Of a stretch of DNA of 64,000 bases, positions 1-64,000 are shown one piece after another. Made by a program: the position numbers and the translations under genes. The notes under the pieces were generated by a model, which was given only the letters and a program-made list of their open reading frames with translations, made no database searches and was not told where the DNA came from. Origin of the DNA: Leisingera sp. ANG-Vp (lineage in GTDB: Bacteria > Pseudomonadota > Alphaproteobacteria > Rhodobacterales > Rhodobacteraceae); contig NZ_JWLD01000055.1 in the NCBI RefSeq assembly GCF_000813725.1, positions 1 to 64,000 of the forward strand, written 5' to 3'. Every line of letters begins with the position of its first letter. Position 1 is the first letter of the stretch.

Positions 1-237
1 CCCCCCTCCCCGGGCGGGGCGGCGGAACGGGGCAACTCCCCGGACTATGCCGCCCTGCGCAGCCACAGGAGGCCGGAAACCGAAGCCCAAGGGCGGGAGA
101 CCCAGGCCCATAGGGGGGGGGCCGGCCACCCGGCCCCCCCCCCAGCGGCGCCTGCGCTGGCAAATGCTCTGTTTGCCCTCACTGGCAAGCGCGCGCGGCA
201 GCTGCCCCTGATGCACATGTTTGATCTGCTGATCTGA
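1..237 (+). CDS. Molybdopterin-binding oxidoreductase subunit, C-terminal end (partial)
   Basis: The first frame is open from the left edge to a TGA at 235-237, giving 78 residues. The last 40 or so read like the C-terminus of the xanthine dehydrogenase/isoquinoline 1-oxidoreductase large-subunit family: an N-x-x-D-Y-x-x-L-R stretch, a Gly/Pro-rich run, then APALANALFALTGKR and an Arg-x-Leu-Pro ending. Such subunits carry the Mo-pterin cofactor and hydroxylate aldehydes or N-heterocycles. The middle of the piece is unusually Arg- and Gly-rich and several expected residues are missing, so it could be a diverged or decayed copy. Substrate and start cannot be judged from this fragment. Confidence 0.5.
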   Translation, partial: PPSPGGAAERGNSPDYAALRSHRRPETEAQGRETQAHRGGAGHPAPPPAAPALANALFALTGKRARQLPLMHMFDLLI

Positions 238-245
238 CCGGGCCG

Positions 246-272
246 GCGGCCTGCAGTTCAACAGCAGGCCGC
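246..272. terminator. Hairpin between convergent genes
   Basis: A 9-bp perfect stem (246-254 with 264-272, loop 255-263) sits between the end of the plus-strand oxidoreductase fragment and the end of the minus-strand acetyltransferase. There is no T-run on either side, so termination function is inferred from position. Confidence 0.45.
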
Positions 273-283
273 AAGCGCCGGTG

Positions 284-799
284 TCAGTCCAGGATCTTGA
301 CCATCCGGTAGTTGTGGATCTTCACACCGCCGCGCTCAAACTCGCGCCGCCGGTCCAACGCAAAACCCATACGCTCAAAAAACCCGCGGGCCGCCTCGCT
401 GGCTTCCACATACAACAGCCCAAGCCCCTGCCGCAGCGCAGCGGCTTCAAGCCTGGCATACAGCGCCGCGCCAGCCCCCTGACCGGCAGCACGCGGATGG
501 CAGAACAGCATGTCGATATGGCCGTCGGCCTCCAGATCTATAAATGCTGCCGGAATGTCCTCACAGTCCGCCGCAACCCAGACTGCCCGCCCGTCCGACA
601 TCTTCCGGCACATGGCGTCTGCAGACGGCACCTCCGGGCACCAGGCAGACAGCTGTTCAGGCGTGTAAAACCGGTTTGCAATTCCATGCACCGCCGCATG
701 GAACACATTTGCCAACGCGCCGGCATCTTCTGCCTTGAATTGCCTGATCCTGAAAACCGCCGCCCCGCAATCCGGGCTGGCTGCCATGTCGAACGTCAC
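284..799 (-). CDS. GNAT family N-acetyltransferase
   Basis: This protein of about 171 residues has the GNAT fold layout: an N-terminal strand and helix ('IRQFKAEDAGALANVFHAAV'), a central 'IDMLFCHPRAAGQGAGAALY' segment corresponding to motif A with the acetyl-CoA pyrophosphate loop (Q-G-A-G-A), and a C-terminal 'AARGFFERMGFALDRR' motif B. It should transfer an acetyl group from acetyl-CoA to an amine, but the substrate is not deducible. I chose the GTG at 799 because GAGG lies 7 nt upstream; a TTG at 802 and an ATG at 787 are alternatives. The next gene upstream on the same strand ends about 20 bp away, so the two may be co-transcribed. Confidence 0.8.
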   Translation of the reverse strand: MTFDMAASPDCGAAVFRIRQFKAEDAGALANVFHAAVHGIANRFYTPEQLSAWCPEVPSADAMCRKMSDGRAVWVAADCEDIPAAFIDLEADGHIDMLFCHPRAAGQGAGAALYARLEAAALRQGLGLLYVEASEAARGFFERMGFALDRRREFERGGVKIHNYRMVKILD

Positions 800-820
800 C
801 AAAACACCTCGAAAAACACT

Positions 821-1600
821 CTAGGCCGATTTCTGCAGCCCTGCCTGCGCCCCGCCTTCAGACCAGGCGCGAACCGCTGTGCCAAACCCTTCAAACAGCG
901 GGCGCGACACCGGATCCGCGGCCGCTTCCCACTCGGGATGCCACTGCACCGACAGGGTAAAGCCCGGTGCATCCTTGATAAAGATCGCTTCCGGCGTGCC
1001 GTCAGGCGCATGGCCGTCCACCACGACCCGCGCGCCCGGGCGCTTGATGCCCTGGCCGTGCAGCGTGTTGGTCATCACCTCTTCCGCGCCGAACAAACGG
1101 TGGAAGACGCCGCCAGGATTGAACTTAACCGTATGGCGCAGAGCGAATTTTTCCTCCAGAGTGCCGTCCGGCGGCATCCGGTGGTTCATCCGCCCCGGCA
1201 AATCGCGGATCTCAGGGTACAAGGTCCCGCCCATCGCCACATTGACTTCCTGAAAGCCGCGGCAGATGCCCAGAAACGGCTGGCCGCGCTCCACACAGGC
1301 GCGGATCAGCGGCAAAGTGATCGCATCGCGGGCCCGGTCAAAAGCGCCATGCGCCTCAGTTTCTGCCTCGCCGTATTCATGCGGATGCACATTGGGCCGC
1401 CCGCCGGTGAGCAGGAACCCGTCAAACGTGTCCAGCAATTCCGCGACAGTGACAAAACGCGGGTCCGAGGGGATCATCAGCGGCATACATCCCGCAACCT
1501 CGGCAATCGCTTCCGAATTCATCGTGCCGCCCGCATGCACGGGATACTGATCGTTGATCAGGTAGGAATTGCCGATAATGCCAACCTTGGGACGCGCCAT
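821..1600 (-). CDS. Gamma-glutamyl-gamma-aminobutyrate hydrolase-like (class I glutamine amidotransferase, peptidase C26)
   Basis: The 259-residue protein is a stand-alone class I amidotransferase domain. The nucleophile elbow is 'LGICRGFQEVN' with the catalytic Cys near residue 113, and the His/Glu pair is in 'WHPEWE' near residues 221-223. The C-R-G-F-Q-E form of the elbow is typical of the PuuD/peptidase C26 family, which hydrolyses gamma-glutamyl amide bonds, for example gamma-glutamyl-GABA in putrescine breakdown. No glutamine synthetase-like or other Puu gene is next to it here, so the natural gamma-glutamyl substrate is uncertain. It is probably cytoplasmic and may be transcribed with the following acetyltransferase gene. 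Confidence 0.85.
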   Translation of the reverse strand: MARPKVGIIGNSYLINDQYPVHAGGTMNSEAIAEVAGCMPLMIPSDPRFVTVAELLDTFDGFLLTGGRPNVHPHEYGEAETEAHGAFDRARDAITLPLIRACVERGQPFLGICRGFQEVNVAMGGTLYPEIRDLPGRMNHRMPPDGTLEEKFALRHTVKFNPGGVFHRLFGAEEVMTNTLHGQGIKRPGARVVVDGHAPDGTPEAIFIKDAPGFTLSVQWHPEWEAAADPVSRPLFEGFGTAVRAWSEGGAQAGLQKSA

Positions 1601-1724
1601 GTTCCACTCATAAATCTATTTCCTGAAGAAAAACCTAGCTCTGGTCCCTGCCAGGTTCAACAGCCGGCGCGGCGCAACAGATTGTTCACGCGCGCACAGG
1701 CTTGGAATCTGACGCAGCGGAACG

Positions 1725-1752
1725 GCCGCCCCGGCGCATGAAACGGGGCGGC
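1725..1752 (-). terminator. Hairpin downstream of the GlcG/HbpS-like gene
   Basis: A perfect 9-bp GC stem (1725-1733 with 1744-1752, 10-nt loop) lies just past the stop of the minus-strand gene at 1769. It lacks a T-tract, so it is a candidate terminator by position only. Confidence 0.4.
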
Positions 1753-1768
1753 AGAGTGTTCATTTCTC

Positions 1769-2197
1769 TTAGATTTCGCCTTGCAGCCCTGCAGCTTCGA
1801 TCCCGGCCACGGCGGCAACCGCATCGTTGTCGGACGTGTCGCCGGTCACACCAACAGCGCCAATCACCGCACCATCGGCACCGCGCACCAGCACGCCGCC
1901 CGGCACCGGCACCACCTGGCCGCCGTAGACGCCGTTTACCGCTGCCATGAAGTAGGCCTGGCTCTCCGCCCGCGCCATCTGCGCGGAACCTGCCATCCCC
2001 AGCATCACAGACCCATAGGCCTTGCCATGCGCAATCGGGAACCGGCCTGGCGCGGCACCGTCCTCGCGCTCGAACGCCTTCACATGGCCGCCCGCGTCCA
2101 GCACCACGGCAGAGAGCGGCTTCAGCCCCATCTCCCGCCCTTTCTCCAAGGCAACGCGAATGATTGTGCGTGCCTGCTCCAGTGAAATTTCTGCCAT
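1769..2197 (-). CDS. GlcG/HbpS family heme-binding-like protein (DUF336)
   Basis: This 142-residue protein matches the GlcG/HbpS (DUF336) fold, with an N-terminal helix rich in Ala/Arg, the 'LSAVVLDAGGHVKAFEREDGA' strand pair, a Gly/Pro turn 'PVPGGVLVRGADGAVIGAVGVTG' and a short C-terminal helix. Family members are small alpha/beta proteins. HbpS binds heme or cobalamin, while GlcG is encoded with glycolate oxidase and malate synthase genes and its function is unknown. Its position directly downstream of malate synthase G fits the glycolate/glyoxylate context, although a clear terminator separates the two genes. A biochemical role cannot be assigned. Confidence 0.8.
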   Translation of the reverse strand: MAEISLEQARTIIRVALEKGREMGLKPLSAVVLDAGGHVKAFEREDGAAPGRFPIAHGKAYGSVMLGMAGSAQMARAESQAYFMAAVNGVYGGQVVPVPGGVLVRGADGAVIGAVGVTGDTSDNDAVAAVAGIEAAGLQGEI

Positions 2198-2231
2198 AGG
2201 TCTCCTGCCCTCCGCTAAGCTGACGCCGAAA

Positions 2232-2262
2232 AAACAAAAAGGAGGCCAAAAGGCCCCCTTTG
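2232..2262 (-). terminator. Rho-independent terminator of glcB
   Basis: Read on the minus strand, a G/C stem (GGGGGCC-TTTT-GGCCTCC) is followed by TTTTTGTTTTTT. It lies about 40 bp after the malate synthase stop codon and is a classical intrinsic terminator. Confidence 0.85.
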
Positions 2263-2297
2263 ACTACCCCTTTTTGCAGGGAAACTGTTTTACACGG

Positions 2298-4445
2298 TCA
2301 GTTTGACGCGGCTTCTGCCTTCAGCTCCAAGCGGCGGGCATGCAAAACCGGCTCGGTATAGCCCGAGGGCTGCACCCGGCCTTTGAACACCAGATCGCAA
2401 GCGGCCTCAAAGGCAATGGTGTCAAAGCCCGGCGCCATCGCGCGGTAGGTATTGTCGCCGCGGTTCTGCTCGTCCACCACCTTGGCCATCTTGCGCAGGG
2501 AGCCCATGACTTCCTCTTCGCTGACCACCCCGTGGTGCAGCCAGTTGGCGATGTGCTGCGCCGAGATCCGGCAGGTCGCGCGGTCCTCCATCAGCCCGAC
2601 GTCATTGATGTCCGGCACTTTTGAACAGCCAACGCCCTGATCGACCCAGCGCACCACATAGCCCAGAATGCCTTGCGCGTTGTTGTCCACCTCGCGGGCG
2701 ATCTGGCGCGGCGACCACTTGCGGTAAGTGGCCAGCGGGATTTCCAGGATACCGTCCACATGGGCGCGGCGGCCGCCTGCCTTGAGCTTTGCCTGCACAG
2801 CCAGCACATCCACCTTGTGGTAATGCAGCGCGTGCAGGGTCGCAGCGGTCGGGCTGGGCACCCAGGCGCAGTTGGCGCCGGATTTCGGATGCTCGATCTT
2901 CTGCTCGATCATCGCCGCCATCATGTCCGGCATCGCCCACATGCCCTTGCCGATCTGCGCCTTCCCGGACAGGCCGCATTCCAGGCCGATATCCACGTTC
3001 AGATTCTCATAAGCGCCGATCCACGCCTTGCGCTTGATGAAATCCTTGCGGCTGAAAGGCCCCGCCTCCATCGAGGTGTGGATTTCATCGCCAGTGCGGT
3101 CCAGGAAACCGGTGTTGATGAAAGCCACCCGGTGCTTGGCAGCGCGGATGCATTCCTTGAGATTCACCGAGGTGCGGCGCTCCTCGTCCATGATGCCGAT
3201 TTTCACGGTGTGGCGCGGCAGGCCCAGGATATCTTCGACCTTGGCAAAGATCCGGTCTGCGAATGCCACTTCTTCCGGCCCGTGCATCTTAGGCTTCACC
3301 ACATAGACCGAGCCATGAGCCGAGTTGCCGCTGTCGCGCTTCAAGTCATGCATGGCGATCATCACAGTGATCATCGCGTCCAGCAGACCTTCAAAAGCCT
3401 CCTTGCCGTCGCCATCCAGCACCGCCGGGTTGGTCATCAGATGGCCCACATTGCGGACCCACAGCAGCGCGCGGCCCTTGATCGTCAACTGCGTGCCGTT
3501 GGGCGCGGTAAAGCCGAAATCCGGGTTCAGACGGCGGGTGATAGTCTTGCCGCCCTTGTCCAGAACCGCCTCCAGATCGCCCTTCATCAAGCCCAGCCAG
3601 TTGGAATAGGCCAGCACCTTGTCTTCGGCATCAACACAGGCCACCGAGTCCTCGCAATCCATGATCGCCGACATCGCGCTTTCCAGCCGCACATCCGCCA
3701 GGCCGGCCTGGTCACGGGCGCCAATCGCATGGGCGCGGTCAAACACCAGCTCCACATGCAAGCCATTGTTGCGCAGCAGCACCGAGTCCGGCGCCTTGGG
3801 GTTGCCCCGGAAGCCCGCGAATTTCTCCGGCTGCGCCAGCGGCAGGTCGTCGATCAGCAACTGGCCGTCCTGAACATGGTAGCGGCGCACGTCCGCATGG
3901 CTGGTGCCGGTGATCGGAAAGGCCTCGTCCAGAAACACCCGCGCCCGCGCCACAACCCGCGCGCCGCGGCCCCGGTCATAACCGCCCTTGGGCGCAGCAG
4001 AGCCCATCGCATCGGTGCCATAGAACCCGTCATACAGGCTGCCCCAGCGGGCATTGGCCGCGTTCAGCGCATAGCGTGCGTTGGTGATCGGCACCACCAG
4101 CTGCGGCCCCGGCACCTGGGCAATTTCCGGGTCGACATTCTGCGTCTCGATCTCAAAATCCGCACCCTCAGGCAGCAGATAGCCGATGTCCGTCAGAAAC
4201 GCCTTATAGCCCTCGTGGTCGTGCGGCTTATCCCGGTTGGCGATATGCCAGGCGTCGATCTTGGCCTGGATTTCCTCCCGCTTGGCGATCAGCGCCCGGT
4301 TTTCCGGGCCGAAGGTGTTCACCAGCTCCGCCAGGCCCTTCCAGAACGCATCCGCCTCGACACCGGTGCCCGGCAGCGCCTGCTTCTCGATGAACTCCGC
4401 CAGCTCCGGCGCAACCTGAATTCCCTGTTTCTCGACCCGGCTCAT
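2298..4445 (-). CDS. glcB: Malate synthase G
   Basis: Malate synthase G condenses glyoxylate with acetyl-CoA to malate, completing the glyoxylate shunt or glycolate assimilation. The 715-residue length is right for the monomeric G isoform, which is longer than malate synthase A. Recognisable blocks include '[20 protein letters not shown]' in the N-terminal half, '[16 protein letters not shown]', '[19 protein letters not shown]' in the TIM barrel and '[22 protein letters not shown]' with the conserved Cys region near the C-terminus. The ATG at 4445 is preceded by GGAAGGAGCAGAGC, a strong Shine-Dalgarno. A sigma70-like promoter lies about 40 bp upstream and a strong terminator follows. Confidence 0.97.
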
Positions 4446-4484
4446 GCTCTGCTCCTTCCGGCGGTACACCACTGCATGCCGACC

Positions 4485-4513
4485 TATCTAGGCCAGAAGT
4501 TTCCGATCGGCAA
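4485..4513 (-). promoter_or_regulatory. Candidate promoter of glcB
   Basis: On the minus strand TTGCCG (4508-4513) and TAGATA (4485-4490) are separated by 17 bp, a good sigma70 fit. The start codon is about 40 bp downstream. No transcript data are available here. Confidence 0.5.
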
Positions 4514-4544
4514 CAAACCAGCCCCCTTGTGAAACCAAACTCAA

Positions 4545-4563
4545 TTTCTTGTTTTCCAAGAAA
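4545..4563. promoter_or_regulatory. Inverted repeat in the glcB/pepN divergent region
   Basis: TTTCTTG (4545-4551) and CAAGAAA (4557-4563) form a perfect 7-bp inverted repeat with a 5-bp centre. It lies about 30 bp upstream of the putative glcB -35 and about 100 bp before pepN, the right place for an operator. The cognate regulator is unknown. Confidence 0.35.
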
Positions 4564-4665
4564 GTGCTGCGGATTTTTCCGGTTACTGCCTTCCAGCCGC
4601 CATTCCGCTTGCAGTCCCGCCCCTGTCCGCTACACCTGAAGGAAGCAGTGCAGAGGAGAGCGAGA

Positions 4666-7218
4666 ATGGCCAAAGACACGCCCCAGACCTTCTACCTGAA
4701 AGACTACACGCCTTTTGGATTTGACGTCGAAAGTGTTCACCTGACCTTCCGCCTGACGCCGGAAACCACCCGCGTCATCAGCAAGATCCGCTTTGCGCCG
4801 AAACCGGATGCGGCGGACAAGACCTTCTTTCTGCACGGCGAGGAGCTGCAGCTGATCTCAGCGAAGATCGACGGCCAGGACGCGACACCGGACGTGACCG
4901 ATAAGGGTCTCACCTGCGCGGTGCCCAGCACTCCCTTCACCTGGGAGGCCGAGGTGGAGATCAACCCGGCCGGCAATACCGCGCTGGAAGGGCTTTACAT
5001 GTCCAACCGCATGTACTGCACCCAATGCGAGGCCGAAGGGTTCCGCAAGATCACCTATTACCCGGACCGCCCCGACGTGATGTCCACCTTCACCGTCCGC
5101 ATCGAAGGCGACGAGCCGGTGATGCTGTCGAACGGCAACCCGATGGGCGCGGGCGAAGGCTGGGCAGAGTGGCACGATCCCTGGCCGAAACCGGCCTATC
5201 TCTTTGCGCTGGTGGCGGGCGATCTGGTGAACCATCCGGGCAGCTTCACCACCCGGTCCGGGAAAGAGGTGGAACTGAACATCTGGGTCCGCCCCGGCGA
5301 CGAGAACAAATGCGCCTTCGGCATGGAAGCGCTGAAAAAGTCGATGAAGTGGGACGAGGACGTCTACGGCCTCGAATACGACCTGGAGCTGTTCAATATC
5401 GTTGCCGTGGACGACTTCAACATGGGGGCGATGGAGAACAAGGGGTTGAACATTTTCAACTCCTCCTGCGTCCTCGCGTCGCCCGAAACCTCCACAGATG
5501 CAAATTTCGAACGAATTGAAGCAATTATTGCGCATGAGTACTTCCACAACTGGACCGGGAACCGGATCACCTGCCGCGACTGGTTCCAGCTCTGTCTGAA
5601 GGAAGGGCTGACGGTCTTCCGTGATGCCCAGTTCACCTCTGACATGCGCTCCGAGCCGGTTAAGCGGATCGACGACGTGATTACGCTCCGCGCCCGCCAG
5701 TTCCCGGAGGACAACGGTCCCCTCGCCCATCCGCCGCGTCCGGAGCAGTTCCAGGAGATCAACAACTTCTACACCGCCACCGTCTACGAAAAAGGCGCCG
5801 AGGTGATCGGCATGCTGAAACGGCTGGTCGGCGATGAGAATTACTACAAGGCGCTGAAGCTCTACTTTGAGCGCCACGACGGCCAGGCCTGCACAATCGA
5901 GGACTGGCTGAAGGTGTTTGAGGACGCAACCGGCCGCGATCTGCAGCAATTCAAACTGTGGTACAGCCAGGCCGGCACCCCGCGGGTGAAAGTTTCCGAG
6001 GACTACGCCGACGGCACCTATACCCTGACCTTCGAGCAATCGACCCCGCCCACCCCCGGCCAGCCCGACAAGGCGCCGCGGGTGATTCCGATGGCGGTCG
6101 GCCTGTTGTCGCCCAACGGTGATGAAGTGCGCGGCACGCAAGTTCTGGAGCTGACCGGGGCGAAGCAAAGCTTCACCTTCGACGGCCTCGCCTCCAAGCC
6201 TGTGCCTTCAATCCTGCGCGAGTTCTCTGCCCCGGTGATCCTGGAGCGCGGCACCACCAACGCCGAGCGCGCCTTCCTGCTGGCCCATGACACCGACCCG
6301 TTCAACCGCTGGGAAGCGGGCAACGCGCTGGCCAAGGAAACCCGCGTGGCAATGGTGCTGGATGGCGCCGCGCCCGATACCGCCTATCTGGACGCGCTGG
6401 AGAAGCTGGTGCGCGACGACGAACAGGACCCGGCCTTCCGCGCCCTGGTGCTGTCACCGCCCAGCCAGGCCGACATCGCCCAGACCCTGCATGAACGCGG
6501 CTATACCCCAGATCCGCAGAAGATCTACGACGCTGCCGAAACCTTCACCCAGACCCTGGCACAGCAGCTCGAAACCAGCCTGCCCCGGCTTTATGCCGCG
6601 ACCACCGTTGAAGGCCCCTACTCCCCCGATGCCGAAGGCGCCGGCAAGCGCGCCCTCAACGGCCGCATCCTGTCGCTGCTGACCCGTCTCGACGGCGGCG
6701 AGCAGGCGGCGCGCCAGTATGAGGCCGCCGGCAACATGACCCAGCAGTATGCCGCCCTGGCTGCGCTGCTGAAGGCCGAGAAGGGCGACGCCCAAAGCCA
6801 GGCCTTCTTTGATCAATGGCAGGATGACCGGCTGGTGATGGACAAGTGGTTTGCCCTGCAGATCGCTTGCGCGGCGCCGGAAAAAACTGCTGCCGCCGCC
6901 GCAGGCCTCACCAAACACGCGCTGTTCGACATGAAGAACCCCAACCGCTTCCGCGCGGTGATGGGGGCGCTGGCGGGCAACCATGCGGGCTTCCACCATG
7001 CAAGCGGCGAAGGCTACCAGCTGCTGGCAGACAGCCTCATCGCGCTGGACAAGCTGAACCCGCAGACCACCGCCCGCATGTGCGCCGCGTTCCAGACCTG
7101 GAAGCGCTATGGCAGCGACCGGCAGGCGCTGATCCGCGCCCAGCTGACGCGGATCGCCGGCGCTGAGGGCCTGAGCCGCGACACCAATGAAATGGTCACC
7201 CGGATCCTGGATGCCTGA
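4666..7218 (+). CDS. pepN: Aminopeptidase N (M1 family metallopeptidase)
   Basis: This is a zinc aminopeptidase that removes N-terminal residues from peptides in the cytoplasm. The 850-residue protein shows the exopeptidase signature G-A-M-E-N in 'NMGAMENKGLN' and the zinc site HEYFH at 290-294 with the third ligand Glu at 313 ('LKEGL'). A beta-domain and a long helical C-terminal domain follow, as in E. coli PepN (about 870 residues). The ATG at 4666 is used because it has the AGGAGAGCGAGA ribosome site and begins 'MAKDTPQTFYLKDY', typical of the family. The open frame extends upstream without support. The next gene overlaps its stop codon. Confidence 0.96.
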   Translation: MAKDTPQTFYLKDYTPFGFDVESVHLTFRLTPETTRVISKIRFAPKPDAADKTFFLHGEELQLISAKIDGQDATPDVTDKGLTCAVPSTPFTWEAEVEINPAGNTALEGLYMSNRMYCTQCEAEGFRKITYYPDRPDVMSTFTVRIEGDEPVMLSNGNPMGAGEGWAEWHDPWPKPAYLFALVAGDLVNHPGSFTTRSGKEVELNIWVRPGDENKCAFGMEALKKSMKWDEDVYGLEYDLELFNIVAVDDFNMGAMENKGLNIFNSSCVLASPETSTDANFERIEAIIAHEYFHNWTGNRITCRDWFQLCLKEGLTVFRDAQFTSDMRSEPVKRIDDVITLRARQFPEDNGPLAHPPRPEQFQEINNFYTATVYEKGAEVIGMLKRLVGDENYYKALKLYFERHDGQACTIEDWLKVFEDATGRDLQQFKLWYSQAGTPRVKVSEDYADGTYTLTFEQSTPPTPGQPDKAPRVIPMAVGLLSPNGDEVRGTQVLELTGAKQSFTFDGLASKPVPSILREFSAPVILERGTTNAERAFLLAHDTDPFNRWEAGNALAKETRVAMVLDGAAPDTAYLDALEKLVRDDEQDPAFRALVLSPPSQADIAQTLHERGYTPDPQKIYDAAETFTQTLAQQLETSLPRLYAATTVEGPYSPDAEGAGKRALNGRILSLLTRLDGGEQAARQYEAAGNMTQQYAALAALLKAEKGDAQSQAFFDQWQDDRLVMDKWFALQIACAAPEKTAAAAAGLTKHALFDMKNPNRFRAVMGALAGNHAGFHHASGEGYQLLADSLIALDKLNPQTTARMCAAFQTWKRYGSDRQALIRAQLTRIAGAEGLSRDTNEMVTRILDA

Positions 7219-7669
7219 GACGCCAGAAACCCTGCCGCCGGCGGAAGACTACAGCTTCTCCCGCCGGGGCCGCACCCCCGCCGCAGTTTTGGCCACCGGC
7301 GGCTGGCTGGCAGCGCTGCTGGTGCTGTGGCTGGTGCTGCAGGCCGCCTGGTGGCTGGTTCTTCTGCTGGCCTTGCCGGTACTGCCTGCGCTCGCCGATC
7401 TCATCCGCAACCCGCTGGCCGGCCTTAGAATTTCCGGCAGCCGCATCGAATGGTTCACCGGCAGCCTGACCGGCAGCGCCGACCTGGGCGAGCTGGACAA
7501 GGTGCGGTTCGACACCCGCTGGGACTTCTCGGTGCGCGCCACCCTGATCCTGCGCAGCGGCCAGCGCATCCGCCTGCCGCAGGAAGCCACCCCGCCCCAT
7601 ACGGAACTGGATGCCGAATTCCAAAAGCGCGCGATCCTGACTCAGCGGCACCACTTCACGGCCTTCTGA
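7211..7669 (+). CDS. Small membrane protein of unknown function
   Basis: The ATG at 7211 overlaps the pepN stop (7216-7218), so translation is probably coupled to pepN. The 152-residue product has a polar N-terminus and a long hydrophobic stretch from about residue 24 to 60 that can form two membrane spans ('VLATGGWLAALLVLWLVLQAAWWLVLLLALPVLPALADLI'). A soluble C-terminal part of beta character follows ('SRIEWFTGSLTGSADLGELDKVRFD'). The tail resembles a PH-like domain, but I do not recognise the family. Operon position suggests expression with pepN and does not define a function. Confidence 0.7.
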   Translation: MPETPETLPPAEDYSFSRRGRTPAAVLATGGWLAALLVLWLVLQAAWWLVLLLALPVLPALADLIRNPLAGLRISGSRIEWFTGSLTGSADLGELDKVRFDTRWDFSVRATLILRSGQRIRLPQEATPPHTELDAEFQKRAILTQRHHFTAF

Positions 7670-7800
7670 ACCGCAGCAGCCCGGCCGCACAGGCAGGAAT
7701 CCGCCTTGGAACCGGAACTTCCCCAGTGCCGCCATCTTTGCGCCCCATTGCCTGACGAAACTGTGAACAACAATAAGCTGCCACTTATCAGGAAGCACGA

Positions 7801-9099
7801 ATGCTCACACCGTCTCGACAGGCGCGGGATCTCTTGTCCCGGATTTCCGGCAAGGTTTCCAGCCGTATCCGGCCCGCTGCACGCCCGGAACCTGCTCCTT
7901 CTCCCGCCCCCTCCCCGGCCCCGGCGGAGGAGCTGCTGACCCGGCCGCTGGAGGACAGCCTGTCGATCCCTGTTTGCAGCAGCGAAGACGACCCGGACAG
8001 CACCGGTGCCCAGAACCGCGGCCAGTTTCTGGCCCGCCAGGAGCGCTGGGAGGACCTGTCCCGCCAGATCCGGGAGGCGGATGAGGCCCGCACCGCTACC
8101 CGCTGCGGGCTGCCTGTTGCCGACCTGATCGCCTATGGCGCCCGCGCCGATGTGGTGAACGCCACCGAGCACGCCCTGGCCGAGGAAGAAGACGCCAGCA
8201 GCCGCAGCCTGATCCGCGGACTGATGGCCTTTGAAGCCCTGCGCGCCGAGCACCGCAATGACCCCTATCTGACCGCCCTCGTGGCGCTGGCCCATATCGA
8301 TATCGGCTGGGCCTGGCGCACCCCTGGCAAGGGCCAGGCGGCGGACCCGTCCAGCCGGCACCGCTGCGCCGCCCATTTCGACCGCGCCGCCGCCCTGCTG
8401 CAGCCGCTGGCGGACGGCAGCTGCAACAGCCCGTTCCTCAAAGGCGCCCAATGTTCTCTGCTGGCCGGGCACAATGGTGAAGCCCTGCAGGTGGCCGATG
8501 AGTTCAGCGCTTTGATCGACCTTGCCCCAAACAACCACCGCCACATGCGCACCCTTGGCACCCATATGCTGCCGCGCTGGTCGGGCTCTTATGCCGCGCT
8601 GGAACTGGAGGCCCGCCGCACCGCTTCGCGCACTGAAGGCATCTGGGGGGCCGGCGGCTACACCTGGGTCTACTTCGACGCCATCACCATCGACGACCAG
8701 GCCTGTGCCCGGGTCGATACGCGGTTCTTCCTGGACGGGCTGCGGGACATCGTTGCCGCCAACCCCTCGCAGGACATGATCAACCTTCTGGCCGCCTATT
8801 GCACCGTCACCCTGCGCAAGGGCCTGGGGCAGAACCTGCAGGCCGACGTGCCGCGGCTGAAGATCGCCGAGGCAGCGGACTGGCTGATCCGTGACCATCT
8901 GAAAGAGCTGCACCCGCTGGTCTGGGCCCATGCCGCCGAAGGATTTGACAACAGCGCCCGCATCACCTCGCTCAGCCGCTTTGCCGCCCGCGGCCATGCC
9001 GGCGCACTGCAAGCCATCGCCGGGCAGTTCCGCGAGGAAATCGAAGGCGGCCAGAAAGTTGCCTTCACCGAAAAAGGCCTGCAGTTCAGCCCGGCCTAA
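7801..9099 (+). CDS. Conserved-looking hypothetical protein, mostly helical
   Basis: I do not recognise this 432-residue protein. The first 50 residues are basic and then Pro/Ala-rich ('PEPAPSPAPSPAPAEELL'), like a flexible linker. From about residue 80 to the end the sequence is Ala/Leu-rich and helical with tetratricopeptide-like character. There is no signal peptide and no membrane span. Codon use and GC content match the neighbours. It is flanked upstream by a 131-bp gap without a recognised site and downstream by a bidirectional hairpin shared with tex. It could be a helical-repeat scaffold, but that is a guess from composition. Confidence 0.65.
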   Translation: MLTPSRQARDLLSRISGKVSSRIRPAARPEPAPSPAPSPAPAEELLTRPLEDSLSIPVCSSEDDPDSTGAQNRGQFLARQERWEDLSRQIREADEARTATRCGLPVADLIAYGARADVVNATEHALAEEEDASSRSLIRGLMAFEALRAEHRNDPYLTALVALAHIDIGWAWRTPGKGQAADPSSRHRCAAHFDRAAALLQPLADGSCNSPFLKGAQCSLLAGHNGEALQVADEFSALIDLAPNNHRHMRTLGTHMLPRWSGSYAALELEARRTASRTEGIWGAGGYTWVYFDAITIDDQACARVDTRFFLDGLRDIVAANPSQDMINLLAAYCTVTLRKGLGQNLQADVPRLKIAEAADWLIRDHLKELHPLVWAHAAEGFDNSARITSLSRFAARGHAGALQAIAGQFREEIEGGQKVAFTEKGLQFSPA

Positions 9100-9117
9100 C
9101 CTCTGACCGGGCTGCAG

Positions 9118-9139
9118 AAACGGGGCCAACGCCCCGTTT
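9118..9139. terminator. Bidirectional terminator between convergent genes
   Basis: AAACGGGGC (9118-9126) pairs perfectly with GCCCCGTTT (9131-9139) around a 4-nt loop. The stem ends in T/A bases on both strands and sits between two convergent stop codons (9099 and 9142). Confidence 0.7.
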
Positions 9140-9141
9140 CG

Positions 9142-11508
9142 TCACTTCTTCTTGAACGCATCCATCAAGGCCGCGCCCAGCGCGCCGGTGCTTTGGCCCG
9201 CGCCTTGGCCGCCTTGCTTGCCGCCCTTGGGACCGGCAGACATCTTGCCCCGGCCGCCCTGGGGCCCGCCCGGCTTGCCGCCGCGGCGCGGCCCGGTGTT
9301 CTTGGAAGGCCCGCGGGCATTGCGGTCTTCCTTGGCCGAGGCACCGCCGTCCTTGCGCATGGTCAGGCCGATACGCTTGCGCGGCACGTCCACCTCGGTG
9401 ACGGTCACCTTTACCACCTGGCCGGTCTTCACCACCTCATGCGGATCTTTGACAAACCGGTCCGCCAGCTGGCTCACATGCACCAGCCCATCCTGATGCA
9501 CCCCGATATCCACAAAGGCGCCAAAGGCCGCCACATTGGTCACCGTGCCTTCCAGCACCATGCCGGGTTTGAGGTCGGTTATCTCCTCCACCCCGTCTTT
9601 GAACGACGCGGTGACAAACGACGGGCGCGGATCGCGGCCCGGCTTCTCCAGCTCCTGGAAAATGTCGCGCACCGTGGGCAGGCCAAAGCTGTCGCTGACA
9701 AAATCCTCAGCCCGCAGCCCCCGCAAGGCGCTCTCATCCCCCATGATCTGGCGGATGTCACGGCCGCACGCCGTCACAACCTTGCGCGCCACATCATAGG
9801 CCTCGGGGTGGACCGAGGAAGCATCCAGCGGCTCCTTGCCGTCCCGGATCCGCAGGAATCCTGCGCACTGCTCGAACGCCTTGGGCCCCAGCCGCGCAAC
9901 CTTCAGCAACTCCCGCCGCGACTTGAAGGCGCCGTTCACGTCACGATGCGCCACAATCGCCTCTGCCAGCCCGGGGCCAAGGCCCGAGACATGGGAAAGC
10001 AGCGGCGCAGAGGCCATGTTGAGATCAACACCAACGGCGTTCACCACATCCTCGATCACCGCCTCCAGCGATTTCGACAGCTTATGCTGGTCCACATCGT
10101 GCTGGTACTGGCCGACGCCAATGCTTTTGGGTTCGATCTTCACCAGTTCCGCCAGCGGATCCTGGAGGCGCCGGGCAATCGAAACCGCGCCGCGCAAAGA
10201 GACATCCAGATCCGGAAACTCCCGCGCCGCCAGCTCGGAGGCGGAATAGACCGAGGCGCCAGCCTCGCTCACAACCACTTTGGTTGGCGCCTTCACCTTG
10301 GCCGGCAGATGCTTCAGCACCTCCGCCACCATCCGCTCGGTCTCGCGGCTGGCGGTGCCGTTGCCGATGGCAATCAGCTCCACGCCGTGCTCGGCGATCA
10401 GTTTCACAATCGATACCTGCGCCCCGCGCAGATCATTCTTGGGCTGAAACGGGTACAAGGTCTCGGTGGCCACCAGTTTCCCGGTTGCATCAACCACTGC
10501 CGCCTTAACGCCGGTGCGAATGCCCGGGTCCAGCCCGAGAGTCGGCCGCGCACCGGCTGGCGCTGCAAAGAGCAGGTCTTTGAGGTTGCGCGCAAAGACC
10601 TGAATGGCGTCCTCCTGTGCGCGGCCGCGCAGATCGCCCATCAACTCCAGCATCATCGACAGGCTCAGCTTCACCCGCCAGGCCCAGCCCGCCACCTTGC
10701 GCAGCCATATGTCGCCCGACCCATTGCCGCCCGCGCCCAGCACCGCGGCGACCATCGCCTCAGCCCGCGCAGCGCCCTCTTCCGGCTCGGGGCCAACATC
10801 CAGCGTCAGCACACCTTCGTTTGAGCCGCGCAGCATCGCCAGCGCCCGGTGCGAAGGCACATCCGCCCAGCGCTCGGAATGGGCAAAGTAATCCGCAAAC
10901 TTGGCGCCTTCCTGCTCTTTGCCCTCAACCACCTTGGCCATGACCACCGCCTCGCGCTGCAGAAACTCCCGCAGCCGCCCCAGCAGCTCAGCATTTTCGG
11001 TCAAACGCTCGGTCAGAATATCCCGCGCGCCATTGAGAGCGTCCTTCACCGTCGCAACAGCTTCAGTGACATAACCCTCTGCCAGCTTTTCCGGGTCTGC
11101 GCCCCGATCCCCCAGAATAGCCTCCGCCAGCGGCTCCAGCCCGTTTTCGCGCGCAATCATCGCCTTGGTGCGCCGTTTGGGCTTGTAGGGCAGATAGATA
11201 TCCTCCAGCTGCGCCTTGGTCTCCGCCCTGGCAATCGAAGCCGCCAGCTCATCCGTCAGCTTGTCTTGGCCCTTAACCGATTCCAGAATCGCGGCCCGCC
11301 GCTTCTCCAGCTCGCGCAGATACTCCAGCCGTTCCGCCAGTGTCCTCAGCTGGCTGTCATCCAGCCCCCCGGTCGCTTCCTTGCGGTAGCGCGCAACAAA
11401 GGGCACCGTCGCCCCTTCATCCAGCAGCGCGACGGCCGCACTCACCTGTTTCGAACTGGCGCTGATTTCACCGGCAATGGTCTGGCTGATACGGGCGGAT
11501 GTGTCCAA
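9142..11508 (-). CDS. tex: Tex-family RNA-binding transcriptional accessory protein
   Basis: Tex is a conserved cytoplasmic nucleic-acid-binding protein related to eukaryotic Spt6. The protein has the N-terminal helical domain ('[17 protein letters not shown]'), a YqgF/RNase H-like domain ('[21 protein letters not shown]'), helix-hairpin-helix motifs ('[14 protein letters not shown]') and a C-terminal S1 domain ('[22 protein letters not shown]'). A Gly/Lys-rich basic tail of about 60 residues may add RNA affinity. I place the start at a TTG (11508) because AGGAGG lies 5 nt upstream and the resulting 788 residues fit the family. An ATG-initiated version would add 68 low-complexity residues encoded inside a GC-rich repeat. 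Confidence 0.93.
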
Positions 11509-11600
11509 GGCGGCCTCCTGATATTCTGCTCGGGCTGCCAGTTCTAGCCCCGCAGCCCGCCGCCGCCAAGGGGGGCAATCAAAGCCCGGCAGCCGATCGC

Positions 11601-11668
11601 TAAGGGCGGCGCCCGTCCCGAGGGTGGGCGTGAAGCGCCCGCCCATGGGGGCGGGACGGGCGCCGCCC
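11601..11668. repeat. GC-rich palindromic intergenic element, copy 1
   Basis: This 68-bp element between tex and gatB has 12-bp outer arms GGGCGGCGCCCG/CGGGCGCCGCCC and an inner hairpin. It is the inverted, diverged counterpart of the element at 19088-19160. Shared blocks include GGGACGGGCGC and GGGCGGGCGCTTC. Confidence 0.6.
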
Positions 11669-11793
11669 GGGCCTGCGGCCCGCGCAAAGGGCAAATCAAT
11701 GTACCCTTCCACCCGTCATTGCCCCCTTGCCCCTGCCCGCACACAAGCCTAGAACGCTTGCCAACCAAGGACATTCGGATACGGCGGAAAACC

Positions 11794-13305
11794 ATGCTCG
11801 ACCTGACATATGAACTCCCCAAGCCCAAGGTGATCGCGGGCGCCAAGCATGACTGGGAACTGGTCATCGGCATGGAGGTGCATGCCCAGGTCAGCTCCAA
11901 TGCCAAGCTGTTCTCCGGCGCCTCCACCAAGTTCGGCGCCGAGCCGAACTCCAACGTGGCCTTTGTCGACGCGGCGATGCCCGGCATGCTGCCGGTGATC
12001 AACGAATACTGCGTCGAGCAGGCGGTGCGCACTGGCCTGGGCCTCAAGGCCGACATCAACCTGTGGTCCGCCTTTGACCGCAAGAACTATTTCTACCCCG
12101 ACCTGCCGCAGGGCTATCAGATCTCGCAGCTCTACCACCCGATCGTCGGAGAAGGCGAAGTTCTGGTGGAACTGGGCGACGGCACCGCGCGCAACGTCCG
12201 CGTCGAGCGCATCCACATGGAGCAGGACGCCGGCAAGTCGATCCACGACATGGACCCCAACATGTCCTTCGTGGACCTGAACCGCACCGGCGTCTGCCTG
12301 ATGGAAATCGTCTCGCGCCCCGATATCCGGGGGCCCGAGGAAGCCGCCGCCTATATCGCCAAGCTGCGCCAGATCATGCAGTATCTGGGCACCTGCGACG
12401 GCAACATGCAGAACGGCAACCTGCGCGCGGACGTGAACGTTTCTGTCTGCCTGCCCGGCCAGTACGAGAAATACCAGGAAACCCAGGACTTCTCGCATCT
12501 CGGCACCCGCTGCGAAATCAAGAACATGAACTCGATGCGCTTCATTCAGCAAGCGATTGAGGTCGAAGCGCGCCGCCAGATCGCCATCATCGAAGCCGGC
12601 GGCGAGGTCGAGCAGGAAACCCGTCTGTACGATCCGGACAAGGGCGAAACCCGCTCCATGCGCTCCAAGGAAGAGGCGCATGACTACCGCTATTTCCCCG
12701 ACCCCGACCTGCTGCCACTGGAAATCGAGCAGGCCTGGGTGGACGACATCGCCGCCAATCTGCCAGAACTGCCGGACCAGAAGAAAGCGCGTTTCATCGG
12801 TGACTTCGGCCTCAGCGACTATGACGCCTCGGTGCTGACCGCCGAAGTGGAAGCCGCAGCTTACTTCGAAGAAACCGCCAAGGGCCGCAGCGGCAAGCTG
12901 GCTGCCAACTGGGTGATCAACGAGCTGTTCGGCCGCCTCAAGAAAGACGATAAAGGCATCACCGACAGCCCGGTCTCGCCCGCGCAGCTGGGCGGCATCA
13001 TCGACCTGATTGCCTCGGACGCCATCTCCGGCAAGATCGCCAAGGACCTGTTCGAGATCGTCTATACCGAAGGTGGCGACCCGGCGCAGATCGTCGAAGA
13101 GCGCGGCATGAAGCAGGTGACCGACACCGGTGCCATCGAGACCGCCCTGGACGAGATCATCGCCGCCAACCCGGCGCAGGTGGAAAAGGCCAAGGTGAAC
13201 CCGAAACTGGCAGGCTGGTTTGTCGGCCAGGTGATGAAGGCCACCGGCGGCAAGGCCAACCCCAAGGCGGTGAACGAGCTGGTCGCCAAGAAACTGGGCG
13301 GCTGA
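11794..13305 (+). CDS. gatB: Aspartyl/glutamyl-tRNA(Asn/Gln) amidotransferase subunit B
   Basis: GatB is the kinase/tRNA-binding subunit of the GatCAB complex, which converts Glu-tRNA(Gln) or Asp-tRNA(Asn) to the amidated form. The 503-residue protein carries the family signature around '[21 protein letters not shown]', '[19 protein letters not shown]' and '[11 protein letters not shown]', and the C-terminal YqeY-like helical tail ending in '[12 protein letters not shown]'. The ATG at 11794 begins '[10 protein letters not shown]' and avoids a 25-residue unsupported extension. gatA and gatC are not in the window. A strong terminator follows. Confidence 0.97.
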
Positions 13306-13330
13306 TCCCAGCCGGAAACGGATTGCTGAA

Positions 13331-13366
13331 GGGCGCCCCAAGGGTAAAACCGGGGCGCCCTTTTCT
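13331..13366 (+). terminator. Rho-independent terminator of gatB
   Basis: GGGCGCCCC pairs with GGGGCGCCC around a short loop and is followed by TTTTCTGTTC, 25 bp after the gatB stop codon. Confidence 0.9.
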
Positions 13367-13469
13367 GTTCATTATAGCCAGGCGGTCACGATCAAGCCTG
13401 AGCACTGGCTTCCCTGCCTTGACCTTCGCGTCTGCAGCCGCTTTGTTCCTGCCAGTTTCAGGAGGTTTC

Positions 13470-14711
13470 ATGACACGCAATTTCGATCAGGAACTCGAGG
13501 ACCGTTTGGTCCGCTACGCGGCTATCGACAGCCAGAGCGATGAAAACTCACCCAGTTCTCCCAGCACCGAAGTGCAATTTGATATGCTGCACCTCTTGCA
13601 GCAGGAATTGCAGGAGATCGGCGCCCAGGATGTAAAGCTGACCGACTGCGGCGTGGTGCTGGCCACCATTCCCGGCACGGTGGAAGGCCCCACTATCGGC
13701 CTGCTCGCCCATGTAGACACCGCGCCGCAATTCAACGCCTCCGGCGTCAAGCCGCGGGTGATCAAAGGTTATAACGGCGGTGACATCACCTTCCCCGATG
13801 ACCCCCACTTGGTACTGTCGCCGGCTGATCATCCTTATCTGGCTCAGAAGCAAGGCGATGATCTGGTCACAGCCTCCGGCACCACGCTCCTGGGTGCCGA
13901 CGACAAGGCCGGCGTTGCCATCATCATGACCATGGCCCGCCATCTGCTGCAGAACCCTGATCTGAAACACGGGCCGGTCCGGATCGCCTTCACCCCGGAC
14001 GAGGAAATCGGCCGCGGCGTCACCGAACAGCTGCCAAAAGATCTGGGCGCCGATTTCGCCTATACGCTGGACGGCGGCGAGCTGGGCGAGATCGAATACG
14101 AAAGCTTCAGCGCCGACCGCGCCGTGGTCAGGATCACAGGCGTCTCAATCCACCCCGGCCTTGCCAAGGAGAAGATGGTCAACGCCGCCCATCTGGCCGC
14201 CAAGATCGTCCAGACCCTGCCGCAGGCCACGATGACGCCGGAAACCACCGACGGGCGCGAGGGCTTCATCCATGTGACCGACATGAACGGCGGCTCCTCG
14301 GAGATGGAGATCAAGCTGATCCTGCGGGACTTTGAACTCGACGGTCTGGCCGCCAAGGGCGACTTGCTGCGCAAGGTCTGCGAGGCTGTGCAGGCCTCGG
14401 AGCCCCGCGCCGAAATCACCTGCGAGATCAGTCACCAGTACCGCAATATGCGCTATTGGCTGGAGAAGGACATGACCCCCGTGGACCTCGCCCGCGATGC
14501 CTGCCGCGCACATGGGATCGAGCCCGTCTCCGTGCCGATCCGCGGCGGCACCGACGGCTCCCGCCTGACTGAGTTCGGCGTCCCGACGCCGAATATCTTC
14601 ACCGGCATGCAATGCATTCACGGCCCCAAGGAATGGATTTCGGTGCAGGACATGGCCAAGGCCACGGAAGTCTGCCTGACCCTCGCGCAGTTGGCAGCGG
14701 AAAAGGGCTGA
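13470..14711 (+). CDS. pepT: Peptidase T (tripeptide aminopeptidase)
   Basis: PepT is a cytoplasmic M20 di-zinc exopeptidase that cleaves the N-terminal residue of tripeptides. The 413-residue protein shows the metal-site blocks in order: 'GLLAHVDTAPQFNASGVKP' (His, Asp), 'TTLLGADDKAGVAIIM' (bridging Asp), 'FTPDEEIGRGV' (catalytic Glu-Glu) and 'PIRGGTDGSRLTEFGVPTPNIFTG'. The ATG at 13470 follows AGGAGGTTTC, an excellent Shine-Dalgarno, so the longer open frame upstream is not used. It is transcribed after the gatB terminator and so has its own promoter. A hairpin lies just after the stop. Confidence 0.96.
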   Translation: MTRNFDQELEDRLVRYAAIDSQSDENSPSSPSTEVQFDMLHLLQQELQEIGAQDVKLTDCGVVLATIPGTVEGPTIGLLAHVDTAPQFNASGVKPRVIKGYNGGDITFPDDPHLVLSPADHPYLAQKQGDDLVTASGTTLLGADDKAGVAIIMTMARHLLQNPDLKHGPVRIAFTPDEEIGRGVTEQLPKDLGADFAYTLDGGELGEIEYESFSADRAVVRITGVSIHPGLAKEKMVNAAHLAAKIVQTLPQATMTPETTDGREGFIHVTDMNGGSSEMEIKLILRDFELDGLAAKGDLLRKVCEAVQASEPRAEITCEISHQYRNMRYWLEKDMTPVDLARDACRAHGIEPVSVPIRGGTDGSRLTEFGVPTPNIFTGMQCIHGPKEWISVQDMAKATEVCLTLAQLAAEKG

Positions 14712-14719
14712 CACCAGAC

Positions 14720-14750
14720 GCGGCGGGCTCTTCAGGACATCCCGCCGCTT
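14720..14750 (+). terminator. Hairpin after pepT
   Basis: GCGGCGGG (14720-14727) pairs with CCCGCCGC (14741-14748) and is followed only by TTG. Position supports a terminator, but the tail is weak. Confidence 0.45.
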
Positions 14751-14800
14751 GACCCTTCTCCCCTATCCGCTAAACCTGCCCACTGAGACAGGAGACGTTC

Positions 14801-15280
14801 ATGCAAGCTTTTGAGTACAAGGTTGTTCCCGCCCCGGCCAAGGGCACCAAGGCGAAAGGGGTAAAGACACCCGAAGCACGCTTTGCCAATTCGATCGAAC
14901 TCCTGCTGAATGAGCTGGCCGCAGAAGGCTGGGAATTCCAGCGCGCCGAACTGCTGCCCAGCGAAGAGCGCTCGGGCCTCACCGGCTCCACCACCAACTG
15001 GCGCAATGTGATGGTGTTCCGCCGCGCCCTTGCCGCAGAACCGCTTGCCGAAATTCCACAGCAAGAAGCTGCGGCTCCGGCGCCGGAGTTCCGTCACAAC
15101 GAACCGCCGCTGACCGCCGCGGCTGGCGATCCGCAGGCACCGCCGGAAGCGGCCCAGGTACCAGGCCCCGGGGCTGCAAAGATGCAGGCAGATGACGGTG
15201 TCGAAGAGCTGAGCCCGGTTTCCGGCATGACCGCCGCGCTGAAAAAGCGGGCCGAGCAGAAAGGCGACGGGGAGGACTGA
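14801..15280 (+). CDS. DUF4177 domain-containing protein
   Basis: The first 70 residues match the DUF4177 pattern: a strand 'QAFEYKVVPAP', a helix 'ANSIELLLNELAAEGWEFQRAELLP' and a second strand 'NVMVFRRA'. After about residue 80 the protein is a disordered Pro/Ala/Glu-rich tail, which makes it longer (159 residues) than many family members. The ATG follows CAGGAGACGTTC, a good ribosome site. The function of DUF4177 is unknown. It converges with bolA, with only 17 bp between the stop codons. Confidence 0.8.
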   Translation: MQAFEYKVVPAPAKGTKAKGVKTPEARFANSIELLLNELAAEGWEFQRAELLPSEERSGLTGSTTNWRNVMVFRRALAAEPLAEIPQQEAAAPAPEFRHNEPPLTAAAGDPQAPPEAAQVPGPGAAKMQADDGVEELSPVSGMTAALKKRAEQKGDGED

Positions 15281-15297
15281 TCCTCCCCTTTTTCTGA

Positions 15298-15552
15298 TTA
15301 CGCTCCGATATCCAGTGCCAGCGCGTGAATGCGCGGCACGATATCCCCCAGCGCCTTGTGCACGGCACGGTGCTGCGCCACCCGGTTCATGCCCTGAAAG
15401 GCCCCGGCCCGGATCATCACCGCAAAATGGCTCTCGCCCGAGCCGTCATCGCCGGCGTGGCCTGCGTGTTTGTGGCTTTCATTCACCACCTCCAGCGCGG
15501 TCGGGGCAAAGGCCGCCTGCAGCGCTGTCTCGATTTCGGTCTTCACGTCCAT
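15298..15552 (-). CDS. bolA: BolA family protein
   Basis: The 84-residue protein is a single BolA domain: a helix 'VKTEIETALQAAFAPTALEVVNES' ending in a strand, the 'HKHAGHAGDDGSGESHFAVMI' segment with the conserved His residues, and 'RHRAVHKALGD' at the end. BolA proteins bind [2Fe-2S] clusters together with monothiol glutaredoxins and act in iron-sulfur trafficking or transcriptional control of morphology. Start codon ATG at 15552. It is divergent from the J-domain gene that begins about 110 bp away, an arrangement I recall from related alphaproteobacteria. Confidence 0.9.
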   Translation of the reverse strand: MDVKTEIETALQAAFAPTALEVVNESHKHAGHAGDDGSGESHFAVMIRAGAFQGMNRVAQHRAVHKALGDIVPRIHALALDIGA

Positions 15553-15659
15553 TTTCCGCTCATCCCCATATTTTTTCTCCGCGCCCCCTTCAATCCGGCG
15601 CGCCTTAGATTAAACTGCGGCCTCCGAGTCGAACAGATGCGTCTGGAAGGTGCACCCAA

Positions 15660-16283
15660 ATGAGCAAGTCCGATCCTTTTGGCTTTGATATGTCCGTCCG
15701 CTCCGCGAAAAAGAAGAACCCGCGCGGGCGCCGGGCGGCCACCGGAGCGTCCGAAACATCCCAGCGCGTCTGCGACAAGGAAGGCTGCAACGAGCCCGGC
15801 AAGTTCCGCGCGCCGAAAGCCCCGGATGTGCTGGATGACTTCTACTGGTTCTGCCAAGAGCACGTGCGCGAATACAACAACCAGTGGAACTTCTTCGAAG
15901 GCACCACCGAAGCCGAGATGAATGCGCAACGCTCCAAGGACAAAGTCTGGGAGCGTGAGACCAAGCCGATGGGCGACCCTGAAGCCCGTGCCTGGGCCCG
16001 TCTGGGCATCGAAGATCCGCATCAGGTTCTGGGCGCCAACGCAACTCAGAACCCGGGCCGCAGCGCCAAGGCCGGCCGCCGCCTGCCGCCCACCGAACGC
16101 CGCGCCGTCGAAATCCTGGAGGCCAAGGACGACTGGTCCAAGGCCGACATCCGCAAGGCCTACAAAAAGCTGATCAAGGTGCTGCATCCGGACATGAACG
16201 GCGGCGACCGCAGCCAGGAAGAGCAGCTGCAGGAAGTCATGTGGGCCTGGGACCAGATCAAGGACAGCAAGAGCTTCAAATAA
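15660..16283 (+). CDS. J-domain (DnaJ-like) protein
   Basis: The C-terminal 65 residues form a J-domain with 'KADIRKAYKKLIKVLHPDMNGGD', so the obligatory His-Pro-Asp is at 176-178. A J-domain stimulates the ATPase of an Hsp70 partner. The N-terminal 130 residues are unrelated to DnaJ: a basic start, then a Cys-containing segment 'CDKEGCNEPGKF' and 'YWFCQEHVREYNNQWNFFEG' that could bind zinc. This is therefore a class C J-protein of about 207 residues that probably has a specific client. The neighbouring bolA is an iron-sulfur trafficking gene, so a role in cofactor assembly is possible but inferred. A terminator follows. Confidence 0.88.
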   Translation: MSKSDPFGFDMSVRSAKKKNPRGRRAATGASETSQRVCDKEGCNEPGKFRAPKAPDVLDDFYWFCQEHVREYNNQWNFFEGTTEAEMNAQRSKDKVWERETKPMGDPEARAWARLGIEDPHQVLGANATQNPGRSAKAGRRLPPTERRAVEILEAKDDWSKADIRKAYKKLIKVLHPDMNGGDRSQEEQLQEVMWAWDQIKDSKSFK

Positions 16284-16303
16284 GCCTGCAGGTGCGGTTT
16301 ACC

Positions 16304-16333
16304 AGGGCGGCGCACAGCCGCCCTTTTTCTTTG
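16304..16333 (+). terminator. Rho-independent terminator of the J-domain gene
   Basis: AGGGCGGC (16304-16311) pairs with GCCGCCCT (16317-16324) and is followed by TTTTTCTTT. Confidence 0.9.
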
Positions 16334-16439
16334 CCTGGCCCATGCTTCCCGGCTTGCCGTGCGCCCTTGCCCGGGCGGGCAGCCGCCCATCCGGCCGCAG
16401 GCGCTTGCAGCCGCCTCCGGTTTGCAGCTAACTCGCGCC

Positions 16440-17099
16440 ATGCCAGCCAAGATTTTTTCGATGGAAGCGCGGGCGGACGGCAGTGCCCGGCTCGCGCTCA
16501 AATTCAAACCTGCCGGGCGCAGCGGCATCCAGCGCATTTCCTGCGATGTGCCGCCGGAGGGCCTGGTGCAGCTTGTTCTGTTCACTGAAGCGCTTTGCCT
16601 GCGCGCCGCCGCAGGCCTGCCAGCCGCCTCTGAAGTGGCGCTTGAGGGGCTGGCTCTGTCCTTCGACCCGGACCGGCAGGACATCCTCGTGGAGCGGCAA
16701 GCCGGCTACTCGCAGCAATCGGCCCGCCTTCCGGCAGGCAGTTTTCTTTCCGGAATGGCCGCGATGACTGAAATCTGCATCGCCCGGGCCGAGGCCTCGA
16801 AACACGGGCAGGATCTCAAGGCGCTGCTGGCCGGCTGCCCAGCCCCGGACGGACTGGCAGCGCTGCCGGCCAGGGATGAGGCAGAGCAGGTTCTGCACCA
16901 TCTGCGAGAGATCGCCCTGCTGCTGCTGACGCAGGAGGCCGCCGCCCGCGGCTCTGCGCTGGCCCGCAAGCTGCGCGGCAAGAAATCCCGCGACCAGGCC
17001 GAGGAATCGGTCCGCAGCCTTCTGCACGGGCTGGCTGCAGAACTTGTTGCACCGCGGGAAGCCCCTTCCGCCACACCGGCTCCTGCCGCTGAAGCCTGA
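16440..17099 (+). CDS. Hypothetical protein
   Basis: I do not recognise this protein of about 219 residues. The start is taken at ATG 16440 ('MPAKIFSMEAR'); an internal ATG at 16461 is equally possible because neither has a strong ribosome site. The N-terminal half looks like mixed strand and helix. The C-terminal half is Ala/Leu/Arg-rich and helical ('EAEQVLHHLREIALLLLTQEAAARGSALARKLRGKK'), ending in a Pro/Ala tail. There is no signal peptide or membrane span. It stands between a terminator and a 197-bp gap, so it is probably monocistronic. Confidence 0.6.
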   Translation: MPAKIFSMEARADGSARLALKFKPAGRSGIQRISCDVPPEGLVQLVLFTEALCLRAAAGLPAASEVALEGLALSFDPDRQDILVERQAGYSQQSARLPAGSFLSGMAAMTEICIARAEASKHGQDLKALLAGCPAPDGLAALPARDEAEQVLHHLREIALLLLTQEAAARGSALARKLRGKKSRDQAEESVRSLLHGLAAELVAPREAPSATPAPAAEA

Positions 17100-17296
17100 C
17101 CTCCGGCCTTTTCACCGCAGGAGGCCTGCATTCTGAAGTCCAGCTGTCTATCCTTTGGGATAGCTGCTGGCGCCTTTGCTCCGTCCGGGGCGCTGTTTCT
17201 ATCCCTTTGCAGGCAGGCGGAGCACGCGAATCCCGTATAGATTGAATTTATCGAAAATCTTCGCCCGCACAGCCCCGCCCGCACAGGAGACAGACC

Positions 17297-17701
17297 ATGA
17301 ACCGCCTTACCCTCAAAGCCACCGCCGCCGCCGGCCTGTCCCATCAGGACATTGGCAAATTCATCAACGCAACCCGCCCGCACTGCCGCCGCGGCGGCGT
17401 CACCGGCCTGATGATCCGCGAAGAGGATGCCGTCCATTTCCTGCTCGAAGGCCCCGAAGCCGAACTGCAGGAAGTCACCAGCCGGATCCGTGCCAGCGGC
17501 CTGTTCGGGCAGGTCCTCACGGCCGGAGAAATGCCGATCCGCTTCCGCGCCTTTGACAGGATCTGCCTCGCCTATGCCAAACCCGGAAACCTGCCTGAGG
17601 ACATGCGCCGGGAAATCACCATGCTCACCGGGCTGGAGTTCGGGCTTGGCTCCGGCCTCACCTTTGAACAGGAATTCGGACCTCCTGCGCTGGCCGCCTG
17701 A
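17297..17701 (+). CDS. BLUF-like domain protein lacking flavin-site residues
   Basis: The 134-residue protein has the BLUF scaffold: 'AGLSHQDIGKFI' as helix 1, 'GGVTGLMIREEDAVHFLLEGPEAELQEVTSRI' as the strand-helix core with the L-E-G turn, and 'MPIRFRAFDRICLAY' as the last strand. BLUF domains sense blue light through FAD using a Tyr, an Asn and a Gln (Tyr21, Asn45, Gln63 in AppA). By my manual alignment these positions are Leu6, Cys30 and Phe48 here, so photochemistry is unlikely. It is followed by a strong terminator and stands between the J-domain/unknown genes and cobS. Whether it binds another ligand is unknown. Confidence 0.7.
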   Translation: MNRLTLKATAAAGLSHQDIGKFINATRPHCRRGGVTGLMIREEDAVHFLLEGPEAELQEVTSRIRASGLFGQVLTAGEMPIRFRAFDRICLAYAKPGNLPEDMRREITMLTGLEFGLGSGLTFEQEFGPPALAA

Positions 17702-17735
17702 ACCCCGGATCAGCTCTCCTGGCTGTTATCTGAAA

Positions 17736-17771
17736 ACTGCCCGTGGCCGCCGCAGCCATGGGCGGTCTTTT
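17736..17771 (+). terminator. Rho-independent terminator of the BLUF-like gene
   Basis: A 12-bp stem with two G-T wobbles (17736-17747 with 17755-17766) is followed by CTTTT, 35 bp after the stop. The remaining 300 bp before cobS hold a perfect 8-bp hairpin (17885-17892 with 17905-17912) and no recognised gene or riboswitch. Confidence 0.8.
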
Positions 17772-18072
17772 GCCGAAAATTTACATTTCCGAACATTCTG
17801 CTTTGAAGCCTTCCCGCCGCCGGCTACGCAAATATGAGCCGGCCGCAGCATACCCCCCCGAAGCTTGACAAGAGCCGGCGATACGCGCCCCCTGCTGCCC
17901 GGCCGGGGGCGCAGTTTCGTTGCAAGCCCCGCTTCCGACTGTCCAGTTCCCATCCAATCGCATCTTCAGCTGGTTTGAGGCGCGACTTTCCCTTGCGCGC
18001 GCGCGCCAGATCGGGCACCAATCCCGCGGATTGGACCCTGAAGGCAGGGAAGTGAGATAAGGATCGACTGGG

Positions 18073-19059
18073 ATGACCGACGGCTTTGTAGACATGAATG
18101 CGAAACCGACCGAAACAATTTCGGTCCGCGATGTGTTCGGGATCGACACGGATATGACCGTCAAGGGCTTTGCCGAAGGCTCTGACCGGGTGCCGGCAAT
18201 GGACCACACCTACAAGTTCGACCCGGAAACCACATTGGCCATCCTGGCCGGCTTCAGCCACAACCGCCGCGTGATGATCCAGGGCTACCACGGCACCGGC
18301 AAATCGACCCACATCGAACAGGTTGCCGCCCGCCTGAACTGGCCTTCTGTCCGCGTCAACCTGGACAGCCACATCTCCCGGATCGACCTGATCGGCAAGG
18401 ACGCGATCAAGCTGCGCGACGGCAAGCAGGTGACCGAGTTCCACGAAGGCATCCTGCCCTGGGCCCTGCGCAACCCGGTTGCCATCGTATTCGACGAATA
18501 CGACGCAGGCCGCGCCGACGTGATGTTCGTGATCCAGCGTGTTCTGGAGCATGACGGCAAGCTGACCCTGCTGGACCAGAACGAGATCATCACCCCGAAC
18601 CCGTTCTTCCGCCTGTTCGCCACTGCCAACACCGTTGGCCTCGGCGACACCACCGGCCTTTACCACGGCACCCAGCAGATCAACCAGGCACAGATGGACC
18701 GCTGGTCGCTGGTCTCGACCCTGAACTACCTGAGCCACGACGCCGAGGCTGCGATCATCCTGTCGAAGGCACCGCATTACAACACGGCCGAGGGCCGCAA
18801 GACCATCTCCCAGATGGTGACCGTTGCCGACCTCACCCGGACTGCCTTCATGAACGGCGATCTGTCGACCGTGATGTCGCCGCGGACGGTGATCAACTGG
18901 GCCCAGAACGCCGAGATCTTCCGCAATGTGGGCTATGCCTTCCGCCTGTCGTTCCTGAACAAATGCGACGAACTGGAACGCCAGACCGTGGCCGAGTTCT
19001 ACCAGCGCTGCTTCGACGAAGAGCTGCCGGAAAGCGCCGCGAGCGTCTCGCTGGGCTGA
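18073..19059 (+). CDS. cobS: Cobaltochelatase AAA+ subunit CobS
   Basis: CobS is the AAA+ ATPase of the aerobic cobaltochelatase CobNST, which inserts Co2+ into hydrogenobyrinic acid a,c-diamide in adenosylcobalamin synthesis. The 328-residue protein has a Walker A 'GYHGTGKST' at 71-79, a Walker B 'AIVFDEYD', a sensor region 'LFATANTVG' and the family ending '[17 protein letters not shown]'. It is followed by cobT after a 167-bp GC-rich palindromic gap. cobN is not in the window. I saw no B12 riboswitch upstream. Confidence 0.96.
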
Positions 19060-19087
19060 TTTTGACGTGCCGCCCGGCCGAAAGGCC

Positions 19088-19160
19088 GGGCAGCGCCCGA
19101 CCCGCCCCCCACGGGGCGGGCGCTTCGCTTCCTGCCCCGCCGGGACGGGCGCTGCCCTAA
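19088..19160. repeat. GC-rich palindromic intergenic element, copy 2
   Basis: Perfect 12-bp arms GGGCAGCGCCCG (19088-19099) and CGGGCGCTGCCC (19146-19157) enclose an inner hairpin. Immediately upstream is another 8-bp GAAA-loop hairpin (19072-19091). The element resembles the reverse complement of 11601-11668. It lies between cobS and cobT and could influence their relative expression. Confidence 0.6.
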
Positions 19161-19226
19161 CCGCAGCCCGCCCACTGGACTTTACCGGAGGCTAAGGCGA
19201 TGCTGACAAGCGGATAAGGTGCGACC

Positions 19227-21104
19227 ATGAAAAAGCCAAACGACAACCCAGCCGATCCGTTCAAGAAGGCGCTGGCTGAAGCCACCAAGGTGATGGCCGA
19301 CGACCCGGAGCTGTCGGTGAGCTATACCGTCGACCCTTCGGGGCTGTCGGGCGATTCAATGCGGCTGCCGCAGGTCTCCCGCCGGATGACCCGCGAAGAA
19401 GTGCTGCTGGCCCGCGGCACCGCCGATGCGCTGGCACTGCGCCACAAGTTCCACGACGACGCCACCCACGCAAAATACGTGCCGCAGGGCGAAATGGCCC
19501 GCGACCTCTATGAGGCGATGGAAACCGCCCGCTGCGAGGCGATGGGCGCACGCCACATGCCCGGCACTGCTTCGAACATCGACGTCAAGATCCGCAACGA
19601 GTCGATCCGCCGCGGCTACGACCAGATGAAATCCTCCTCCGAGGCGCCGCTGGCTGCCGCCGCAGGCTTCCTGGTGCGCCACCTGGCGACCGGCCGCGAG
19701 CTGCCGGAAGGCGCCTCCAACATCATGGAGCTGTGGCGCGGCTTCATCGAATCCCAGGCCGGCGGCACGCTGGAAAACCTGGACGAAACCATTGCCGACC
19801 AGGCCGAGTTTGCAAAACTGGCGCGCAAGGTGATCTCCGACCTCGGCTATGGCGACCAGCTGGGCGATGATCCGGACGAGCTGGACGACGACACGGGCGA
19901 CGAGGCCGAAGACAACGCCGAGGAGCAGCAGGACCCGGACAGCACCGGCCAGGACGACTCGGAAGAGGAACAGGCCGACGCCTCCCCTGAGCAAAGCCAG
20001 GAGCAGCAGCAGGACGAAAGCCAGGCCCAGGTCTCGATGGACGAGATGGCCGACGAGGAGCTGGCCGAAGACGTGGAGATGCCCGACGGCGAAGCGCCGC
20101 TGGAGCCGCCCGCGCCGCCGCCTGCCTCCGAGGCCGATCCGGACTATAAGGTGTTCCTCGACACCCACGACGAGGAAATCAACGCCGAGGACCTGGCCGA
20201 ACCTGCAGAGCTGGAGCGCCTGCGCGCCTATCTCGATCAGCAGCTGGAACCGCTGAAGGGCGCGGTATCGCGTCTTGCCAACAAGCTGCAGCGCCGCCTG
20301 CAGGCGCAGCAGAACCGCTCCTGGGAATTCGACCGCGAGGAAGGCATCCTCGATGCCGGCCGCCTCGCCCGGGTGGTTGCCAACCCGACCACGCCGCTCA
20401 GCTTCAAAGTCGAGAAAGACACCGAATTCCGCGACACCGTGGTGACTCTGCTGCTCGACAACTCCGGCTCCATGCGCGGCCGCCCGATCTCGATCGCGGC
20501 GATCTGCGCCGACGTTCTGGCCCGCACCCTGGAGCGCTGCAACGTGAAGGTCGAAATCCTCGGCTTCACCACCCGCGCCTGGAAGGGCGGCATGGCGCGC
20601 GAGGCCTGGCTGAACGACGGCCGCCCGCAGCAGCCTGGCCGCCTGAATGATCTGCGCCACATCATCTACAAGGGCGCCGACGCTCCGATGCGCCGCACCC
20701 GCGCCAACCTCGGCCTGATGATGAAAGAGGGGCTCTTGAAGGAAAACATCGACGGCGAGGCGCTGGAATGGGCCCACCGCCGCATGGTGCACCGCCAGGA
20801 AGCCCGAAAGATCCTGATGGTGATCTCGGACGGTGCGCCGGTGGACGATTCGACGCTGTCGGTGAACCCTGCGAACTACCTTGAAAAACACCTGCGCGAC
20901 GTGATCGCCATGGTGGAGAAGAAGAAGCAGGTGGAACTGCTGGCGATTGGCATCGGCCACGACGTGACCCGCTACTACCAGCGCGCGGTGACGATCACCG
21001 ACGTCGAGCAGCTGGCGGGTGCCATGACCGAACAGCTGGCGGCCCTTTTTGACAGCGATCCGCGCGCCCGCGCCCGCGTCATGGGCATGAAACGCGCCAG
21101 CTGA
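19227..21104 (+). CDS. cobT: Cobaltochelatase subunit CobT
   Basis: CobT partners CobS in the AAA+ motor of aerobic cobaltochelatase. The 625-residue protein has an N-terminal family domain, an acidic Glu/Asp/Gln-rich linker (about residues 210-300), and a C-terminal von Willebrand A domain with the MIDAS motif D-N-S-G-S in '[19 protein letters not shown]'. It ends with '[21 protein letters not shown]'. The acidic linker is a normal feature of CobT. The start ATG at 19227 is preceded by TAAGGTGCGACC. Confidence 0.95.
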
Positions 21105-21154
21105 CAACGGACGCTGCTAAAGGCGCAAACGGAGCACTCCCGCGCCTTTGGCCA

Positions 21155-21275
21155 GCATCTAAGATGCCGTCAAAAGCCTTGGGCGTGGCCGCGCGCATCC
21201 GCGCGCGGCGGCACCGGAGGCCTCGGCCTCCGGTGCCCGGCCCAACCGGGCGAAGGGCATCTTTGATGCCTTGAG
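21155..21275. repeat. Palindromic intergenic element downstream of cobT
   Basis: AAGATGCC (21161-21168) and GGCATCTT (21256-21263) act as outer arms. Inside is a perfect 10-bp hairpin with a 4-nt loop (21212-21235) and a GCGCGC-rich hairpin. A nearby stem just after the cobT stop (about 21118-21147) may act as terminator. The rest of this 357-bp gap before pepP contains no recognised gene. Confidence 0.5.
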
Positions 21276-21461
21276 AACGGGCGGGAGCGCCCCCCCGGTC
21301 CGATAGTTCCGCAAGGTCCCGGTCATTCTCCGCCGCCCGGGCTTGCCAGCCGCGGGGCGATTTGGGACAAGAAGGAACGCGCGGAGGCTTCCGCGCCTTT
21401 TCTTTGCCGCCAGGGACCGCCGTCCCCAGCCGCCCCGCCCGTCAAGCAGGAGAGTTGCCCC

Positions 21462-23252
21462 ATGTATCAGACCTTCGATGTGACTGCGCGCCCGGAGCAG
21501 GGCCCGCCGCGGCTGGCAGCATTGCGCAAGGAATTGGCCGCCGAAAACCTCGACGGCTTTCTGGTCCCCCGCGCCGATGCGCACCAGGGCGAATATGTCG
21601 CCCCGCGCGACGAACGCCTGGGCTGGCTTACAGGCTTCACCGGCTCAGCCGGCTTCTGCGCTGTACTCAAGGAGACCGCCGGCGTCTTCATCGACGGCCG
21701 CTACCGCACCCAGGTAAAGCGGCAGGTGGCCGCCGACTTCACGCCCGTGCCCTGGCCGGAGGTGCAGCTGGCGGACTGGCTGAAAGAACAGCTGCCGCAA
21801 GGCGGCAAGGTCGGTTTTGACCCCTGGCTGCATGCCGCCGGGCAGATCACAGCGCTCACCCGCGAGCTAAAGGGCAGCAGCATCACCCTGGTGCAATGCG
21901 GCAACCTGGTGGACCGCATCTGGGCGGATCAGCCCGCGCACCCGATGCAGCCGGTAGCGGCCCACCCGCTTGACTACGCAGGCGAAAGCGCCGCAGACAA
22001 ATGCGCCCGCCTGGCCAAGGGCTTGCAGGAAACAGGCCAGGCGGCTGCTATCATCACCCTGCCTGACAGCATCATGTGGCTGCTCAACATCCGCGGCGGC
22101 GATGTGGCGCGCAACCCGGTGGCGCATGGCTTTGCCATCCTGCACAGCGACGCCCGCGTAGATCTGTTCATGGCGGCGGAGAAGCTCGCAGGCCTTGAGG
22201 GGCATTTCGGCCCCTCGGTCTCGCTGCACGCGCCAGAAGACTTCCTGCAGGCCGCTGCCGCACTCAACGGCTCAGTCGCGGCGGACAATAGCACTCTGCC
22301 GCAGATCGTGGCCGACGCGCTGGGAGAGCGGCTGGTGCCGGCAGGCGACCCCTGTGCCCTGCCCAAAGCCCGCAAGAACGCAGCTGAGATCGCAGGCAGC
22401 GCCGCTGCCCACCTGCGCGATGGTGCCGCCGTAATCGAACTGCTGGCCTGGCTCGATGCCCAGGCGCCCGGCACACTCACCGAGATTGATGTGGTCAAGA
22501 AACTGGAGGAATTCCGCCGTCAGGACCCAGCCCTGCGCGATATCAGTTTTGAGACCATCGCAGGCACCGGCGAGAACGGCGCCGTCATGCATTACCGGGT
22601 GACGGATGAGACAGACACCAGGCTTGAGGACGGCCACCTCTTGGTGCTGGACAGCGGCGGCCAGTATCTGGACGGCACCACCGACATCACCCGCACCATT
22701 GCCATCGGCACGCCCGGCGATGAGGAGCGCGCCGCCTTCACCCGCGTGCTGCAGGGCATGATCGCCATGTCCCGCCTGCGCTGGCCCAAGGGGCTGGCAG
22801 GCCGCGATATCGAGGCGATCGGAAGAATGCCGCTGTGGCTGGCAGGCCAGGACTTCAACCACGGGCTTGGCCACGGCGTTGGCGCTTACCTCAGTGTGCA
22901 CGAGGGGCCGCAACGCCTTGCCCGCACCAGCCATGTGCCGTTTGAACCTGGCATGATCCTGTCAAACGAGCCCGGCTACTACCGCGAGGGCGCCTTTGGC
23001 ATCCGCATCGAAAACCTGATCGTTGCTGAAGAAGCCCCGGCGCTGGAGACCAGCGACCCGGAGCGCGAAATGCTCAGCTGGCGCACCCTGACCTTTGCCC
23101 CCATTGACCGGCGGCTGGTAAACGTGGCAATGCTGACGCCCTGCGAAAAGGACTGGCTGAACGCCTATCACAGGGAGGTGGTTGAAAAGACCGCAGCGCA
23201 GCTCAGCCCCGCCGCAAAGGCGTGGCTTGATGCCGCAACTGCCCCCTTGTGA
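21462..23252 (+). CDS. pepP: Xaa-Pro aminopeptidase (M24B, aminopeptidase P)
   Basis: Aminopeptidase P removes an N-terminal residue that precedes proline. The 596-residue protein is of the long form, with two N-terminal creatinase-like domains and a C-terminal pita-bread domain. Metal ligands can be placed in 'LVLDSGGQYLDGTTDITRTI' (two Asp), 'HGLGHGVGAYLSVHEGP' (His) and 'ILSNEPGYYREGAFGIRIENLIV' (two Glu). The ATG follows GGAGAGTTGCCCC. It is likely cytoplasmic because there is no signal peptide. The name follows the family; long-form members are often annotated only as M24 peptidases. Confidence 0.93.
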   Translation: MYQTFDVTARPEQGPPRLAALRKELAAENLDGFLVPRADAHQGEYVAPRDERLGWLTGFTGSAGFCAVLKETAGVFIDGRYRTQVKRQVAADFTPVPWPEVQLADWLKEQLPQGGKVGFDPWLHAAGQITALTRELKGSSITLVQCGNLVDRIWADQPAHPMQPVAAHPLDYAGESAADKCARLAKGLQETGQAAAIITLPDSIMWLLNIRGGDVARNPVAHGFAILHSDARVDLFMAAEKLAGLEGHFGPSVSLHAPEDFLQAAAALNGSVAADNSTLPQIVADALGERLVPAGDPCALPKARKNAAEIAGSAAAHLRDGAAVIELLAWLDAQAPGTLTEIDVVKKLEEFRRQDPALRDISFETIAGTGENGAVMHYRVTDETDTRLEDGHLLVLDSGGQYLDGTTDITRTIAIGTPGDEERAAFTRVLQGMIAMSRLRWPKGLAGRDIEAIGRMPLWLAGQDFNHGLGHGVGAYLSVHEGPQRLARTSHVPFEPGMILSNEPGYYREGAFGIRIENLIVAEEAPALETSDPEREMLSWRTLTFAPIDRRLVNVAMLTPCEKDWLNAYHREVVEKTAAQLSPAAKAWLDAATAPL

Positions 23253-23326
23253 CACGCCTTTGTTACATAGGCTGTTACATAGACTGAGCAAAAGACGACA
23301 CGAACGAAGAGAATGGGAAAACACGC

Positions 23327-23668
23327 ATGACCAATATCCGTATCCGCAAGGCCGAAGGCACCTGGACCGTCCGTTCCGGCGGCGCCGTGTTGGGGGAAAC
23401 CGCCAACGCTTTGGAGCTGTCGGAGGGCGATCTGGATCCGGTCATCTACTTCCCGCGCGAAGATCTGGCGATGGCCTTTTTCGACAAGACCGACAAGACC
23501 ACCCATTGCCCGCACAAGGGCGACGCCAGCTACTACTCGATCGCCAACAAATCCTCGGTGACCGAAAACGCCGCCTGGAGCTATGAGGATCCGATCGAAG
23601 CAGTTGCCGAAATCAAGGGCTATCTGGCCTTTGTCCTGAGCGACTCCGTGAAAGTGGAGCAGGTCTGA
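23327..23668 (+). CDS. DUF427 domain-containing protein
   Basis: The 113-residue protein is a single DUF427 domain with '[36 protein letters not shown]' in the middle, the most conserved part of that family. These are small, beta-rich proteins of unknown biochemical role. It begins 75 bp after pepP and may be co-transcribed with it. A strong terminator follows. Confidence 0.88.
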
Positions 23669-23718
23669 TCTGCTCCGGCCTGCGACCGCCCCATTGGGCA
23701 GACAGCGGGAAATTCCAG

Positions 23719-23745
23719 CACCGGCGCTCAGGCGCCGGTGTTTTG
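23719..23745 (+). terminator. Rho-independent terminator of the DUF427 gene
   Basis: CACCGGCGC (23719-23727) and GCGCCGGTG (23732-23740) form a perfect 9-bp stem with a 4-nt loop followed by TTTT. Confidence 0.9.
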
Positions 23746-23861
23746 CATTTCAGGGATGCCGGCAGCCCAAGGCCCGCTGTACCTGCCCCGGCAGAAGGTA
23801 CAGAACAACCGCCTGGCACCTTGACCGGATGCCAGCTTCCTTTCTGGGGTGAGAGACCGGA

Positions 23862-24011
23862 TCAGGTAAGCACTGTGCGGCTGAGGTTCAGCCTGGCTTC
23901 CTCCAGCGCATCACCTGCGCCCAGCACATCCGTTTCCCGGGCGCATTGGATGGCGTAGTTGATTACCGCTTCCAGTGCCGCCCGTTCATTTGCCCGCTCG
24001 TCCGCCTTCAT
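23862..24011 (-). CDS. Possible small hypothetical protein
   Basis: A 49-residue open frame starts at ATG 24011, with GAGG 11 nt upstream, and encodes a helical, charged peptide rich in Ala and Glu ('ERANERAALEAVINYAIQCA', then 'GDALEEARLNLSRT'). In-frame starts at ATG 24053 and GTG 24095 would lengthen it to 63 or 77 residues but have no clear ribosome site. An inverted repeat AAGTGAG/CTCACTT lies at 24067-24097, upstream of the chosen start. The family is not recognised and the gene call is tentative. Confidence 0.4.
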   Translation of the reverse strand: MKADERANERAALEAVINYAIQCARETDVLGAGDALEEARLNLSRTVLT

Positions 24012-24157
24012 GTTCGTATCAGCCTCTTTTGGGCCGATTTCGAAATTGCGCATGATTTTCCAACCGAAGTGAGTAAGTCTTGCTATGTCGCTCACTTATT
24101 GTTGAGACAGCCGTTATCGCAGGGCAACTAATTTCTTAATAATCCCTTTACCGGAAT

Positions 24158-24203
24158 CCCGCACCTGTAGCGGATTTCTCACAGGTCAGGGGAGAGGTGC
24201 GGG
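24158..24203. other. Two mutually exclusive hairpin pairings downstream of clcA
   Basis: CCCGCACCT (24158-24166) can pair with AGGTGCGGG (24195-24203), while the overlapping ACCTGT (24163-24168) can pair with ACAGGT (24181-24186). The stretch lies in the gap between the ClC stop (24240) and the small ORF. No T-run follows, and no function is assigned. Confidence 0.3.
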
Positions 24204-24239
24204 AAATTTCCCCGTTAGCAACCTCAGATGGCAGGAGCA

Positions 24240-25922
24240 TTACCTGTGTTCTTCCGCGGCGGTGGCAGCCAGCGCCCGGTTGTAGGCCTTCAGCGCGTCC
24301 ACGTGATACAGCGCACCGATGATCTCCTCGGTGCCGCCTTCTTCCATCATCACCGGCAGATAGGCCACGTCGGCGCGCTCAAACACCGGCATCGCGGCCT
24401 CCAGCGAGGCGGAGGCGCGGATGCACAGCCCCTGCTCATGCATTTCACGGCAATCCTCCAGCGTGGCGCAGCGGCTGTCGCCCATCGGCCGCATCACGGC
24501 GCCTGCACGGATCAGCGACAGCAGATAGGCCTGCGGGCCGGCCGCACAGTGGATGTTGCGCTTTTCCAGCTGGGTCAGGAAGAAAGACCGGTCCACCAGC
24601 CGCGAAGCCAAAGCCGTGGACATCGACACCGACACCATCACGGCAAGGCCGATCTGCCAGTCGCCGGTCAGCTCAAACACAATCAGCGTGGTGGAAATCG
24701 GCGCCCCCAGCACCGCCGCGGCAACCGCCCCCATGCCGGCAAAAGCATAAAGCGTATGGGTGCCCGACACGTCCGGCAGCACCGCCGTAGCAATCAGGCC
24801 AAACGCCAACCCGGTCAGCGCGCCGACCATCAGCGAGGGCGAGAACACTCCGCCCCCCATGCGCCCGCCCATGGTGATGGCAACAGCCGCGGTCTTGACC
24901 GCGGTAAAGATCACCGCCTGCCCCAGCAGCAAGCCGCCGGTCAGCGCCAGCACGGTGGTTTCATAGCCAACGCCGATGATATGCGGGTACCAGACGGCAA
25001 TCACGCCCAGCATGGCACCGGACACCGCCGGACGCAGCCAGCGCGGCAGATGCAGCCGCTGCTGCACCGTGTTGCCCACCTTGTCGGCAAAAAAGATCGC
25101 TTTCATCAGCGCCACCGCCACCAGGCCGCAAATCAGCCCAAGGATCAGGAAAGCCGGCAGCTCCACATAGAATTGCAGCGCCCCCGGTGTCGGCAGGGTG
25201 AATTCGGTAACATCGCCGTATTCCAGCCGGTTGATCACGGTGCCTGCCACTGACGCCACCACAATCGGCGCAAAGGCATTGACCGAGAAATGCCGCAGCA
25301 CCACCTCCATCGCAAACAGCGCACCCGCAATCGGCGCGTTGAAGCTGGCGGAGACGCCGGCCGCCACGGCGCAGCCCAGCAGGTCGCGCCCGGTGATGCC
25401 ATCGGCGTTGATCCGATTGCTGACCCAGGTGGCAATGACGCCGGCCATATGCACCACCGGCCCCTCGCGCCCCGTAGAGCCGCCGGTCGAGAGGGTGATA
25501 AAGGACGCCAGCGCTGAGGCCAGCCCCTCCTTGTGCTCGACCCGCCCATCATTAAGCGCCGCGCCCTCGATCACATCAGCGACCGAGCGCACCCGCCCGT
25601 CCGGCGTGAACCGGTCCAGGATCAGGCCAACCACCAGCCCGCCACCGGCTGCAATACCGACCAGCGTGTACCAGGGCAGATCCTGGGCAAAGGAATGCAG
25701 GTAATGCACATCCGGCGCGCCGTAGATCCAGCCCTGCAGCGCCGTGATCCCCTTGCGGAAAAACAGGGCGGCAAAGCCTGCTGCAATGCCGATCAGCAAG
25801 GCGATCAGCCAGAACTGGAACTGGCTCGGGCCGCGATGGCGCAGCACCCGCCAGATATCCTTCAGGCCGGCCAGCCACTGGACAAGCATTGCGGAAAGGG
25901 ACGAACGGATTTCTTCTACCAT
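24240..25922 (-). CDS. ClC-family chloride channel/transporter with CBS domains
   Basis: The 560-residue membrane protein has the ClC helix pattern over about 440 residues and a C-terminal CBS-type region ('VMRPMGDSRCATLEDCREM' and 'IIGALYHVDALKAYN'). Seen motifs are 'STGREGPVVH' with the gating Glu of G-R-E-G-P and 'MGGGVFSPSLMVGA' for the G-x-F-x-P selectivity loop. The first canonical motif G-S-G-I-P near the chloride site is replaced by a sequence around 'VRSVADVIEG', so anion selectivity could differ from the E. coli antiporter. ATG at 25922. No fluoride riboswitch was seen upstream. Confidence 0.9.
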   Translation of the reverse strand: MVEEIRSSLSAMLVQWLAGLKDIWRVLRHRGPSQFQFWLIALLIGIAAGFAALFFRKGITALQGWIYGAPDVHYLHSFAQDLPWYTLVGIAAGGGLVVGLILDRFTPDGRVRSVADVIEGAALNDGRVEHKEGLASALASFITLSTGGSTGREGPVVHMAGVIATWVSNRINADGITGRDLLGCAVAAGVSASFNAPIAGALFAMEVVLRHFSVNAFAPIVVASVAGTVINRLEYGDVTEFTLPTPGALQFYVELPAFLILGLICGLVAVALMKAIFFADKVGNTVQQRLHLPRWLRPAVSGAMLGVIAVWYPHIIGVGYETTVLALTGGLLLGQAVIFTAVKTAAVAITMGGRMGGGVFSPSLMVGALTGLAFGLIATAVLPDVSGTHTLYAFAGMGAVAAAVLGAPISTTLIVFELTGDWQIGLAVMVSVSMSTALASRLVDRSFFLTQLEKRNIHCAAGPQAYLLSLIRAGAVMRPMGDSRCATLEDCREMHEQGLCIRASASLEAAMPVFERADVAYLPVMMEEGGTEEIIGALYHVDALKAYNRALAATAAEEHR

Positions 25923-26011
25923 AGCCTGCCAGCGGATCTTTTGTTTTCAATGGCGCAAAACTGCCATAAATCCGGTTAAGGAACCCTCACCCGGCGCCGC
26001 TTTTGGGGCGG

Positions 26012-27661
26012 TTACCCGGCCAGCAATGCGCGGGCCGCAGCGCGGGCCTCATCGGTGATCGTATCACCTGACACCATTCGGGCAAGCTCGTCCACCCGTT
26101 CGCCGTCCGCCAGCGGCACCACCTGCGACAGGGTCATGCCGTCGACCACCTGTTTGCGCACCTGCCAGTGATGGCCGCCCAGAGCCGCCACCTGCGGCGA
26201 ATGGGTCACCACCAGCACCTGGCCGCTGCCCGCAAGGCTGCGCAAGCGGCGGCCCACAGCATCTGCGGTCGCACCGCCGACACCGCGGTCGATTTCGTCG
26301 AAAATCAACGTCTTGCTGGCGTCTTCACCGCGCAGGCAGACCTTCAGTGCCAGCAGAAACCGGCTCAGCTCGCCGCCCGAAGCGATCTTGTTCAAGGCGC
26401 CAGCCGGCGCGCCCGGATTGGTGGCCACGGTAAAGGCCACCGCATCCATGCCCTCTGGCCCCGGCTCAGCGGTGGTGATGCGGGTTTCAAACACCGCGCG
26501 TTCCATCTTCAGCGGCGCCAGCTCCGCCATCACCGCCTTGTCCAGCGCCGCTGCCGCCTGCCGGCGCACCGCGCCCAGCTGCTTTGCCGCCTGCAAATAG
26601 GCGGCCTCCGCCGCTTTCAGAGCAGCTTCCTGATCCGCCAGGTTCTGGTCGCCCGCATCAAGTGCTGCCAGCTTGGCGCGCAAAGTTTCGGCATAGCTTG
26701 CCAGCTCATCCGGCTGCACGTCGTGCTTGCGTGCCAAGCCCCGGATCGCAAACAACCGTTCTTCGCAGTCTTCCAGCTCGCCCGGGTTGAACTCCAAAGC
26801 ATCCAGCACCCGCTCGACCCCGTCCTGAGCGTCGCCCAGCTCGATCATCGCGCGGGAGAGTGCGGCCAGCGGCTCATCCAGCCCGGTATCCTCTTCCTGG
26901 CCCGTGACGCCTTCCAGCCAGCGCTGTGCCTCGCCCATGGCGCCTTCCGCACCTTCGCTCAGCAGCGCGTGGGCACGGGCGATGTCGCCGCGGATGCGCT
27001 CGGCCGCCTGCATCTGGCGGCGGCGGGTGTCCAGCGCCTCGTCTTCGCCCGCCTGCGGGTCCAGCTTGTCCAGCTCTCCCACCGAATGGCGCAGGAATTC
27101 CTCCTCGGCCCGCACCGCCTCCAAGGCGGCCCGGGTGGCCTCTACTGTCTTTCGCGCCTTGGCGGCACCGGTCCAAGCAGAGCGCACCTGTGCCAGCAGG
27201 CCCTGCACATCCGCGTATTGGTCCAGCAAAGCCATGTGGCCGCGCGGGTTCAGCAACCCGCGGTCATCATGCTGCCCGTGCAGCTCCACCAGGGTTTCCG
27301 ACAAAGCCCGCAGCACCTCGCCCGAGCAGCGCCGGTCATTGACCCAGGCGGTCTTGCGCCCTTCCGCCGTATTCACCCGGCGCAGGATCAGCTCATCGCC
27401 GCCCGGCAGCCCGGCTTCCTCAAGAATGGCATGGGCGGGATGACCGTCGGCAAGCTCGAACTCTGCCAGCACTTCGCCCTGTTTGGCACCCTGGCGCACC
27501 AGCTCGGCCCGGCCGCGCCAGCCCAGCACAAAACCCAAAGAGTCGAGCAGGATCGACTTGCCCGCCCCGGTTTCACCGGTCAGCACATTGAGGCCGGGCT
27601 GAAAGTTCAGCTCCAGGTGATCGATGATCAGGATATCCCGGATATCAAGCGCGCGCAGCAT
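26012..27661 (-). CDS. recN: DNA repair protein RecN
   Basis: RecN is an SMC-like ATPase that acts early at double-strand breaks. The 549-residue protein has a Walker A in 'NVLTGETGAGKSILLD', a long helical coiled-coil middle (about residues 150-370), the ABC signature region 'IASGGELSRFLLALK' and a Walker B 'TLIFDEIDRGVGG'. The start 'MLRALDIRDILIIDHLEL' is the family's usual N-terminus. It lies 27 bp after bamD on the same strand, the typical bamD-recN order in Rhodobacteraceae. Confidence 0.95.
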   Translation of the reverse strand: MLRALDIRDILIIDHLELNFQPGLNVLTGETGAGKSILLDSLGFVLGWRGRAELVRQGAKQGEVLAEFELADGHPAHAILEEAGLPGGDELILRRVNTAEGRKTAWVNDRRCSGEVLRALSETLVELHGQHDDRGLLNPRGHMALLDQYADVQGLLAQVRSAWTGAAKARKTVEATRAALEAVRAEEEFLRHSVGELDKLDPQAGEDEALDTRRRQMQAAERIRGDIARAHALLSEGAEGAMGEAQRWLEGVTGQEEDTGLDEPLAALSRAMIELGDAQDGVERVLDALEFNPGELEDCEERLFAIRGLARKHDVQPDELASYAETLRAKLAALDAGDQNLADQEAALKAAEAAYLQAAKQLGAVRRQAAAALDKAVMAELAPLKMERAVFETRITTAEPGPEGMDAVAFTVATNPGAPAGALNKIASGGELSRFLLALKVCLRGEDASKTLIFDEIDRGVGGATADAVGRRLRSLAGSGQVLVVTHSPQVAALGGHHWQVRKQVVDGMTLSQVVPLADGERVDELARMVSGDTITDEARAAARALLAG

Positions 27662-27688
27662 CGCCCTGCCCCCGTGCCGCAGCGGCCG

Positions 27689-28537
27689 TTACAGCCACTG
27701 CCCTTTGATAGTCTGGCGGTAGATCTGGCTCAGCCAGTTGTTGCCCCGGTCCTTCGGCTTGAGCCCATTGGCCGTCAGCAAGCGGTAGCTGTCCTCATAC
27801 CATTCAGTCGACTGGAAGTTATGGCCCAGAATTGCAGCTGCAGTCTGCGCTTCGCCGGTCAGGCCCAGCGACAGATAGGCTTCGACCAAGCGGTGCAGCG
27901 CCTCTGCTGTGTGGCTGGTGGTCTGGAACTCCTCAACCACCACCCGGAACCGGTTGATCGCCGAAGTGTAGTGGCCGCGGCGCAGGTAATAGCGGCCGAT
28001 TTCCATCTCCTTGCCCGCCAGATGGTCAAAGGCCAGGTCAAACTTCAGGATCGCCGAATTGGCATATTCGCTGTCGGGATAAACCTCGATCACGGTGCGC
28101 AGCGCCTGCAGCGCCTGGAAGGTCAGCCCCTGGTCGCGCCCCACTTCGTCGATCTGGTCGTAATAGCTCAGCGCCAGCAGATACTGGGCATAGGCCGCAT
28201 CCTCATCCGCCGGGTAGAAATCGATGAACCGCTGCGCAGCGGCACGGCTGTTTTCATAGTCCTTGGTGCCGTGATGCGCGAAGGCCTGCATGATCACAGC
28301 CTGCTTGGCCCATTCGGAATAGGGGTACAGGCGCTCAATCTCGGCAAAATAGTATGCCGCATCCTTGGGGCGGCTGTTGGCCAGTTCGAACTCGCCGCGC
28401 TCATAGATCTGTTCCGGCGAGAAGGCTTCCAGCGACTCGCCCCGCTTGACGGCGCCGCCGTCTCCGCCGCAGCCCGCCAAGGCTGCCATCAGAAGGATTG
28501 CGCCGAGGGTTTTGGCTCCTGCCCTGATGCCGTTCAT
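27689..28537 (-). CDS. bamD: Outer membrane assembly lipoprotein BamD
   Basis: BamD is an essential lipoprotein of the BAM complex, which folds beta-barrels into the outer membrane. From ATG 28537 the protein begins 'MNGIRAGAKTLGAILLMAALAGC', a signal peptide with an L-A-G-C lipobox, followed by tetratricopeptide-like repeats ('QIYERGEFELANSRPKDAAYYFAEIERLYPYSEWA', 'AQYLLALSYYDQI'). An ATG at 28558 would add seven residues. Length (282 residues) fits. It follows the lpxC terminator and so has a separate promoter in the 205-bp gap. Confidence 0.95.
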   Translation of the reverse strand: MNGIRAGAKTLGAILLMAALAGCGGDGGAVKRGESLEAFSPEQIYERGEFELANSRPKDAAYYFAEIERLYPYSEWAKQAVIMQAFAHHGTKDYENSRAAAQRFIDFYPADEDAAYAQYLLALSYYDQIDEVGRDQGLTFQALQALRTVIEVYPDSEYANSAILKFDLAFDHLAGKEMEIGRYYLRRGHYTSAINRFRVVVEEFQTTSHTAEALHRLVEAYLSLGLTGEAQTAAAILGHNFQSTEWYEDSYRLLTANGLKPKDRGNNWLSQIYRQTIKGQWL

Positions 28538-28699
28538 AGTGCCTAACCTCACCGTCATTGCCTTACGGGTGTGCGCCCCGGTTATGCCGTCTCTAGCATA
28601 TTCAATTGGGGCGCAAAACGCCTTTTGCCACTTCCGCGTTCACATGGCAGAGAAAGATTGGCCGGGTCAAGGCCAGCCGCCCCTTGCCGGCGGGGCAGA

Positions 28700-28732
28700 A
28701 AGGAAAAGACCCGGGACAATTGGGTCCCGGGC
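28700..28732 (-). terminator. Rho-independent terminator of lpxC
   Basis: CCCGGGAC (28710-28717) and GTCCCGGG (28724-28731) form a perfect 8-bp stem. On the minus strand the stem is followed by TCTTTTCCTTTC. This ends transcription after lpxC and before bamD. Confidence 0.85.
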
Positions 28733-28763
28733 CAGTCTGTCCGCTCGTTCTTTAGTCTCTGCC

Positions 28764-29699
28764 TTATGCCACGCGGCGCTGCTCGGCCGGAATTTCCGAC
28801 CAGATCAGTCCCTGTCCCGGCAGCCGTGCGGTCATCGCTGCATCGCAGGCGACGGCCCGGACCGCACCCGGCTCCGCAAACAAGGCACGCAGCAAAGTGT
28901 TGGTCAGCGCGTGCCCCGCGCGCTCACCAACGTAACGCCCCAAGACCGGCCCCCCGGCCAGCGCCAGATCACCAAGCGCATCCAGCATCTTGTGGCGAAC
29001 AGGCTCATCCATGTGGCGCAGCCCTGCGCCGCTTTCGACCCGCTCTCCGTCGAACACAATTGCGTTCTCGCCCGGCACGCCGCCGAGAGCGAGGCCGTTG
29101 GCCTGCATGGTTTCAACATCCGCCTGGCGGCAGAAGGTGCGGCTGTCGCACAGCTCACGCGCAAAGGTGCCGTTGCGCATGTCCAGGACCTTGCTCTGGC
29201 GGCCGATTGCGGCCTCGGCAAAGTCGATGTGGAATTCGATGGTCAGACGGTCGGACGGCAGCAGGGTGGCGCGGGCGCCGTCCCGTTCCACCGTTACCGG
29301 CTTCAGCACTTCAAAGGCGGTCGCGGGCACACCCTGGCGCTGCACACCGTGTTTCATGATGCCGCGCACAAACGGTGCCGAGGAGCCATCGACGATCGGC
29401 ACTTCCGGCCCGTCGATCTCGATCAGCGCGTTGTGCACGCCGCAGCCGGCCAGGGCCGCCATGATATGTTCGATGGTGGAGACGCTGACACCGGCTTCAT
29501 TGACCAGGCGGGTGCACAGCGGGCTGCGCTCGACCAGGTCCCAGCGGGCGGGAAGCACAGTGTTGCCCAATGCGATATCGGTGCGCTTGAAGACGACGCC
29601 GTGCCCCGCCGGAGCCGGGATCAGGACCATGCGTGCGGGCTTGCCGGAATGCAGGCCGACCCCTTCGAATGCTACCGATGCCTTGAGCGTATTCTGCAC
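28764..29699 (-). CDS. lpxC: UDP-3-O-acyl-N-acetylglucosamine deacetylase
   Basis: LpxC is the zinc deacetylase of the committed step of lipid A synthesis. The 311-residue protein shows 'IEHIMAALAGCGVHNALIEIDGPEVPIVDGSSAPFV' (first zinc His and conserved core) and 'RHKMLDALGDLALAG' (second zinc His and Asp). I place the start at GTG 29699, giving the classic 'MQNTLK' N-terminus with GAGG 6 nt upstream. A start 10 codons earlier is possible but lacks support. It lies downstream of ftsZ, separated by a terminator. Confidence 0.96.
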   Translation of the reverse strand: MQNTLKASVAFEGVGLHSGKPARMVLIPAPAGHGVVFKRTDIALGNTVLPARWDLVERSPLCTRLVNEAGVSVSTIEHIMAALAGCGVHNALIEIDGPEVPIVDGSSAPFVRGIMKHGVQRQGVPATAFEVLKPVTVERDGARATLLPSDRLTIEFHIDFAEAAIGRQSKVLDMRNGTFARELCDSRTFCRQADVETMQANGLALGGVPGENAIVFDGERVESGAGLRHMDEPVRHKMLDALGDLALAGGPVLGRYVGERAGHALTNTLLRALFAEPGAVRAVACDAAMTARLPGQGLIWSEIPAEQRRVA

Positions 29700-29859
29700 G
29701 TTGCGCCTCGTTCCACTGTTTCCGGCCACTCGGGGCCGTGTTGCGGATGAGAGTTAAGGTTTTGCCAAAAAAGGCACAACTCAATCTTTGTAACGGATTG
29801 AAACATGGGTGTAACAGATAGGCAAAACACCGCTCAGAACCACTTAATGCACTAATATT

Positions 29860-29892
29860 AAAAAATAAAAAGCCGCCCTGAGGCGGCTTTTT
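29860..29892 (-). terminator. Rho-independent terminator of ftsZ
   Basis: AAAAAGCCGCC and GGCGGCTTTTT form an 11-bp perfect stem with a 4-nt loop. On the minus strand it is followed by ATTTTTTAAT. It lies 20 bp after the ftsZ stop codon. Confidence 0.9.
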
Positions 29893-29911
29893 CAAGCGGT
29901 TTTGTGAACCG

Positions 29912-31630
29912 TTAATTTGCCTGGCGGCGCAGGAAAGCGGGAATTTCGATGCGTTCCTGGTCCGGATCGGCCTGCTGGGCCTGCGCCTGCTGCGGCTGGG
30001 CAGCCGGTGCCGGCGCCTGCATGGCAGGCTGCTGGCGCACCGCCTGCGGCTGCTGCTTGGCAGCCGGGGCTTCATTGCTGCCGGTCATCCGGTGGATCAG
30101 CGAATTGAGACCAAAGCGGCGCTGGCCCTCAGGCTGCTGCGCCTGCTGCTGTTGCTGCGGCGCCGGTGCGGCCGGGGCTGCGGCAGGACGCGCCTGCTGG
30201 GCCGCCGGAGACTGAACCCGCTGAGCCGCGGCCTGCAGGCGTTCCAGCGCCTGCGGCGACGGGGTGCCCGGCGCGGGCGCTTTCGGCGCTACAAAAGAGG
30301 CTTCGGGCTGCGCGTCCACGGCATCCGCCTGCGGGCGGAACTCCGGCACCTGCGGCTGGTAAGCGGGCGGCGGCAGACCGTCGTCGCCCATCGGTTCGAC
30401 CTCTTCAAAGATGTCCTCAGCCTGCTCCTGAGCTGCGGCCTGCTCCGCGTTCATTTCGGCAAACAGCGACGGCTCTTCCAGCGCCGGGGCGGACTGTTCC
30501 GCTTCGGCGGCTTCCGGAACCGGCGCGGCTTCGGCTGCTGCAGGCTGTTCCACCGGGGTTTCCAGCTCCAGCGGTGCGGCGGTGCGGGTTTCCTCGACGG
30601 TCACGGTCTGGCGCAGCGGCGCAGACATCGGGCGGCGCGGCACCGGGATATCGGTGTTCACATCCACGGCGTCGATGCCGGTGGCCACAACGGAGACCCG
30701 CATCTTGCCTTCCATGCCGGTATCCAGTGTCGAGCCGACGATGATGTTGGCGTCCGGATCCACCTCTTCGCGGATGCGGTTGGCAGCCTCGTCCAGCTCG
30801 AACAGGGTCAGGTCGTGCGAGCCGGTGATGTTGATCAGCACGCCGCGCGCGCCTTTCAGGCTGATTTCGTCCAGCAGCGGGTTGGCAATCGCCTTCTCGG
30901 CCGCCTGGACAGCGCGGTCTTCGCCCTCGCCCTCGCCGGTGCCCATCATCGCCTTACCCATCTCGTCCATCACCGCACGCACGTCGGCAAAGTCGAGGTT
31001 GATCAGGCCCGGGCGCACCATCAGATCGGTCACGCCTTTGACGCCCTGGTACAGAACGTCATCCGCCATCGAGAACGCCTCGGTAAAGGTGGTCTTTTCG
31101 TTGGCAAGACGGAACAGGTTCTGGTTCGGAATGATGATCAGCGTGTCGACAACCTTCTGCAGGCTTTCGACGCCGGCCTCAGCCTGGCGCATCCGCTTCA
31201 GCCCTTCAAACTGGAACGGCTTGGTGACAACACCCACGGTCAGAACACCCAGTTCCCGTGCAGCCTGCGCAATGATCGGCGCCGCACCGGTGCCGGTGCC
31301 GCCGCCCATGCCGGCAGTGATAAAGCACATATGCGCGCCGGCCAGGTGATCGACGATCTGCTCGATGCTCTCCTCAGCCGCCGCCGAGCCCACCTGCGGA
31401 CGGGCGCCCGCGCCCAGGCCTTCGGTGACTTTCACACCCAGCTGGATACGCGCTTTTGCCGCGCTCTGCTGCAGCGCCTGTGCATCGGTGTTGGCCACGA
31501 CGAATTCAACGCCGTCCAGCTCTTTCTCGATCATGTTGTTGACGGCGTTGCCGCCGGCCCCGCCGACACCAAACACCGTGATCTTCGGCTTCAACTCTTC
31601 CTGCCCGGGCATCGATAGATTCAACGTCAT
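29912..31630 (-). CDS. ftsZ: Cell division protein FtsZ
   Basis: FtsZ is the tubulin-like GTPase that forms the Z-ring. The GTPase domain (about residues 10-320) carries the signature in '[18 protein letters not shown]' and the T7 loop '[11 protein letters not shown]'. The protein has 572 residues because of a long C-terminal linker (about 330-550) rich in Ala, Pro, Gln and Glu with poly-Gln runs, common in alphaproteobacteria. It ends with the conserved '[13 protein letters not shown]' peptide that contacts FtsA and other partners. ATG at 31630 follows GCGGTAAGAGC. The 371-bp gap upstream contains a CtrA-like site and a GANTC site. Confidence 0.98.
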
Positions 31631-31904
31631 GCTCTTACCGCCTGTGTTACCCGCCCTTCCCGCAAAGGGCTTGTTCCTGTCCTATTCACCATAATCCTAC
31701 CGCGCAGCAGATGTTGCGTCATCCAAAAAAGCGCAAAACGCCACAAAATAAGGCCTCTTTCTGAGGCAAACACGCGGTATTTCGCCGTCCCTAGCAGATA
31801 TTGGGGATCAAGCACAAGCCACACACAACAAAGCTCCGCCATCCGCAAAACCACTGCTGCGGAGGAGGTCTTCGAATTGAGTGACGGCCACTGCCCGGCC
31901 TTCT

Positions 31905-31942
31905 GACTCGCCGCGTTTTCGCGGACGTTAAGAACAACCTAA
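31905..31942. promoter_or_regulatory. CtrA-like box and GANTC site upstream of ftsZ
   Basis: TTAA-N7-CTAA (31928-31942, one mismatch to the TTAA-N7-TTAA CtrA consensus) lies 18 bp from a GACTC (31905-31909, a CcrM-type GANTC). Both are about 280-310 bp upstream of ftsZ and within 100 bp of the ftsA stop. I saw no other gene in this gap. Function is inferred by analogy with Caulobacter. Confidence 0.35.
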
Positions 31943-32001
31943 CGGGTCATAAGGACGCTGTCACGCCCTCATTCGCCAAGAAGGTTGAATTGATCTGCTG
32001 C

Positions 32002-33336
32002 TTACCAGTTGTCGCGGAACCAGCGCACAGCCCGGCCCAAAGTACCTGCCGGATGACGGCTGGCGGGCATGTCGAAGTCCCACCATTCGTCCTGCGGGTG
32101 GGCCGCAAACAGGCACAGCCCGACAGCCGAGGCAAAGCCCGGACCGGTCGCCGATTGCGGCAGGCCGTGGACGCGCAAGGGCCGCCCCAGACGCACCTGC
32201 TGGCCCAGAATGCGGCTCGCCAGCCCGTCCAGCCCCATGATCTGGCTGGAGCCGCCGGTCAGCACGATCTGCTGGCTGGGCAGATATTCGAAACCCGCCG
32301 CATCCAGCCGCGCCCGCACCTCTTCCAGGATCTCTTCGACGCGCGGCCGCATGATGCCGATCAGCTCCGCCCGGCTGACGGTGCGCCGGTCATGCTCCCA
32401 GTCGCCGGTATCGCCACCGATATCGATCATGTCGCGGTCATCAGCTCCGGTGGCATGCACCCCGCCGCAGAAGGTCTTGATCCGCTCTGCATTCGCCAAC
32501 GGCACCCCCAGCCCCATCGAAATGTCGCTGGTGATGTGATCGCCGCCCAGGCGCACCGCGTCGGCATAGATCATGTGCTTTTTCATGAAGACCGAGATCG
32601 AGGTCGAGCCGCCACCCATATCGATACAGGCCGCGCCCAGCTCCTGCTCATCCTCGACCAGCGAGGAAAAGCCCGAGGCATAGGCCGAGGAGGCAATCCC
32701 CGCCAGCTCCAGATCGCAGCGCTGAATGCAGCGCACCAGGTTCTGCACCGCGATGGCATCCACTGTCAGCATATGCATGTCGACCGCCAGCGTCTGGCCC
32801 ATCTGGCCGCGCGGATCGCCCAGCCCCGAGCGGTTGTCGAGCGCAAAGTTCACCGGCTGCGCGTGCAGCACCTCGCGACCTGCGCCGTACTCCGGCACCT
32901 CGCAAGAGGCCAGCACCTGCGCCACCTCATTCTCGGAAACCACCTGCCCTTCCAGCTCCAGCTTGGAATCCAGGCCATAGGAACGCGGATTGGCGCCCGA
33001 GAAACAGGCGATCACATGATCCACCCGCACCTCGGCCATCTTCTGCGCCGCCTGCACTGCGGTGCGGATTGCCCGCTCGGTCTCCTGCATGGCATTGATC
33101 TCGCCAAACTGCACCCCGCGCGACCGCGTGGTGGCAGCGCCGATCACCCGGAAGCCTGACTGCCCGGCCAAGGCGCCGATCGAGCCGTCCTCGCTGAGGC
33201 GGCCGGAGCCGTCAAAGCGCAGCACCAGGCAGGCTATCTTGGAGCTGCCCACATCCAGAATGGCGACCACGCCGCGCTGCATCGCCTGGCGGCGCATCTG
33301 GCGCATCGCCCTTTGGGATTGATAGAGATCTGTCAT
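32002..33336 (-). CDS. ftsA: Cell division protein FtsA
   Basis: FtsA is an actin-like ATPase that tethers FtsZ to the membrane. The protein has the phosphate-1 loop 'AILDVGSSKIACLVLRF' near residues 25-41, 'AACIDMGGGSTSISVF' as the second phosphate loop and 'VLTGGSSQIMGLDGLA' as the adenosine motif. The C-terminus ends 'GTLGRAVRWFRDNW', an amphipathic membrane-targeting helix. I use ATG 33336 ('MTDLYQSQRAM'), 3 bp after the ftsQ stop, rather than the longer frame that would overlap ftsQ. Confidence 0.97.
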   Translation of the reverse strand: MTDLYQSQRAMRQMRRQAMQRGVVAILDVGSSKIACLVLRFDGSGRLSEDGSIGALAGQSGFRVIGAATTRSRGVQFGEINAMQETERAIRTAVQAAQKMAEVRVDHVIACFSGANPRSYGLDSKLELEGQVVSENEVAQVLASCEVPEYGAGREVLHAQPVNFALDNRSGLGDPRGQMGQTLAVDMHMLTVDAIAVQNLVRCIQRCDLELAGIASSAYASGFSSLVEDEQELGAACIDMGGGSTSISVFMKKHMIYADAVRLGGDHITSDISMGLGVPLANAERIKTFCGGVHATGADDRDMIDIGGDTGDWEHDRRTVSRAELIGIMRPRVEEILEEVRARLDAAGFEYLPSQQIVLTGGSSQIMGLDGLASRILGQQVRLGRPLRVHGLPQSATGPGFASAVGLCLFAAHPQDEWWDFDMPASRHPAGTLGRAVRWFRDNW

Positions 33337-33338
33337 TG

Positions 33339-34232
33339 TTACTGCCCGCCCCCGTTCAGCTGCCGGATCCGCCACCAGTTTTCCACTGAGTTTTCGGTCA
33401 TGCGGATGGTCGGGCGCCCAGCCAGGCGCATATCCACCGCTGCCACATCGCGTTCCAGCAAATCCTGCACTTCACTCACCGCCAGCACCCGCTCCAGCGC
33501 GGGCACCGGATTGTCCGCCGGCAGCATGATCCGCTGCTTGCGGTCCAGCACCACGTCCCAGCGCCGCTCGCCGACCCGGACCAGCCCGCGCAGGCGCGCA
33601 CCCAGGGGCCGTGCCGCCGCAAACAGGCGCAGCGCCTCAACCGCTTCGCCGTCCGCCCCCGCGCCCGCAATCAGCGGCAAATCCGGGTGCAGGCTGCGGT
33701 GGCCCAGCTCAGCCACGTGAATGCCGTTTTCATCCAGCAGCGCCAGCCCCTCGCGGCTGCGCCAGATCAGCGCCGGTTCGCGCTCTTCAACATCCACCTG
33801 CAGGATGCCGCCCGGCCGGATCCGCACACTGGCGGACTTCACCGGATCCAGGCCTGTGATCACGTCCCGGATCTGCTGCAGGTCCAGATCAAAGGAGCTG
33901 ACCGGGAAATCCAGCGGCATCACTTCGCGGATATCCTGCGCCACGCTGGTACCCGCCCCGTCGACCGCCATCACATTGACCATGAACTCGGGCCGCTCTT
34001 CGATCGCGGCGCGGGCATCATTGACCAGCCCCCGCAGCGCGTCGCGGCGGGCTTCATCCGCCAGATAGGCGCTTCCGGCCGCAAAGATCAGGCAGAACGG
34101 CACGCCGAACCGCAGGCCAAAGCGGATGCCGGGGGTCAGCATCCAGCGCTGCAGCCGGTACTTCAGCCGCGACGGCGCCGGGTCCGCCCGCTCGCTTGGC
34201 TCACGGCGGAAACGCCCTTTCAGCGGTTGCAT
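33339..34232 (-). CDS. ftsQ: Cell division protein FtsQ
   Basis: FtsQ is a bitopic inner-membrane protein linking cytoplasmic and periplasmic divisome components through FtsB and FtsL. The N-terminus '[17 protein letters not shown]' is basic and cytoplasmic, one membrane span follows ('[22 protein letters not shown]'), and then a POTRA-like region and a beta-domain. The ATG at 34232 overlaps the end of ddl by 13 bp, which suggests translational coupling. ftsA starts right after its stop. Confidence 0.94.
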
Positions 34233-35143
34233 GAAGCATCCTCCACCATCCAGGCGCACAGCTGGCCAAAGGTCATGCCGCAATGGTCTGCCTGCTCCGG
34301 CACCAGCGAGGTCGGGGTCATGCCAGGCTGGGTATTGGTCTCAAGAATGATCAGCCCGTTCGCGCCGCGGGCCTCGTCCCAGCGGAAATCCGTGCGGCTG
34401 ACACCGCGGCAGCCCAGCACGTTATGCGCTGTCAACGCATAGTCCAGGCAGAGGTCGAAGATTTCCCGCGGCAGATCGGCCGGCAGCACATGGCGCGACC
34501 CGCCCGGCTTGTACTTGGCGTCGTAGTCATACCAGCCGTCGGTCAGGATATCCGTCACCGTCAGCGCCCGGTCCCCGATCACCGTGGTGGTCAGTTCGCG
34601 CCCAGGCGCAAAGGTTTCCACCATCACTTCTGCAGGCATCTCCGGCGCCAGCTGCGGCGGGCCGTTGGCGGCCTCATGCACGATATAAATGCCGACACTG
34701 GAGCCTTCGTTATTGGGCTTCACCACATAGGGCGGCGCCATCACATGGCCCGCGCTCACATCATCCTTGGGGAATATCCCGCTTTCGCAGACCGGCAGAC
34801 CGGCCGCTTTGAACACGTCTTTGGAACGCTGCTTGTCCATCGCCAGGGCTGAGGCCAGCACACCGGAGTGGGTATAAGGGATACCCAGCCATTCCAGCAT
34901 GCCCTGCACGCAGCCATCTTCGCCCCAGCGCCCGTGCAGAGCGTTGAAGACCACATCCGGCTTGATCTCCTGCAGGCGCGCGCACAGATCCTGGCCCGCA
35001 TCCACCTCGATAACTTCGAACCCCTCACCGCGCAGAGCGGCCGCACATTCGCGGCCGCTGGACAGCGATACCTCGCGTTCGGCTGACGGTCCGCCCATCA
35101 GCACCGCGACTTTCGGGAGTGCCCTGCTCGACTTACTCACCAC
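34220..35143 (-). CDS. ddl: D-alanine--D-alanine ligase
   Basis: Ddl makes the D-Ala-D-Ala dipeptide for peptidoglycan. The 307-residue protein has the ATP-grasp layout: an N-terminal '[19 protein letters not shown]', a central '[18 protein letters not shown]' and a C-terminal metal-binding '[19 protein letters not shown]'. The start is GTG 35143, with GAGG 5 nt upstream (a second GTG follows immediately). The 287-bp gap to murB upstream is without a recognised gene and may hold a promoter for ddl-ftsQ-ftsA. Confidence 0.97.
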
Positions 35144-35430
35144 AAGCGCCTCAATATACGGGGCTTTGCGCCCCTGGTTTTTGGAGCCCCGAACGGACCC
35201 GCCTTATGTCTTTGCGCCGGATTGGGTCCGGCTGATTTCTGCGAGGCTTTGCGCCCCTTGCACCGGCATATCATTGCCGCCTCTTCGGCACCCTAACGCC
35301 CAAATCATTACCGGGGTGTTAACGATGCCTTTACCACGTTTAACAATTGCCGCCCCCGGATCCTGGCTGGAGCCCATGCCCCGCTCAGGCTGCGGCCTGA
35401 GAAGCCTTTGTCAGCGCTGAGGAATTCCAG

Positions 35431-36372
35431 TTATTCGGGAAGCGGATCACCAATCCGCATGATTTCCCACTCTAGCGTGATGCCGGAATTGGCGTAAACC
35501 TTTTTCCGCACCTCCTCGCCCAATCCCTCCAGATCTGCGGCAGTTGCGCCACCGGTGTTGATCAGAAAGTTCGAGTGCTTCTCGCTCATCTGCGCGCCGC
35601 CGCGGCGGGCGCCGCGCATGCCGGCATTGTCGATCACCTTCCAGGCCTTGAGGTCATGCACATCATCCGCCCGTCCCGTCGAGGAAAACCCGGCCGGGTT
35701 GCGGAAGGTGGAGCCGGCCGACCGGTCGCGGGTCGGCTGGGTCTCGTCGCGCTTCTGCAGCTGCGCCTCCATCCGCGCATGCAGTTCCGCCGGATCGCCG
35801 TTGGGTCCGCGCAAAGTGGCCGAAACCAGCACCGCACCGTCGGGAAACGCAGTCTGGCGGTACTTAAAATCCAGTTCTTGGGCGGTGATCTCGCGGACCT
35901 CCCCCGCGCGGGTCACGATGGTCGCCGAGACAAACACATCCGCCGTATAGCTGCCGTAGCAGCCCGCATTCATCCGCACCGCGCCGCCGATCGAGCCGGG
36001 AATGGTACGCAGGAAGGTCAGGTCGATTCCCGCATCCGCCGCGCGCTTGGCCACATGCGCATCCAGCGCCGCAGCCCCGGCGGTTACCGTATCGCCGTCT
36101 GCCTCGATTGCATTGAAGCCGCGGCCCAGCCGCACCACCACGGCGCGCAATCCGCCATCGCGCACGATCAGGTTGGAGCCCACCCCCATCGGGAACACCG
36201 GCACCGCCGGATCCAGCGCCCGCAGGAAAGCGGCCAAGTCTTCCGTGTCGGCCGGCTGGAACAGATGATCCGCAGGGCCGCCGACCCGCAGCCAGGTCAG
36301 CTCCGCGAGCGGTTTCTGCCCGGTGAGCCGCCCGCGAGCCGCCGGAAGAATAATTTCAGATTGCGCCGCCAT
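35431..36372 (-). CDS. murB: UDP-N-acetylmuramate dehydrogenase
   Basis: MurB reduces UDP-GlcNAc-enolpyruvate to UDP-MurNAc with FAD and NADPH. The 313-residue protein shows the FAD-binding segment '[13 protein letters not shown]', '[13 protein letters not shown]', the '[17 protein letters not shown]' loop, and the C-terminal '[17 protein letters not shown]'. The Tyr-bearing loop of type I MurB is not evident, so it belongs with the shorter type. ATG 36372 has AAGAG upstream. The membrane ORF upstream overlaps its first 76 bp. Confidence 0.96.
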
Positions 36373-36680
36373 CGTCTCTTTCGTCCCAAGTTCCAGCCAA
36401 TGAACGCGCATAGTCCGTAAACAAGATGGCCGTTGAAATAAAGGGACAACACGACCTGGCGAATGTCGTGCTCATGATTTCTGTGGTAGATGCCAAGCGC
36501 CAGCAGGATCAGAACCGCCAGCCAGAACAGCACCAGCGCCTGCGCCAGCCTGAACCGCTGAAACCGGGCCAGGTAATAAAAGCTGATCAGCCACACCAGG
36601 CCAAACACCAGCCAAATCAACACGATCGCAAACACAACCTGCCTCCGGCAGAACACTCGGGCTGGAAGCCGGACCGCCAT
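36297..36680 (-). CDS. Probable small membrane protein overlapping murB
   Basis: This frame encodes about 127 residues with three clear hydrophobic segments ('[22 protein letters not shown]', '[21 protein letters not shown]', '[20 protein letters not shown]') and a basic tail. It overlaps the start of murB by 76 bp in another frame. ATG 36680 is used; a GTG at 36704 is an alternative. Neither has a strong ribosome site. The hydrophobic periodicity is too regular for chance, but the overlap lowers confidence. The family is not recognised. Its place between DUF2484 and murB suggests co-transcription with the mur genes. Confidence 0.5.
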
Positions 36681-36842
36681 AACCCGGCTGCCGGCAATCA
36701 ACACAACTCAACACAACACAGACTGGCAGCAGATTTCCGCCAGGCTTCCCCGGAAACTATCACAACAACGGAAACACCCGGTAAACGGGAAGCGGTGTAT
36801 TTGCTGGAAATCCAGTGAAAATCAGAGCTGACGGGCTGCCGC

Positions 36843-37091
36843 TCAGCGGCTCAGCCCTCTCTTGATCCAGCGGCCGAGGTAAATCACAGGCCAGCGCAGA
36901 ACCGACATGCCTGCCAGCAGCACCGCCAGCCCCCACCAGGGGCCGTTCTCATACGTGACATAGCCCAGCAAAGGGATTCCCAGCGCAATCAGCACATAGG
37001 CCCGCCGCCAGTGGTTATCCCGGCTGGGGATCATCGCCAGGATATTGGCCGCCAGAGCCCAGACAGCGGCGAGTGTCAGCGAAAGGGTCAT
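36843..37091 (-). CDS. DUF2484 family membrane protein
   Basis: The 82-residue protein has two to three membrane spans ('LSLTLAAVWALAANILAMI', 'AYVLIALGIPLLGYVTY', 'GLAVLLAGMSVLRWPVIYLG') and a basic C-terminus. It matches the small DUF2484 family that I recall next to murC/murB in Rhodobacteraceae. ATG 37091 begins 13 bp after murC and has GAGGAGG upstream, which supports this short version over the longer frame. Its function is unknown; the location suggests an accessory role in envelope synthesis. Confidence 0.8.
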   Translation of the reverse strand: MTLSLTLAAVWALAANILAMIPSRDNHWRRAYVLIALGIPLLGYVTYENGPWWGLAVLLAGMSVLRWPVIYLGRWIKRGLSR

Positions 37092-37104
37092 GCCCCGGCC
37101 CTCC

Positions 37105-38502
37105 TCAGCCCTGCAGCCGGTCCGGCAGGCCGTTGGCCCAGGTGCTGATGGTGCCGGCGCCGAGGCACACCACCATATCGCCGGGCCGGGCCTGCTCGCG
37201 CACAAGGCGCTCCAGGTCGTCCTCGCTCAGGATGGCGCGGGCATGGCGGTGGCCGTGGCGGATCAGACCCGCCACCAGATCGTCGCGGCTGGCGCCTTCA
37301 ATCGGCTCTTCTCCGGCGGCAAAGACCTCGGCAATGGCCACCACATCCGCCTCATTGAAGCAGGCGCAGAAATCATCGAACAGGCTCGACAGACGCGTGT
37401 AGCGGTGCGGCTGATGCACCGCGATCACCCGGCCCTCGCAGGCCTGGCGCGCCGCCTTCAGCACCGCCGCAATCTCTACCGGGTGGTGGCCGTAATCGTC
37501 GATGATGGTGACGCCGTCCACCTCGCCAACCTTGGTAAAGCGCCGGTTCACTCCGCCAAAAGCTGCCAGCGCCTCGCGGATCTCGGTACTGTTCATGCCC
37601 AGATGCCTCGCAACCGCAACAGCGGAGAGCGCATTCGAGACGTTATGATCGCCCGGCATCGGCAGGGTACAGCCCTCGATCACCCGGTCCTCGGCCTGCA
37701 GATGCACATCGAAATGGGCAACGCCCGCCTTATAGGTCAGGTTCACCGCCCGCACATCGGCCTGGGCGTTAAAACCATAGGTGACAACACGGCGGTCCGA
37801 GATCCGCCCGATCAGCGCCTGCACCTCGGGATGGTCGGTGCAGCAGACTGCAATGCCGTAGAAGGGAATGTTGGAGACAAACTCCAGGAAGCCGTCGCGC
37901 AACGTGTCGAAGTCGCCCCAATGCTCCATATGCTCGGGGTCGATATTGGTCACCACAGCGATGGTCGCAGGCAGCCGGTTGAAGGAGCCGTCGCTTTCAT
38001 CCGCCTCGACCACCATCCATTCGCCCTGCCCCATCCGCGCGTTGGAGCCGTAGGCGTGAATGATGCCGCCGTTGATAATCGTGGGATCGAAACCGCCCGC
38101 CACCATCAGCTCCGCCATCATGGTGGTGGTGGTGGTCTTGCCGTGGGTGCCGGCAATGGCGACGTTGGACTTCAGCCGCATCAGCTCGGCCAGCATATCG
38201 GCCCGGCGCACCACCGGCAGGCCGCGCAGGCGCGCCTCGTCCAGCTCAGGGTTGCCCGGTTTGATTGCCGAGGAGATCACCACGACCGCGGCTTCCTCCA
38301 GGTTCTCCGCCTTCTGGCCTACAAAGATCCGCGCGCCCAGCTCTTCCAGGCGATTGGTGATCTTCGAGGACTTCAGGTCCGACCCCTGCACCATGTAGCC
38401 GAGGTTCAGCAAGACCTCGGCGATGCCTGACATGCCGATGCCTCCGATCCCCACGAAATGGATCGGGCCGACGTCACCAGGCAGTTTGGTTGCAGGGTTC
38501 AT
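37105..38502 (-). CDS. murC: UDP-N-acetylmuramate--L-alanine ligase
   Basis: MurC adds L-Ala to UDP-MurNAc. The 465-residue protein has an N-terminal Rossmann '[18 protein letters not shown]', the ATP-binding '[17 protein letters not shown]', '[11 protein letters not shown]', '[14 protein letters not shown]' and '[14 protein letters not shown]' with conserved ligase residues, and a C-terminal ligase domain. ATG 38502 lies 5 bp after the murG stop, so the two are translationally close. Confidence 0.97.
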
Positions 38503-38507
38503 AACGT

Positions 38508-39599
38508 TTATCCTTCCTCGGCCAGCTGCTCCACCAGTGCCGCCAGACGTTCGGCAGCATCGGGAACCCCGGCGCTCAAAGCGGCAGCCGACATCTGTGT
38601 CGCAGCCTGCGGGTTACTCAGAATCGCGCCCATATGCTCTGCCAGCGCCGGAACATCAAGGGCGCTTTCCGGGATCATCACGGCAGCATTAGCGTCAACC
38701 AGCCCGCGGGCGTTGGCGGTTTGATGGTCGCCAGCGGCAGCCGCAAAGGGGATCAGGATCGAGGGCCGCCCGATGACCGAGATGTCAGCCACCGAAGACG
38801 CCCCCGAGCGCGAGATCACCAGCTGCGCTTCGGACATGCGCGAAGGCACATCATTGAAAAAGGTCTGCACATCAGCGTTGATCCCATTCTTCGCATAAAA
38901 GGCGCTGACCCGTTCCAGATCTTCGCTGCGCGCCTGATGCGACACCCGCAGGTGCTGGCGCATGGCTTCCGGCAGGGCTGCGATCGCACCCGGCACCACA
39001 TCCGACAGGATGCGCGCGCCCTGGCTGCCGCCCATCACCAAGAGCGACATCGGGTAATCGCCCGGCGGAATATAGCCGGCCCCTGCCCGCTCCATCACCG
39101 CACCGCGCACCGGGTTGCCCACATGCTCATGCGGCACCCCGTCCGGCAGCACGGTCGGCCAGGTGCCGCAGGCAACGCCCGCAACCCGCTTGGCAAAGAT
39201 CTGATTGACCCGGCCCAGAACGCCGTTCTGCTCATGGATCATCCGCGGCAGCTTCAGCAGCGTTGCCGCCCCCAGCGCCGGGATCGACGGGTAGCCGCCG
39301 AAGCCGATGACCGCATTCGGCCGCTCGCGCCGCATCTGCATCATCATCGACAGAACGCCGCCGGCAATCTTCGGCCCCACCAACGCCTTGGCCAGCAGGC
39401 CGCCGCGGGCAAAGGTGGCCGATGACACCTCGGAAATCTCAACCGCCTCCGGAAAGGCGCCGGTGTAGCGCGCCCCGCGCGCATCCGTTGACAGCTTCAC
39501 CCGCCAGCCGCGGGCCAGCATCGTCTCCGCCAGCGACTGCGCCGGAAACATGTGGCCGCCGGTCCCGCCAGCCGCCATCAAGAGCAGTTTCTGTGCCAT
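38508..39599 (-). CDS. murG: UDP-GlcNAc--lipid I N-acetylglucosaminyltransferase
   Basis: MurG converts lipid I to lipid II on the cytoplasmic face of the inner membrane. The 363-residue protein is a GT-B glycosyltransferase with '[21 protein letters not shown]' (first G loop), '[14 protein letters not shown]', '[14 protein letters not shown]', '[15 protein letters not shown]' (G loop of the C-domain) and '[14 protein letters not shown]'. ATG 39599. It lies between ftsW and murC in the usual dcw order. Confidence 0.97.
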
Positions 39600-39624
39600 C
39601 CCAGGGGGTCTCTTTCCAGATCTC

Positions 39625-40791
39625 TCAGCGGCCGCGGCCGTTCAGGTAGTCGGCAATCCCGCCCTGCGGACGGGTCCGGGTAAAGGCCAGCAGCATACCC
39701 ACCGCAATGCCGGTGGCAATCAGCGAGGATCCGCCGTAGCTCACAAACGGCAGCGTCATGCCCTTGGCAGGCAGCAGGCGCACCGCAACGCCCATGTTGA
39801 TCATCGCCTGCACGCCGAACATGCACACCAGGCCGGTGCCCGCCAGACGGATAAAGGTATCGCGCTCGCGCATCAGCCGGAACAGCGAGCGCACCACGAT
39901 CGAGGCGTAAAGCGCGATCAGGACCACCACCAGCACCAGCCCGTATTCTTCAGCCGCGACGGCCACGATGAAATCGGTATGGGCATCAGGCAGCGACCAT
40001 TTCACCTGGCCTTCGCCAACGCCAACCCCGAACAAGCCGCCCTCGCGGATCGCATTGGTGGCGTAGCCCAGCTGGGTGGTCGGATCGACATCCGGGTTCA
40101 GGAAGCCGTCGATGCGGCGGGCAAAGTGCTCGGAGCTGTTATAGGCAAAGATGCCCCCCATCACGACCACGCCCGCCATGCAGACCAAGAGCAGCATCGG
40201 CGCTCCGGCGACAAAATACATCACTCCCCAGCCGAACAGGATCAGGCTGGCCTGGCCGAAATCCGGCTGCAAAACCAGCATCATGACCACAGCCAGGCAC
40301 AGGCCGAAGGACATCAGCGTGCCCGGCGGGCCGTTGATCTGCTGGCTGGCGGCAATCATCCAGGCCGCCACCACAATGAAGCCCGGCTTCAGGAATTCCG
40401 AGGGCTGCAGCGAGGCAAAGCCAAGCGAATACCAGCGCACCGCGCCCTTGCCGAAATCGGTTCCGAAGATCGGCAGAAACGCCAAGGCGACAAAGGCCAC
40501 GGCAAAGCCCAGCACCGCCAGCCGCCGCACCAGCGTGGGCGACATCACCGAGGTGATCAGCATCGCCGCCAGCGCCGTCAGGCCAAAGACCGCCTGCCGC
40601 TGCACATAGTGGAAATTGCCGAACCCGTTCCTCTCTGCCAGCGGCACCGAGGCCGCCAGCCCCAGCAGCAAACCGATCACGAACAGCATCAGGATGCAGG
40701 ACATCGTCCACTTATCCAGCGTCCGCCACCATTTGGGGAGAATCGGTTCACCTGCCTGCACGGGAACCGCGCCATAGACCATCTCAGTCAT
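39625..40791 (-). CDS. ftsW: SEDS peptidoglycan glycosyltransferase FtsW
   Basis: FtsW polymerises lipid II at the septum with FtsI. The 388-residue polytopic membrane protein has about ten hydrophobic segments and the SEDS signature in '[32 protein letters not shown]' near the C-terminus, plus '[16 protein letters not shown]' in the middle. ATG 40791 starts '[12 protein letters not shown]'; the long upstream extension is not membrane-like and is rejected. There is no close upstream gene, so a promoter should lie in the 377-bp divergent gap. Confidence 0.96.
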
Positions 40792-41168
40792 GGGAATACC
40801 GCCACTATATGCCTCGCTCCGCCCCGTTTTCGGGGTCTCAAGGAAACTGTAACGAATCGTGAGCGATGGCGCCAGAAAAAGAACACAGTTCGGCGGAAAA
40901 CCACCGCCGGGACCGCAGGCCGTCTTGACAGGCAGGAAGCTGCCGCCGGAGCGCTGCCGCCGGCAGTCCCGCGCCAGCTGCGGCATGCACAGCGAACCGC
41001 CTTGGCCGCCGGAGTGCCCCGCCCCAGGCACCCGGATGATCGCGAATGTGACCGGATCTTGCGGCTGCTAGGTGCAGAATGCAGGCTTTGCCAATCATCG
41101 CGTTGGACGACGGCTAACGGAGCATTGCTCCCGTTGAAGTTTTAAGACTAGGAACTTATTGCTACCTT

Positions 41169-41384
41169 ATGATTGTACGACAATGTTGGGTTTGCGAACA
41201 GCGGATTGAACGAAGCGACATACAGGCCGTTCTCGTTTCCATCTGCAATCTTTGGCAGTGTTTAGACGGCGCTGACCAGCAAATGTATCGAGAAATTTTT
41301 CTTTGCTCCACATGCGCACAAGAACGGCTTACTGGCTCAATGGACTTGGAATTGAAAGAGATGAGCGAGCCTTGGAAAGAATAG
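41169..41384 (+). CDS. Small zinc-ribbon-like protein (possible)
   Basis: The 71-residue frame has two C-x-x-C pairs, 'CWVCEQR' at 6-9 and 'CSTCAQER' at 47-50, that could bind one zinc. The base composition of this stretch is clearly lower in GC than its surroundings, which suggests a different origin. An AGGA lies 16 nt upstream, which is weak. Nothing in the sequence suggests a function. It lies inside the break of the dcw cluster, on the strand opposite to it. Confidence 0.45.
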   Translation: MIVRQCWVCEQRIERSDIQAVLVSICNLWQCLDGADQQMYREIFLCSTCAQERLTGSMDLELKEMSEPWKE

Positions 41385-41545
41385 GCTTGCTTACGTAGAA
41401 TTGGGCTCGACGCACACATTCGCCGCAACTCGCTCAACCAAACACTTCCCCTGCTCAGGTCCAGGCGCATCCCAAGCCCTTCCATCGCCCCCCATTAACC
41501 GGCCCGCACCCCCGCCCCCTTGCGCCGACGCCGCTTCCGTGGTCG

Positions 41546-42736
41546 ATGCGCGCCATGCAGGTAAACACTCTGATTCTCGGCGCCGGTGCGGCCGGCATGA
41601 TGTGCGCGCGTTATTCGGGCGGCAGCACTTTGGTGATCGACCACGCCAAGGCGCCGGGCGAGAAGATCCGCATCTCCGGCGGCGGCCGCTGCAACTTCAC
41701 CAACATGTATGCCGAGGCCAAGAACTACCTGTCGGCCAATCCGCATTTCTGCAAGTCGGCGCTGGCCCGCTACACCCAATGGGATTTCATCGATCTGGTC
41801 AGCCGCCACGGCATCGCCTGGCACGAGAAAACCCTGGGCCAGCTGTTCTGCGACGGCTCCTCGAAACAGATCATCACCCTGCTGGCGGAGGAGATGCGCC
41901 AGGCCGGGGCTGATCTCTGGCTGCAAACCGCCGTCGAAACCGTGGAAACGACCCCGGCGGGCTACCGGGTCAAGCTCCTGCGCGAGGGCAAAGCGCACAC
42001 CGTCACCTGCCGCAACCTGGTGCTGGCCACCGGCGGCAAGTCGATCCCCAAGATGGGCGCCACCGGCCTTGCCTATGATCTCGCCCGCCAGTTCGGGCTG
42101 GCGGTGACAGAGACCCGCGCGGGCCTCGTGCCCTTCACCTTCCCGGACGGCCGCTTCAAACCGCTCGCCGGCACCGCTTTGCCTGCGCGCCTCAGCAACG
42201 CACGCACCTCATTCGACGAGGCGCTGCTGTTCACCCACCGCGGCCTCTCGGGGCCATCAGTTCTGCAGCTTTCCTCCTACTGGCACGAGGGTGAAGAGAT
42301 CACGGTGAACCTGATCCCGGAAACACCTCTATTCACTCTTCTTCGCGAGCAGCGCCAGGCCGAGGGCCGCCGCGACCTGACAACCGAGCTCTCCCGCCAT
42401 CTGCCCGGCAAGCTGGTGGATTTCCTGAAGCCGCAGCTGGATCTCAAGGGCCGTCTGGCCGACCAGTCCGATGCCGCGCTGCAGGCCCTTTGCGATGCCT
42501 TGCAGAACTGGCACCTGCTGCCCGCCGGCACCGAGGGTTACCGCACCGCCGAAGTCACGCTTGGCGGCATCGATACCGATGGCCTCTCCTCCAAAACCAT
42601 GGAAGCCAAAGCCGCCCCGGGCCTCTATGCCATCGGCGAGGCGGTGGATGTCACCGGCTGGCTTGGCGGCTACAACTTCCAATGGGCCTGGTCCTCCGGT
42701 TTTGCGGCCGGCACCGCCATCGCCGCAACCATCTGA
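41546..42736 (+). CDS. NAD(P)/FAD-dependent oxidoreductase, YhiN/HI0933 family
   Basis: The 396-residue flavoprotein begins with an FAD dinucleotide fold 'TLILGAGAAGMMCARYSG' and has the family block 'ISGGGRCNFTNMYAEAKNYLS', 'LATGGKSIPKMGATGLAYDLA' and the C-terminal 'GEAVDVTGWLGGYNFQWAWSSGFAAGTAIA'. The family includes BaiN and other enzymes of unassigned substrate. ATG 41546 is used; ATG 41555 is an alternative. It runs opposite to the dcw genes and splits them. Confidence 0.9.
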   Translation: MRAMQVNTLILGAGAAGMMCARYSGGSTLVIDHAKAPGEKIRISGGGRCNFTNMYAEAKNYLSANPHFCKSALARYTQWDFIDLVSRHGIAWHEKTLGQLFCDGSSKQIITLLAEEMRQAGADLWLQTAVETVETTPAGYRVKLLREGKAHTVTCRNLVLATGGKSIPKMGATGLAYDLARQFGLAVTETRAGLVPFTFPDGRFKPLAGTALPARLSNARTSFDEALLFTHRGLSGPSVLQLSSYWHEGEEITVNLIPETPLFTLLREQRQAEGRRDLTTELSRHLPGKLVDFLKPQLDLKGRLADQSDAALQALCDALQNWHLLPAGTEGYRTAEVTLGGIDTDGLSSKTMEAKAAPGLYAIGEAVDVTGWLGGYNFQWAWSSGFAAGTAIAATI

Positions 42737-42807
42737 GCCTTTTCCGGAACTTTCCGCTTCGGAGCCGCCTTCGCCTGAGCAGAGACGGCCGGGGATGGCG
42801 GGCGGGG

Positions 42808-42860
42808 TCAAGGGAAATCGCGGAGGCTCCGCCAAAGGCGGATACCGCTGTTTCCCTTGA
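42808..42860. repeat. 53-bp palindromic element between convergent genes
   Basis: The outer arms TCAAGGGAAA (42808-42817) and TTTCCCTTGA (42851-42860) are perfect inverted repeats. Inside is a short GGCTCCGCC/GGCGG hairpin. It lies between the YhiN and thiamine-binding-type genes and could terminate transcription from both sides. Confidence 0.55.
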
Positions 42861-42964
42861 GCGCGCGCGGCAGCTCTGGCAGGCACAGATCATGCGATGG
42901 GGGATCAGAGGCGGATTTTCCGCTTGGGTGAGTCTGGAAGCTCCTCCCTGCTCAGCCCGTCCGC

Positions 42965-43300
42965 TCAGTCCTCGATGAACACCTTGTTGTTCGGCGTCAC
43001 CCCGCGGGTATAGGTGCAGAATGTGTCATGCGCCTCAGGCGTGGTGGTGTGGATCTTGATATTGGTGATCACCTCCACCGCGCCAGCATCCAAACAGGCT
43101 TTCTCGGCCCGCTTCACGATCTCCAGCAGCTGGTCCAGCTCGCCCTTCATGGTGGTTTCCATCGCACCAACCTGAAACGGCACGCCGGCGTCCTTCACCA
43201 CGGCAATCGCCTGGTCGACCACCTCAAAGTTGTTGCCTTCCCGCAGCCGCGGAATGACCTGGAAGGCCAGCATCACGGTGTTCCTGGTTTCTGTGCTCAT
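42965..43300 (-). CDS. Thiamine-binding-type protein, MTH1187/YkoF family
   Basis: The 111-residue protein is a ferredoxin-like alpha/beta protein with 'AIAVVKDAGVPFQVGAMETTMKGELDQLLEIVKRA' and 'AVEVITNIKIHTT', the core of the MTH1187/YkoF family. Some members bind thiamine or a hydroxymethylpyrimidine; others are uncharacterised. It lies 22 bp after murD on the same strand, so it could be read from the mur transcript, but no link to cell-wall synthesis is apparent. Confidence 0.8.
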   Translation of the reverse strand: MSTETRNTVMLAFQVIPRLREGNNFEVVDQAIAVVKDAGVPFQVGAMETTMKGELDQLLEIVKRAEKACLDAGAVEVITNIKIHTTTPEAHDTFCTYTRGVTPNNKVFIED

Positions 43301-43322
43301 CGTCTCACCCCGCTCCGCCGGC

Positions 43323-44720
43323 CTATCCCAGCCGGGCCTTCACTTCCGCCGCAAAGTCATCGCCGCGCTGTTCGAAATTGTCATACTGGTCAAAGCTCGC
43401 CGCCGCAGGCGCCAGCAGCACGGTGTCGCCTGCCTGCGCTTCATCCATGGCCCGCTCAACCGCCGCCGCCATGGTGGTGCAGACCTCTGCCTCCACATCC
43501 AGCTGCAGCGCAAATCCCGCCGCCTCGCGGCCGATCACATAGGCTTTCACCACATTGCCGGTCTGCCCCTGCAGCGCATCAAGCCCGCCGTCCTTTTCCA
43601 GCCCGCCGCAGATCCAGCGGATGTTTTTGAATGCCCCCAGCGCTTTCACTGCACTGTCCAGATTGGTGGCCTTGCTGTCATTCACGTAACGCACACCGTC
43701 CGCCTCAGCGATGGTCTGGCTGCGGTGCGGCAGGCCGGGGAAGGTGGCCATCGCCTCGCCGATCAGCCGCGGCGCCAGCCCCAGGGAGCGCGCCGCCGCA
43801 TAAGCCGCACAGGCGTTCTGATGATTGTGCGCTCCCGGCAAACCCATCATGTCCCGCAGGTCGATCGACGCTGCCTGCCGCCCCTTGCGGTACTCGCTCA
43901 GAAACCCTTTGCGGGCAAAGACCTGCCAGCCCGGCCCGGTCAGCTTGCGCGCGGCGGAAATCCGGATCACCCGGTCATCGCCCAACCCTTCCGATAGCTG
44001 ACCAGCCAGAAACAGCCCCTCGTCTTCGTCGATGCCAATGACTGCCCGGTCCGGCCCGCCTTCGGCAAACAGACGCCGCTTTGCCGCGAAATAGCCGCCC
44101 ATGCCGCCGTGCCGGTCCAGGTGATCGGGCGAGAGGTTGGTGAAGACCGCCACATCCGGGGTCAAAGCACGGGCCAGTTCGGTCTGATAGCTCGACAGCT
44201 CCAGCACCACCACGCCGCCGTCGCCCGGCGGATCGATATCCAGCACGCCGCGGCCGATATTGCCCGCCAGCTGGCTCTCGCGCCCGGCCTCCTGCAGGAT
44301 GTGATGCAGCAGCGCCACCGTGGTCGACTTGCCGTTGGAGCCGGTCACCGCCACCACCCGTGGCGGCTGGTCGTGCATCTGCCACTCGGCATCGGCAAAG
44401 GAGCGGAAAAAGAGGCCAATATCATTGTCCACCGGCACGCCCGCGTCCATCGCGGCCCGGATCACCGGATTGGGCTTGGGATAGAGATGCGGAATGCCGG
44501 GCGAAGTAATCAGCGCCGCCACGCCTTCAAACGCCCCCTGCTTATGCAGGTCGCGGCAGGCGAAGCCTTCCGCCTCCGCCGCCTCCCGCGCCGCCGGATT
44601 GTCATCCCAGCACAGCGCCTCAGCGCCGCCTTCGCGAAGGCTGCGCGCCGTCGCCAGCCCCGAACGCCCCAACCCCAGCACGGCGACCTTTGCGCCTTGA
44701 TATCCTTTGACCGGGATCAT
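43323..44720 (-). CDS. murD: UDP-N-acetylmuramoylalanine--D-glutamate ligase
   Basis: MurD adds D-Glu to UDP-MurNAc-L-Ala. The 465-residue protein has an N-terminal Rossmann '[21 protein letters not shown]', the ATP site '[20 protein letters not shown]', '[16 protein letters not shown]' and '[17 protein letters not shown]'. ATG 44720. The 457-bp gap between it and mraY breaks the usual tight spacing of the cluster. Confidence 0.97.
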
Positions 44721-44822
44721 CGCCTGCCCTCATCTTCAAAAACCAGTTCCGGCGGCACTTTGCACAGGAGCCGCCCCGCCTTCAAGCGCCCGCCCGCACG
44801 GGCCGCATGGCCCGTGCCGCGC

Positions 44823-44864
44823 CCAACAATTGGCAGGCAGGCGCAGCCTGCCGAAATTGGCGGG
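44823..44864. repeat. Inverted repeat in the mraY-murD gap
   Basis: A GCAGGC/GCCTGC hairpin is flanked by AATT-containing arms (44823-44864). The 457-bp gap also has an AGCCGCGC/GCGCGGCT hairpin (45088-45116) just past mraY. I searched the gap on both strands for a real gene and saw only short GC-driven frames. Confidence 0.45.
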
Positions 44865-45177
44865 AGCGCATCCGTTGCCAGACTTGCGCACGCTGCCCTC
44901 ACCCGGGCTTCACGACTCTGCGCTAACCTCTGCCCGTTGCAACACGACGACCAGGAGACCGGCCCCCAAAGACCACCTCTTCATCGGGTGCAGGGCGGGT
45001 CCGCACAAGGCCGATAGACGGGCATGGCCCTGGCACGGGCCATCCGGTGCTCCGCCCCTCGGCGGCGCCGCCTTCCTCATACGAAACAGCCGCGCTCAGG
45101 TTTCCCCGGCGCGGCTTGAGAAATCGGAGAGCTGATGACCCGCCCCGCAAAGCTGCAGGGCGGCCAAAAAGCGTGGC

Positions 45178-46260
45178 TCAGCGCACTTTCAGGGTCGCCA
45201 GGCCAATCATCGCCAGGATCAGCGAGATGATCCAGAAGCGGATCACGATGGTGGGCTCCGCCCAGCCCTTCTTCTCGTAATGATGATGGATCGGCGCCAT
45301 CAGGAAGACCCGCTTGCCGGTGCGCTTGAAGTATAGGACCTGAATGATCACCGACAGCGCCTCCACCACGAACAGCCCGCCGACAATCGCCAGCACCAGC
45401 TCGTGCTTGGTGGCCACCGCAATGGCCCCCAGCGCGCCGCCCAAAGCCAGCGAGCCGGTGTCGCCCATGAATACGGCCGCCGGCGGCGCGTTGTACCACA
45501 GAAACCCGAGGCCTGCGCCGAACAGCGCCGCGGTGAAGATCAGGATCTCGCCTGTGCCGGGCACGTAATGCACATCCAGGTATTCGGTGAAGTCGACCCG
45601 CCCCACCGCATAGGCAATGACGCCCAGGGTGCCGGCCGCAATCATCGAGGGCATGATCGCCAGACCGTCCAAGCCGTCGGTCAGGTTCACCGCATTGGCG
45701 GCTCCGACGATGACGCAGATCGAAAACGGCACGTAGAACAGGCCCAGATTGATCAGCGTGTCCTTGAACACCGGCAGCGCCAGCTGGTTCTGCAGCGGCT
45801 CCGGATGATAGGCCGCAGCCCAAAGCGACGCAGTAATCGCAATCAGCACCCCCAGCAGCAGCCGCACCTTGCCCGGCACGCCCTTGGTGTTCTGCTTGGA
45901 GACCTTGGCATAGTCATCGGCAAAGCCGATGAGGCCGTAGGCCATGGTCACAAACAGCACCAGCCAGACAAAGGGGTTATCCCAGCGCGCCCACAGCAGC
46001 GTCGCGGTCAGCAGGGCACCAACAATCAGCAGCCCGCCCATGGTCGGCGTGCCCGCCTTGGAGAAATGCCCCTCCGGCCCGTCGTCGCGGATCGGCTGGC
46101 CCTTGCCCTGGCGGCGGCGCAGCACGTTGATCAGCGGCTTGCCGAACAGAAAGCCGAAGATCAGCGCGGTCATGAAGGCGCCGCCTGCGCGGAAGGTGAT
46201 ATAGCGGAAGAGGTTGAAAACATCCCCTCCGTCCGACAAAGCGGTCAGCCAATAGAGCAT
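45178..46260 (-). CDS. mraY: Phospho-N-acetylmuramoyl-pentapeptide-transferase
   Basis: MraY links UDP-MurNAc-pentapeptide to undecaprenyl phosphate, forming lipid I in the inner membrane. The 360-residue polytopic protein shows '[16 protein letters not shown]', '[25 protein letters not shown]' with the conserved Asp pair, '[16 protein letters not shown]' and '[23 protein letters not shown]' with the three-His motif. ATG 46260 lies 30 bp after murF. Confidence 0.98.
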
Positions 46261-46290
46261 TGTGCCCTTCCCCCGATCCTTTTGGGTTTT

Positions 46291-47682
46291 TTAAGAGTTG
46301 GGGCCGGAGTGGCCCATTTCGCGGATGCCGTCAACAATCTTGGCAAGCGCCATGCTGAGCGACCCCTTGGCCAGCACGATGTCGCCGCCCCGGATTTCAT
46401 CAGCCAGCCCCGGCACCGCATCCGCACTGGTATCATACCAGCCGCCGCGTTTTGCCTCCGGCAGAGCATCATGCAGCGCCTGCATCAGCGGGCCGATGCA
46501 ATGGATTTTGTCGATGCCCTGCACCGCCTCCAGCTGCGCCAGCCCGGCGTGCAGCTGGACCTCCTGCGGGCCTAGCTCCTTCATGTCGCCGATATAGGCA
46601 ATCCGGCGCCCCGCGCCCGGCGTCGCCGCCAACACCGCCAAAGCCGCCGCCATCGAGGTCGGGTTGGCGTTGTAACTGTCGTCCAGCAGCGTGATGTCTC
46701 CGCTTCCCAGCCGGATAGCTTCGCGCACGCCGCGGCCCTTCACAGGGGACCAAAGCGCCAGGCTCTTCACCGCTTTCGCGACGTCGGCACCAAGCGCCTC
46801 GACACAGGCCAGCGCCCCAAGGGCATTCATCGCAAAATGCGCGCCAAGCGATTGAATATGCAACTCAACCTCCCGGCCTGCAGCCGTGGCATGGGCGACA
46901 GTTTCCTCGCCTTCGATCCCGGCTGAGTGCAGCTTATAGTTATCCGCGCTTTCGCCAAACCAGCGGGCATCTGCGCCCAGATCCGCGGCCACCTTGCGCA
47001 GCACATGCGACTCGGCGATATCGGCATTCAGCACCGCGGTGCCGCCGGGTTCCAGCCCTTCCATGATCGCAGCCTTCTCAGCCGCGATGCCTTCGACGTT
47101 CTCAAAGGCCTCCAGATGCACCGCGGCCACCGTCGTCACCATCGCCACATGCGGACGCGCCTGCTTAGCCAGCGGCGCGATCTCACCGGGGTGGTTCATG
47201 CCGATCTCGATTACCGCAAACTCGGTGCCGCGCGGCATCCGCGCCAGTGTCAGCGGCACGCCCCAGTGGTTGTTGTAGCTGGCCACCGCCGCATGGGTGC
47301 GGCCTTGATCCGACAGCATCCGCGCCAGCATTTCCTTGGTCGAGGTCTTGCCGACCGAGCCGGTCACTGCAACAACCTTGGCATCGGTTCGGGCGCGCGA
47401 CGCCCGGCCCAGAGCCTCCAGCCCGGCCTGCACCTCATCCACAATCAGCAGCGGCGCATCGGCAGGAACGCCCTCAGGGACCCGGGAGACCAAAGCGGCA
47501 CCTGCCCCCTTCTCCAACGCCTGTGCGACGAAGTCATGGCCGTCGCGGGCAGCCTTCAGCGCCACAAACATGTCGCCGGGCTCAAGGGTGCGGGTGTCGA
47601 TGGACATGCCGCTAACGGCCCACTCCCCTTGTGCCTGCCCGCCAGTCGCAGCGGCAGCCTCGCTTGAAGTCCAAAGGGTCAT
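46291..47682 (-). CDS. murF: UDP-N-acetylmuramoyl-tripeptide--D-alanyl-D-alanine ligase
   Basis: MurF adds D-Ala-D-Ala to the UDP-MurNAc-tripeptide. The 463-residue protein has the ATP site 'VVAVTGSVGKTSTKEMLARML', 'GMNHPGEIAPLAKQARPHVAMVTTVAAVHLEAF' and 'TLLDDSYNANPTSMAAAL'. The start ATG overlaps the murE stop by 4 bp (ATGA), so the two are translationally coupled. Confidence 0.97.
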   Translation of the reverse strand: MTLWTSSEAAAATGGQAQGEWAVSGMSIDTRTLEPGDMFVALKAARDGHDFVAQALEKGAGAALVSRVPEGVPADAPLLIVDEVQAGLEALGRASRARTDAKVVAVTGSVGKTSTKEMLARMLSDQGRTHAAVASYNNHWGVPLTLARMPRGTEFAVIEIGMNHPGEIAPLAKQARPHVAMVTTVAAVHLEAFENVEGIAAEKAAIMEGLEPGGTAVLNADIAESHVLRKVAADLGADARWFGESADNYKLHSAGIEGEETVAHATAAGREVELHIQSLGAHFAMNALGALACVEALGADVAKAVKSLALWSPVKGRGVREAIRLGSGDITLLDDSYNANPTSMAAALAVLAATPGAGRRIAYIGDMKELGPQEVQLHAGLAQLEAVQGIDKIHCIGPLMQALHDALPEAKRGGWYDTSADAVPGLADEIRGGDIVLAKGSLSMALAKIVDGIREMGHSGPNS

Positions 47683-49178
47683 GCCAGCCTCCCGTCCAAT
47701 GCGGCCACGGCAATGCTGGCCTGCTCCACATCATCAAAGGGCAGCACGGTGTCGCCCACGGTCTGGCCGGTTTCATGGCCCTTGCCGCAGACGATCAGCG
47801 CATCGCCCGCCTGCAGCATGTCAGCCCCGCGCAGGATCGCCTCGGCCCGGTCGCCGATCTCGATGCAATCCGGGGCGCCGCCCTTGACCGCGGCGCGGAT
47901 GATGGCCGGGTCCTCGCTGCGAGGGTTGTCATCGGTGACAATCACCACGTCGGCATTTTCATGCGCCGCCTGCCCCATCAGGGGCCGCTTGGTGGTGTCG
48001 CGGTCGCCGCCGGCGCCGACAATGGCAATCAGACGGCCCAGCACATGCGGACGCAGCGCCTTGATGGCGCTGGCGACCGCGTCTGGCGTATGGGCGTAGT
48101 CCACAAACACTGCCGAGCCATTGTCCCGCTCTGCTGCCAGCTGCATCCGGCCGCGCACGGTGGTGAGATGCGGCAGGGTTTCAAAGACCCGTTCCGGATC
48201 CTCGCCGCCGGCAATCACCAGCCCGCAGGCCAAGAGCACGTTTTCGGCCTGGAAGCCGCCAATAAGGTTCAGCCGCACCTGATACGGCTTGTCATGCCAG
48301 GAGAACCGCAGATCCTGACCGGTGCCATCATAGCGCAGCCCCAGAAGGCTCAGATCGCCAAGCCCCCGGCCGACGCTGATCACCTCCTGGCCGCGGGCGG
48401 CGGCCACCGCACGCATCTCTGCCCCGCGGGGATCGTTCATGTTGATAACCGCAACGCCTTCCTCCGGCAGCACCCGGCGGAACAGGCCTGCCTTGGCAGC
48501 AAAATAGGCCTCAAACGTCTCGTGGTAATCCAGGTGGTCCTGGGTGAAGTTGGTGAAACCCGCCGCGGCCAGCTGCACCCCGTCCAGACGGCGCTGGTCA
48601 AGCCCGTGCGAGGAGGCCTCCATCGCGGCATGTGTCACGCCCGCAGCGGCGGCCTCGGACAGGGCGCGGTGCAGGGTGATGGGTTCCGGCGTGGTATGGG
48701 CCAGCGGATAGGCCCAAGCGCCTTCGATGCCGGTGGTGCCCATGTTCACTGCCTGATGGCCTAGCTCCATCCAAATCTGGCGCACGAAAGTGGCGACCGA
48801 GGTCTTGCCATTGGTGCCGGTCACCGCCACCACGGTCTGCGGCTGGCCGCCGAACCAGAGCGCGGCGGCATAGGCCAGCGCCTGGCGCGGATCCTCGACC
48901 ACCACCAGCGCGGCGTGGCTTTCCTCCAGAACCTTGGCGGCAATCTCGGCACCGGCTGCATCGGTCAGCACTGCCGTGGCGCCCTTCTCCAGCGCGCCGG
49001 GGATGAACTTGGCGCCATGCACCTGGCTGCCGGGAAGCGCTGCGAACAGATACCCTTCGCGCACCTCGCGGCTGTCCACCGCAATGCCGCTGATCTCTGG
49101 ATCGGCGCCGCCGCGGGCAGTAAGCCCCAATTGGCTCAGTCTCAATTGGTTCTGGGGCTGGTCTGGTCTGCTGCTCAT
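47679..49178 (-). CDS. murE: UDP-N-acetylmuramoyl-tripeptide synthetase (meso-diaminopimelate adding)
   Basis: MurE adds the third residue of the stem peptide. The 499-residue protein has 'VVAVTGTNGKTSVATFVRQIW', 'FTNFTQDHLDYHETFEAY' and 'VFVDYAHTPDAVASAIKAL'. The 'VTDDNPRSEDPA' block has the D-N-P-R motif that selects meso-diaminopimelate over lysine. ATG 49178 lies 31 bp after ftsI. Confidence 0.97.
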   Translation of the reverse strand: MSSRPDQPQNQLRLSQLGLTARGGADPEISGIAVDSREVREGYLFAALPGSQVHGAKFIPGALEKGATAVLTDAAGAEIAAKVLEESHAALVVVEDPRQALAYAAALWFGGQPQTVVAVTGTNGKTSVATFVRQIWMELGHQAVNMGTTGIEGAWAYPLAHTTPEPITLHRALSEAAAAGVTHAAMEASSHGLDQRRLDGVQLAAAGFTNFTQDHLDYHETFEAYFAAKAGLFRRVLPEEGVAVINMNDPRGAEMRAVAAARGQEVISVGRGLGDLSLLGLRYDGTGQDLRFSWHDKPYQVRLNLIGGFQAENVLLACGLVIAGGEDPERVFETLPHLTTVRGRMQLAAERDNGSAVFVDYAHTPDAVASAIKALRPHVLGRLIAIVGAGGDRDTTKRPLMGQAAHENADVVIVTDDNPRSEDPAIIRAAVKGGAPDCIEIGDRAEAILRGADMLQAGDALIVCGKGHETGQTVGDTVLPFDDVEQASIAVAALDGRLA

Positions 49179-49209
49179 GGCGGCCCTCTGCCTGGTTCAG
49201 TTCCCTGGT

Positions 49210-50994
49210 TCAGTTCGAAGTGAGGGTTATACCAGTCACCTCTGCAGGTTCAACTTGCGGACGCAGACCCAGCAAGGGTGCCACGCGCCCGATCATCTCT
49301 GCCGCCACCGGGGTGGCGGTCCAGCCAGCGGTGCGGCGCTCCTCTCCGTGGGCAATGATGGAGGGTTCGTCCAGCGTCACGATCAGCACGTATTTCGGGT
49401 CATGTGCAGGGAAAATAGAGGCAAAAGTGGCAATGACCTTGTCATCGTAATAGCCGCCGCGGGGCTTGGGCTTGTCGGCGGTGCCGGTCTTGCCGCCCAC
49501 CTGATACCCCTCAACCTCGGCGAATGACGCGGTGCCTTCGGAGACCACTTTGCGCAACATCCTGCGCGCAGCCTCGGCGGAGGCTTCGCTCATCACCCGT
49601 TCGCCCAGCTGCGGCACGCTCTGTTTCAGAATCGTCGGCGCCACGTAGCGGCCGCCATTGGCCACCGCGGCATAGCCCGCGGCCAGGTGCATCGGCGTGG
49701 TCGAGATGCCGTGGCCGTAAGAGATGGTCATCGCCGACAGCTCGGACCAGTTGGCGGGCAAGAGCGGTTTCCCGCCTGCGGCTTCGGAGATTTCAAATGG
49801 GGTCGGCTCCAGCATGCCGAGGGTGTCGAGGAACGACTTCTGCCGCTCCACCCCGATCTGCTGCGCCAGCCGCGCGGTGCCGATGTTGGAGGATTTGACG
49901 ATAATTTTAGTGACCGACATTTCGTTGCCGTAGTGGCGGAAATCGCGGATCGCAAAGCGGCCCCAGCGCAGCGGCCCGCGGGTGTCGATCACGGTGTCAG
50001 CGTTGACCAGGCCCAGATCCATCGCCTGGGCGGCGGTGAAGATCTTGAAGGTGGAGCCGAGTTCATAGACCCCCTGCACTGCGCGGTTGAACAGCGGGCT
50101 GGCCGAGGGGTCAAAGCCGGAGGTCGGCGGGCGCGGACGGTCGTTGGGGTCGAAATCCGGGAAGGAGACCACCGAGATCACCTCGCCCGTATGGGCATCC
50201 ATCAGGATCGAGGTGGCGCCCTTGGCGTTCATCAGCTTCATGCCGCCATAAAGCACCTGCTCGGCCGCGGCCTGCACGGTGAGGTCGAGCGACAGCTGCA
50301 GCGGTTTGCCGGCATTGCCGGGATCGCGCAGATAATCGTCAAACTGGCGCTCGACACCGGCCACGCCGATGACTTCGGCGGCGTTCACGCCCTCCTTGCC
50401 GAAACCGGCGCCGCCCAGCACATGGGCCGCGAGGCTGCCGTTTGGATATAGCCGCATTTCGCGTGGTCCGAACAGCAGGCCGGGATCGCCGATGTCATGC
50501 ACAGCCTGGAGCTGCTCGGGGCTGATTTTCTTCTTCACCCACAGGAACTTGCGCTTTCCGGTGAAGTCCTTGGTGAGCTGCTCTAGATCCAGGTCCGGGA
50601 AGATTTCCACCAGCTTTTGCGCGGCGCCGACCGGATCGATCATCTGCGGCGGCTGGGCATAAAGGGAATGGGTCTCGAAGTTGGTGGCCAGCAGGCGGCC
50701 GTTGCGGTCGACGATGTCGGCCCGCTGCGCGGCGATGGCGCTGCCGGGCACGCTGGCAACGGGCTCAGCGGGCTCGGAAACCGCGGTCATGCCCATGCGG
50801 GTGGCGATGGTGCCAAAGGCAAAGAGGAAGAACAGGCCCAGCACCAGAAGGCGCCCTTCGGAGCGCTGGCGGGCCTGCACCTGCATCTCCTGATGGCGCA
50901 GGGAAATGTTGTCCTGCTCGATCTGATCCGGGTTCCCGCCGGTTGCGCGGGCGTGCAGGATCCGGGCCAGCGGGCGCAGCGGGGTGCGGATCAT
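49210..50994 (-). CDS. ftsI: Septal penicillin-binding protein 3 (FtsI)
   Basis: FtsI is the septal transpeptidase paired with FtsW. The 594-residue class B PBP has a cytoplasmic start, one membrane span near residues 48-68 ('LLVLGLFFLFAFGTIATRMG'), a pedestal domain and a transpeptidase domain with S-T-F-K in 'YELGSTFKIFTAAQAM', S-S-N in 'VKSSNIGTARLAQQ' and K-T-G in 'QVGGKTGTADKPKP'. The ATG overlaps ftsL by 4 bp. Confidence 0.97.
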   Translation of the reverse strand: MIRTPLRPLARILHARATGGNPDQIEQDNISLRHQEMQVQARQRSEGRLLVLGLFFLFAFGTIATRMGMTAVSEPAEPVASVPGSAIAAQRADIVDRNGRLLATNFETHSLYAQPPQMIDPVGAAQKLVEIFPDLDLEQLTKDFTGKRKFLWVKKKISPEQLQAVHDIGDPGLLFGPREMRLYPNGSLAAHVLGGAGFGKEGVNAAEVIGVAGVERQFDDYLRDPGNAGKPLQLSLDLTVQAAAEQVLYGGMKLMNAKGATSILMDAHTGEVISVVSFPDFDPNDRPRPPTSGFDPSASPLFNRAVQGVYELGSTFKIFTAAQAMDLGLVNADTVIDTRGPLRWGRFAIRDFRHYGNEMSVTKIIVKSSNIGTARLAQQIGVERQKSFLDTLGMLEPTPFEISEAAGGKPLLPANWSELSAMTISYGHGISTTPMHLAAGYAAVANGGRYVAPTILKQSVPQLGERVMSEASAEAARRMLRKVVSEGTASFAEVEGYQVGGKTGTADKPKPRGGYYDDKVIATFASIFPAHDPKYVLIVTLDEPSIIAHGEERRTAGWTATPVAAEMIGRVAPLLGLRPQVEPAEVTGITLTSN

Positions 50995-51341
50995 GGGTAG
51001 TCCTCCGCATTGAGGCCCGAGACTTCAACGCCATTGGTGATCTCCAGCTCCGGCGGCGCCGGATAGGAGACCTCATCGACGCGGCCGAACTGATCCGGGC
51101 GCAGCGGCAACAGGCCGAGGCTTTCGAAGTTGATCTCTGCCAGCTCGCGCAGGCGCTGCGGGCGGTTCAGGTAAGCCCATTCGGCGCGCAGCACGCCGAG
51201 GCGCACCTGCGCAGCGCCGATTTCACGCTGCAGCTGACGGGTTTCCTTCAGCACCTGCTGGGTGGCGTAGTTTTCGCGGTAGGCCCAGAAGGCCAGGCCA
51301 AAGACGGCAAGACAGGTTGCGATGTAAAGCAGCGTCTTCAT
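50991..51341 (-). CDS. ftsL: Cell division protein FtsL
   Basis: The 116-residue bitopic protein has one N-terminal membrane span ('[18 protein letters not shown]') and a leucine-rich coiled-coil ('[30 protein letters not shown]'), as expected for FtsL, which forms a complex with FtsB and FtsQ. It is identified mainly by position between rsmH and ftsI and by this architecture, since FtsL sequences diverge. Overlaps of 4 bp join it to both neighbours. Confidence 0.92.
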
Positions 51342-52330
51342 TTGCGCGCCTCTTTCAGCTGCGGCATTCCAAGCTCCTTGGCCGAGATCGGCCCCGGCGC
51401 GGCATCGGTGCGGCGCCCGACCCTCAGGCGCGCGGAACGGGCGCGCGGGTTTTCGGCCAGCTCCTGGTCGTCCGGGCCAACGGCCTTGCGGGTAACCAGC
51501 TCGAACTGCGAGGGGGTCTCTTCCTGTTCCGGCGCATAGCGGTTGGCGCGGCCGGTTTTGCCTGCGCGGTGCTGGAAGAAGCGTTTGACCATGCGGTCCT
51601 CGACCGAGTGGAAGGTGACAACCGCCAAGAGCCCGCCGGGCTTCAGCGCACGCTCGGCAGCCAGCAGCCCCTCGAACAGCTCGTCGTATTCGGCGTTCAC
51701 CGCGATGCGCAGTCCCTGGAAGCTGCGGGTCGCGGGGTGCGACTGGCCGGGCTTGGGGCGCGGCAGGCAGCTCTCGATGATGCCCGCAAGGCGCAGGGTG
51801 GTGGTGATCGGCTCGATTGCCCGTTCTTTCACAATGGCTTTGGCAATGCGGCGGCTTGCGCGTTCCTCGCCGTAGTGGAACAGGATGTCGGCGATCTGCG
51901 CCTCGGTCAGCTCGGCGATCAGATCGGCGGCGGAAGGCCCGGACTGGGACATGCGCATGTCCAGCGGGCCGTCCTTCATGAAGGAGAAGCCGCGTTCGGC
52001 CAGGTCCAGCTGCATGGAGGAGACACCAAGGTCCAGCACCACGCCGTCCAAGCCTTGCGCATATTCATCCATGCGGGAGAAGACACCGGGCTGCAGGATC
52101 AGGCGGTCGCCGTAGTCCCCTGCCCAGGGCTTGGCGAGTTCAAAGGCCAGCGGGTCGCGGTCGACGCCGGTGACCTGCTCGGCACCCGCTTCCAGCAGGC
52201 CGCGGGTGTAGCCCCCTGCCCCGAAGGTGCCATCCAGCCAGCGGCCCGAAACGGGGGCCACGGCTGCAAGCAGCGGGCGGAGAAGAACCGGGATGTGGGG
52301 ACCATTGGCAGCTGTTTGGTCCTGGGTCAT
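51338..52330 (-). CDS. rsmH: 16S rRNA (cytosine1402-N4)-methyltransferase
   Basis: RsmH (MraW) methylates C1402 in the P site region of 16S rRNA using S-adenosylmethionine. The 330-residue protein has '[38 protein letters not shown]' with the SAM-binding loop, '[11 protein letters not shown]', '[22 protein letters not shown]', '[14 protein letters not shown]' and '[14 protein letters not shown]'. ATG 52330 is 3 bp after the mraZ stop. Confidence 0.97.
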
Positions 52331-52333
52331 TGT

Positions 52334-52837
52334 TTAAGCGCCCCCAGCGCCGTCTAGGAATTCCATCGGATCGAAGTCCTCGGGCAGGTCTTCCATCCAT
52401 TCTTCGGCCTTGGCCAGCTCTTCTTCCTCGTAGGTCTCGGGCTTCCAGATCTGGAAGGTGTCGCCCGCGGCGATGAAGAAGGCCTCGGCGTCCAGCTCGA
52501 TTTTCTGGCGCAGCTTGGCGGGAAGAACCAGGCGGCCGGTCTCGTCGACATTGGTCGGGAAGGACTGGCCGTGGAACATCCGCTGCAGCATCTTGCGCTG
52601 CATCGAGCCGCGCGGGAGCTGGTCGATCTTGGCGTCGACCTCCTCGATCGCCTCGATAGTATAGCATTCCAGGAAGTTGCGGCGCTTGTCGCCGTAGACG
52701 ATCACCAGTTCCGGGTTCTGGCCCGGCTGCCAGTTGGGATCGGCAGCCTCGAGCACACGGCGAAAGGAGGCCGGAATCGAGACCCGCCCCTTTGTGTCCA
52801 CCTTATGGTGGCTTTCGCCTCTGAACCTGCGGCCCAA
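52334..52837 (-). CDS. mraZ: Transcriptional regulator MraZ
   Basis: MraZ is a double AbrB-like DNA-binding protein that forms rings and represses its own dcw operon by binding TGGGN repeats. The 167-residue protein has two related domains, the first with 'FRGESHHKVDTKGRVSIPASFRRVL' and the second with 'VDETGRLVLPAKLRQKIELDAEAFFIAAGDTFQIW'. The start is TTG 52837, preceded by AAAGGACGG, because no ATG or GTG gives the conserved N-terminus. The acidic C-terminal tail 'WMEDLPEDFDPMEFLD' extends the usual length. Confidence 0.95.
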   Translation of the reverse strand: MGRRFRGESHHKVDTKGRVSIPASFRRVLEAADPNWQPGQNPELVIVYGDKRRNFLECYTIEAIEEVDAKIDQLPRGSMQRKMLQRMFHGQSFPTNVDETGRLVLPAKLRQKIELDAEAFFIAAGDTFQIWKPETYEEEELAKAEEWMEDLPEDFDPMEFLDGAGGA

Positions 52838-52880
52838 GTTACCGTCCTTTTCGCGTGTCCCTCGCGTTAATCCGTCCCCC

Positions 52881-52926
52881 AGAATGAAAAGGGGCGGGTT
52901 GATCTGCTGCCACTGATCAACCCGCC
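52881..52926 (-). terminator. Attenuator-type terminator in the mraZ leader
   Basis: A perfect 12-bp stem (52893-52904 with 52915-52926, 10-nt loop) is followed on the minus strand by CCTTTTCATTCT, 55 nt before the mraZ start codon. No protein gene precedes it, so it most likely ends the leader RNA prematurely. Confidence 0.8.
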
Positions 52927-53097
52927 GCCTTGGCCCGCTTTGCGGGATGTCCGACTGCGCGCGCCACCTGGGGGGATGTCTGCTCGCCCGCGCGCCGGAT
53001 CTCTTTGTTCGATGAAAGCGAAGGCCTGTATGAAACCTGCTCTTTTAGTTTGGCTTTGGGGTCGTTTGGCGCCCCGTCCCTCGTCTCATTCGATGTA
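52881..53097 (-). ncRNA. upsM: UpsM-like leader sRNA upstream of mraZ
   Basis: In Rhodobacter sphaeroides the dcw cluster has an extended 5' leader from which the abundant sRNA UpsM (about 200 nt) arises by premature termination and RNase E processing. The same layout is seen here: a TAGTAT -10-like hexamer at 53104-53109 predicts a start near 53097, about 260 nt before mraZ, and the terminator would release an RNA of about 215 nt. Homology is inferred from position, size and architecture; I could not align the sequences. A 93-residue frame inside is not considered coding. Confidence 0.65.
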
Positions 53098-53100
53098 GTA

Positions 53101-53133
53101 GGGATACTATGGGAATTGATGGTCCTGCAACTG
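53101..53133 (-). promoter_or_regulatory. Candidate dcw promoter overlapped by three MraZ-type boxes
   Basis: The minus-strand -10-like TAGTAT (53104-53109) has a weak -35 at TTGCAG (53125-53130, spacer 15) or CAGTTG (53128-53133, spacer 18). On the plus strand GGGA (53101), TGGGA (53110) and TGGTC (53120) are spaced exactly 10 bp apart, the MraZ-box arrangement. MraZ bound here would cover the -10 and spacer. Confidence 0.5.
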
Positions 53134-53151
53134 TTTTCTGCGGGAACCCGC

Positions 53152-53181
53152 CGAATCCTTGACAGAGATTCCAAGGATTCG
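53152..53181. promoter_or_regulatory. Perfect 10-bp inverted repeat within a GANTC cluster
   Basis: CGAATCCTTG (53152-53161) and CAAGGATTCG (53172-53181) are perfect inverted repeats with a 10-bp centre that itself contains GATTC. Both arms contain a GANTC methylation site. It lies about 40-80 bp upstream of the predicted dcw transcription start, a typical activator or repressor position. Confidence 0.45.
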
Positions 53182-53409
53182 AGAGGGATTCGGGGCAAAA
53201 TCAGGGCAAAAATCCGGACTTGTTGTGATCACCTTCAGCCCAAACACTAGATATAGAGGCGAGTTGCACCTGCAATTTTTTTCCCATAGTTTCCCGCGAT
53301 TCCGCCGAAAGACTCACCAAACCGGCCCAAGTTCCCCTTACGTTCACATGGTGAACTAAAGCCCCCCTTTGGAAATACCCGCTAAAACCGTTTCAACACC
53401 CGGCGATTC
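53153..53409. promoter_or_regulatory. Cluster of seven GANTC (CcrM-type) sites
   Basis: GANTC occurs at 53153, 53167, 53176, 53187, 53298, 53311 and 53405. About one is expected by chance in 260 bp at this GC content. In alphaproteobacteria CcrM methylates GANTC, and GcrA or other regulators use methylated sites in promoters of cell-cycle genes. Confidence 0.45.
53282..53296 (-). promoter_or_regulatory. Isolated pair of MraZ-type boxes
   Basis: On the minus strand TGGGA (53282-53286) and CGGGA (53292-53296) are spaced 10 bp apart, between the tandem array and the GANTC cluster. They may be a remnant of, or satellite to, the array. Confidence 0.35.
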
Positions 53410-53449
53410 GCAACTTCAAGAGGTGGGGTGCGGGAATTGGGCCATAATT

Positions 53450-53587
53450 TCCCATGGCACCCATGAATTCCCAGCCGTCCCGTGAATTCCCAGGCCTCCC
53501 ATGCAATCCCGGATATCCCATAAGGTCCCGCGCCAGGCCGCGGGTCCCATCCGGTCCCAAAACAAGCCGCCCTTCCCATCGGCGCCC
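53450..53587 (-). repeat. Degenerate 19-bp tandem array with TGGGA/CGGGA every 9-10 bp
   Basis: Six consecutive 19-bp units start at 53450, 53469, 53488, 53507, 53526 and 53545; each begins with TCCCA or TCCCG on the plus strand. A second CCC box lies 9-10 bp into most units. Further boxes at 53574 and 53584 keep the phase. In total about 13 boxes occupy 138 bp. The box and spacing resemble MraZ operator boxes on the minus strand. The array starts just after the mrp terminator and is 600 bp upstream of mraZ. No plausible coding explanation was found. Confidence 0.75.
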
Positions 53588-53607
53588 ATCCGCAGAGCCC
53601 CGGAACA

Positions 53608-53632
53608 GAAAAAGCCCGCCAAAGCGGCGGGC
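53608..53632 (-). terminator. Rho-independent terminator of mrp
   Basis: GCCCGCC (53614-53620) and GGCGGGC (53626-53632) form a 7-bp stem. On the minus strand it is followed by TTTTTCTGTT, 36 bp after the mrp stop. Confidence 0.88.
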
Positions 53633-53667
53633 CTTCACACATATTATATAGGGGGTGCCGGGAGACG

Positions 53668-54732
53668 TCAGGCCATGCCGCCCTTAACCAATCCCTCGGC
53701 GATGCGGGCATAAGCCTGCGCCATGGCGCCCTCGCCCGCTGCAACGGGTGTGCCGCTGTCGCCGGCCAGCCGGGTCTCCAGATCAATCGGCAAGGCGCCC
53801 AGGAGCGGCAGGCCCAGCGTTTCAGCCTCAGCCGCAACGCCGCCATGGCCGAAGATGTGATGCTCGCCGCCGCAATCTGGACAGGTGAAGAAGGACATGT
53901 TTTCGATCAGCCCCAGCACCGGGGTTTTCAGGGTGTTGAACATATCCAGCGCCTTGCGCGCATCCAAGAGCGCCACATCCTGCGGGGTAGAGACCACGAT
54001 GGCGCCGGAAAGCTCGGCCTTGGTGCACAGCGTCAGCTGCACATCGCCGGTGCCGGGCGGCAGATCGACAAGCAGCACATCCAGCTCGCCCCAGTTCACC
54101 TGCCCCAGCATTTGCTGCAGCGCGCCCATCAGCATCGGGCCGCGCCAGACCACAGCCTTGGCGTCATCGACCATGAAGCCGATCGACATCAGGGTGACAC
54201 CATGAGCGTGCAGCGGCTCGATGATTTTGCCATCCGGGCTGGCCGGGCGGCCCTTGGCGCCCATCATGCGGGGCTGGGAGGGGCCGTAGATATCAGCGTC
54301 CAGCAAGCCGACCTTGCGGCCCTGTTTCGCCAGCGCCACCGCCAGGTTGGAAGAAATGGTGGACTTCCCCACCCCGCCCTTGCCCGAGCCGATGGCCAGG
54401 ATGCGCTTGACGCCGGACGGTTTCAGCGGTTCGGCCTGAGGTTTCGGGTGCCCGCCGACCTTGAGGCTGGGCGCAGGCTGCTGCGGGGCATGGGCAGTGA
54501 GCGCGGCGGAGACGGTTTCAACGCCGTCCAGCGACAGGACTGCCGCTTCGGCGGCCTTGCGCAGGGGCTCCATCAGCTTGGCGATCTCGGGGCTGGGCGC
54601 TTCGATCACAAAGCTTACTTTGCCGCCTTCGATGCGCAGCGCCCGCAGCATGTCGCGCGACACCAGGGTGCCGCCATCCGGCAGGGCCAGCCGCTCCAGT
54701 GCCGCGTGTATCTGTTCCTTGGTGGCCGCCAT
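53668..54732 (-). CDS. mrp: Mrp/NBP35 family P-loop ATPase (ApbC-like)
   Basis: Mrp/ApbC proteins carry and transfer iron-sulfur clusters. The 354-residue protein has an N-terminal MIP18-like (DUF59) domain (about residues 1-90) and a deviant Walker A 'IGSGKGGVGKSTISSNLAVAL', 'GLLDADIYGPSQPRM', and 'NMSFFTCPDCGGEHHIFG' with the C-x-x-C that binds the bridging [4Fe-4S] cluster. ATG 54732 follows GGAGAGCAGTC; the longer frame upstream is rejected. It ends at a strong terminator before the mraZ regulatory region. Confidence 0.94.
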   Translation of the reverse strand: MAATKEQIHAALERLALPDGGTLVSRDMLRALRIEGGKVSFVIEAPSPEIAKLMEPLRKAAEAAVLSLDGVETVSAALTAHAPQQPAPSLKVGGHPKPQAEPLKPSGVKRILAIGSGKGGVGKSTISSNLAVALAKQGRKVGLLDADIYGPSQPRMMGAKGRPASPDGKIIEPLHAHGVTLMSIGFMVDDAKAVVWRGPMLMGALQQMLGQVNWGELDVLLVDLPPGTGDVQLTLCTKAELSGAIVVSTPQDVALLDARKALDMFNTLKTPVLGLIENMSFFTCPDCGGEHHIFGHGGVAAEAETLGLPLLGALPIDLETRLAGDSGTPVAAGEGAMAQAYARIAEGLVKGGMA

Positions 54733-55000
54733 GACTGCTCTCCTGCGTGTTGTCCGGCACATATATATGCAGGGGTTTCCCGCCTTGGAACCCGCCTTGC
54801 CGGATTGCCGCAGGCGCCGGGGAGGAACAAGGGGATGCGCAGCCGCAAGCAACCGTCCGCGCAGCCATGCGCTGCGCGCGGCTGGTGCCGGAAAATTATG
54901 CATATGTGTAAAGGGGTGCGGAAAATATTGTCATTTTCCAGTTACATACAAGATCACCACCCATGCAAATGCTGCATAGCAGCAATGACGAAGCACGGGA

Positions 55001-55028
55001 TTGCACCCGGCGGCGGGATGCCTAGATT
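55001..55028 (+). promoter_or_regulatory. Candidate promoter of the DUF1127/CcsR locus
   Basis: TTGCAC (55001-55006) and TAGATT (55023-55028) are separated by 16 bp and lie about 60 bp before the DUF1127 start. In R. sphaeroides the equivalent promoter is read by RpoHI/RpoHII heat-shock sigma factors. Which sigma factor is used here is not decided by the sequence alone. Confidence 0.45.
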
Positions 55029-55088
55029 ACGCCTCAAGCAAGCGCTGATGCAGCGCAGGACGAGACGGTTAGACGAAGGAACGGACCC

Positions 55089-55298
55089 ATGGCAGCAGTA
55101 CAGCAAATCTCCGCGGTGAACGTGGCATCCCCGGTTGGCTTCCTGGATGCGCTGCTGGTCAAGTTTGTCCGCTACCGCCTGTACCGCCAGACCGTCAACG
55201 AGCTGTCGGCGCTGTCGCGCCGCGAGCTGGCGGACCTGGGCCTGAACCGCTCGGAAATCAAGCGCGTCGCCTATCAGGCGGCTTACGAAAACAACTGA
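55089..55298 (+). CDS. DUF1127 protein, CcaF1-like
   Basis: The 69-residue protein ends in a DUF1127 domain ('LYRQTVNELSALSRRELADLGLNRSEIKRVAYQAAYE') rich in Arg. In R. sphaeroides the DUF1127 protein CcaF1 is encoded directly upstream of the CcsR1-4 RNAs, binds RNA and affects their maturation and RNA turnover. The same order here, protein followed by four CcsR-type hairpins and a terminator, supports orthology. The ATG follows AAGGAACGGACCC. It is likely co-transcribed with the RNAs. Confidence 0.88.
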   Translation: MAAVQQISAVNVASPVGFLDALLVKFVRYRLYRQTVNELSALSRRELADLGLNRSEIKRVAYQAAYENN

Positions 55299-55305
55299 TA
55301 GAGAT

Positions 55306-55338
55306 CAGGCTCTTTCTCCTCCTCCCTTGAAGAGCCTG
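55306..55338 (+). ncRNA. CcsR-type sRNA hairpin 1
   Basis: A 9-bp stem (55306-55314 with 55330-55338) exposes CTCCTCCTCCCTT in the loop, the anti-Shine-Dalgarno-like motif of the CcsR/cuckoo RNA family. It begins 8 bp after the DUF1127 stop codon. Confidence 0.85.
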
Positions 55339-55344
55339 TCTTAC

Positions 55345-55378
55345 GCGGCAGCATCCTCCTCCTCCCTGATGCTGCCGC
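55345..55378 (+). ncRNA. CcsR-type sRNA hairpin 2
   Basis: An 11-bp perfect stem (55345-55355 with 55368-55378) holds a loop made of CTCCTCCTCCCT. Stem sequence differs from hairpin 1 while the loop is the same, the pattern of selection on the loop. Confidence 0.85.
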
Positions 55379-55410
55379 ACCCTATACCGGCCAAAAGCCG
55401 GGCTTGGATC

Positions 55411-55440
55411 ACCGGGATCTCCTCCTCCCTGAATTCCGGT
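55411..55440 (+). ncRNA. CcsR-type sRNA hairpin 3
   Basis: An imperfect stem (55411-55419 with 55431-55440, one wobble and a bulge) holds TCCTCCTCCCT in the loop. A small CCGGC/GCCGG hairpin (55387-55401) lies between it and hairpin 2. Confidence 0.8.
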
Positions 55441-55450
55441 GTTTGACAGA

Positions 55451-55495
55451 ACGGCGGCGCCCCTCCTCCTCCCTGGGCGCCGCCGTTTTTGTTTG
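55451..55495 (+). ncRNA. CcsR-type sRNA hairpin 4 with terminator
   Basis: A 12-bp perfect stem (55451-55462 with 55475-55486) holds CTCCTCCTCCCT in the loop and is followed by TTTTTGTTT, so the last sRNA also terminates the transcript. Confidence 0.88.
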
Positions 55496-55609
55496 CGCGG
55501 ACAAAAATTGTCGCGCTCTTGCAACTTTGATGGCGGTTTCCTGTTATCAGCCGCTGGCGCTTGCTGGTTTTATCGTGCGGACGGACAGCAGGCTTTGCAG
55601 GATAGTGCC

Positions 55610-56398
55610 ATGAAGTTCATCCATCTCACCGATATCCACCTGACGCGCTCCGGCGCGACGCTCAACGGCGGCGATCCGGCAGCAAACCTGTCGCGGGTGC
55701 TGGCGGACATTGCCGAATGGCACAGCGATGCCGCGTTCTGCGTGATCTCCGGCGATCTGGCCGATGAAGGCGATCCGGAGGCCTATGGCTGGCTGCAGGA
55801 GCAGCTGCAGGCGTTTCCGCTGCCGGTGTTCCTGATGCTGGGCAATCACGACGTGCGGGAGACGTTCCTGCAGGTGTTCCCGGACCATCCGCGCGACGCA
55901 AACGGGTTTGTTCAGTACAGCCGCACGGCAGACGGCGCCAAGTTTGTGTTCCTGGACACGCTGACAGGCGGCCCCGGCGTGCATGACGGCGAGCTCTGTG
56001 CCACGCGCCTGGCCTGGCTGGAAGAGGAGCTGGAACAGGCAGGCGATGCGCCAGTGTTCCTGTTTATGCACCATCCGCCTTTCGACATCGGCCTGCCCTA
56101 TGTGGACGATATCAAGCTGCGCGGCCCTGATGCATTTCATGCGGCCCTGCAGAAAGGCCGGAACATCCGCCACATCTTCTACGGCCACATTCACCGGATC
56201 ACCTATGTGAACTGGCGCGGCTATCCGTTCACGTCGCTGCCCAGCACCAACCACCAGATCCCGCTGGTGCCGGAACGGGTTGGCACGGATTACAGCGTCG
56301 AGCCCCTGGCCTACAGCGTGGTGCAGGTGAACGAGGACCAGGTCACGGTGCATTTCGACGCCTATCTGGACCGCCCGGGCCAAGCGGCAGGCGGCTGA
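55610..56398 (+). CDS. Class III cyclic-nucleotide phosphodiesterase-like metallophosphoesterase
   Basis: The 262-residue protein is a calcineurin-like phosphoesterase with the dimetal motifs in order: D-x-H ('FIHLTDIHLTRSG'), G-D-x-x-D ('VISGDLADEGD'), G-N-H-D ('FLMLGNHDVRETF') and G-H-x-H ('HIFYGHIHRITYV'). This spacing matches CpdA-type cAMP phosphodiesterases, though glycerophosphodiesterase activity is also possible. ATG 55610 begins at 'MKFIHLTDIHL'; the longer upstream frame overlaps the CcsR RNAs and is rejected. The EamA gene starts right at its stop codon. Confidence 0.88.
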   Translation: MKFIHLTDIHLTRSGATLNGGDPAANLSRVLADIAEWHSDAAFCVISGDLADEGDPEAYGWLQEQLQAFPLPVFLMLGNHDVRETFLQVFPDHPRDANGFVQYSRTADGAKFVFLDTLTGGPGVHDGELCATRLAWLEEELEQAGDAPVFLFMHHPPFDIGLPYVDDIKLRGPDAFHAALQKGRNIRHIFYGHIHRITYVNWRGYPFTSLPSTNHQIPLVPERVGTDYSVEPLAYSVVQVNEDQVTVHFDAYLDRPGQAAGG

Positions 56399-57262
56399 GT
56401 GGAGCTGCTTTGGATCCTGCTGGTTCTGCTGTCAGCGGTCTCGCACCCGCTGCGCGACCTGACGCTGAAGGGGGTGGCGCATCCGGTGTCCTGCTACACC
56501 GGGGTGTGCCTCAGCTGGGTGGTGTTTGCGGCTGTGCATATGAAGCTGGCCGGGCAAAGCCCTGCCCTGCCGGCCGGGATCTGGCCGCTGGTTCTGGCTT
56601 CGGCTCTGGGGCTGACCGTTTACTACTACGGCACGCTGTCGGCGCTGCGGCGCGGGAATCTATCGGCCTACTATCCGATCGTGCGCTCTTCACCTCTTGC
56701 GATTGCGGGGTTCAGCTGGCTGGCGCTGGATCAGAGCTATTCCGGCTTGGCCCTGCTGGGGATGGGGCTGATTATCTGGGCCGGGCTGATGATCCAGAAG
56801 AGGAACGGCCGGCTGTTGGATGATCCGCGCGCCTTTGCCATGGCGGCAATGGCTATGCTGGGCTCCGCCGCCTATTCGATTTCCGATGCGGCGGCGATGC
56901 AGACCGCGGCCAGCGCGCCGTTTCTGTTCTGGACCTACATTCTGGTGACGCTGGCAATGGGGTCCTTGCGCGCCTGGGAGGACCGGGGACAATCGGCGCC
57001 ATTGCTGGGTGTGGTCCGCGGCTGGGCCCAGAACCCCTGGCGCATTCTGTTTGCGGGGTTCTCGTCTTATCTGTCCTACCTCTTGATCCTGCGGGTGTTC
57101 CAGCTGGGCGCGGAAGCGGCAGCAGTCAGCGCTGTGCGCCAGGTGTCGATCCCGGTGTCTGTGATCCTGGCTGCCGTGGTGTTGAAGGAACCGCGCGGTC
57201 TCAGCCGCCTGGGCTGGGCGGCGCTGATTGCCGCGGGCATTGCAATGATCGCGCTGCGCTAG
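56399..57262 (+). CDS. EamA family (DMT) transporter
   Basis: The 287-residue membrane protein has about ten hydrophobic segments in two repeats, the drug/metabolite transporter layout, with 'YYYGTLSALRRGNLSAYYPIVRSSPLAIAG' typical of EamA repeats. The GTG start abuts the stop of the phosphodiesterase gene, so translational coupling is likely. The substrate is unknown. It ends before a triple hairpin shared with the convergent helicase gene. Confidence 0.85.
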   Translation: MELLWILLVLLSAVSHPLRDLTLKGVAHPVSCYTGVCLSWVVFAAVHMKLAGQSPALPAGIWPLVLASALGLTVYYYGTLSALRRGNLSAYYPIVRSSPLAIAGFSWLALDQSYSGLALLGMGLIIWAGLMIQKRNGRLLDDPRAFAMAAMAMLGSAAYSISDAAAMQTAASAPFLFWTYILVTLAMGSLRAWEDRGQSAPLLGVVRGWAQNPWRILFAGFSSYLSYLLILRVFQLGAEAAAVSAVRQVSIPVSVILAAVVLKEPRGLSRLGWAALIAAGIAMIALR

Positions 57263-57316
57263 AACACCGCCAATCACACCCTCATCAAGTCAAGCAAACC
57301 TCAGAGGAAGGGGGTG

Positions 57317-57404
57317 GCGCGGGCGCCGCGGGCAGCTTTGCTGCCCGCGGCGCCCGCGCCCGGATCGGATCGCACAGCGATCCGATCCGCCGGCCTTGCC
57401 GGCG
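57317..57404. repeat. Three consecutive perfect hairpins with 3-nt loops
   Basis: Stems of 20 bp (57317-57336/57340-57359), 13 bp (57361-57373/57377-57389) and 7 bp (57388-57394/57398-57404) each have 3-nt loops. They stand between convergent genes. None has a T-run, and the last two share two bases. They may act as a terminator, as a REP-like element or in DNA topology. Confidence 0.75.
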
Positions 57405-57417
57405 TTAACAGTTGCAG

Positions 57418-59775
57418 TCAGAACGGCACGTCGTCTGTGGCGGAGACAAAACGGGCCACAACCTTCTTGGGCCCTGCCTTTTCAAAGTCGACTTCCAGCT
57501 TGTCTCCCTCGATGCCGGTAATGGCGCCATAGCCGAATTTCTGGTGGAACACCCGCTCGCCCAGGGTGAAGCTGGAAGTGGCGGTGAGGTCTATCACCGT
57601 GTTTTTACTCTCCTTGGGCTGAGACAGCCCGTATTGCCCCGCACGCGCCTGCATCCGCTTCCAGCCAGGGGAGTTGTAGCCATCCGCCTGCGCCACGCGC
57701 TCGTCGATGGTGGAGCGGACCTGTGCGCCGCCCGGTGAGGCCGCTCCGTAGCCGCCGCCGTAGAGGCCGGGCGGGGTCAGAACCTCAACATGCTCATCGG
57801 GCAGCTCGTCGATGAAACGGGAGGGCAGCTGCGACTGCCACTGGCCGAACACCCGCCGATTGCCGGCAAAGGAGATGGTGCAGATCTGCTCGGCGCGTGT
57901 GATGCCGACATAGGCGAGCCGGCGTTCCTCTTCCAAGCCCTTCTGGCCGGTTTCGTCCATCGAGCGCTGCGAGGGGAACAGCCCATCCTCCCAGCCCGGC
58001 AGGAAAACCGCCGGGAACTCCAGGCCCTTGGCGGCGTGCAGGGTCATGATCGAGACCTTCTCGTCCGCATCCTGCTTGTCGTTGTCCATCACCAGGCTGA
58101 CGTGTTCGAGGAAGCCCTGCAGGTTCTCGAACGTCTCCAGCGCCTTCACCAGTTCTTTGAGGTTCTCCAGGCGGCCGGGCGAATCCGGGTTCTTGTCGTT
58201 CTGCCACATGGCGGTGTAGCCGCTCTCATCCAAGATGATTTCGGCCAGCTCCATATGGGTGATGTCGGCGTCGCCCGCCATATGGCCCCAGCGGGCAATG
58301 CCCTCGACCAGCTGGCGCAGGGCACCGCCGCCCTTGCCCTTGATCTGGCCGCTTTCCACCGCCAGCCGGGCGCCTTCAACCAGCGAGACGCCGTTTTCGC
58401 GGGCGATGCCCTGAATGGCCTGCTGCGCCTTGTCGCCAAGGCCGCGCTTGGGGGTGTTGACGATGCGCTCAAACGCCAAGTCGTCATCGGGCGAGACCAC
58501 AACCCGGAAATAGGCCATGGCATCGCGGATCTCCATCCGCTCGTAGAAACGCGGGCCGCCGATCACCCGGTACGGCAGGCCGATGGTCAGGAAACGATCC
58601 TCGAACGCGCGCATCTGGTGCGAAGCACGCACCAGAATGGCCATGCTGTTGAGGCCTATGGGCGCCTGGCCGCGGGTGCCGCGCTGCATCGCCTCGATCT
58701 CTTCCCCGATCCAGCGGGCCTCTTCCTCGCCGTCCCAATGGCCGATCAGACGGACCTTCTCGCCGTCGCCGGCATCGGTCCACAGCTCCTTGCCCAGACG
58801 GCCGGCATTGCCGCGGATCACATTGGACGCAGCCGCCAGGATATGGCCGGTGGAGCGGTAGTTCTGCTCCAGCCGCACCACCATGGCGCCGGGAAAATCC
58901 TTTTCAAACCGCAGGATGTTGCCAACCTCGGCACCGCGCCAGCCATAGATCGACTGGTCGTCGTCGCCAACGCAGCAGACGTTTTTGTGGGCGCCGGCCA
59001 GCAGCCGCAGCCACAGGTACTGGGCAACGTTGGTATCCTGGTATTCGTCCACCATGATGTAGCGGAACCAGCGCTGGTACTGTTCCAGCACATCCGGGTG
59101 GTTCTGGAAGATCGTCACCATGTGCAAGAGCAGGTCGCCGAAATCCACCGCGTTCAATTCCCGCAGGCGGGTCTGGTACTGCGCGTAGAACTCAGTGCCG
59201 CGGTTGTTGTAGGCGCCGGCGTCGCCCGCGGGCACCTTTTCGGGCGTCAGTGCCCGGTTTTTCCAGTCGTCGATGATGTTTGCCAGCATCCGGGCCGGCC
59301 AGCGCTTGTCATCGATGCCCGCGGCCTGGATCAGCTGTTTCAGCAAGCGGATCTGGTCATCGGTATCCAGAATGGTGAAGTTCGATTTCAGCCCCGCCAG
59401 CTCCGCATGGCGGCGCAGCAGCTTGACGCAGATCGAGTGGAAGGTGCCGAGCCAGGGCATGCCTTCGACCGCCTGGCCCAGCATGCCGCCAACCCGCTCC
59501 TTCATCTCGCGCGCGGCCTTGTTGGTGAAGGTGACCGACAGGATCTCATTCGGCCGCGCCCTGCCGGTGCTGAGGAGATGCACGATGCGGGTGGTCAGCG
59601 CCTTGGTCTTGCCGGTGCCGGCGCCCGCCAGCATCAGAACGGGTCCATCGAGGCATTCCACCGCCTCGCGCTGCGCCGGGTTCAGCGAATCCAGATAGGG
59701 CATCGGCCGCGCCGCCATGGCGCGGGACGACAGCGATGCGCCCTCAAAGGCGTCCATTTCGTCAAAACTGCTCAT
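57418..59775 (-). CDS. uvrD: UvrD/PcrA-type DNA helicase
   Basis: The roughly 785-residue superfamily 1A helicase has Walker A 'LMLAGAGTGKTKALTTRIV', motif Ia 'ILSVTFTNKAAREMKERV', motif II 'YIMVDEYQDTNVAQYLWLR', motif III 'CCVGDDDQSIYGWRGAEV', motif V 'IMTLHAAKGLEFPAVFLPGWE' and motif VI 'EERRLAYVGITRAEQ'. Its role is unwinding DNA in repair and in restarting replication. I use ATG 59775 ('MSSFDEMDAF'). The C-terminal 'FTLGERVFHQKFGYGAITGIEGDKLEVDFE' resembles the PcrA/UvrD Tudor-like tail. Confidence 0.95.
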   Translation of the reverse strand: MSSFDEMDAFEGASLSSRAMAARPMPYLDSLNPAQREAVECLDGPVLMLAGAGTGKTKALTTRIVHLLSTGRARPNEILSVTFTNKAAREMKERVGGMLGQAVEGMPWLGTFHSICVKLLRRHAELAGLKSNFTILDTDDQIRLLKQLIQAAGIDDKRWPARMLANIIDDWKNRALTPEKVPAGDAGAYNNRGTEFYAQYQTRLRELNAVDFGDLLLHMVTIFQNHPDVLEQYQRWFRYIMVDEYQDTNVAQYLWLRLLAGAHKNVCCVGDDDQSIYGWRGAEVGNILRFEKDFPGAMVVRLEQNYRSTGHILAAASNVIRGNAGRLGKELWTDAGDGEKVRLIGHWDGEEEARWIGEEIEAMQRGTRGQAPIGLNSMAILVRASHQMRAFEDRFLTIGLPYRVIGGPRFYERMEIRDAMAYFRVVVSPDDDLAFERIVNTPKRGLGDKAQQAIQGIARENGVSLVEGARLAVESGQIKGKGGGALRQLVEGIARWGHMAGDADITHMELAEIILDESGYTAMWQNDKNPDSPGRLENLKELVKALETFENLQGFLEHVSLVMDNDKQDADEKVSIMTLHAAKGLEFPAVFLPGWEDGLFPSQRSMDETGQKGLEEERRLAYVGITRAEQICTISFAGNRRVFGQWQSQLPSRFIDELPDEHVEVLTPPGLYGGGYGAASPGGAQVRSTIDERVAQADGYNSPGWKRMQARAGQYGLSQPKESKNTVIDLTATSSFTLGERVFHQKFGYGAITGIEGDKLEVDFEKAGPKKVVARFVSATDDVPF

Positions 59776-60003
59776 GACCGTGATCCTAGCGTGATTCAGG
59801 TCCGGCGGAAAGGGGACGTTCACAGTCTGTTCCCGACTTGGCAACCGGCCAGCATCTGCAAGAGCTTACGGAAAGCAGACGGCAGAAACTGGTCGCATCC
59901 TCTGCAGAGACCCGCAGCCGGTTAACGGTATCGCAAGCCCCGTCAGGCACAATCGAAAGGCTGCACCAATTCAGCAGCATTCAATCTCGCGGGCACCTAA
60001 CGC

Positions 60004-61791
60004 ATGAAAAGTAATTTCAGATCCAGCCTGGCTGAAAAAATTCGCAGCATGTCGCTGATCTTTGTTCTGGTCGCAGCTGCGGCCGCATCTGCCTGGGCTG
60101 TGTTTGCAGTTCCGGAACCGATTGTGGACCGGATGCTGGAAGATGACATCCGCAAGCAGGCCAAGCATTGGCAGCGCCGGGTTGTGCTGCACATGGCCAG
60201 CGTTGAGGACGCATTTGAGAACGGCACCATCAACCCGCATGACGCCCACATGCTGACCCTGCTGCCGGAAGAGACAGATGTATTCCGTTACCGGCTGCTG
60301 ACCAGCGGCGGCGAGATTTTCTGGTCGTCGCGCAGCGAGGAAATCGGTGAATATGAAGCCAATGCCTTTTTCACGACACATGTTTCGCGTGGTGAAGTCT
60401 ATTACATGCATGAAACGCTGCCCGCCTATGAGGTGGACGGATTTCCGCTGCATGACAACGGCTATGACAGCAGCATCACGCGGGAAGTTGCGCAGGTCTA
60501 TGTGCCGCTGATGCACAATGGTCATTTTGACGGCGCAATCGATTTTTACACGGACATCACCGAGCTGCGGGACACGTTCATCCGCCGGGCGCAGCTGTCG
60601 CTGACCGTTATGACCTCGATCGCGCTGCTGGCGATGACGATTGCGGTCTATGTGGTGTTCAAGACCAACCGGCTCAACCTGAACCAGCTGCGCGCCCGCA
60701 ACGAGCATGAGCGCCAGATCCTGGACGAACAGCTGCGGCTGGCGCGGGAGGTGCAGCTGCTGGGGGAGCTGAACGAATGGCTGCAGTCCAGCCGGTCGCT
60801 GGATGAGCTGTTCGAGATGGTTGCCAGGTTCATGACCCACATTCTGCCCACTGCCGAGGGCAGCGTCTATGTCTATTCCAACTCCCGCGATGTGCTGGAC
60901 GGCTGTTCGAGCTGGAACGGCGGCAGCCACAGGGAGCATATCCACCCCGAAGAATGCTGGGGCCTGCGCCGCGGCCGCACCTACGAATTCGGCTCTGCAG
61001 AAATCCAGTTTGTCTGCGAGCATGCCGAGCCGCATGACGGGCGCAGCTATTACTGCTTTCCGATTCTGGCCCATGGCGAAACCGTGGGGCTGATGCATCT
61101 GCGGGCAATCAAGGAAAACTGCCCGGAATTCACTGCCAGCAAGAAGCTCGCCCAGATGTGCGCCGAGCAGATCTCGATGGCGATTGCCAATGTCCGCATG
61201 CGCGATCAGCTGCATGACCAGTCGGTACGCGATCCTCTGACCGGGCTGTTCAACCGCCGCCACATGACGGAATCCCTGCGCAAGTGCATCAACGCCAGCC
61301 AGGACAAGGGCCTCAGGCTGAGCGTCATTTCCATCGATGTGGATCACTTCAAGAAATTCAACGACAACCATGGCCATGACGCCGGCGACATGGTGCTGCG
61401 CGCGGTCGGCTCGGTACTGGAGCAGGCCTGTGACGGAGACGAGGTTGCCTGCCGCCCCGGCGGCGAGGAATTCACCCTGATCGTGCCCGGCGCCAGCCAG
61501 GAGGACGTGATGACCAAGGCGGAACTGGTGCGCCAGGCGGTCGAAGACGTGGTTGTGCGCTATGGGGAAAAGGCCCTGCCGCGGATCACTGTCTCGCTGG
61601 GCGTGGCACATTATCCGGCACACGGCACGATGCCGCAGGATCTGCTGCGCGCCTCGGATGAAGCGCTGTATGACGCCAAGGCCAAAGGGCGCAACCAGGT
61701 CTGTGTCGCCGACGGTGCCGATCCGGCGCCGCGCAACCCGGCCGCGCTGCCCGAGATGCAAGGGCCGCCTGACCGGCGCGCCGCCGGGTAA
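60004..61791 (+). CDS. Membrane diguanylate cyclase with sensor and GAF domains
   Basis: The 595-residue protein should make cyclic di-GMP. It has a membrane span near residues 18-38, a periplasmic sensor region (about 40-195), a second span ('MTSIALLAMTIAVYVVF', about 202-218), a coiled helix, a GAF-like domain (about 255-395) and a GGDEF domain. The active loop is 'RPGGEEFTLIVPG', so the catalytic G-G-E-E-F is intact near 486-490. The inhibitory R-x-x-D site expected just upstream is not present, so product inhibition may be absent. It is divergent from uvrD with 228 bp between. Confidence 0.93.
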   Translation: MKSNFRSSLAEKIRSMSLIFVLVAAAAASAWAVFAVPEPIVDRMLEDDIRKQAKHWQRRVVLHMASVEDAFENGTINPHDAHMLTLLPEETDVFRYRLLTSGGEIFWSSRSEEIGEYEANAFFTTHVSRGEVYYMHETLPAYEVDGFPLHDNGYDSSITREVAQVYVPLMHNGHFDGAIDFYTDITELRDTFIRRAQLSLTVMTSIALLAMTIAVYVVFKTNRLNLNQLRARNEHERQILDEQLRLAREVQLLGELNEWLQSSRSLDELFEMVARFMTHILPTAEGSVYVYSNSRDVLDGCSSWNGGSHREHIHPEECWGLRRGRTYEFGSAEIQFVCEHAEPHDGRSYYCFPILAHGETVGLMHLRAIKENCPEFTASKKLAQMCAEQISMAIANVRMRDQLHDQSVRDPLTGLFNRRHMTESLRKCINASQDKGLRLSVISIDVDHFKKFNDNHGHDAGDMVLRAVGSVLEQACDGDEVACRPGGEEFTLIVPGASQEDVMTKAELVRQAVEDVVVRYGEKALPRITVSLGVAHYPAHGTMPQDLLRASDEALYDAKAKGRNQVCVADGADPAPRNPAALPEMQGPPDRRAAG

Positions 61792-61862
61792 GGGGGAACA
61801 CATGAGCTGCCGGCCTTGCTCAAGGGCTGGACATTTGCAACCTGCCCCGCCCAAATGCGCGG

Positions 61863-63008
61863 ATGGATCTGCATCAGCGCTACCCCGGCCTTGACGATTT
61901 GAAACGCCGCGCCAAAGCGCGGCTGCCGCGGTTTGTCTGGGACTACCTGGACAGCGGCACCGGCGCCGAAGCGGCGCGCGCGCGCAACCGCTCGGGCCTG
62001 GACCGGATAGGCCTGCTGCCCTCAGTTCTGCATGGCGAGATGACGCCGGAGCTGGCCTGCGATTTCCTGGGAACCAGCCACGCTCTGCCCTTTGGCATTG
62101 CACCCGTGGGCATGTCAGGGCTGATCTGGCCAGATGCAGAGGGCATTCTGGCCCGCAGCGCCGCAGCCGCGGGCATTCCCTTTTGCCTGTCCACCGTTGC
62201 CAGCCAGTCGCCCGAAGACCTGGCGCCGCATCTGGGAAAGAATGCCTGGTTCCAGCTCTACCCCCCCAAGGATGAGGCGATGCGCGCCGATCTGCTGGTC
62301 CGGGCGCGTGATGCCGGGTTCAAAACCCTGGTGCTGACAGTAGATGTTCCCGCCGCCTCGCGCCGGGAACGGCAGACACGGTCCGGGCTCACCCAGCCGC
62401 CGCGGCTCACCCCGCGTCTCCTGGCACAGATTGCCAGGCGCCCAGCCTGGGCCTTGGGCATGGCGCGCGCAGGCATGCCGCGGATGCGCACGCTGGACAA
62501 GTATATCTCAGCCCCGCAGGCCAACCTGCCGCCCACCGCACATATCGGCTATCTGCTGCGTACCTCGCCGGACTGGGGTTATGTCGACTGGCTGCGCCAA
62601 AACTGGGAAGGCGCCTTTGTCGTCAAGGGCGTGCTGCGCCCGGCAGATGCGCGGCGGCTTCAGGAGGCCGGCGCCGACGCTCTCTGGGTGTCCAACCATG
62701 GCGGCCGCCAGTTCGACGGCTGTCCCGCCGCTATTGATCTGCTGCCAGACATCCGCAGCTCTGTTGATATCCCGCTGATTTTCGACAGCGGCATCGAGGG
62801 CGGCCTGGACATCCTGCGGGCGCTGGCGCTGGGGGCGGACTTCATCATGCTGGGACGCGCCTTTCACTATGCTTTGGCGGCTTTGGGCGCAGCCGGCCCC
62901 GCGCATCTTTGCGATATGCTGGCCAAGGACATGCAGGCCAATATGAGCCAGCTCGGCCTGACCGGGCTGAAGGCAGTCCGGAGTCTGCAGCCGCAAAATC
63001 TGGGCTGA
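61863..63008 (+). CDS. FMN-dependent alpha-hydroxy-acid dehydrogenase (LldD-like)
   Basis: The 381-residue TIM-barrel flavoenzyme belongs to the L-lactate dehydrogenase/glycolate oxidase family. It shows 'FGIAPVGMSGLIWPDAEGILARSAAAAGIP', 'TLVLTVDVPAASRRERQTRSGL', 'VVKGVLRPADARR' with the FMN-contacting Lys, 'WVSNHGGRQFDG' with the catalytic His and Arg, and 'FDSGIEGGLDILRALALGADFIMLGRAF'. The family oxidises L-lactate, mandelate or related acids to keto acids. Substrate is not decided, although L-lactate would give pyruvate and fit the next gene, pyruvate carboxylase. Confidence 0.9.
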   Translation: MDLHQRYPGLDDLKRRAKARLPRFVWDYLDSGTGAEAARARNRSGLDRIGLLPSVLHGEMTPELACDFLGTSHALPFGIAPVGMSGLIWPDAEGILARSAAAAGIPFCLSTVASQSPEDLAPHLGKNAWFQLYPPKDEAMRADLLVRARDAGFKTLVLTVDVPAASRRERQTRSGLTQPPRLTPRLLAQIARRPAWALGMARAGMPRMRTLDKYISAPQANLPPTAHIGYLLRTSPDWGYVDWLRQNWEGAFVVKGVLRPADARRLQEAGADALWVSNHGGRQFDGCPAAIDLLPDIRSSVDIPLIFDSGIEGGLDILRALALGADFIMLGRAFHYALAALGAAGPAHLCDMLAKDMQANMSQLGLTGLKAVRSLQPQNLG

Positions 63009-63049
63009 ATGCGCACATCGGCAGCGCATTTCGTACGATATACGCCAAA

Positions 63050-63079
63050 TTGCGCCAAAATGACGCATCTTCGGCGCAA
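63050..63079. promoter_or_regulatory. Inverted repeat upstream of pyruvate carboxylase
   Basis: TTGCGCC (63050-63056) and GGCGCAA (63073-63079) are perfect inverted repeats in the 323-bp gap before pyc. A GC stem with a bulge (63175-63198) could end the upstream gene. The A/T-richer stretch 63095-63165 has repeated CAAAATT and CTGCA motifs. Nothing is assigned beyond a likely regulatory region. Confidence 0.35.
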
Positions 63080-63331
63080 AATTCTCTCTGCAGTGCAGCA
63101 AAAATGGTTACAAAATTATGCTGCATGTGCAAAATTCCGGCAGATTCTGCATCTTTAGCAGAATGCACTGGAACGCCCGTCCGGCGGCCGGAACGGGCAA
63201 AACGCGGATCAGGAATGGAAAAACAGGCCGCATGAGAGCGCAATCATGCCGGAAATACCCAGAACTACGTCTATACGTACCGCTATTATCCGCCTAACAC
63301 TGCACCAACTTGCACGGACCCCGAGGGTGAA

Positions 63332-64000
63332 ATGACCGACTTCAAGAAAATCCTGATTGCCAACCGTGGCGAGATCGCGATCCGCGTGATGCGCGCAGCC
63401 AACGAGATGGGCAAGCGCACCGTCGCCGTCTATGCCGAGGAAGACAAGCTCGGCCTGCACCGTTTCAAGGCGGACGAAGCCTACCGGATCGGCGAAGGCA
63501 TGGGGCCGGTTGCGGCCTATCTGTCGATCGACGAGATCATCCGCGTGGCCAAGGAAAGCGGCGCCGATGCGATCCACCCGGGCTACGGCCTCTTGTCGGA
63601 GAACCCGGAGTTTGTGGATGCCTGCGCGCGGAACGGCATCACCTTCATCGGCCCCAAGGCAGAGACCATGCGGGCGCTTGGCGACAAGGCCTCGGCGCGG
63701 AAAGTGGCGATTGCCGCGGGCGTGCCGGTTATCCCGGCGACCGAGGTGCTGGGCGACGACATGGACGCGATCCGCAAGGAAGCCAAGGAAATCGGCTATC
63801 CCTTGATGCTGAAAGCCTCCTGGGGCGGCGGCGGCCGCGGCATGCGCCCGATCCTGGGCGAAGCGGAGCTGGAAGAGAAGGTGCTTGAGGGGCGCCGCGA
63901 AGCGGAAGCCGCCTTTGGCAACGGCGAGGGCTATCTGGAAAAGATGATCACCCGCGCCCGCCACGTCGAGGTGCAGATCCTCGGCGACAAGCATGGTGAG
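63332..64000 (+). CDS. pyc: Pyruvate carboxylase, N-terminal part (partial, runs off the window)
   Basis: The last 223 codons of the window encode the N-terminus of a biotin carboxylase domain: 'FKKILIANRGEIAIRVMRAANEMGKRTVAVYAEED', 'AIHPGYGLLSENPEF', and the glycine-rich ATP loop 'MLKASWGGGGRGMRPI'. 'HRFKADEAYRIGEGMGPVAAYLSIDEII' is the form typical of pyruvate carboxylase rather than of acetyl- or propionyl-CoA carboxylase alpha chains. Pyruvate carboxylase makes oxaloacetate from pyruvate. The ATG at 63332 follows GAGGGTGAA. The rest lies beyond the window. Confidence 0.85.
   Translation, partial: MTDFKKILIANRGEIAIRVMRAANEMGKRTVAVYAEEDKLGLHRFKADEAYRIGEGMGPVAAYLSIDEIIRVAKESGADAIHPGYGLLSENPEFVDACARNGITFIGPKAETMRALGDKASARKVAIAAGVPVIPATEVLGDDMDAIRKEAKEIGYPLMLKASWGGGGRGMRPILGEAELEEKVLEGRREAEAAFGNGEGYLEKMITRARHVEVQILGDKHGE

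Follow-up and report, generated by a model that had tools for sequence, protein, structure and literature searches.

A conserved array of paired [C/T]GGG boxes far upstream of mraZ in Leisingera is a candidate distal operator for MraZ

MraZ is among the most conserved of bacterial regulators and its oligomer is ring-shaped, and the simple promoter sites described for it give little reason for such a ring. In the 64-kb stretch of Leisingera DNA analysed here (the window), a long run of short [C/T]GGGN boxes lies between an mrp/apbC-like gene and mraZ, at least 613 bp upstream of the mraZ start. The question raised by this locus is what such an array might do at that distance. The array is conserved, carries a motif in common with the promoter region, and stands at a fixed or stepped distance from it.

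Thirteen boxes were counted on the mraZ-sense (minus) strand at 53450-53588, in agreement with the roughly 13 estimated in an earlier, sequence-only reading; the count omits one out-of-phase AGGGC at 53569. Read 5′ to 3′ on this strand, the box intervals are 10, 19, 10, 19, 10, 9, 10, 9, 10, 9, 10 and 9 bp, from which it follows that the 19-bp unit consists of a pair of boxes 10 bp apart and a 9-bp step. Nine of the 13 boxes form an unbroken 10/9/10/9 chain, with starts in plus-strand numbering at 53450, 53459, 53469, 53478, 53488, 53497, 53507, 53516 and 53526, and all six unit starts claimed previously (53450, 53469, 53488, 53507, 53526 and 53545) read TCCC[A/G] on the plus strand. The longest chain of [CT]GGG[AT] boxes at 9/10-bp spacing in the window has nine members on the minus strand and two on the plus strand. 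Among 150 order-1 random sequences of 64 kb, the longest chain on either strand was two boxes (148 times) or three (twice), and on resampling the composition of the array itself 20,000 times it never exceeded four. Tandem Repeats Finder reports only 2.3 copies with 84% matches, so the units have diverged outside the boxes. A coding explanation was rejected, as 19 is not a multiple of three and the overlapping ORFs are those of a mechanical list.

Table 1. Features of the mrp-mraZ region in the window (positions in plus-strand numbering)
Feature	Position	Strand	Basis or remark
mraZ; TTG start in ORF list	52334..52837	-	NCBIfam and Pfam
Hairpin with 12-bp stem, then CCTTTT; putative UpsM-type terminator of the mraZ 5′ leader	52893..52926	-	Reading of the sequence; leader type from PMC5089854 (part covered)
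Promoter-site boxes AGGGA-N5-TGGGA-N5-TGGTC, over the putative UpsM/mraZ promoter	53100..53124	+	
TATATCTAGTG element, possible second promoter	53245..53255	-	41 bp from mid pair, 20/20 congeners
Mid pair CGGGA-N5-TGGGA	53282..53296	-	157-159 bp from last array pair, 20/20 congeners
Last, half-degenerate array pair TGGGA-N5-TGGCC with flanks	53439..53456	-	Weight-matrix match no. 2 of the 64-kb window
Array core, nine [C/T]GGG[A/T] boxes, spacing 10/9/10/9/10/9/10/9	53450..53530	-	Box positions; kept in congeners
Outer box pair TGGGA-N5-TGGGA, 10 bp	53545..53559	-	
Outermost box pair TGGGC-N5-TGGGA, 10 bp	53574..53588	-	
mrp/apbC-like gene, upstream neighbour on the strand of mraZ	53668..54732	-	Pfam ParA/NUBPL, 321 bits

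The mraZ product scores 227.3 bits against the NCBIfam equivalog NF001476 (cut-off 162) and 62.9 against Pfam MraZ (cut-off 23). The start of the upstream gene was chosen inside a longer ORF, and its product reaches 297 bits against NCBIfam ApbC, under the cut-off of 348. An Rfam search of 52800-53720 returned nothing at the gathering score, and a scan for sigma-70 promoters and terminators gave one promoter-like site and zero terminators. Two box groups nearer mraZ, the mid pair and the trio on the opposite strand, had been passed over in the sequence-only reading. The promoter of UpsM and mraZ was positioned by analogy with R. sphaeroides, in which the sRNA UpsM, carried by the mraZ leader of this family, starts 268 nt upstream of mraZ (PMC5089854). 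The locus is the same in that system: the mraZ 5′ leader is long and has a terminator, and a single promoter serves both UpsM and the dcw cluster. A search of the main text of that paper found no mention of TGGG, MraZ binding, binding sites, autoregulation or repression, and neither boxes nor an array are described in the parts covered.

Twenty-one congeners were examined and mraZ was found in 20 of these, G017 being without a match. The array occupies the same place in all 20, several boxes having decayed in some; the unbroken chains, 3 to 9 boxes long, have their end between -615 and -621 relative to mraZ, and the last counted array box lies at -594 to -624 or nearby. Across the array core the mean pairwise identity is 0.851 in box columns and 0.586 in spacers (Mann-Whitney p 1.9e-6, for columns that come from related genomes and are not independent), and between two species the spacer identity falls to 33%. 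When the box mask is shifted, the contrast is maximal at zero, slightly smaller with a shift of +/-1, and has turned round by -3 and +2. Of 178 aligned box positions, 167 retain GGG, preceded in every instance by a pyrimidine (167/167) and followed by A in 131 of the 167; strict [CT]GGGA boxes number 4 to 8 of 9 per core. The single indel in the aligned core of the 20 rows is a deletion of exactly 19 bp. The alignment across relatives that had been proposed as a check therefore finds the boxes and their spacing kept in place while the bases between them drift, and the refutation from related genomes foreseen with it, a lack of such conservation, did not occur. One locus (L192; JAHVJD010000007.1) is titled Nocardioides marinus and has a Leisingera-like mraZ region with 90% MraZ identity; the label looks wrong.

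Which protein might read these boxes was approached through a weight matrix trained on 60 promoter-site pairs of other genera and scanned on both strands of the window. Eight of its top 11 matches lie upstream of mraZ, namely five array pairs in 19-bp steps (53439, 53458, 53477, 53496 and 53515), the mid pair (53281) and the promoter boxes (53098 and 53108). As the training pairs were chosen by the same box pattern, only the agreement of spacer and flank is independent. In other genera AWTCA is favoured in the 10-bp spacer of distal and promoter sites, and A[A/T]T[T/C]A in that of mid sites; in the Leisingera mid pair the spacer is mostly AACTA. Since a matrix from other genera's promoter boxes ranks the array pairs high, one protein should read both, and this single reader is probably MraZ; on this comparison, and with MraZ itself present and clearly classified, its binding to the array is likely. 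The resemblance to MraZ boxes claimed at the outset is thus upheld, in that the array boxes resemble the mraZ promoter boxes of other genera.

In the window genome (5.15 Mb) a strict three-box pattern has six matches, five overlapping in the array and one at C133:61383, and a looser version has 12, five of them in the array. The extended motif YGGGAWWTCAYGGG occurs exactly twice, both times in the array; with one mismatch it is found in 29 more places, 28 of these outside the array, compared with 6 in total for a reversed-pattern control. The 28 outside copies, in excess of the control, may be other MraZ targets or may reflect composition.

The 2014 work of Eraso is said to place an MraZ operator at the E. 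coli mraZ promoter. In M. gallisepticum the operator is (AAAGTGKN3)3 and in B. cenocepacia it comprises four 7-nt repeats with 3-nt spacers, both of period 10 in the parts of the sources covered (PMC7761207, PMC5282649). The region upstream of mraZ in the window resembles these in its short direct-repeat boxes with a period of about 10 bp and a TGGG/GTG-type core, positioned upstream of mraZ in 20/20 congeners, and the mid and promoter sites fit the known type directly. The array differs in having 13 boxes that alternate at 10 and 9 bp, in lying approximately 158 bp further upstream than the mid pair, and in its helical register with the other sites. It neither overlaps nor abuts the promoter, the presumed promoter boxes being about 332 bp away, and is for this reason a distal variant and not a classical promoter operator. 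The 9-bp step also deviates; it is undocumented for MraZ in the portions of the literature covered, in which the described sites have period 10. By the repeat formula given in the part covered, one further site bound by the MraZ of M. gallisepticum has period 11, which makes a one-base change of step plausible.

Distal sites are found in other genera. One genome per genus was taken, and an mraZ match was obtained in 199 of 199 Rhodobacteraceae genera searched; 151 upstream regions were retained, a set that leans to the better MraZ matches, after leaving out three genera with mraZ partial or at a contig end (G063, G190 and G108) and 45 that scored lower. On the mraZ strand between -900 and -300, these 151 genera (the window genome included) hold 144 box pairs at 10 bp, 33 at 19 bp and 19 at 29 bp, against 0.8, 0.6 and 0.7 expected. 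Chains of at least four boxes occur in 15 of the 151 genera and in 2 of 3020 shuffled regions, and chains of at least three in 41 genera and 53 shuffled regions; 809 of the 3020 shuffled regions have a chain of at least two, so two-box chains are common by chance. Leaving the window genome aside, -900 to -540 contains a chain of at least two boxes in 90 of 150 genera and of at least three in 24, and in the other 60 genera no distal chain of even two boxes was found there under this loose box definition. The 10/9/10 spacing recurs in eight genera besides Leisingera, at about -570 to -690. Successive 10/10 steps make up 5 of 39 cases at distal sites, compared with 29 of 31 at promoter sites (Fisher p 3e-12) and 12 of 21 at mid sites (6e-4), and a 9-bp step never follows another in the box chains of the genus survey. 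Long chains are present in Roseobacter sp. SK209-2-6 (7 boxes), Phaeobacter sp. CECT 5382 (6), a Phaeobacter metagenome bin (11) and Roseovarius nubinhibens ISM (7 and 4). The array is most readily viewed as the longest version of a distal site shared with other Rhodobacteraceae genera. Two UpsM-leader motifs occur in 108 and 102 of the 151 genera. Strict runs of [C/T]GGGA with 9-bp steps were also seen in other genomes away from the listed mraZ places, for example at G141:C2:25850-25935 and G093:C8:2-114.

The distances between the three sites are closely kept within Leisingera. In 20/20 congeners, 157-159 bp separate the last array pair from the mid pair, and 173-174 bp separate the latter from the promoter boxes. 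The stretch between array and mid pair measures 143-145 bp with a pairwise identity of 42-90% (median 57%), and the number of gapped columns per pairwise comparison has a median of 1 and never exceeds 2; in the mraZ leader (about 265 bp, median identity 94%) the median is 3 and the maximum 7.

From one genus to another the distance between distal and mid sites varies stepwise, with clusters near 112-115, 122-126, 133-137, 143-148, 155-158 and 165-168 bp and beyond. Circular statistics, for which three of the 151 regions shorter than 800 bp were left out, give R 0.68 at 10.8 bp for 65 genera (permutation mean 0.15). Over eight selections R ranges from 0.64 to 0.80, against permutation means of 0.15-0.36, with a best period of 10.55-11.0 bp; the p-values are all at the permutation floor (0.0002-0.0005), and the permutation null ignores phylogeny. 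The choice of a pair within one cluster could mimic 10-bp steps, but the signal survives with isolated pairs (R 0.80, 19 genera) and in single-pair genera only (R 0.77, 28 genera). In the 25 tabulated Ruegeria loci, the distance from the mid pair to the best distal pair is 113 bp (2 loci), 122-123 bp (2), 132-135 bp (16) or 143-146 bp (5). The distance table drew on 49 of the 80 named loci; among those tabulated, L193, L194 and L254 have no matrix-supported mid pair, and the best matrix scores at -490 to -410 in L193 and L194, which have long arrays, are -8 and -5.

Phasing from distal site to promoter is weaker (R 0.42, best period 10.3, n=82), and part of the mid-to-promoter signal comes from distances gathered near 172 bp; for the latter a regular expression matched only 2 genera across the family and the matrix was used instead. 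No phasing was seen from the mid pair to the start codon (R 0.16, n=95), from the promoter boxes to the start codon (R 0.16, n=126) or from TATATNT to the leader (R 0.07, n=43). The GAATC motif, meant as a control, was itself phased relative to the mid pair (R 0.51, n=39); the phasing is therefore a property of the region in which further proteins may take part, and is weaker evidence for MraZ alone. Stepped distances of this kind are the pattern of a face-of-helix constraint, and argue for contact between proteins on the sites.

We judge it somewhat better than an even chance that the array is a distal MraZ operator which joins the promoter region through DNA looping or wrapping. MraZ, as the presumed binder, would here regulate its own division and cell-wall cluster. 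The operator unit would be the 10-bp box pair, stacked every 19 bp in Leisingera, on which MraZ oligomers would load cooperatively; the same assembly might then contact the mid pair and the promoter boxes across looped or wrapped DNA, a proposal made because all three sites are in helical register. Repression of the mraZ/UpsM promoter would thereby be strengthened and the response to MraZ level sharpened, and the opposite-strand boxes may block the promoter, given that they sit over its presumed position. More tentatively, and at rather less than even odds, MraZ may form a higher-order looped or nucleosome-like complex over some 490 bp, in which the distal, mid and promoter sites of many Rhodobacteraceae genera keep helical phase and the long 10/9 arrays of Leisingera and some relatives serve as the nucleation site; a GANTC methylation site inside the loop could add a cell-cycle response.

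The array might instead soak up MraZ and buffer its free level without contacting the promoter, as the sequence-only reading had also suggested. Many boxes do lie together away from the promoter, in their longest form in one genus, and the long-array relatives L193 and L194 are without a mid pair by the matrix. A decoy, however, needs no fixed distance, yet that from array to mid pair hardly varies among the congeners and changes between genera in helical steps; pure titration is on this account a weaker fit than a looping or wrapping operator, and we consider it unlikely. A fixed distance is equally unnecessary if array-bound MraZ is mainly a roadblock to transcription leaking in from mrp. 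In its favour, mrp and a hairpin with a T-run lie immediately upstream of the array, on the strand of mraZ, but the spacing towards mrp varies (156-358 bp with a crude pattern), and a roadblock appears improbable. That the boxes are read by something other than MraZ, such as a cell-cycle or envelope regulator, is slightly less likely still than titration. GANTC sites cluster between the distal and mid sites, and NtrX and, without its motif, CenR have been reported upstream of mraZ in R. sphaeroides, but in the parts of these papers covered the motifs are GCA-N9-TGC for NtrX and TGA-N8-TGA for CenR, neither being YGGGA (PMC7240162, PMC9275681). Both were rejected as box readers on this difference. 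The presumed mraZ promoter in other genera has the same type of box, and every genus searched has an mraZ match, which also speaks against a different reader.

Neutral local tandem duplication would account for the 19-bp units and for the 2.3 copies called by Tandem Repeats Finder; boxes and spacers do not drift alike, however, and the array is present in all 20 congeners with its 10/9/10 spacing in eight other genera. This explanation, which we find scarcely credible, was rejected on the conservation pattern. The G-runs might also form a G-quadruplex on the mraZ-sense strand, for which the usual rule asks for four G3 tracts and loops no longer than 7 bases, and the 9/10 spacing of the core, giving loops of 6 and 7 bases, supplies such tracts. 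The constraint nevertheless extends beyond the G tracts to the preceding pyrimidine, the following A and the spacer preference, and the mid and promoter sites of the window have just two or three boxes, so that a quadruplex is very improbable.

MraZ boxes as such are already known, and we rate the distal, pair-built 10/9 array in helical register as a new variant. No distal array of this build in register with two further sites was met with in the open-licence literature searched, as far as its texts were covered. With the looping operators of lac, ara and gal, the effect depends on the helical phase between remote operators, and the present sites may work alike; the proteins differ and the evidence here is comparative alone. 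RemA, an unrelated protein, offers a parallel in its octameric ring, which is believed to wrap repetitive upstream DNA, with the difference that its sites are AT-rich and poorly conserved (PMC8481266, part covered). If our preferred reading of a distal operator is true, a long array in register with the promoter region gives the MraZ ring a testable job, that of joining remote boxes, and in a large bacterial family the division cluster would be controlled through DNA architecture alongside the UpsM leader.

Several other elements lie among these sites. A direct repeat GAAC-N7-GAAC, which we take to be the LexA-type motif of alphaproteobacteria, is located at 53331-53345 on the minus strand, between the array and the mid pair. 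Of the 20 congeners 16 have it, and among the 151 genera it occurs in 14 on this strand and 7 on the other, where about 1 is expected; an SOS input into the division cluster is possible. GANTC sites, presumably of the CcrM/GcrA type, occur in the window at 53405-53409 and at about 53153-53191. Across the 151 genera, -600 to -500 contains 246 of these against about 61 expected; Leisingera has 1-4 further GANTC at approximately -370 to -318, a stretch without clear excess family-wide. The TATATNTNGTG-like element 41 bp from the mid pair, present in 20 of 20 congeners with a TACAT variant allowed and in 34 of 151 genera compared with 0.15 expected, may be a second promoter upstream of UpsM. For the S. 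aureus mraZ promoter a G-quadruplex has been proposed, and the G-rich tracts there might overlap MraZ boxes (PMC11796246, part covered).
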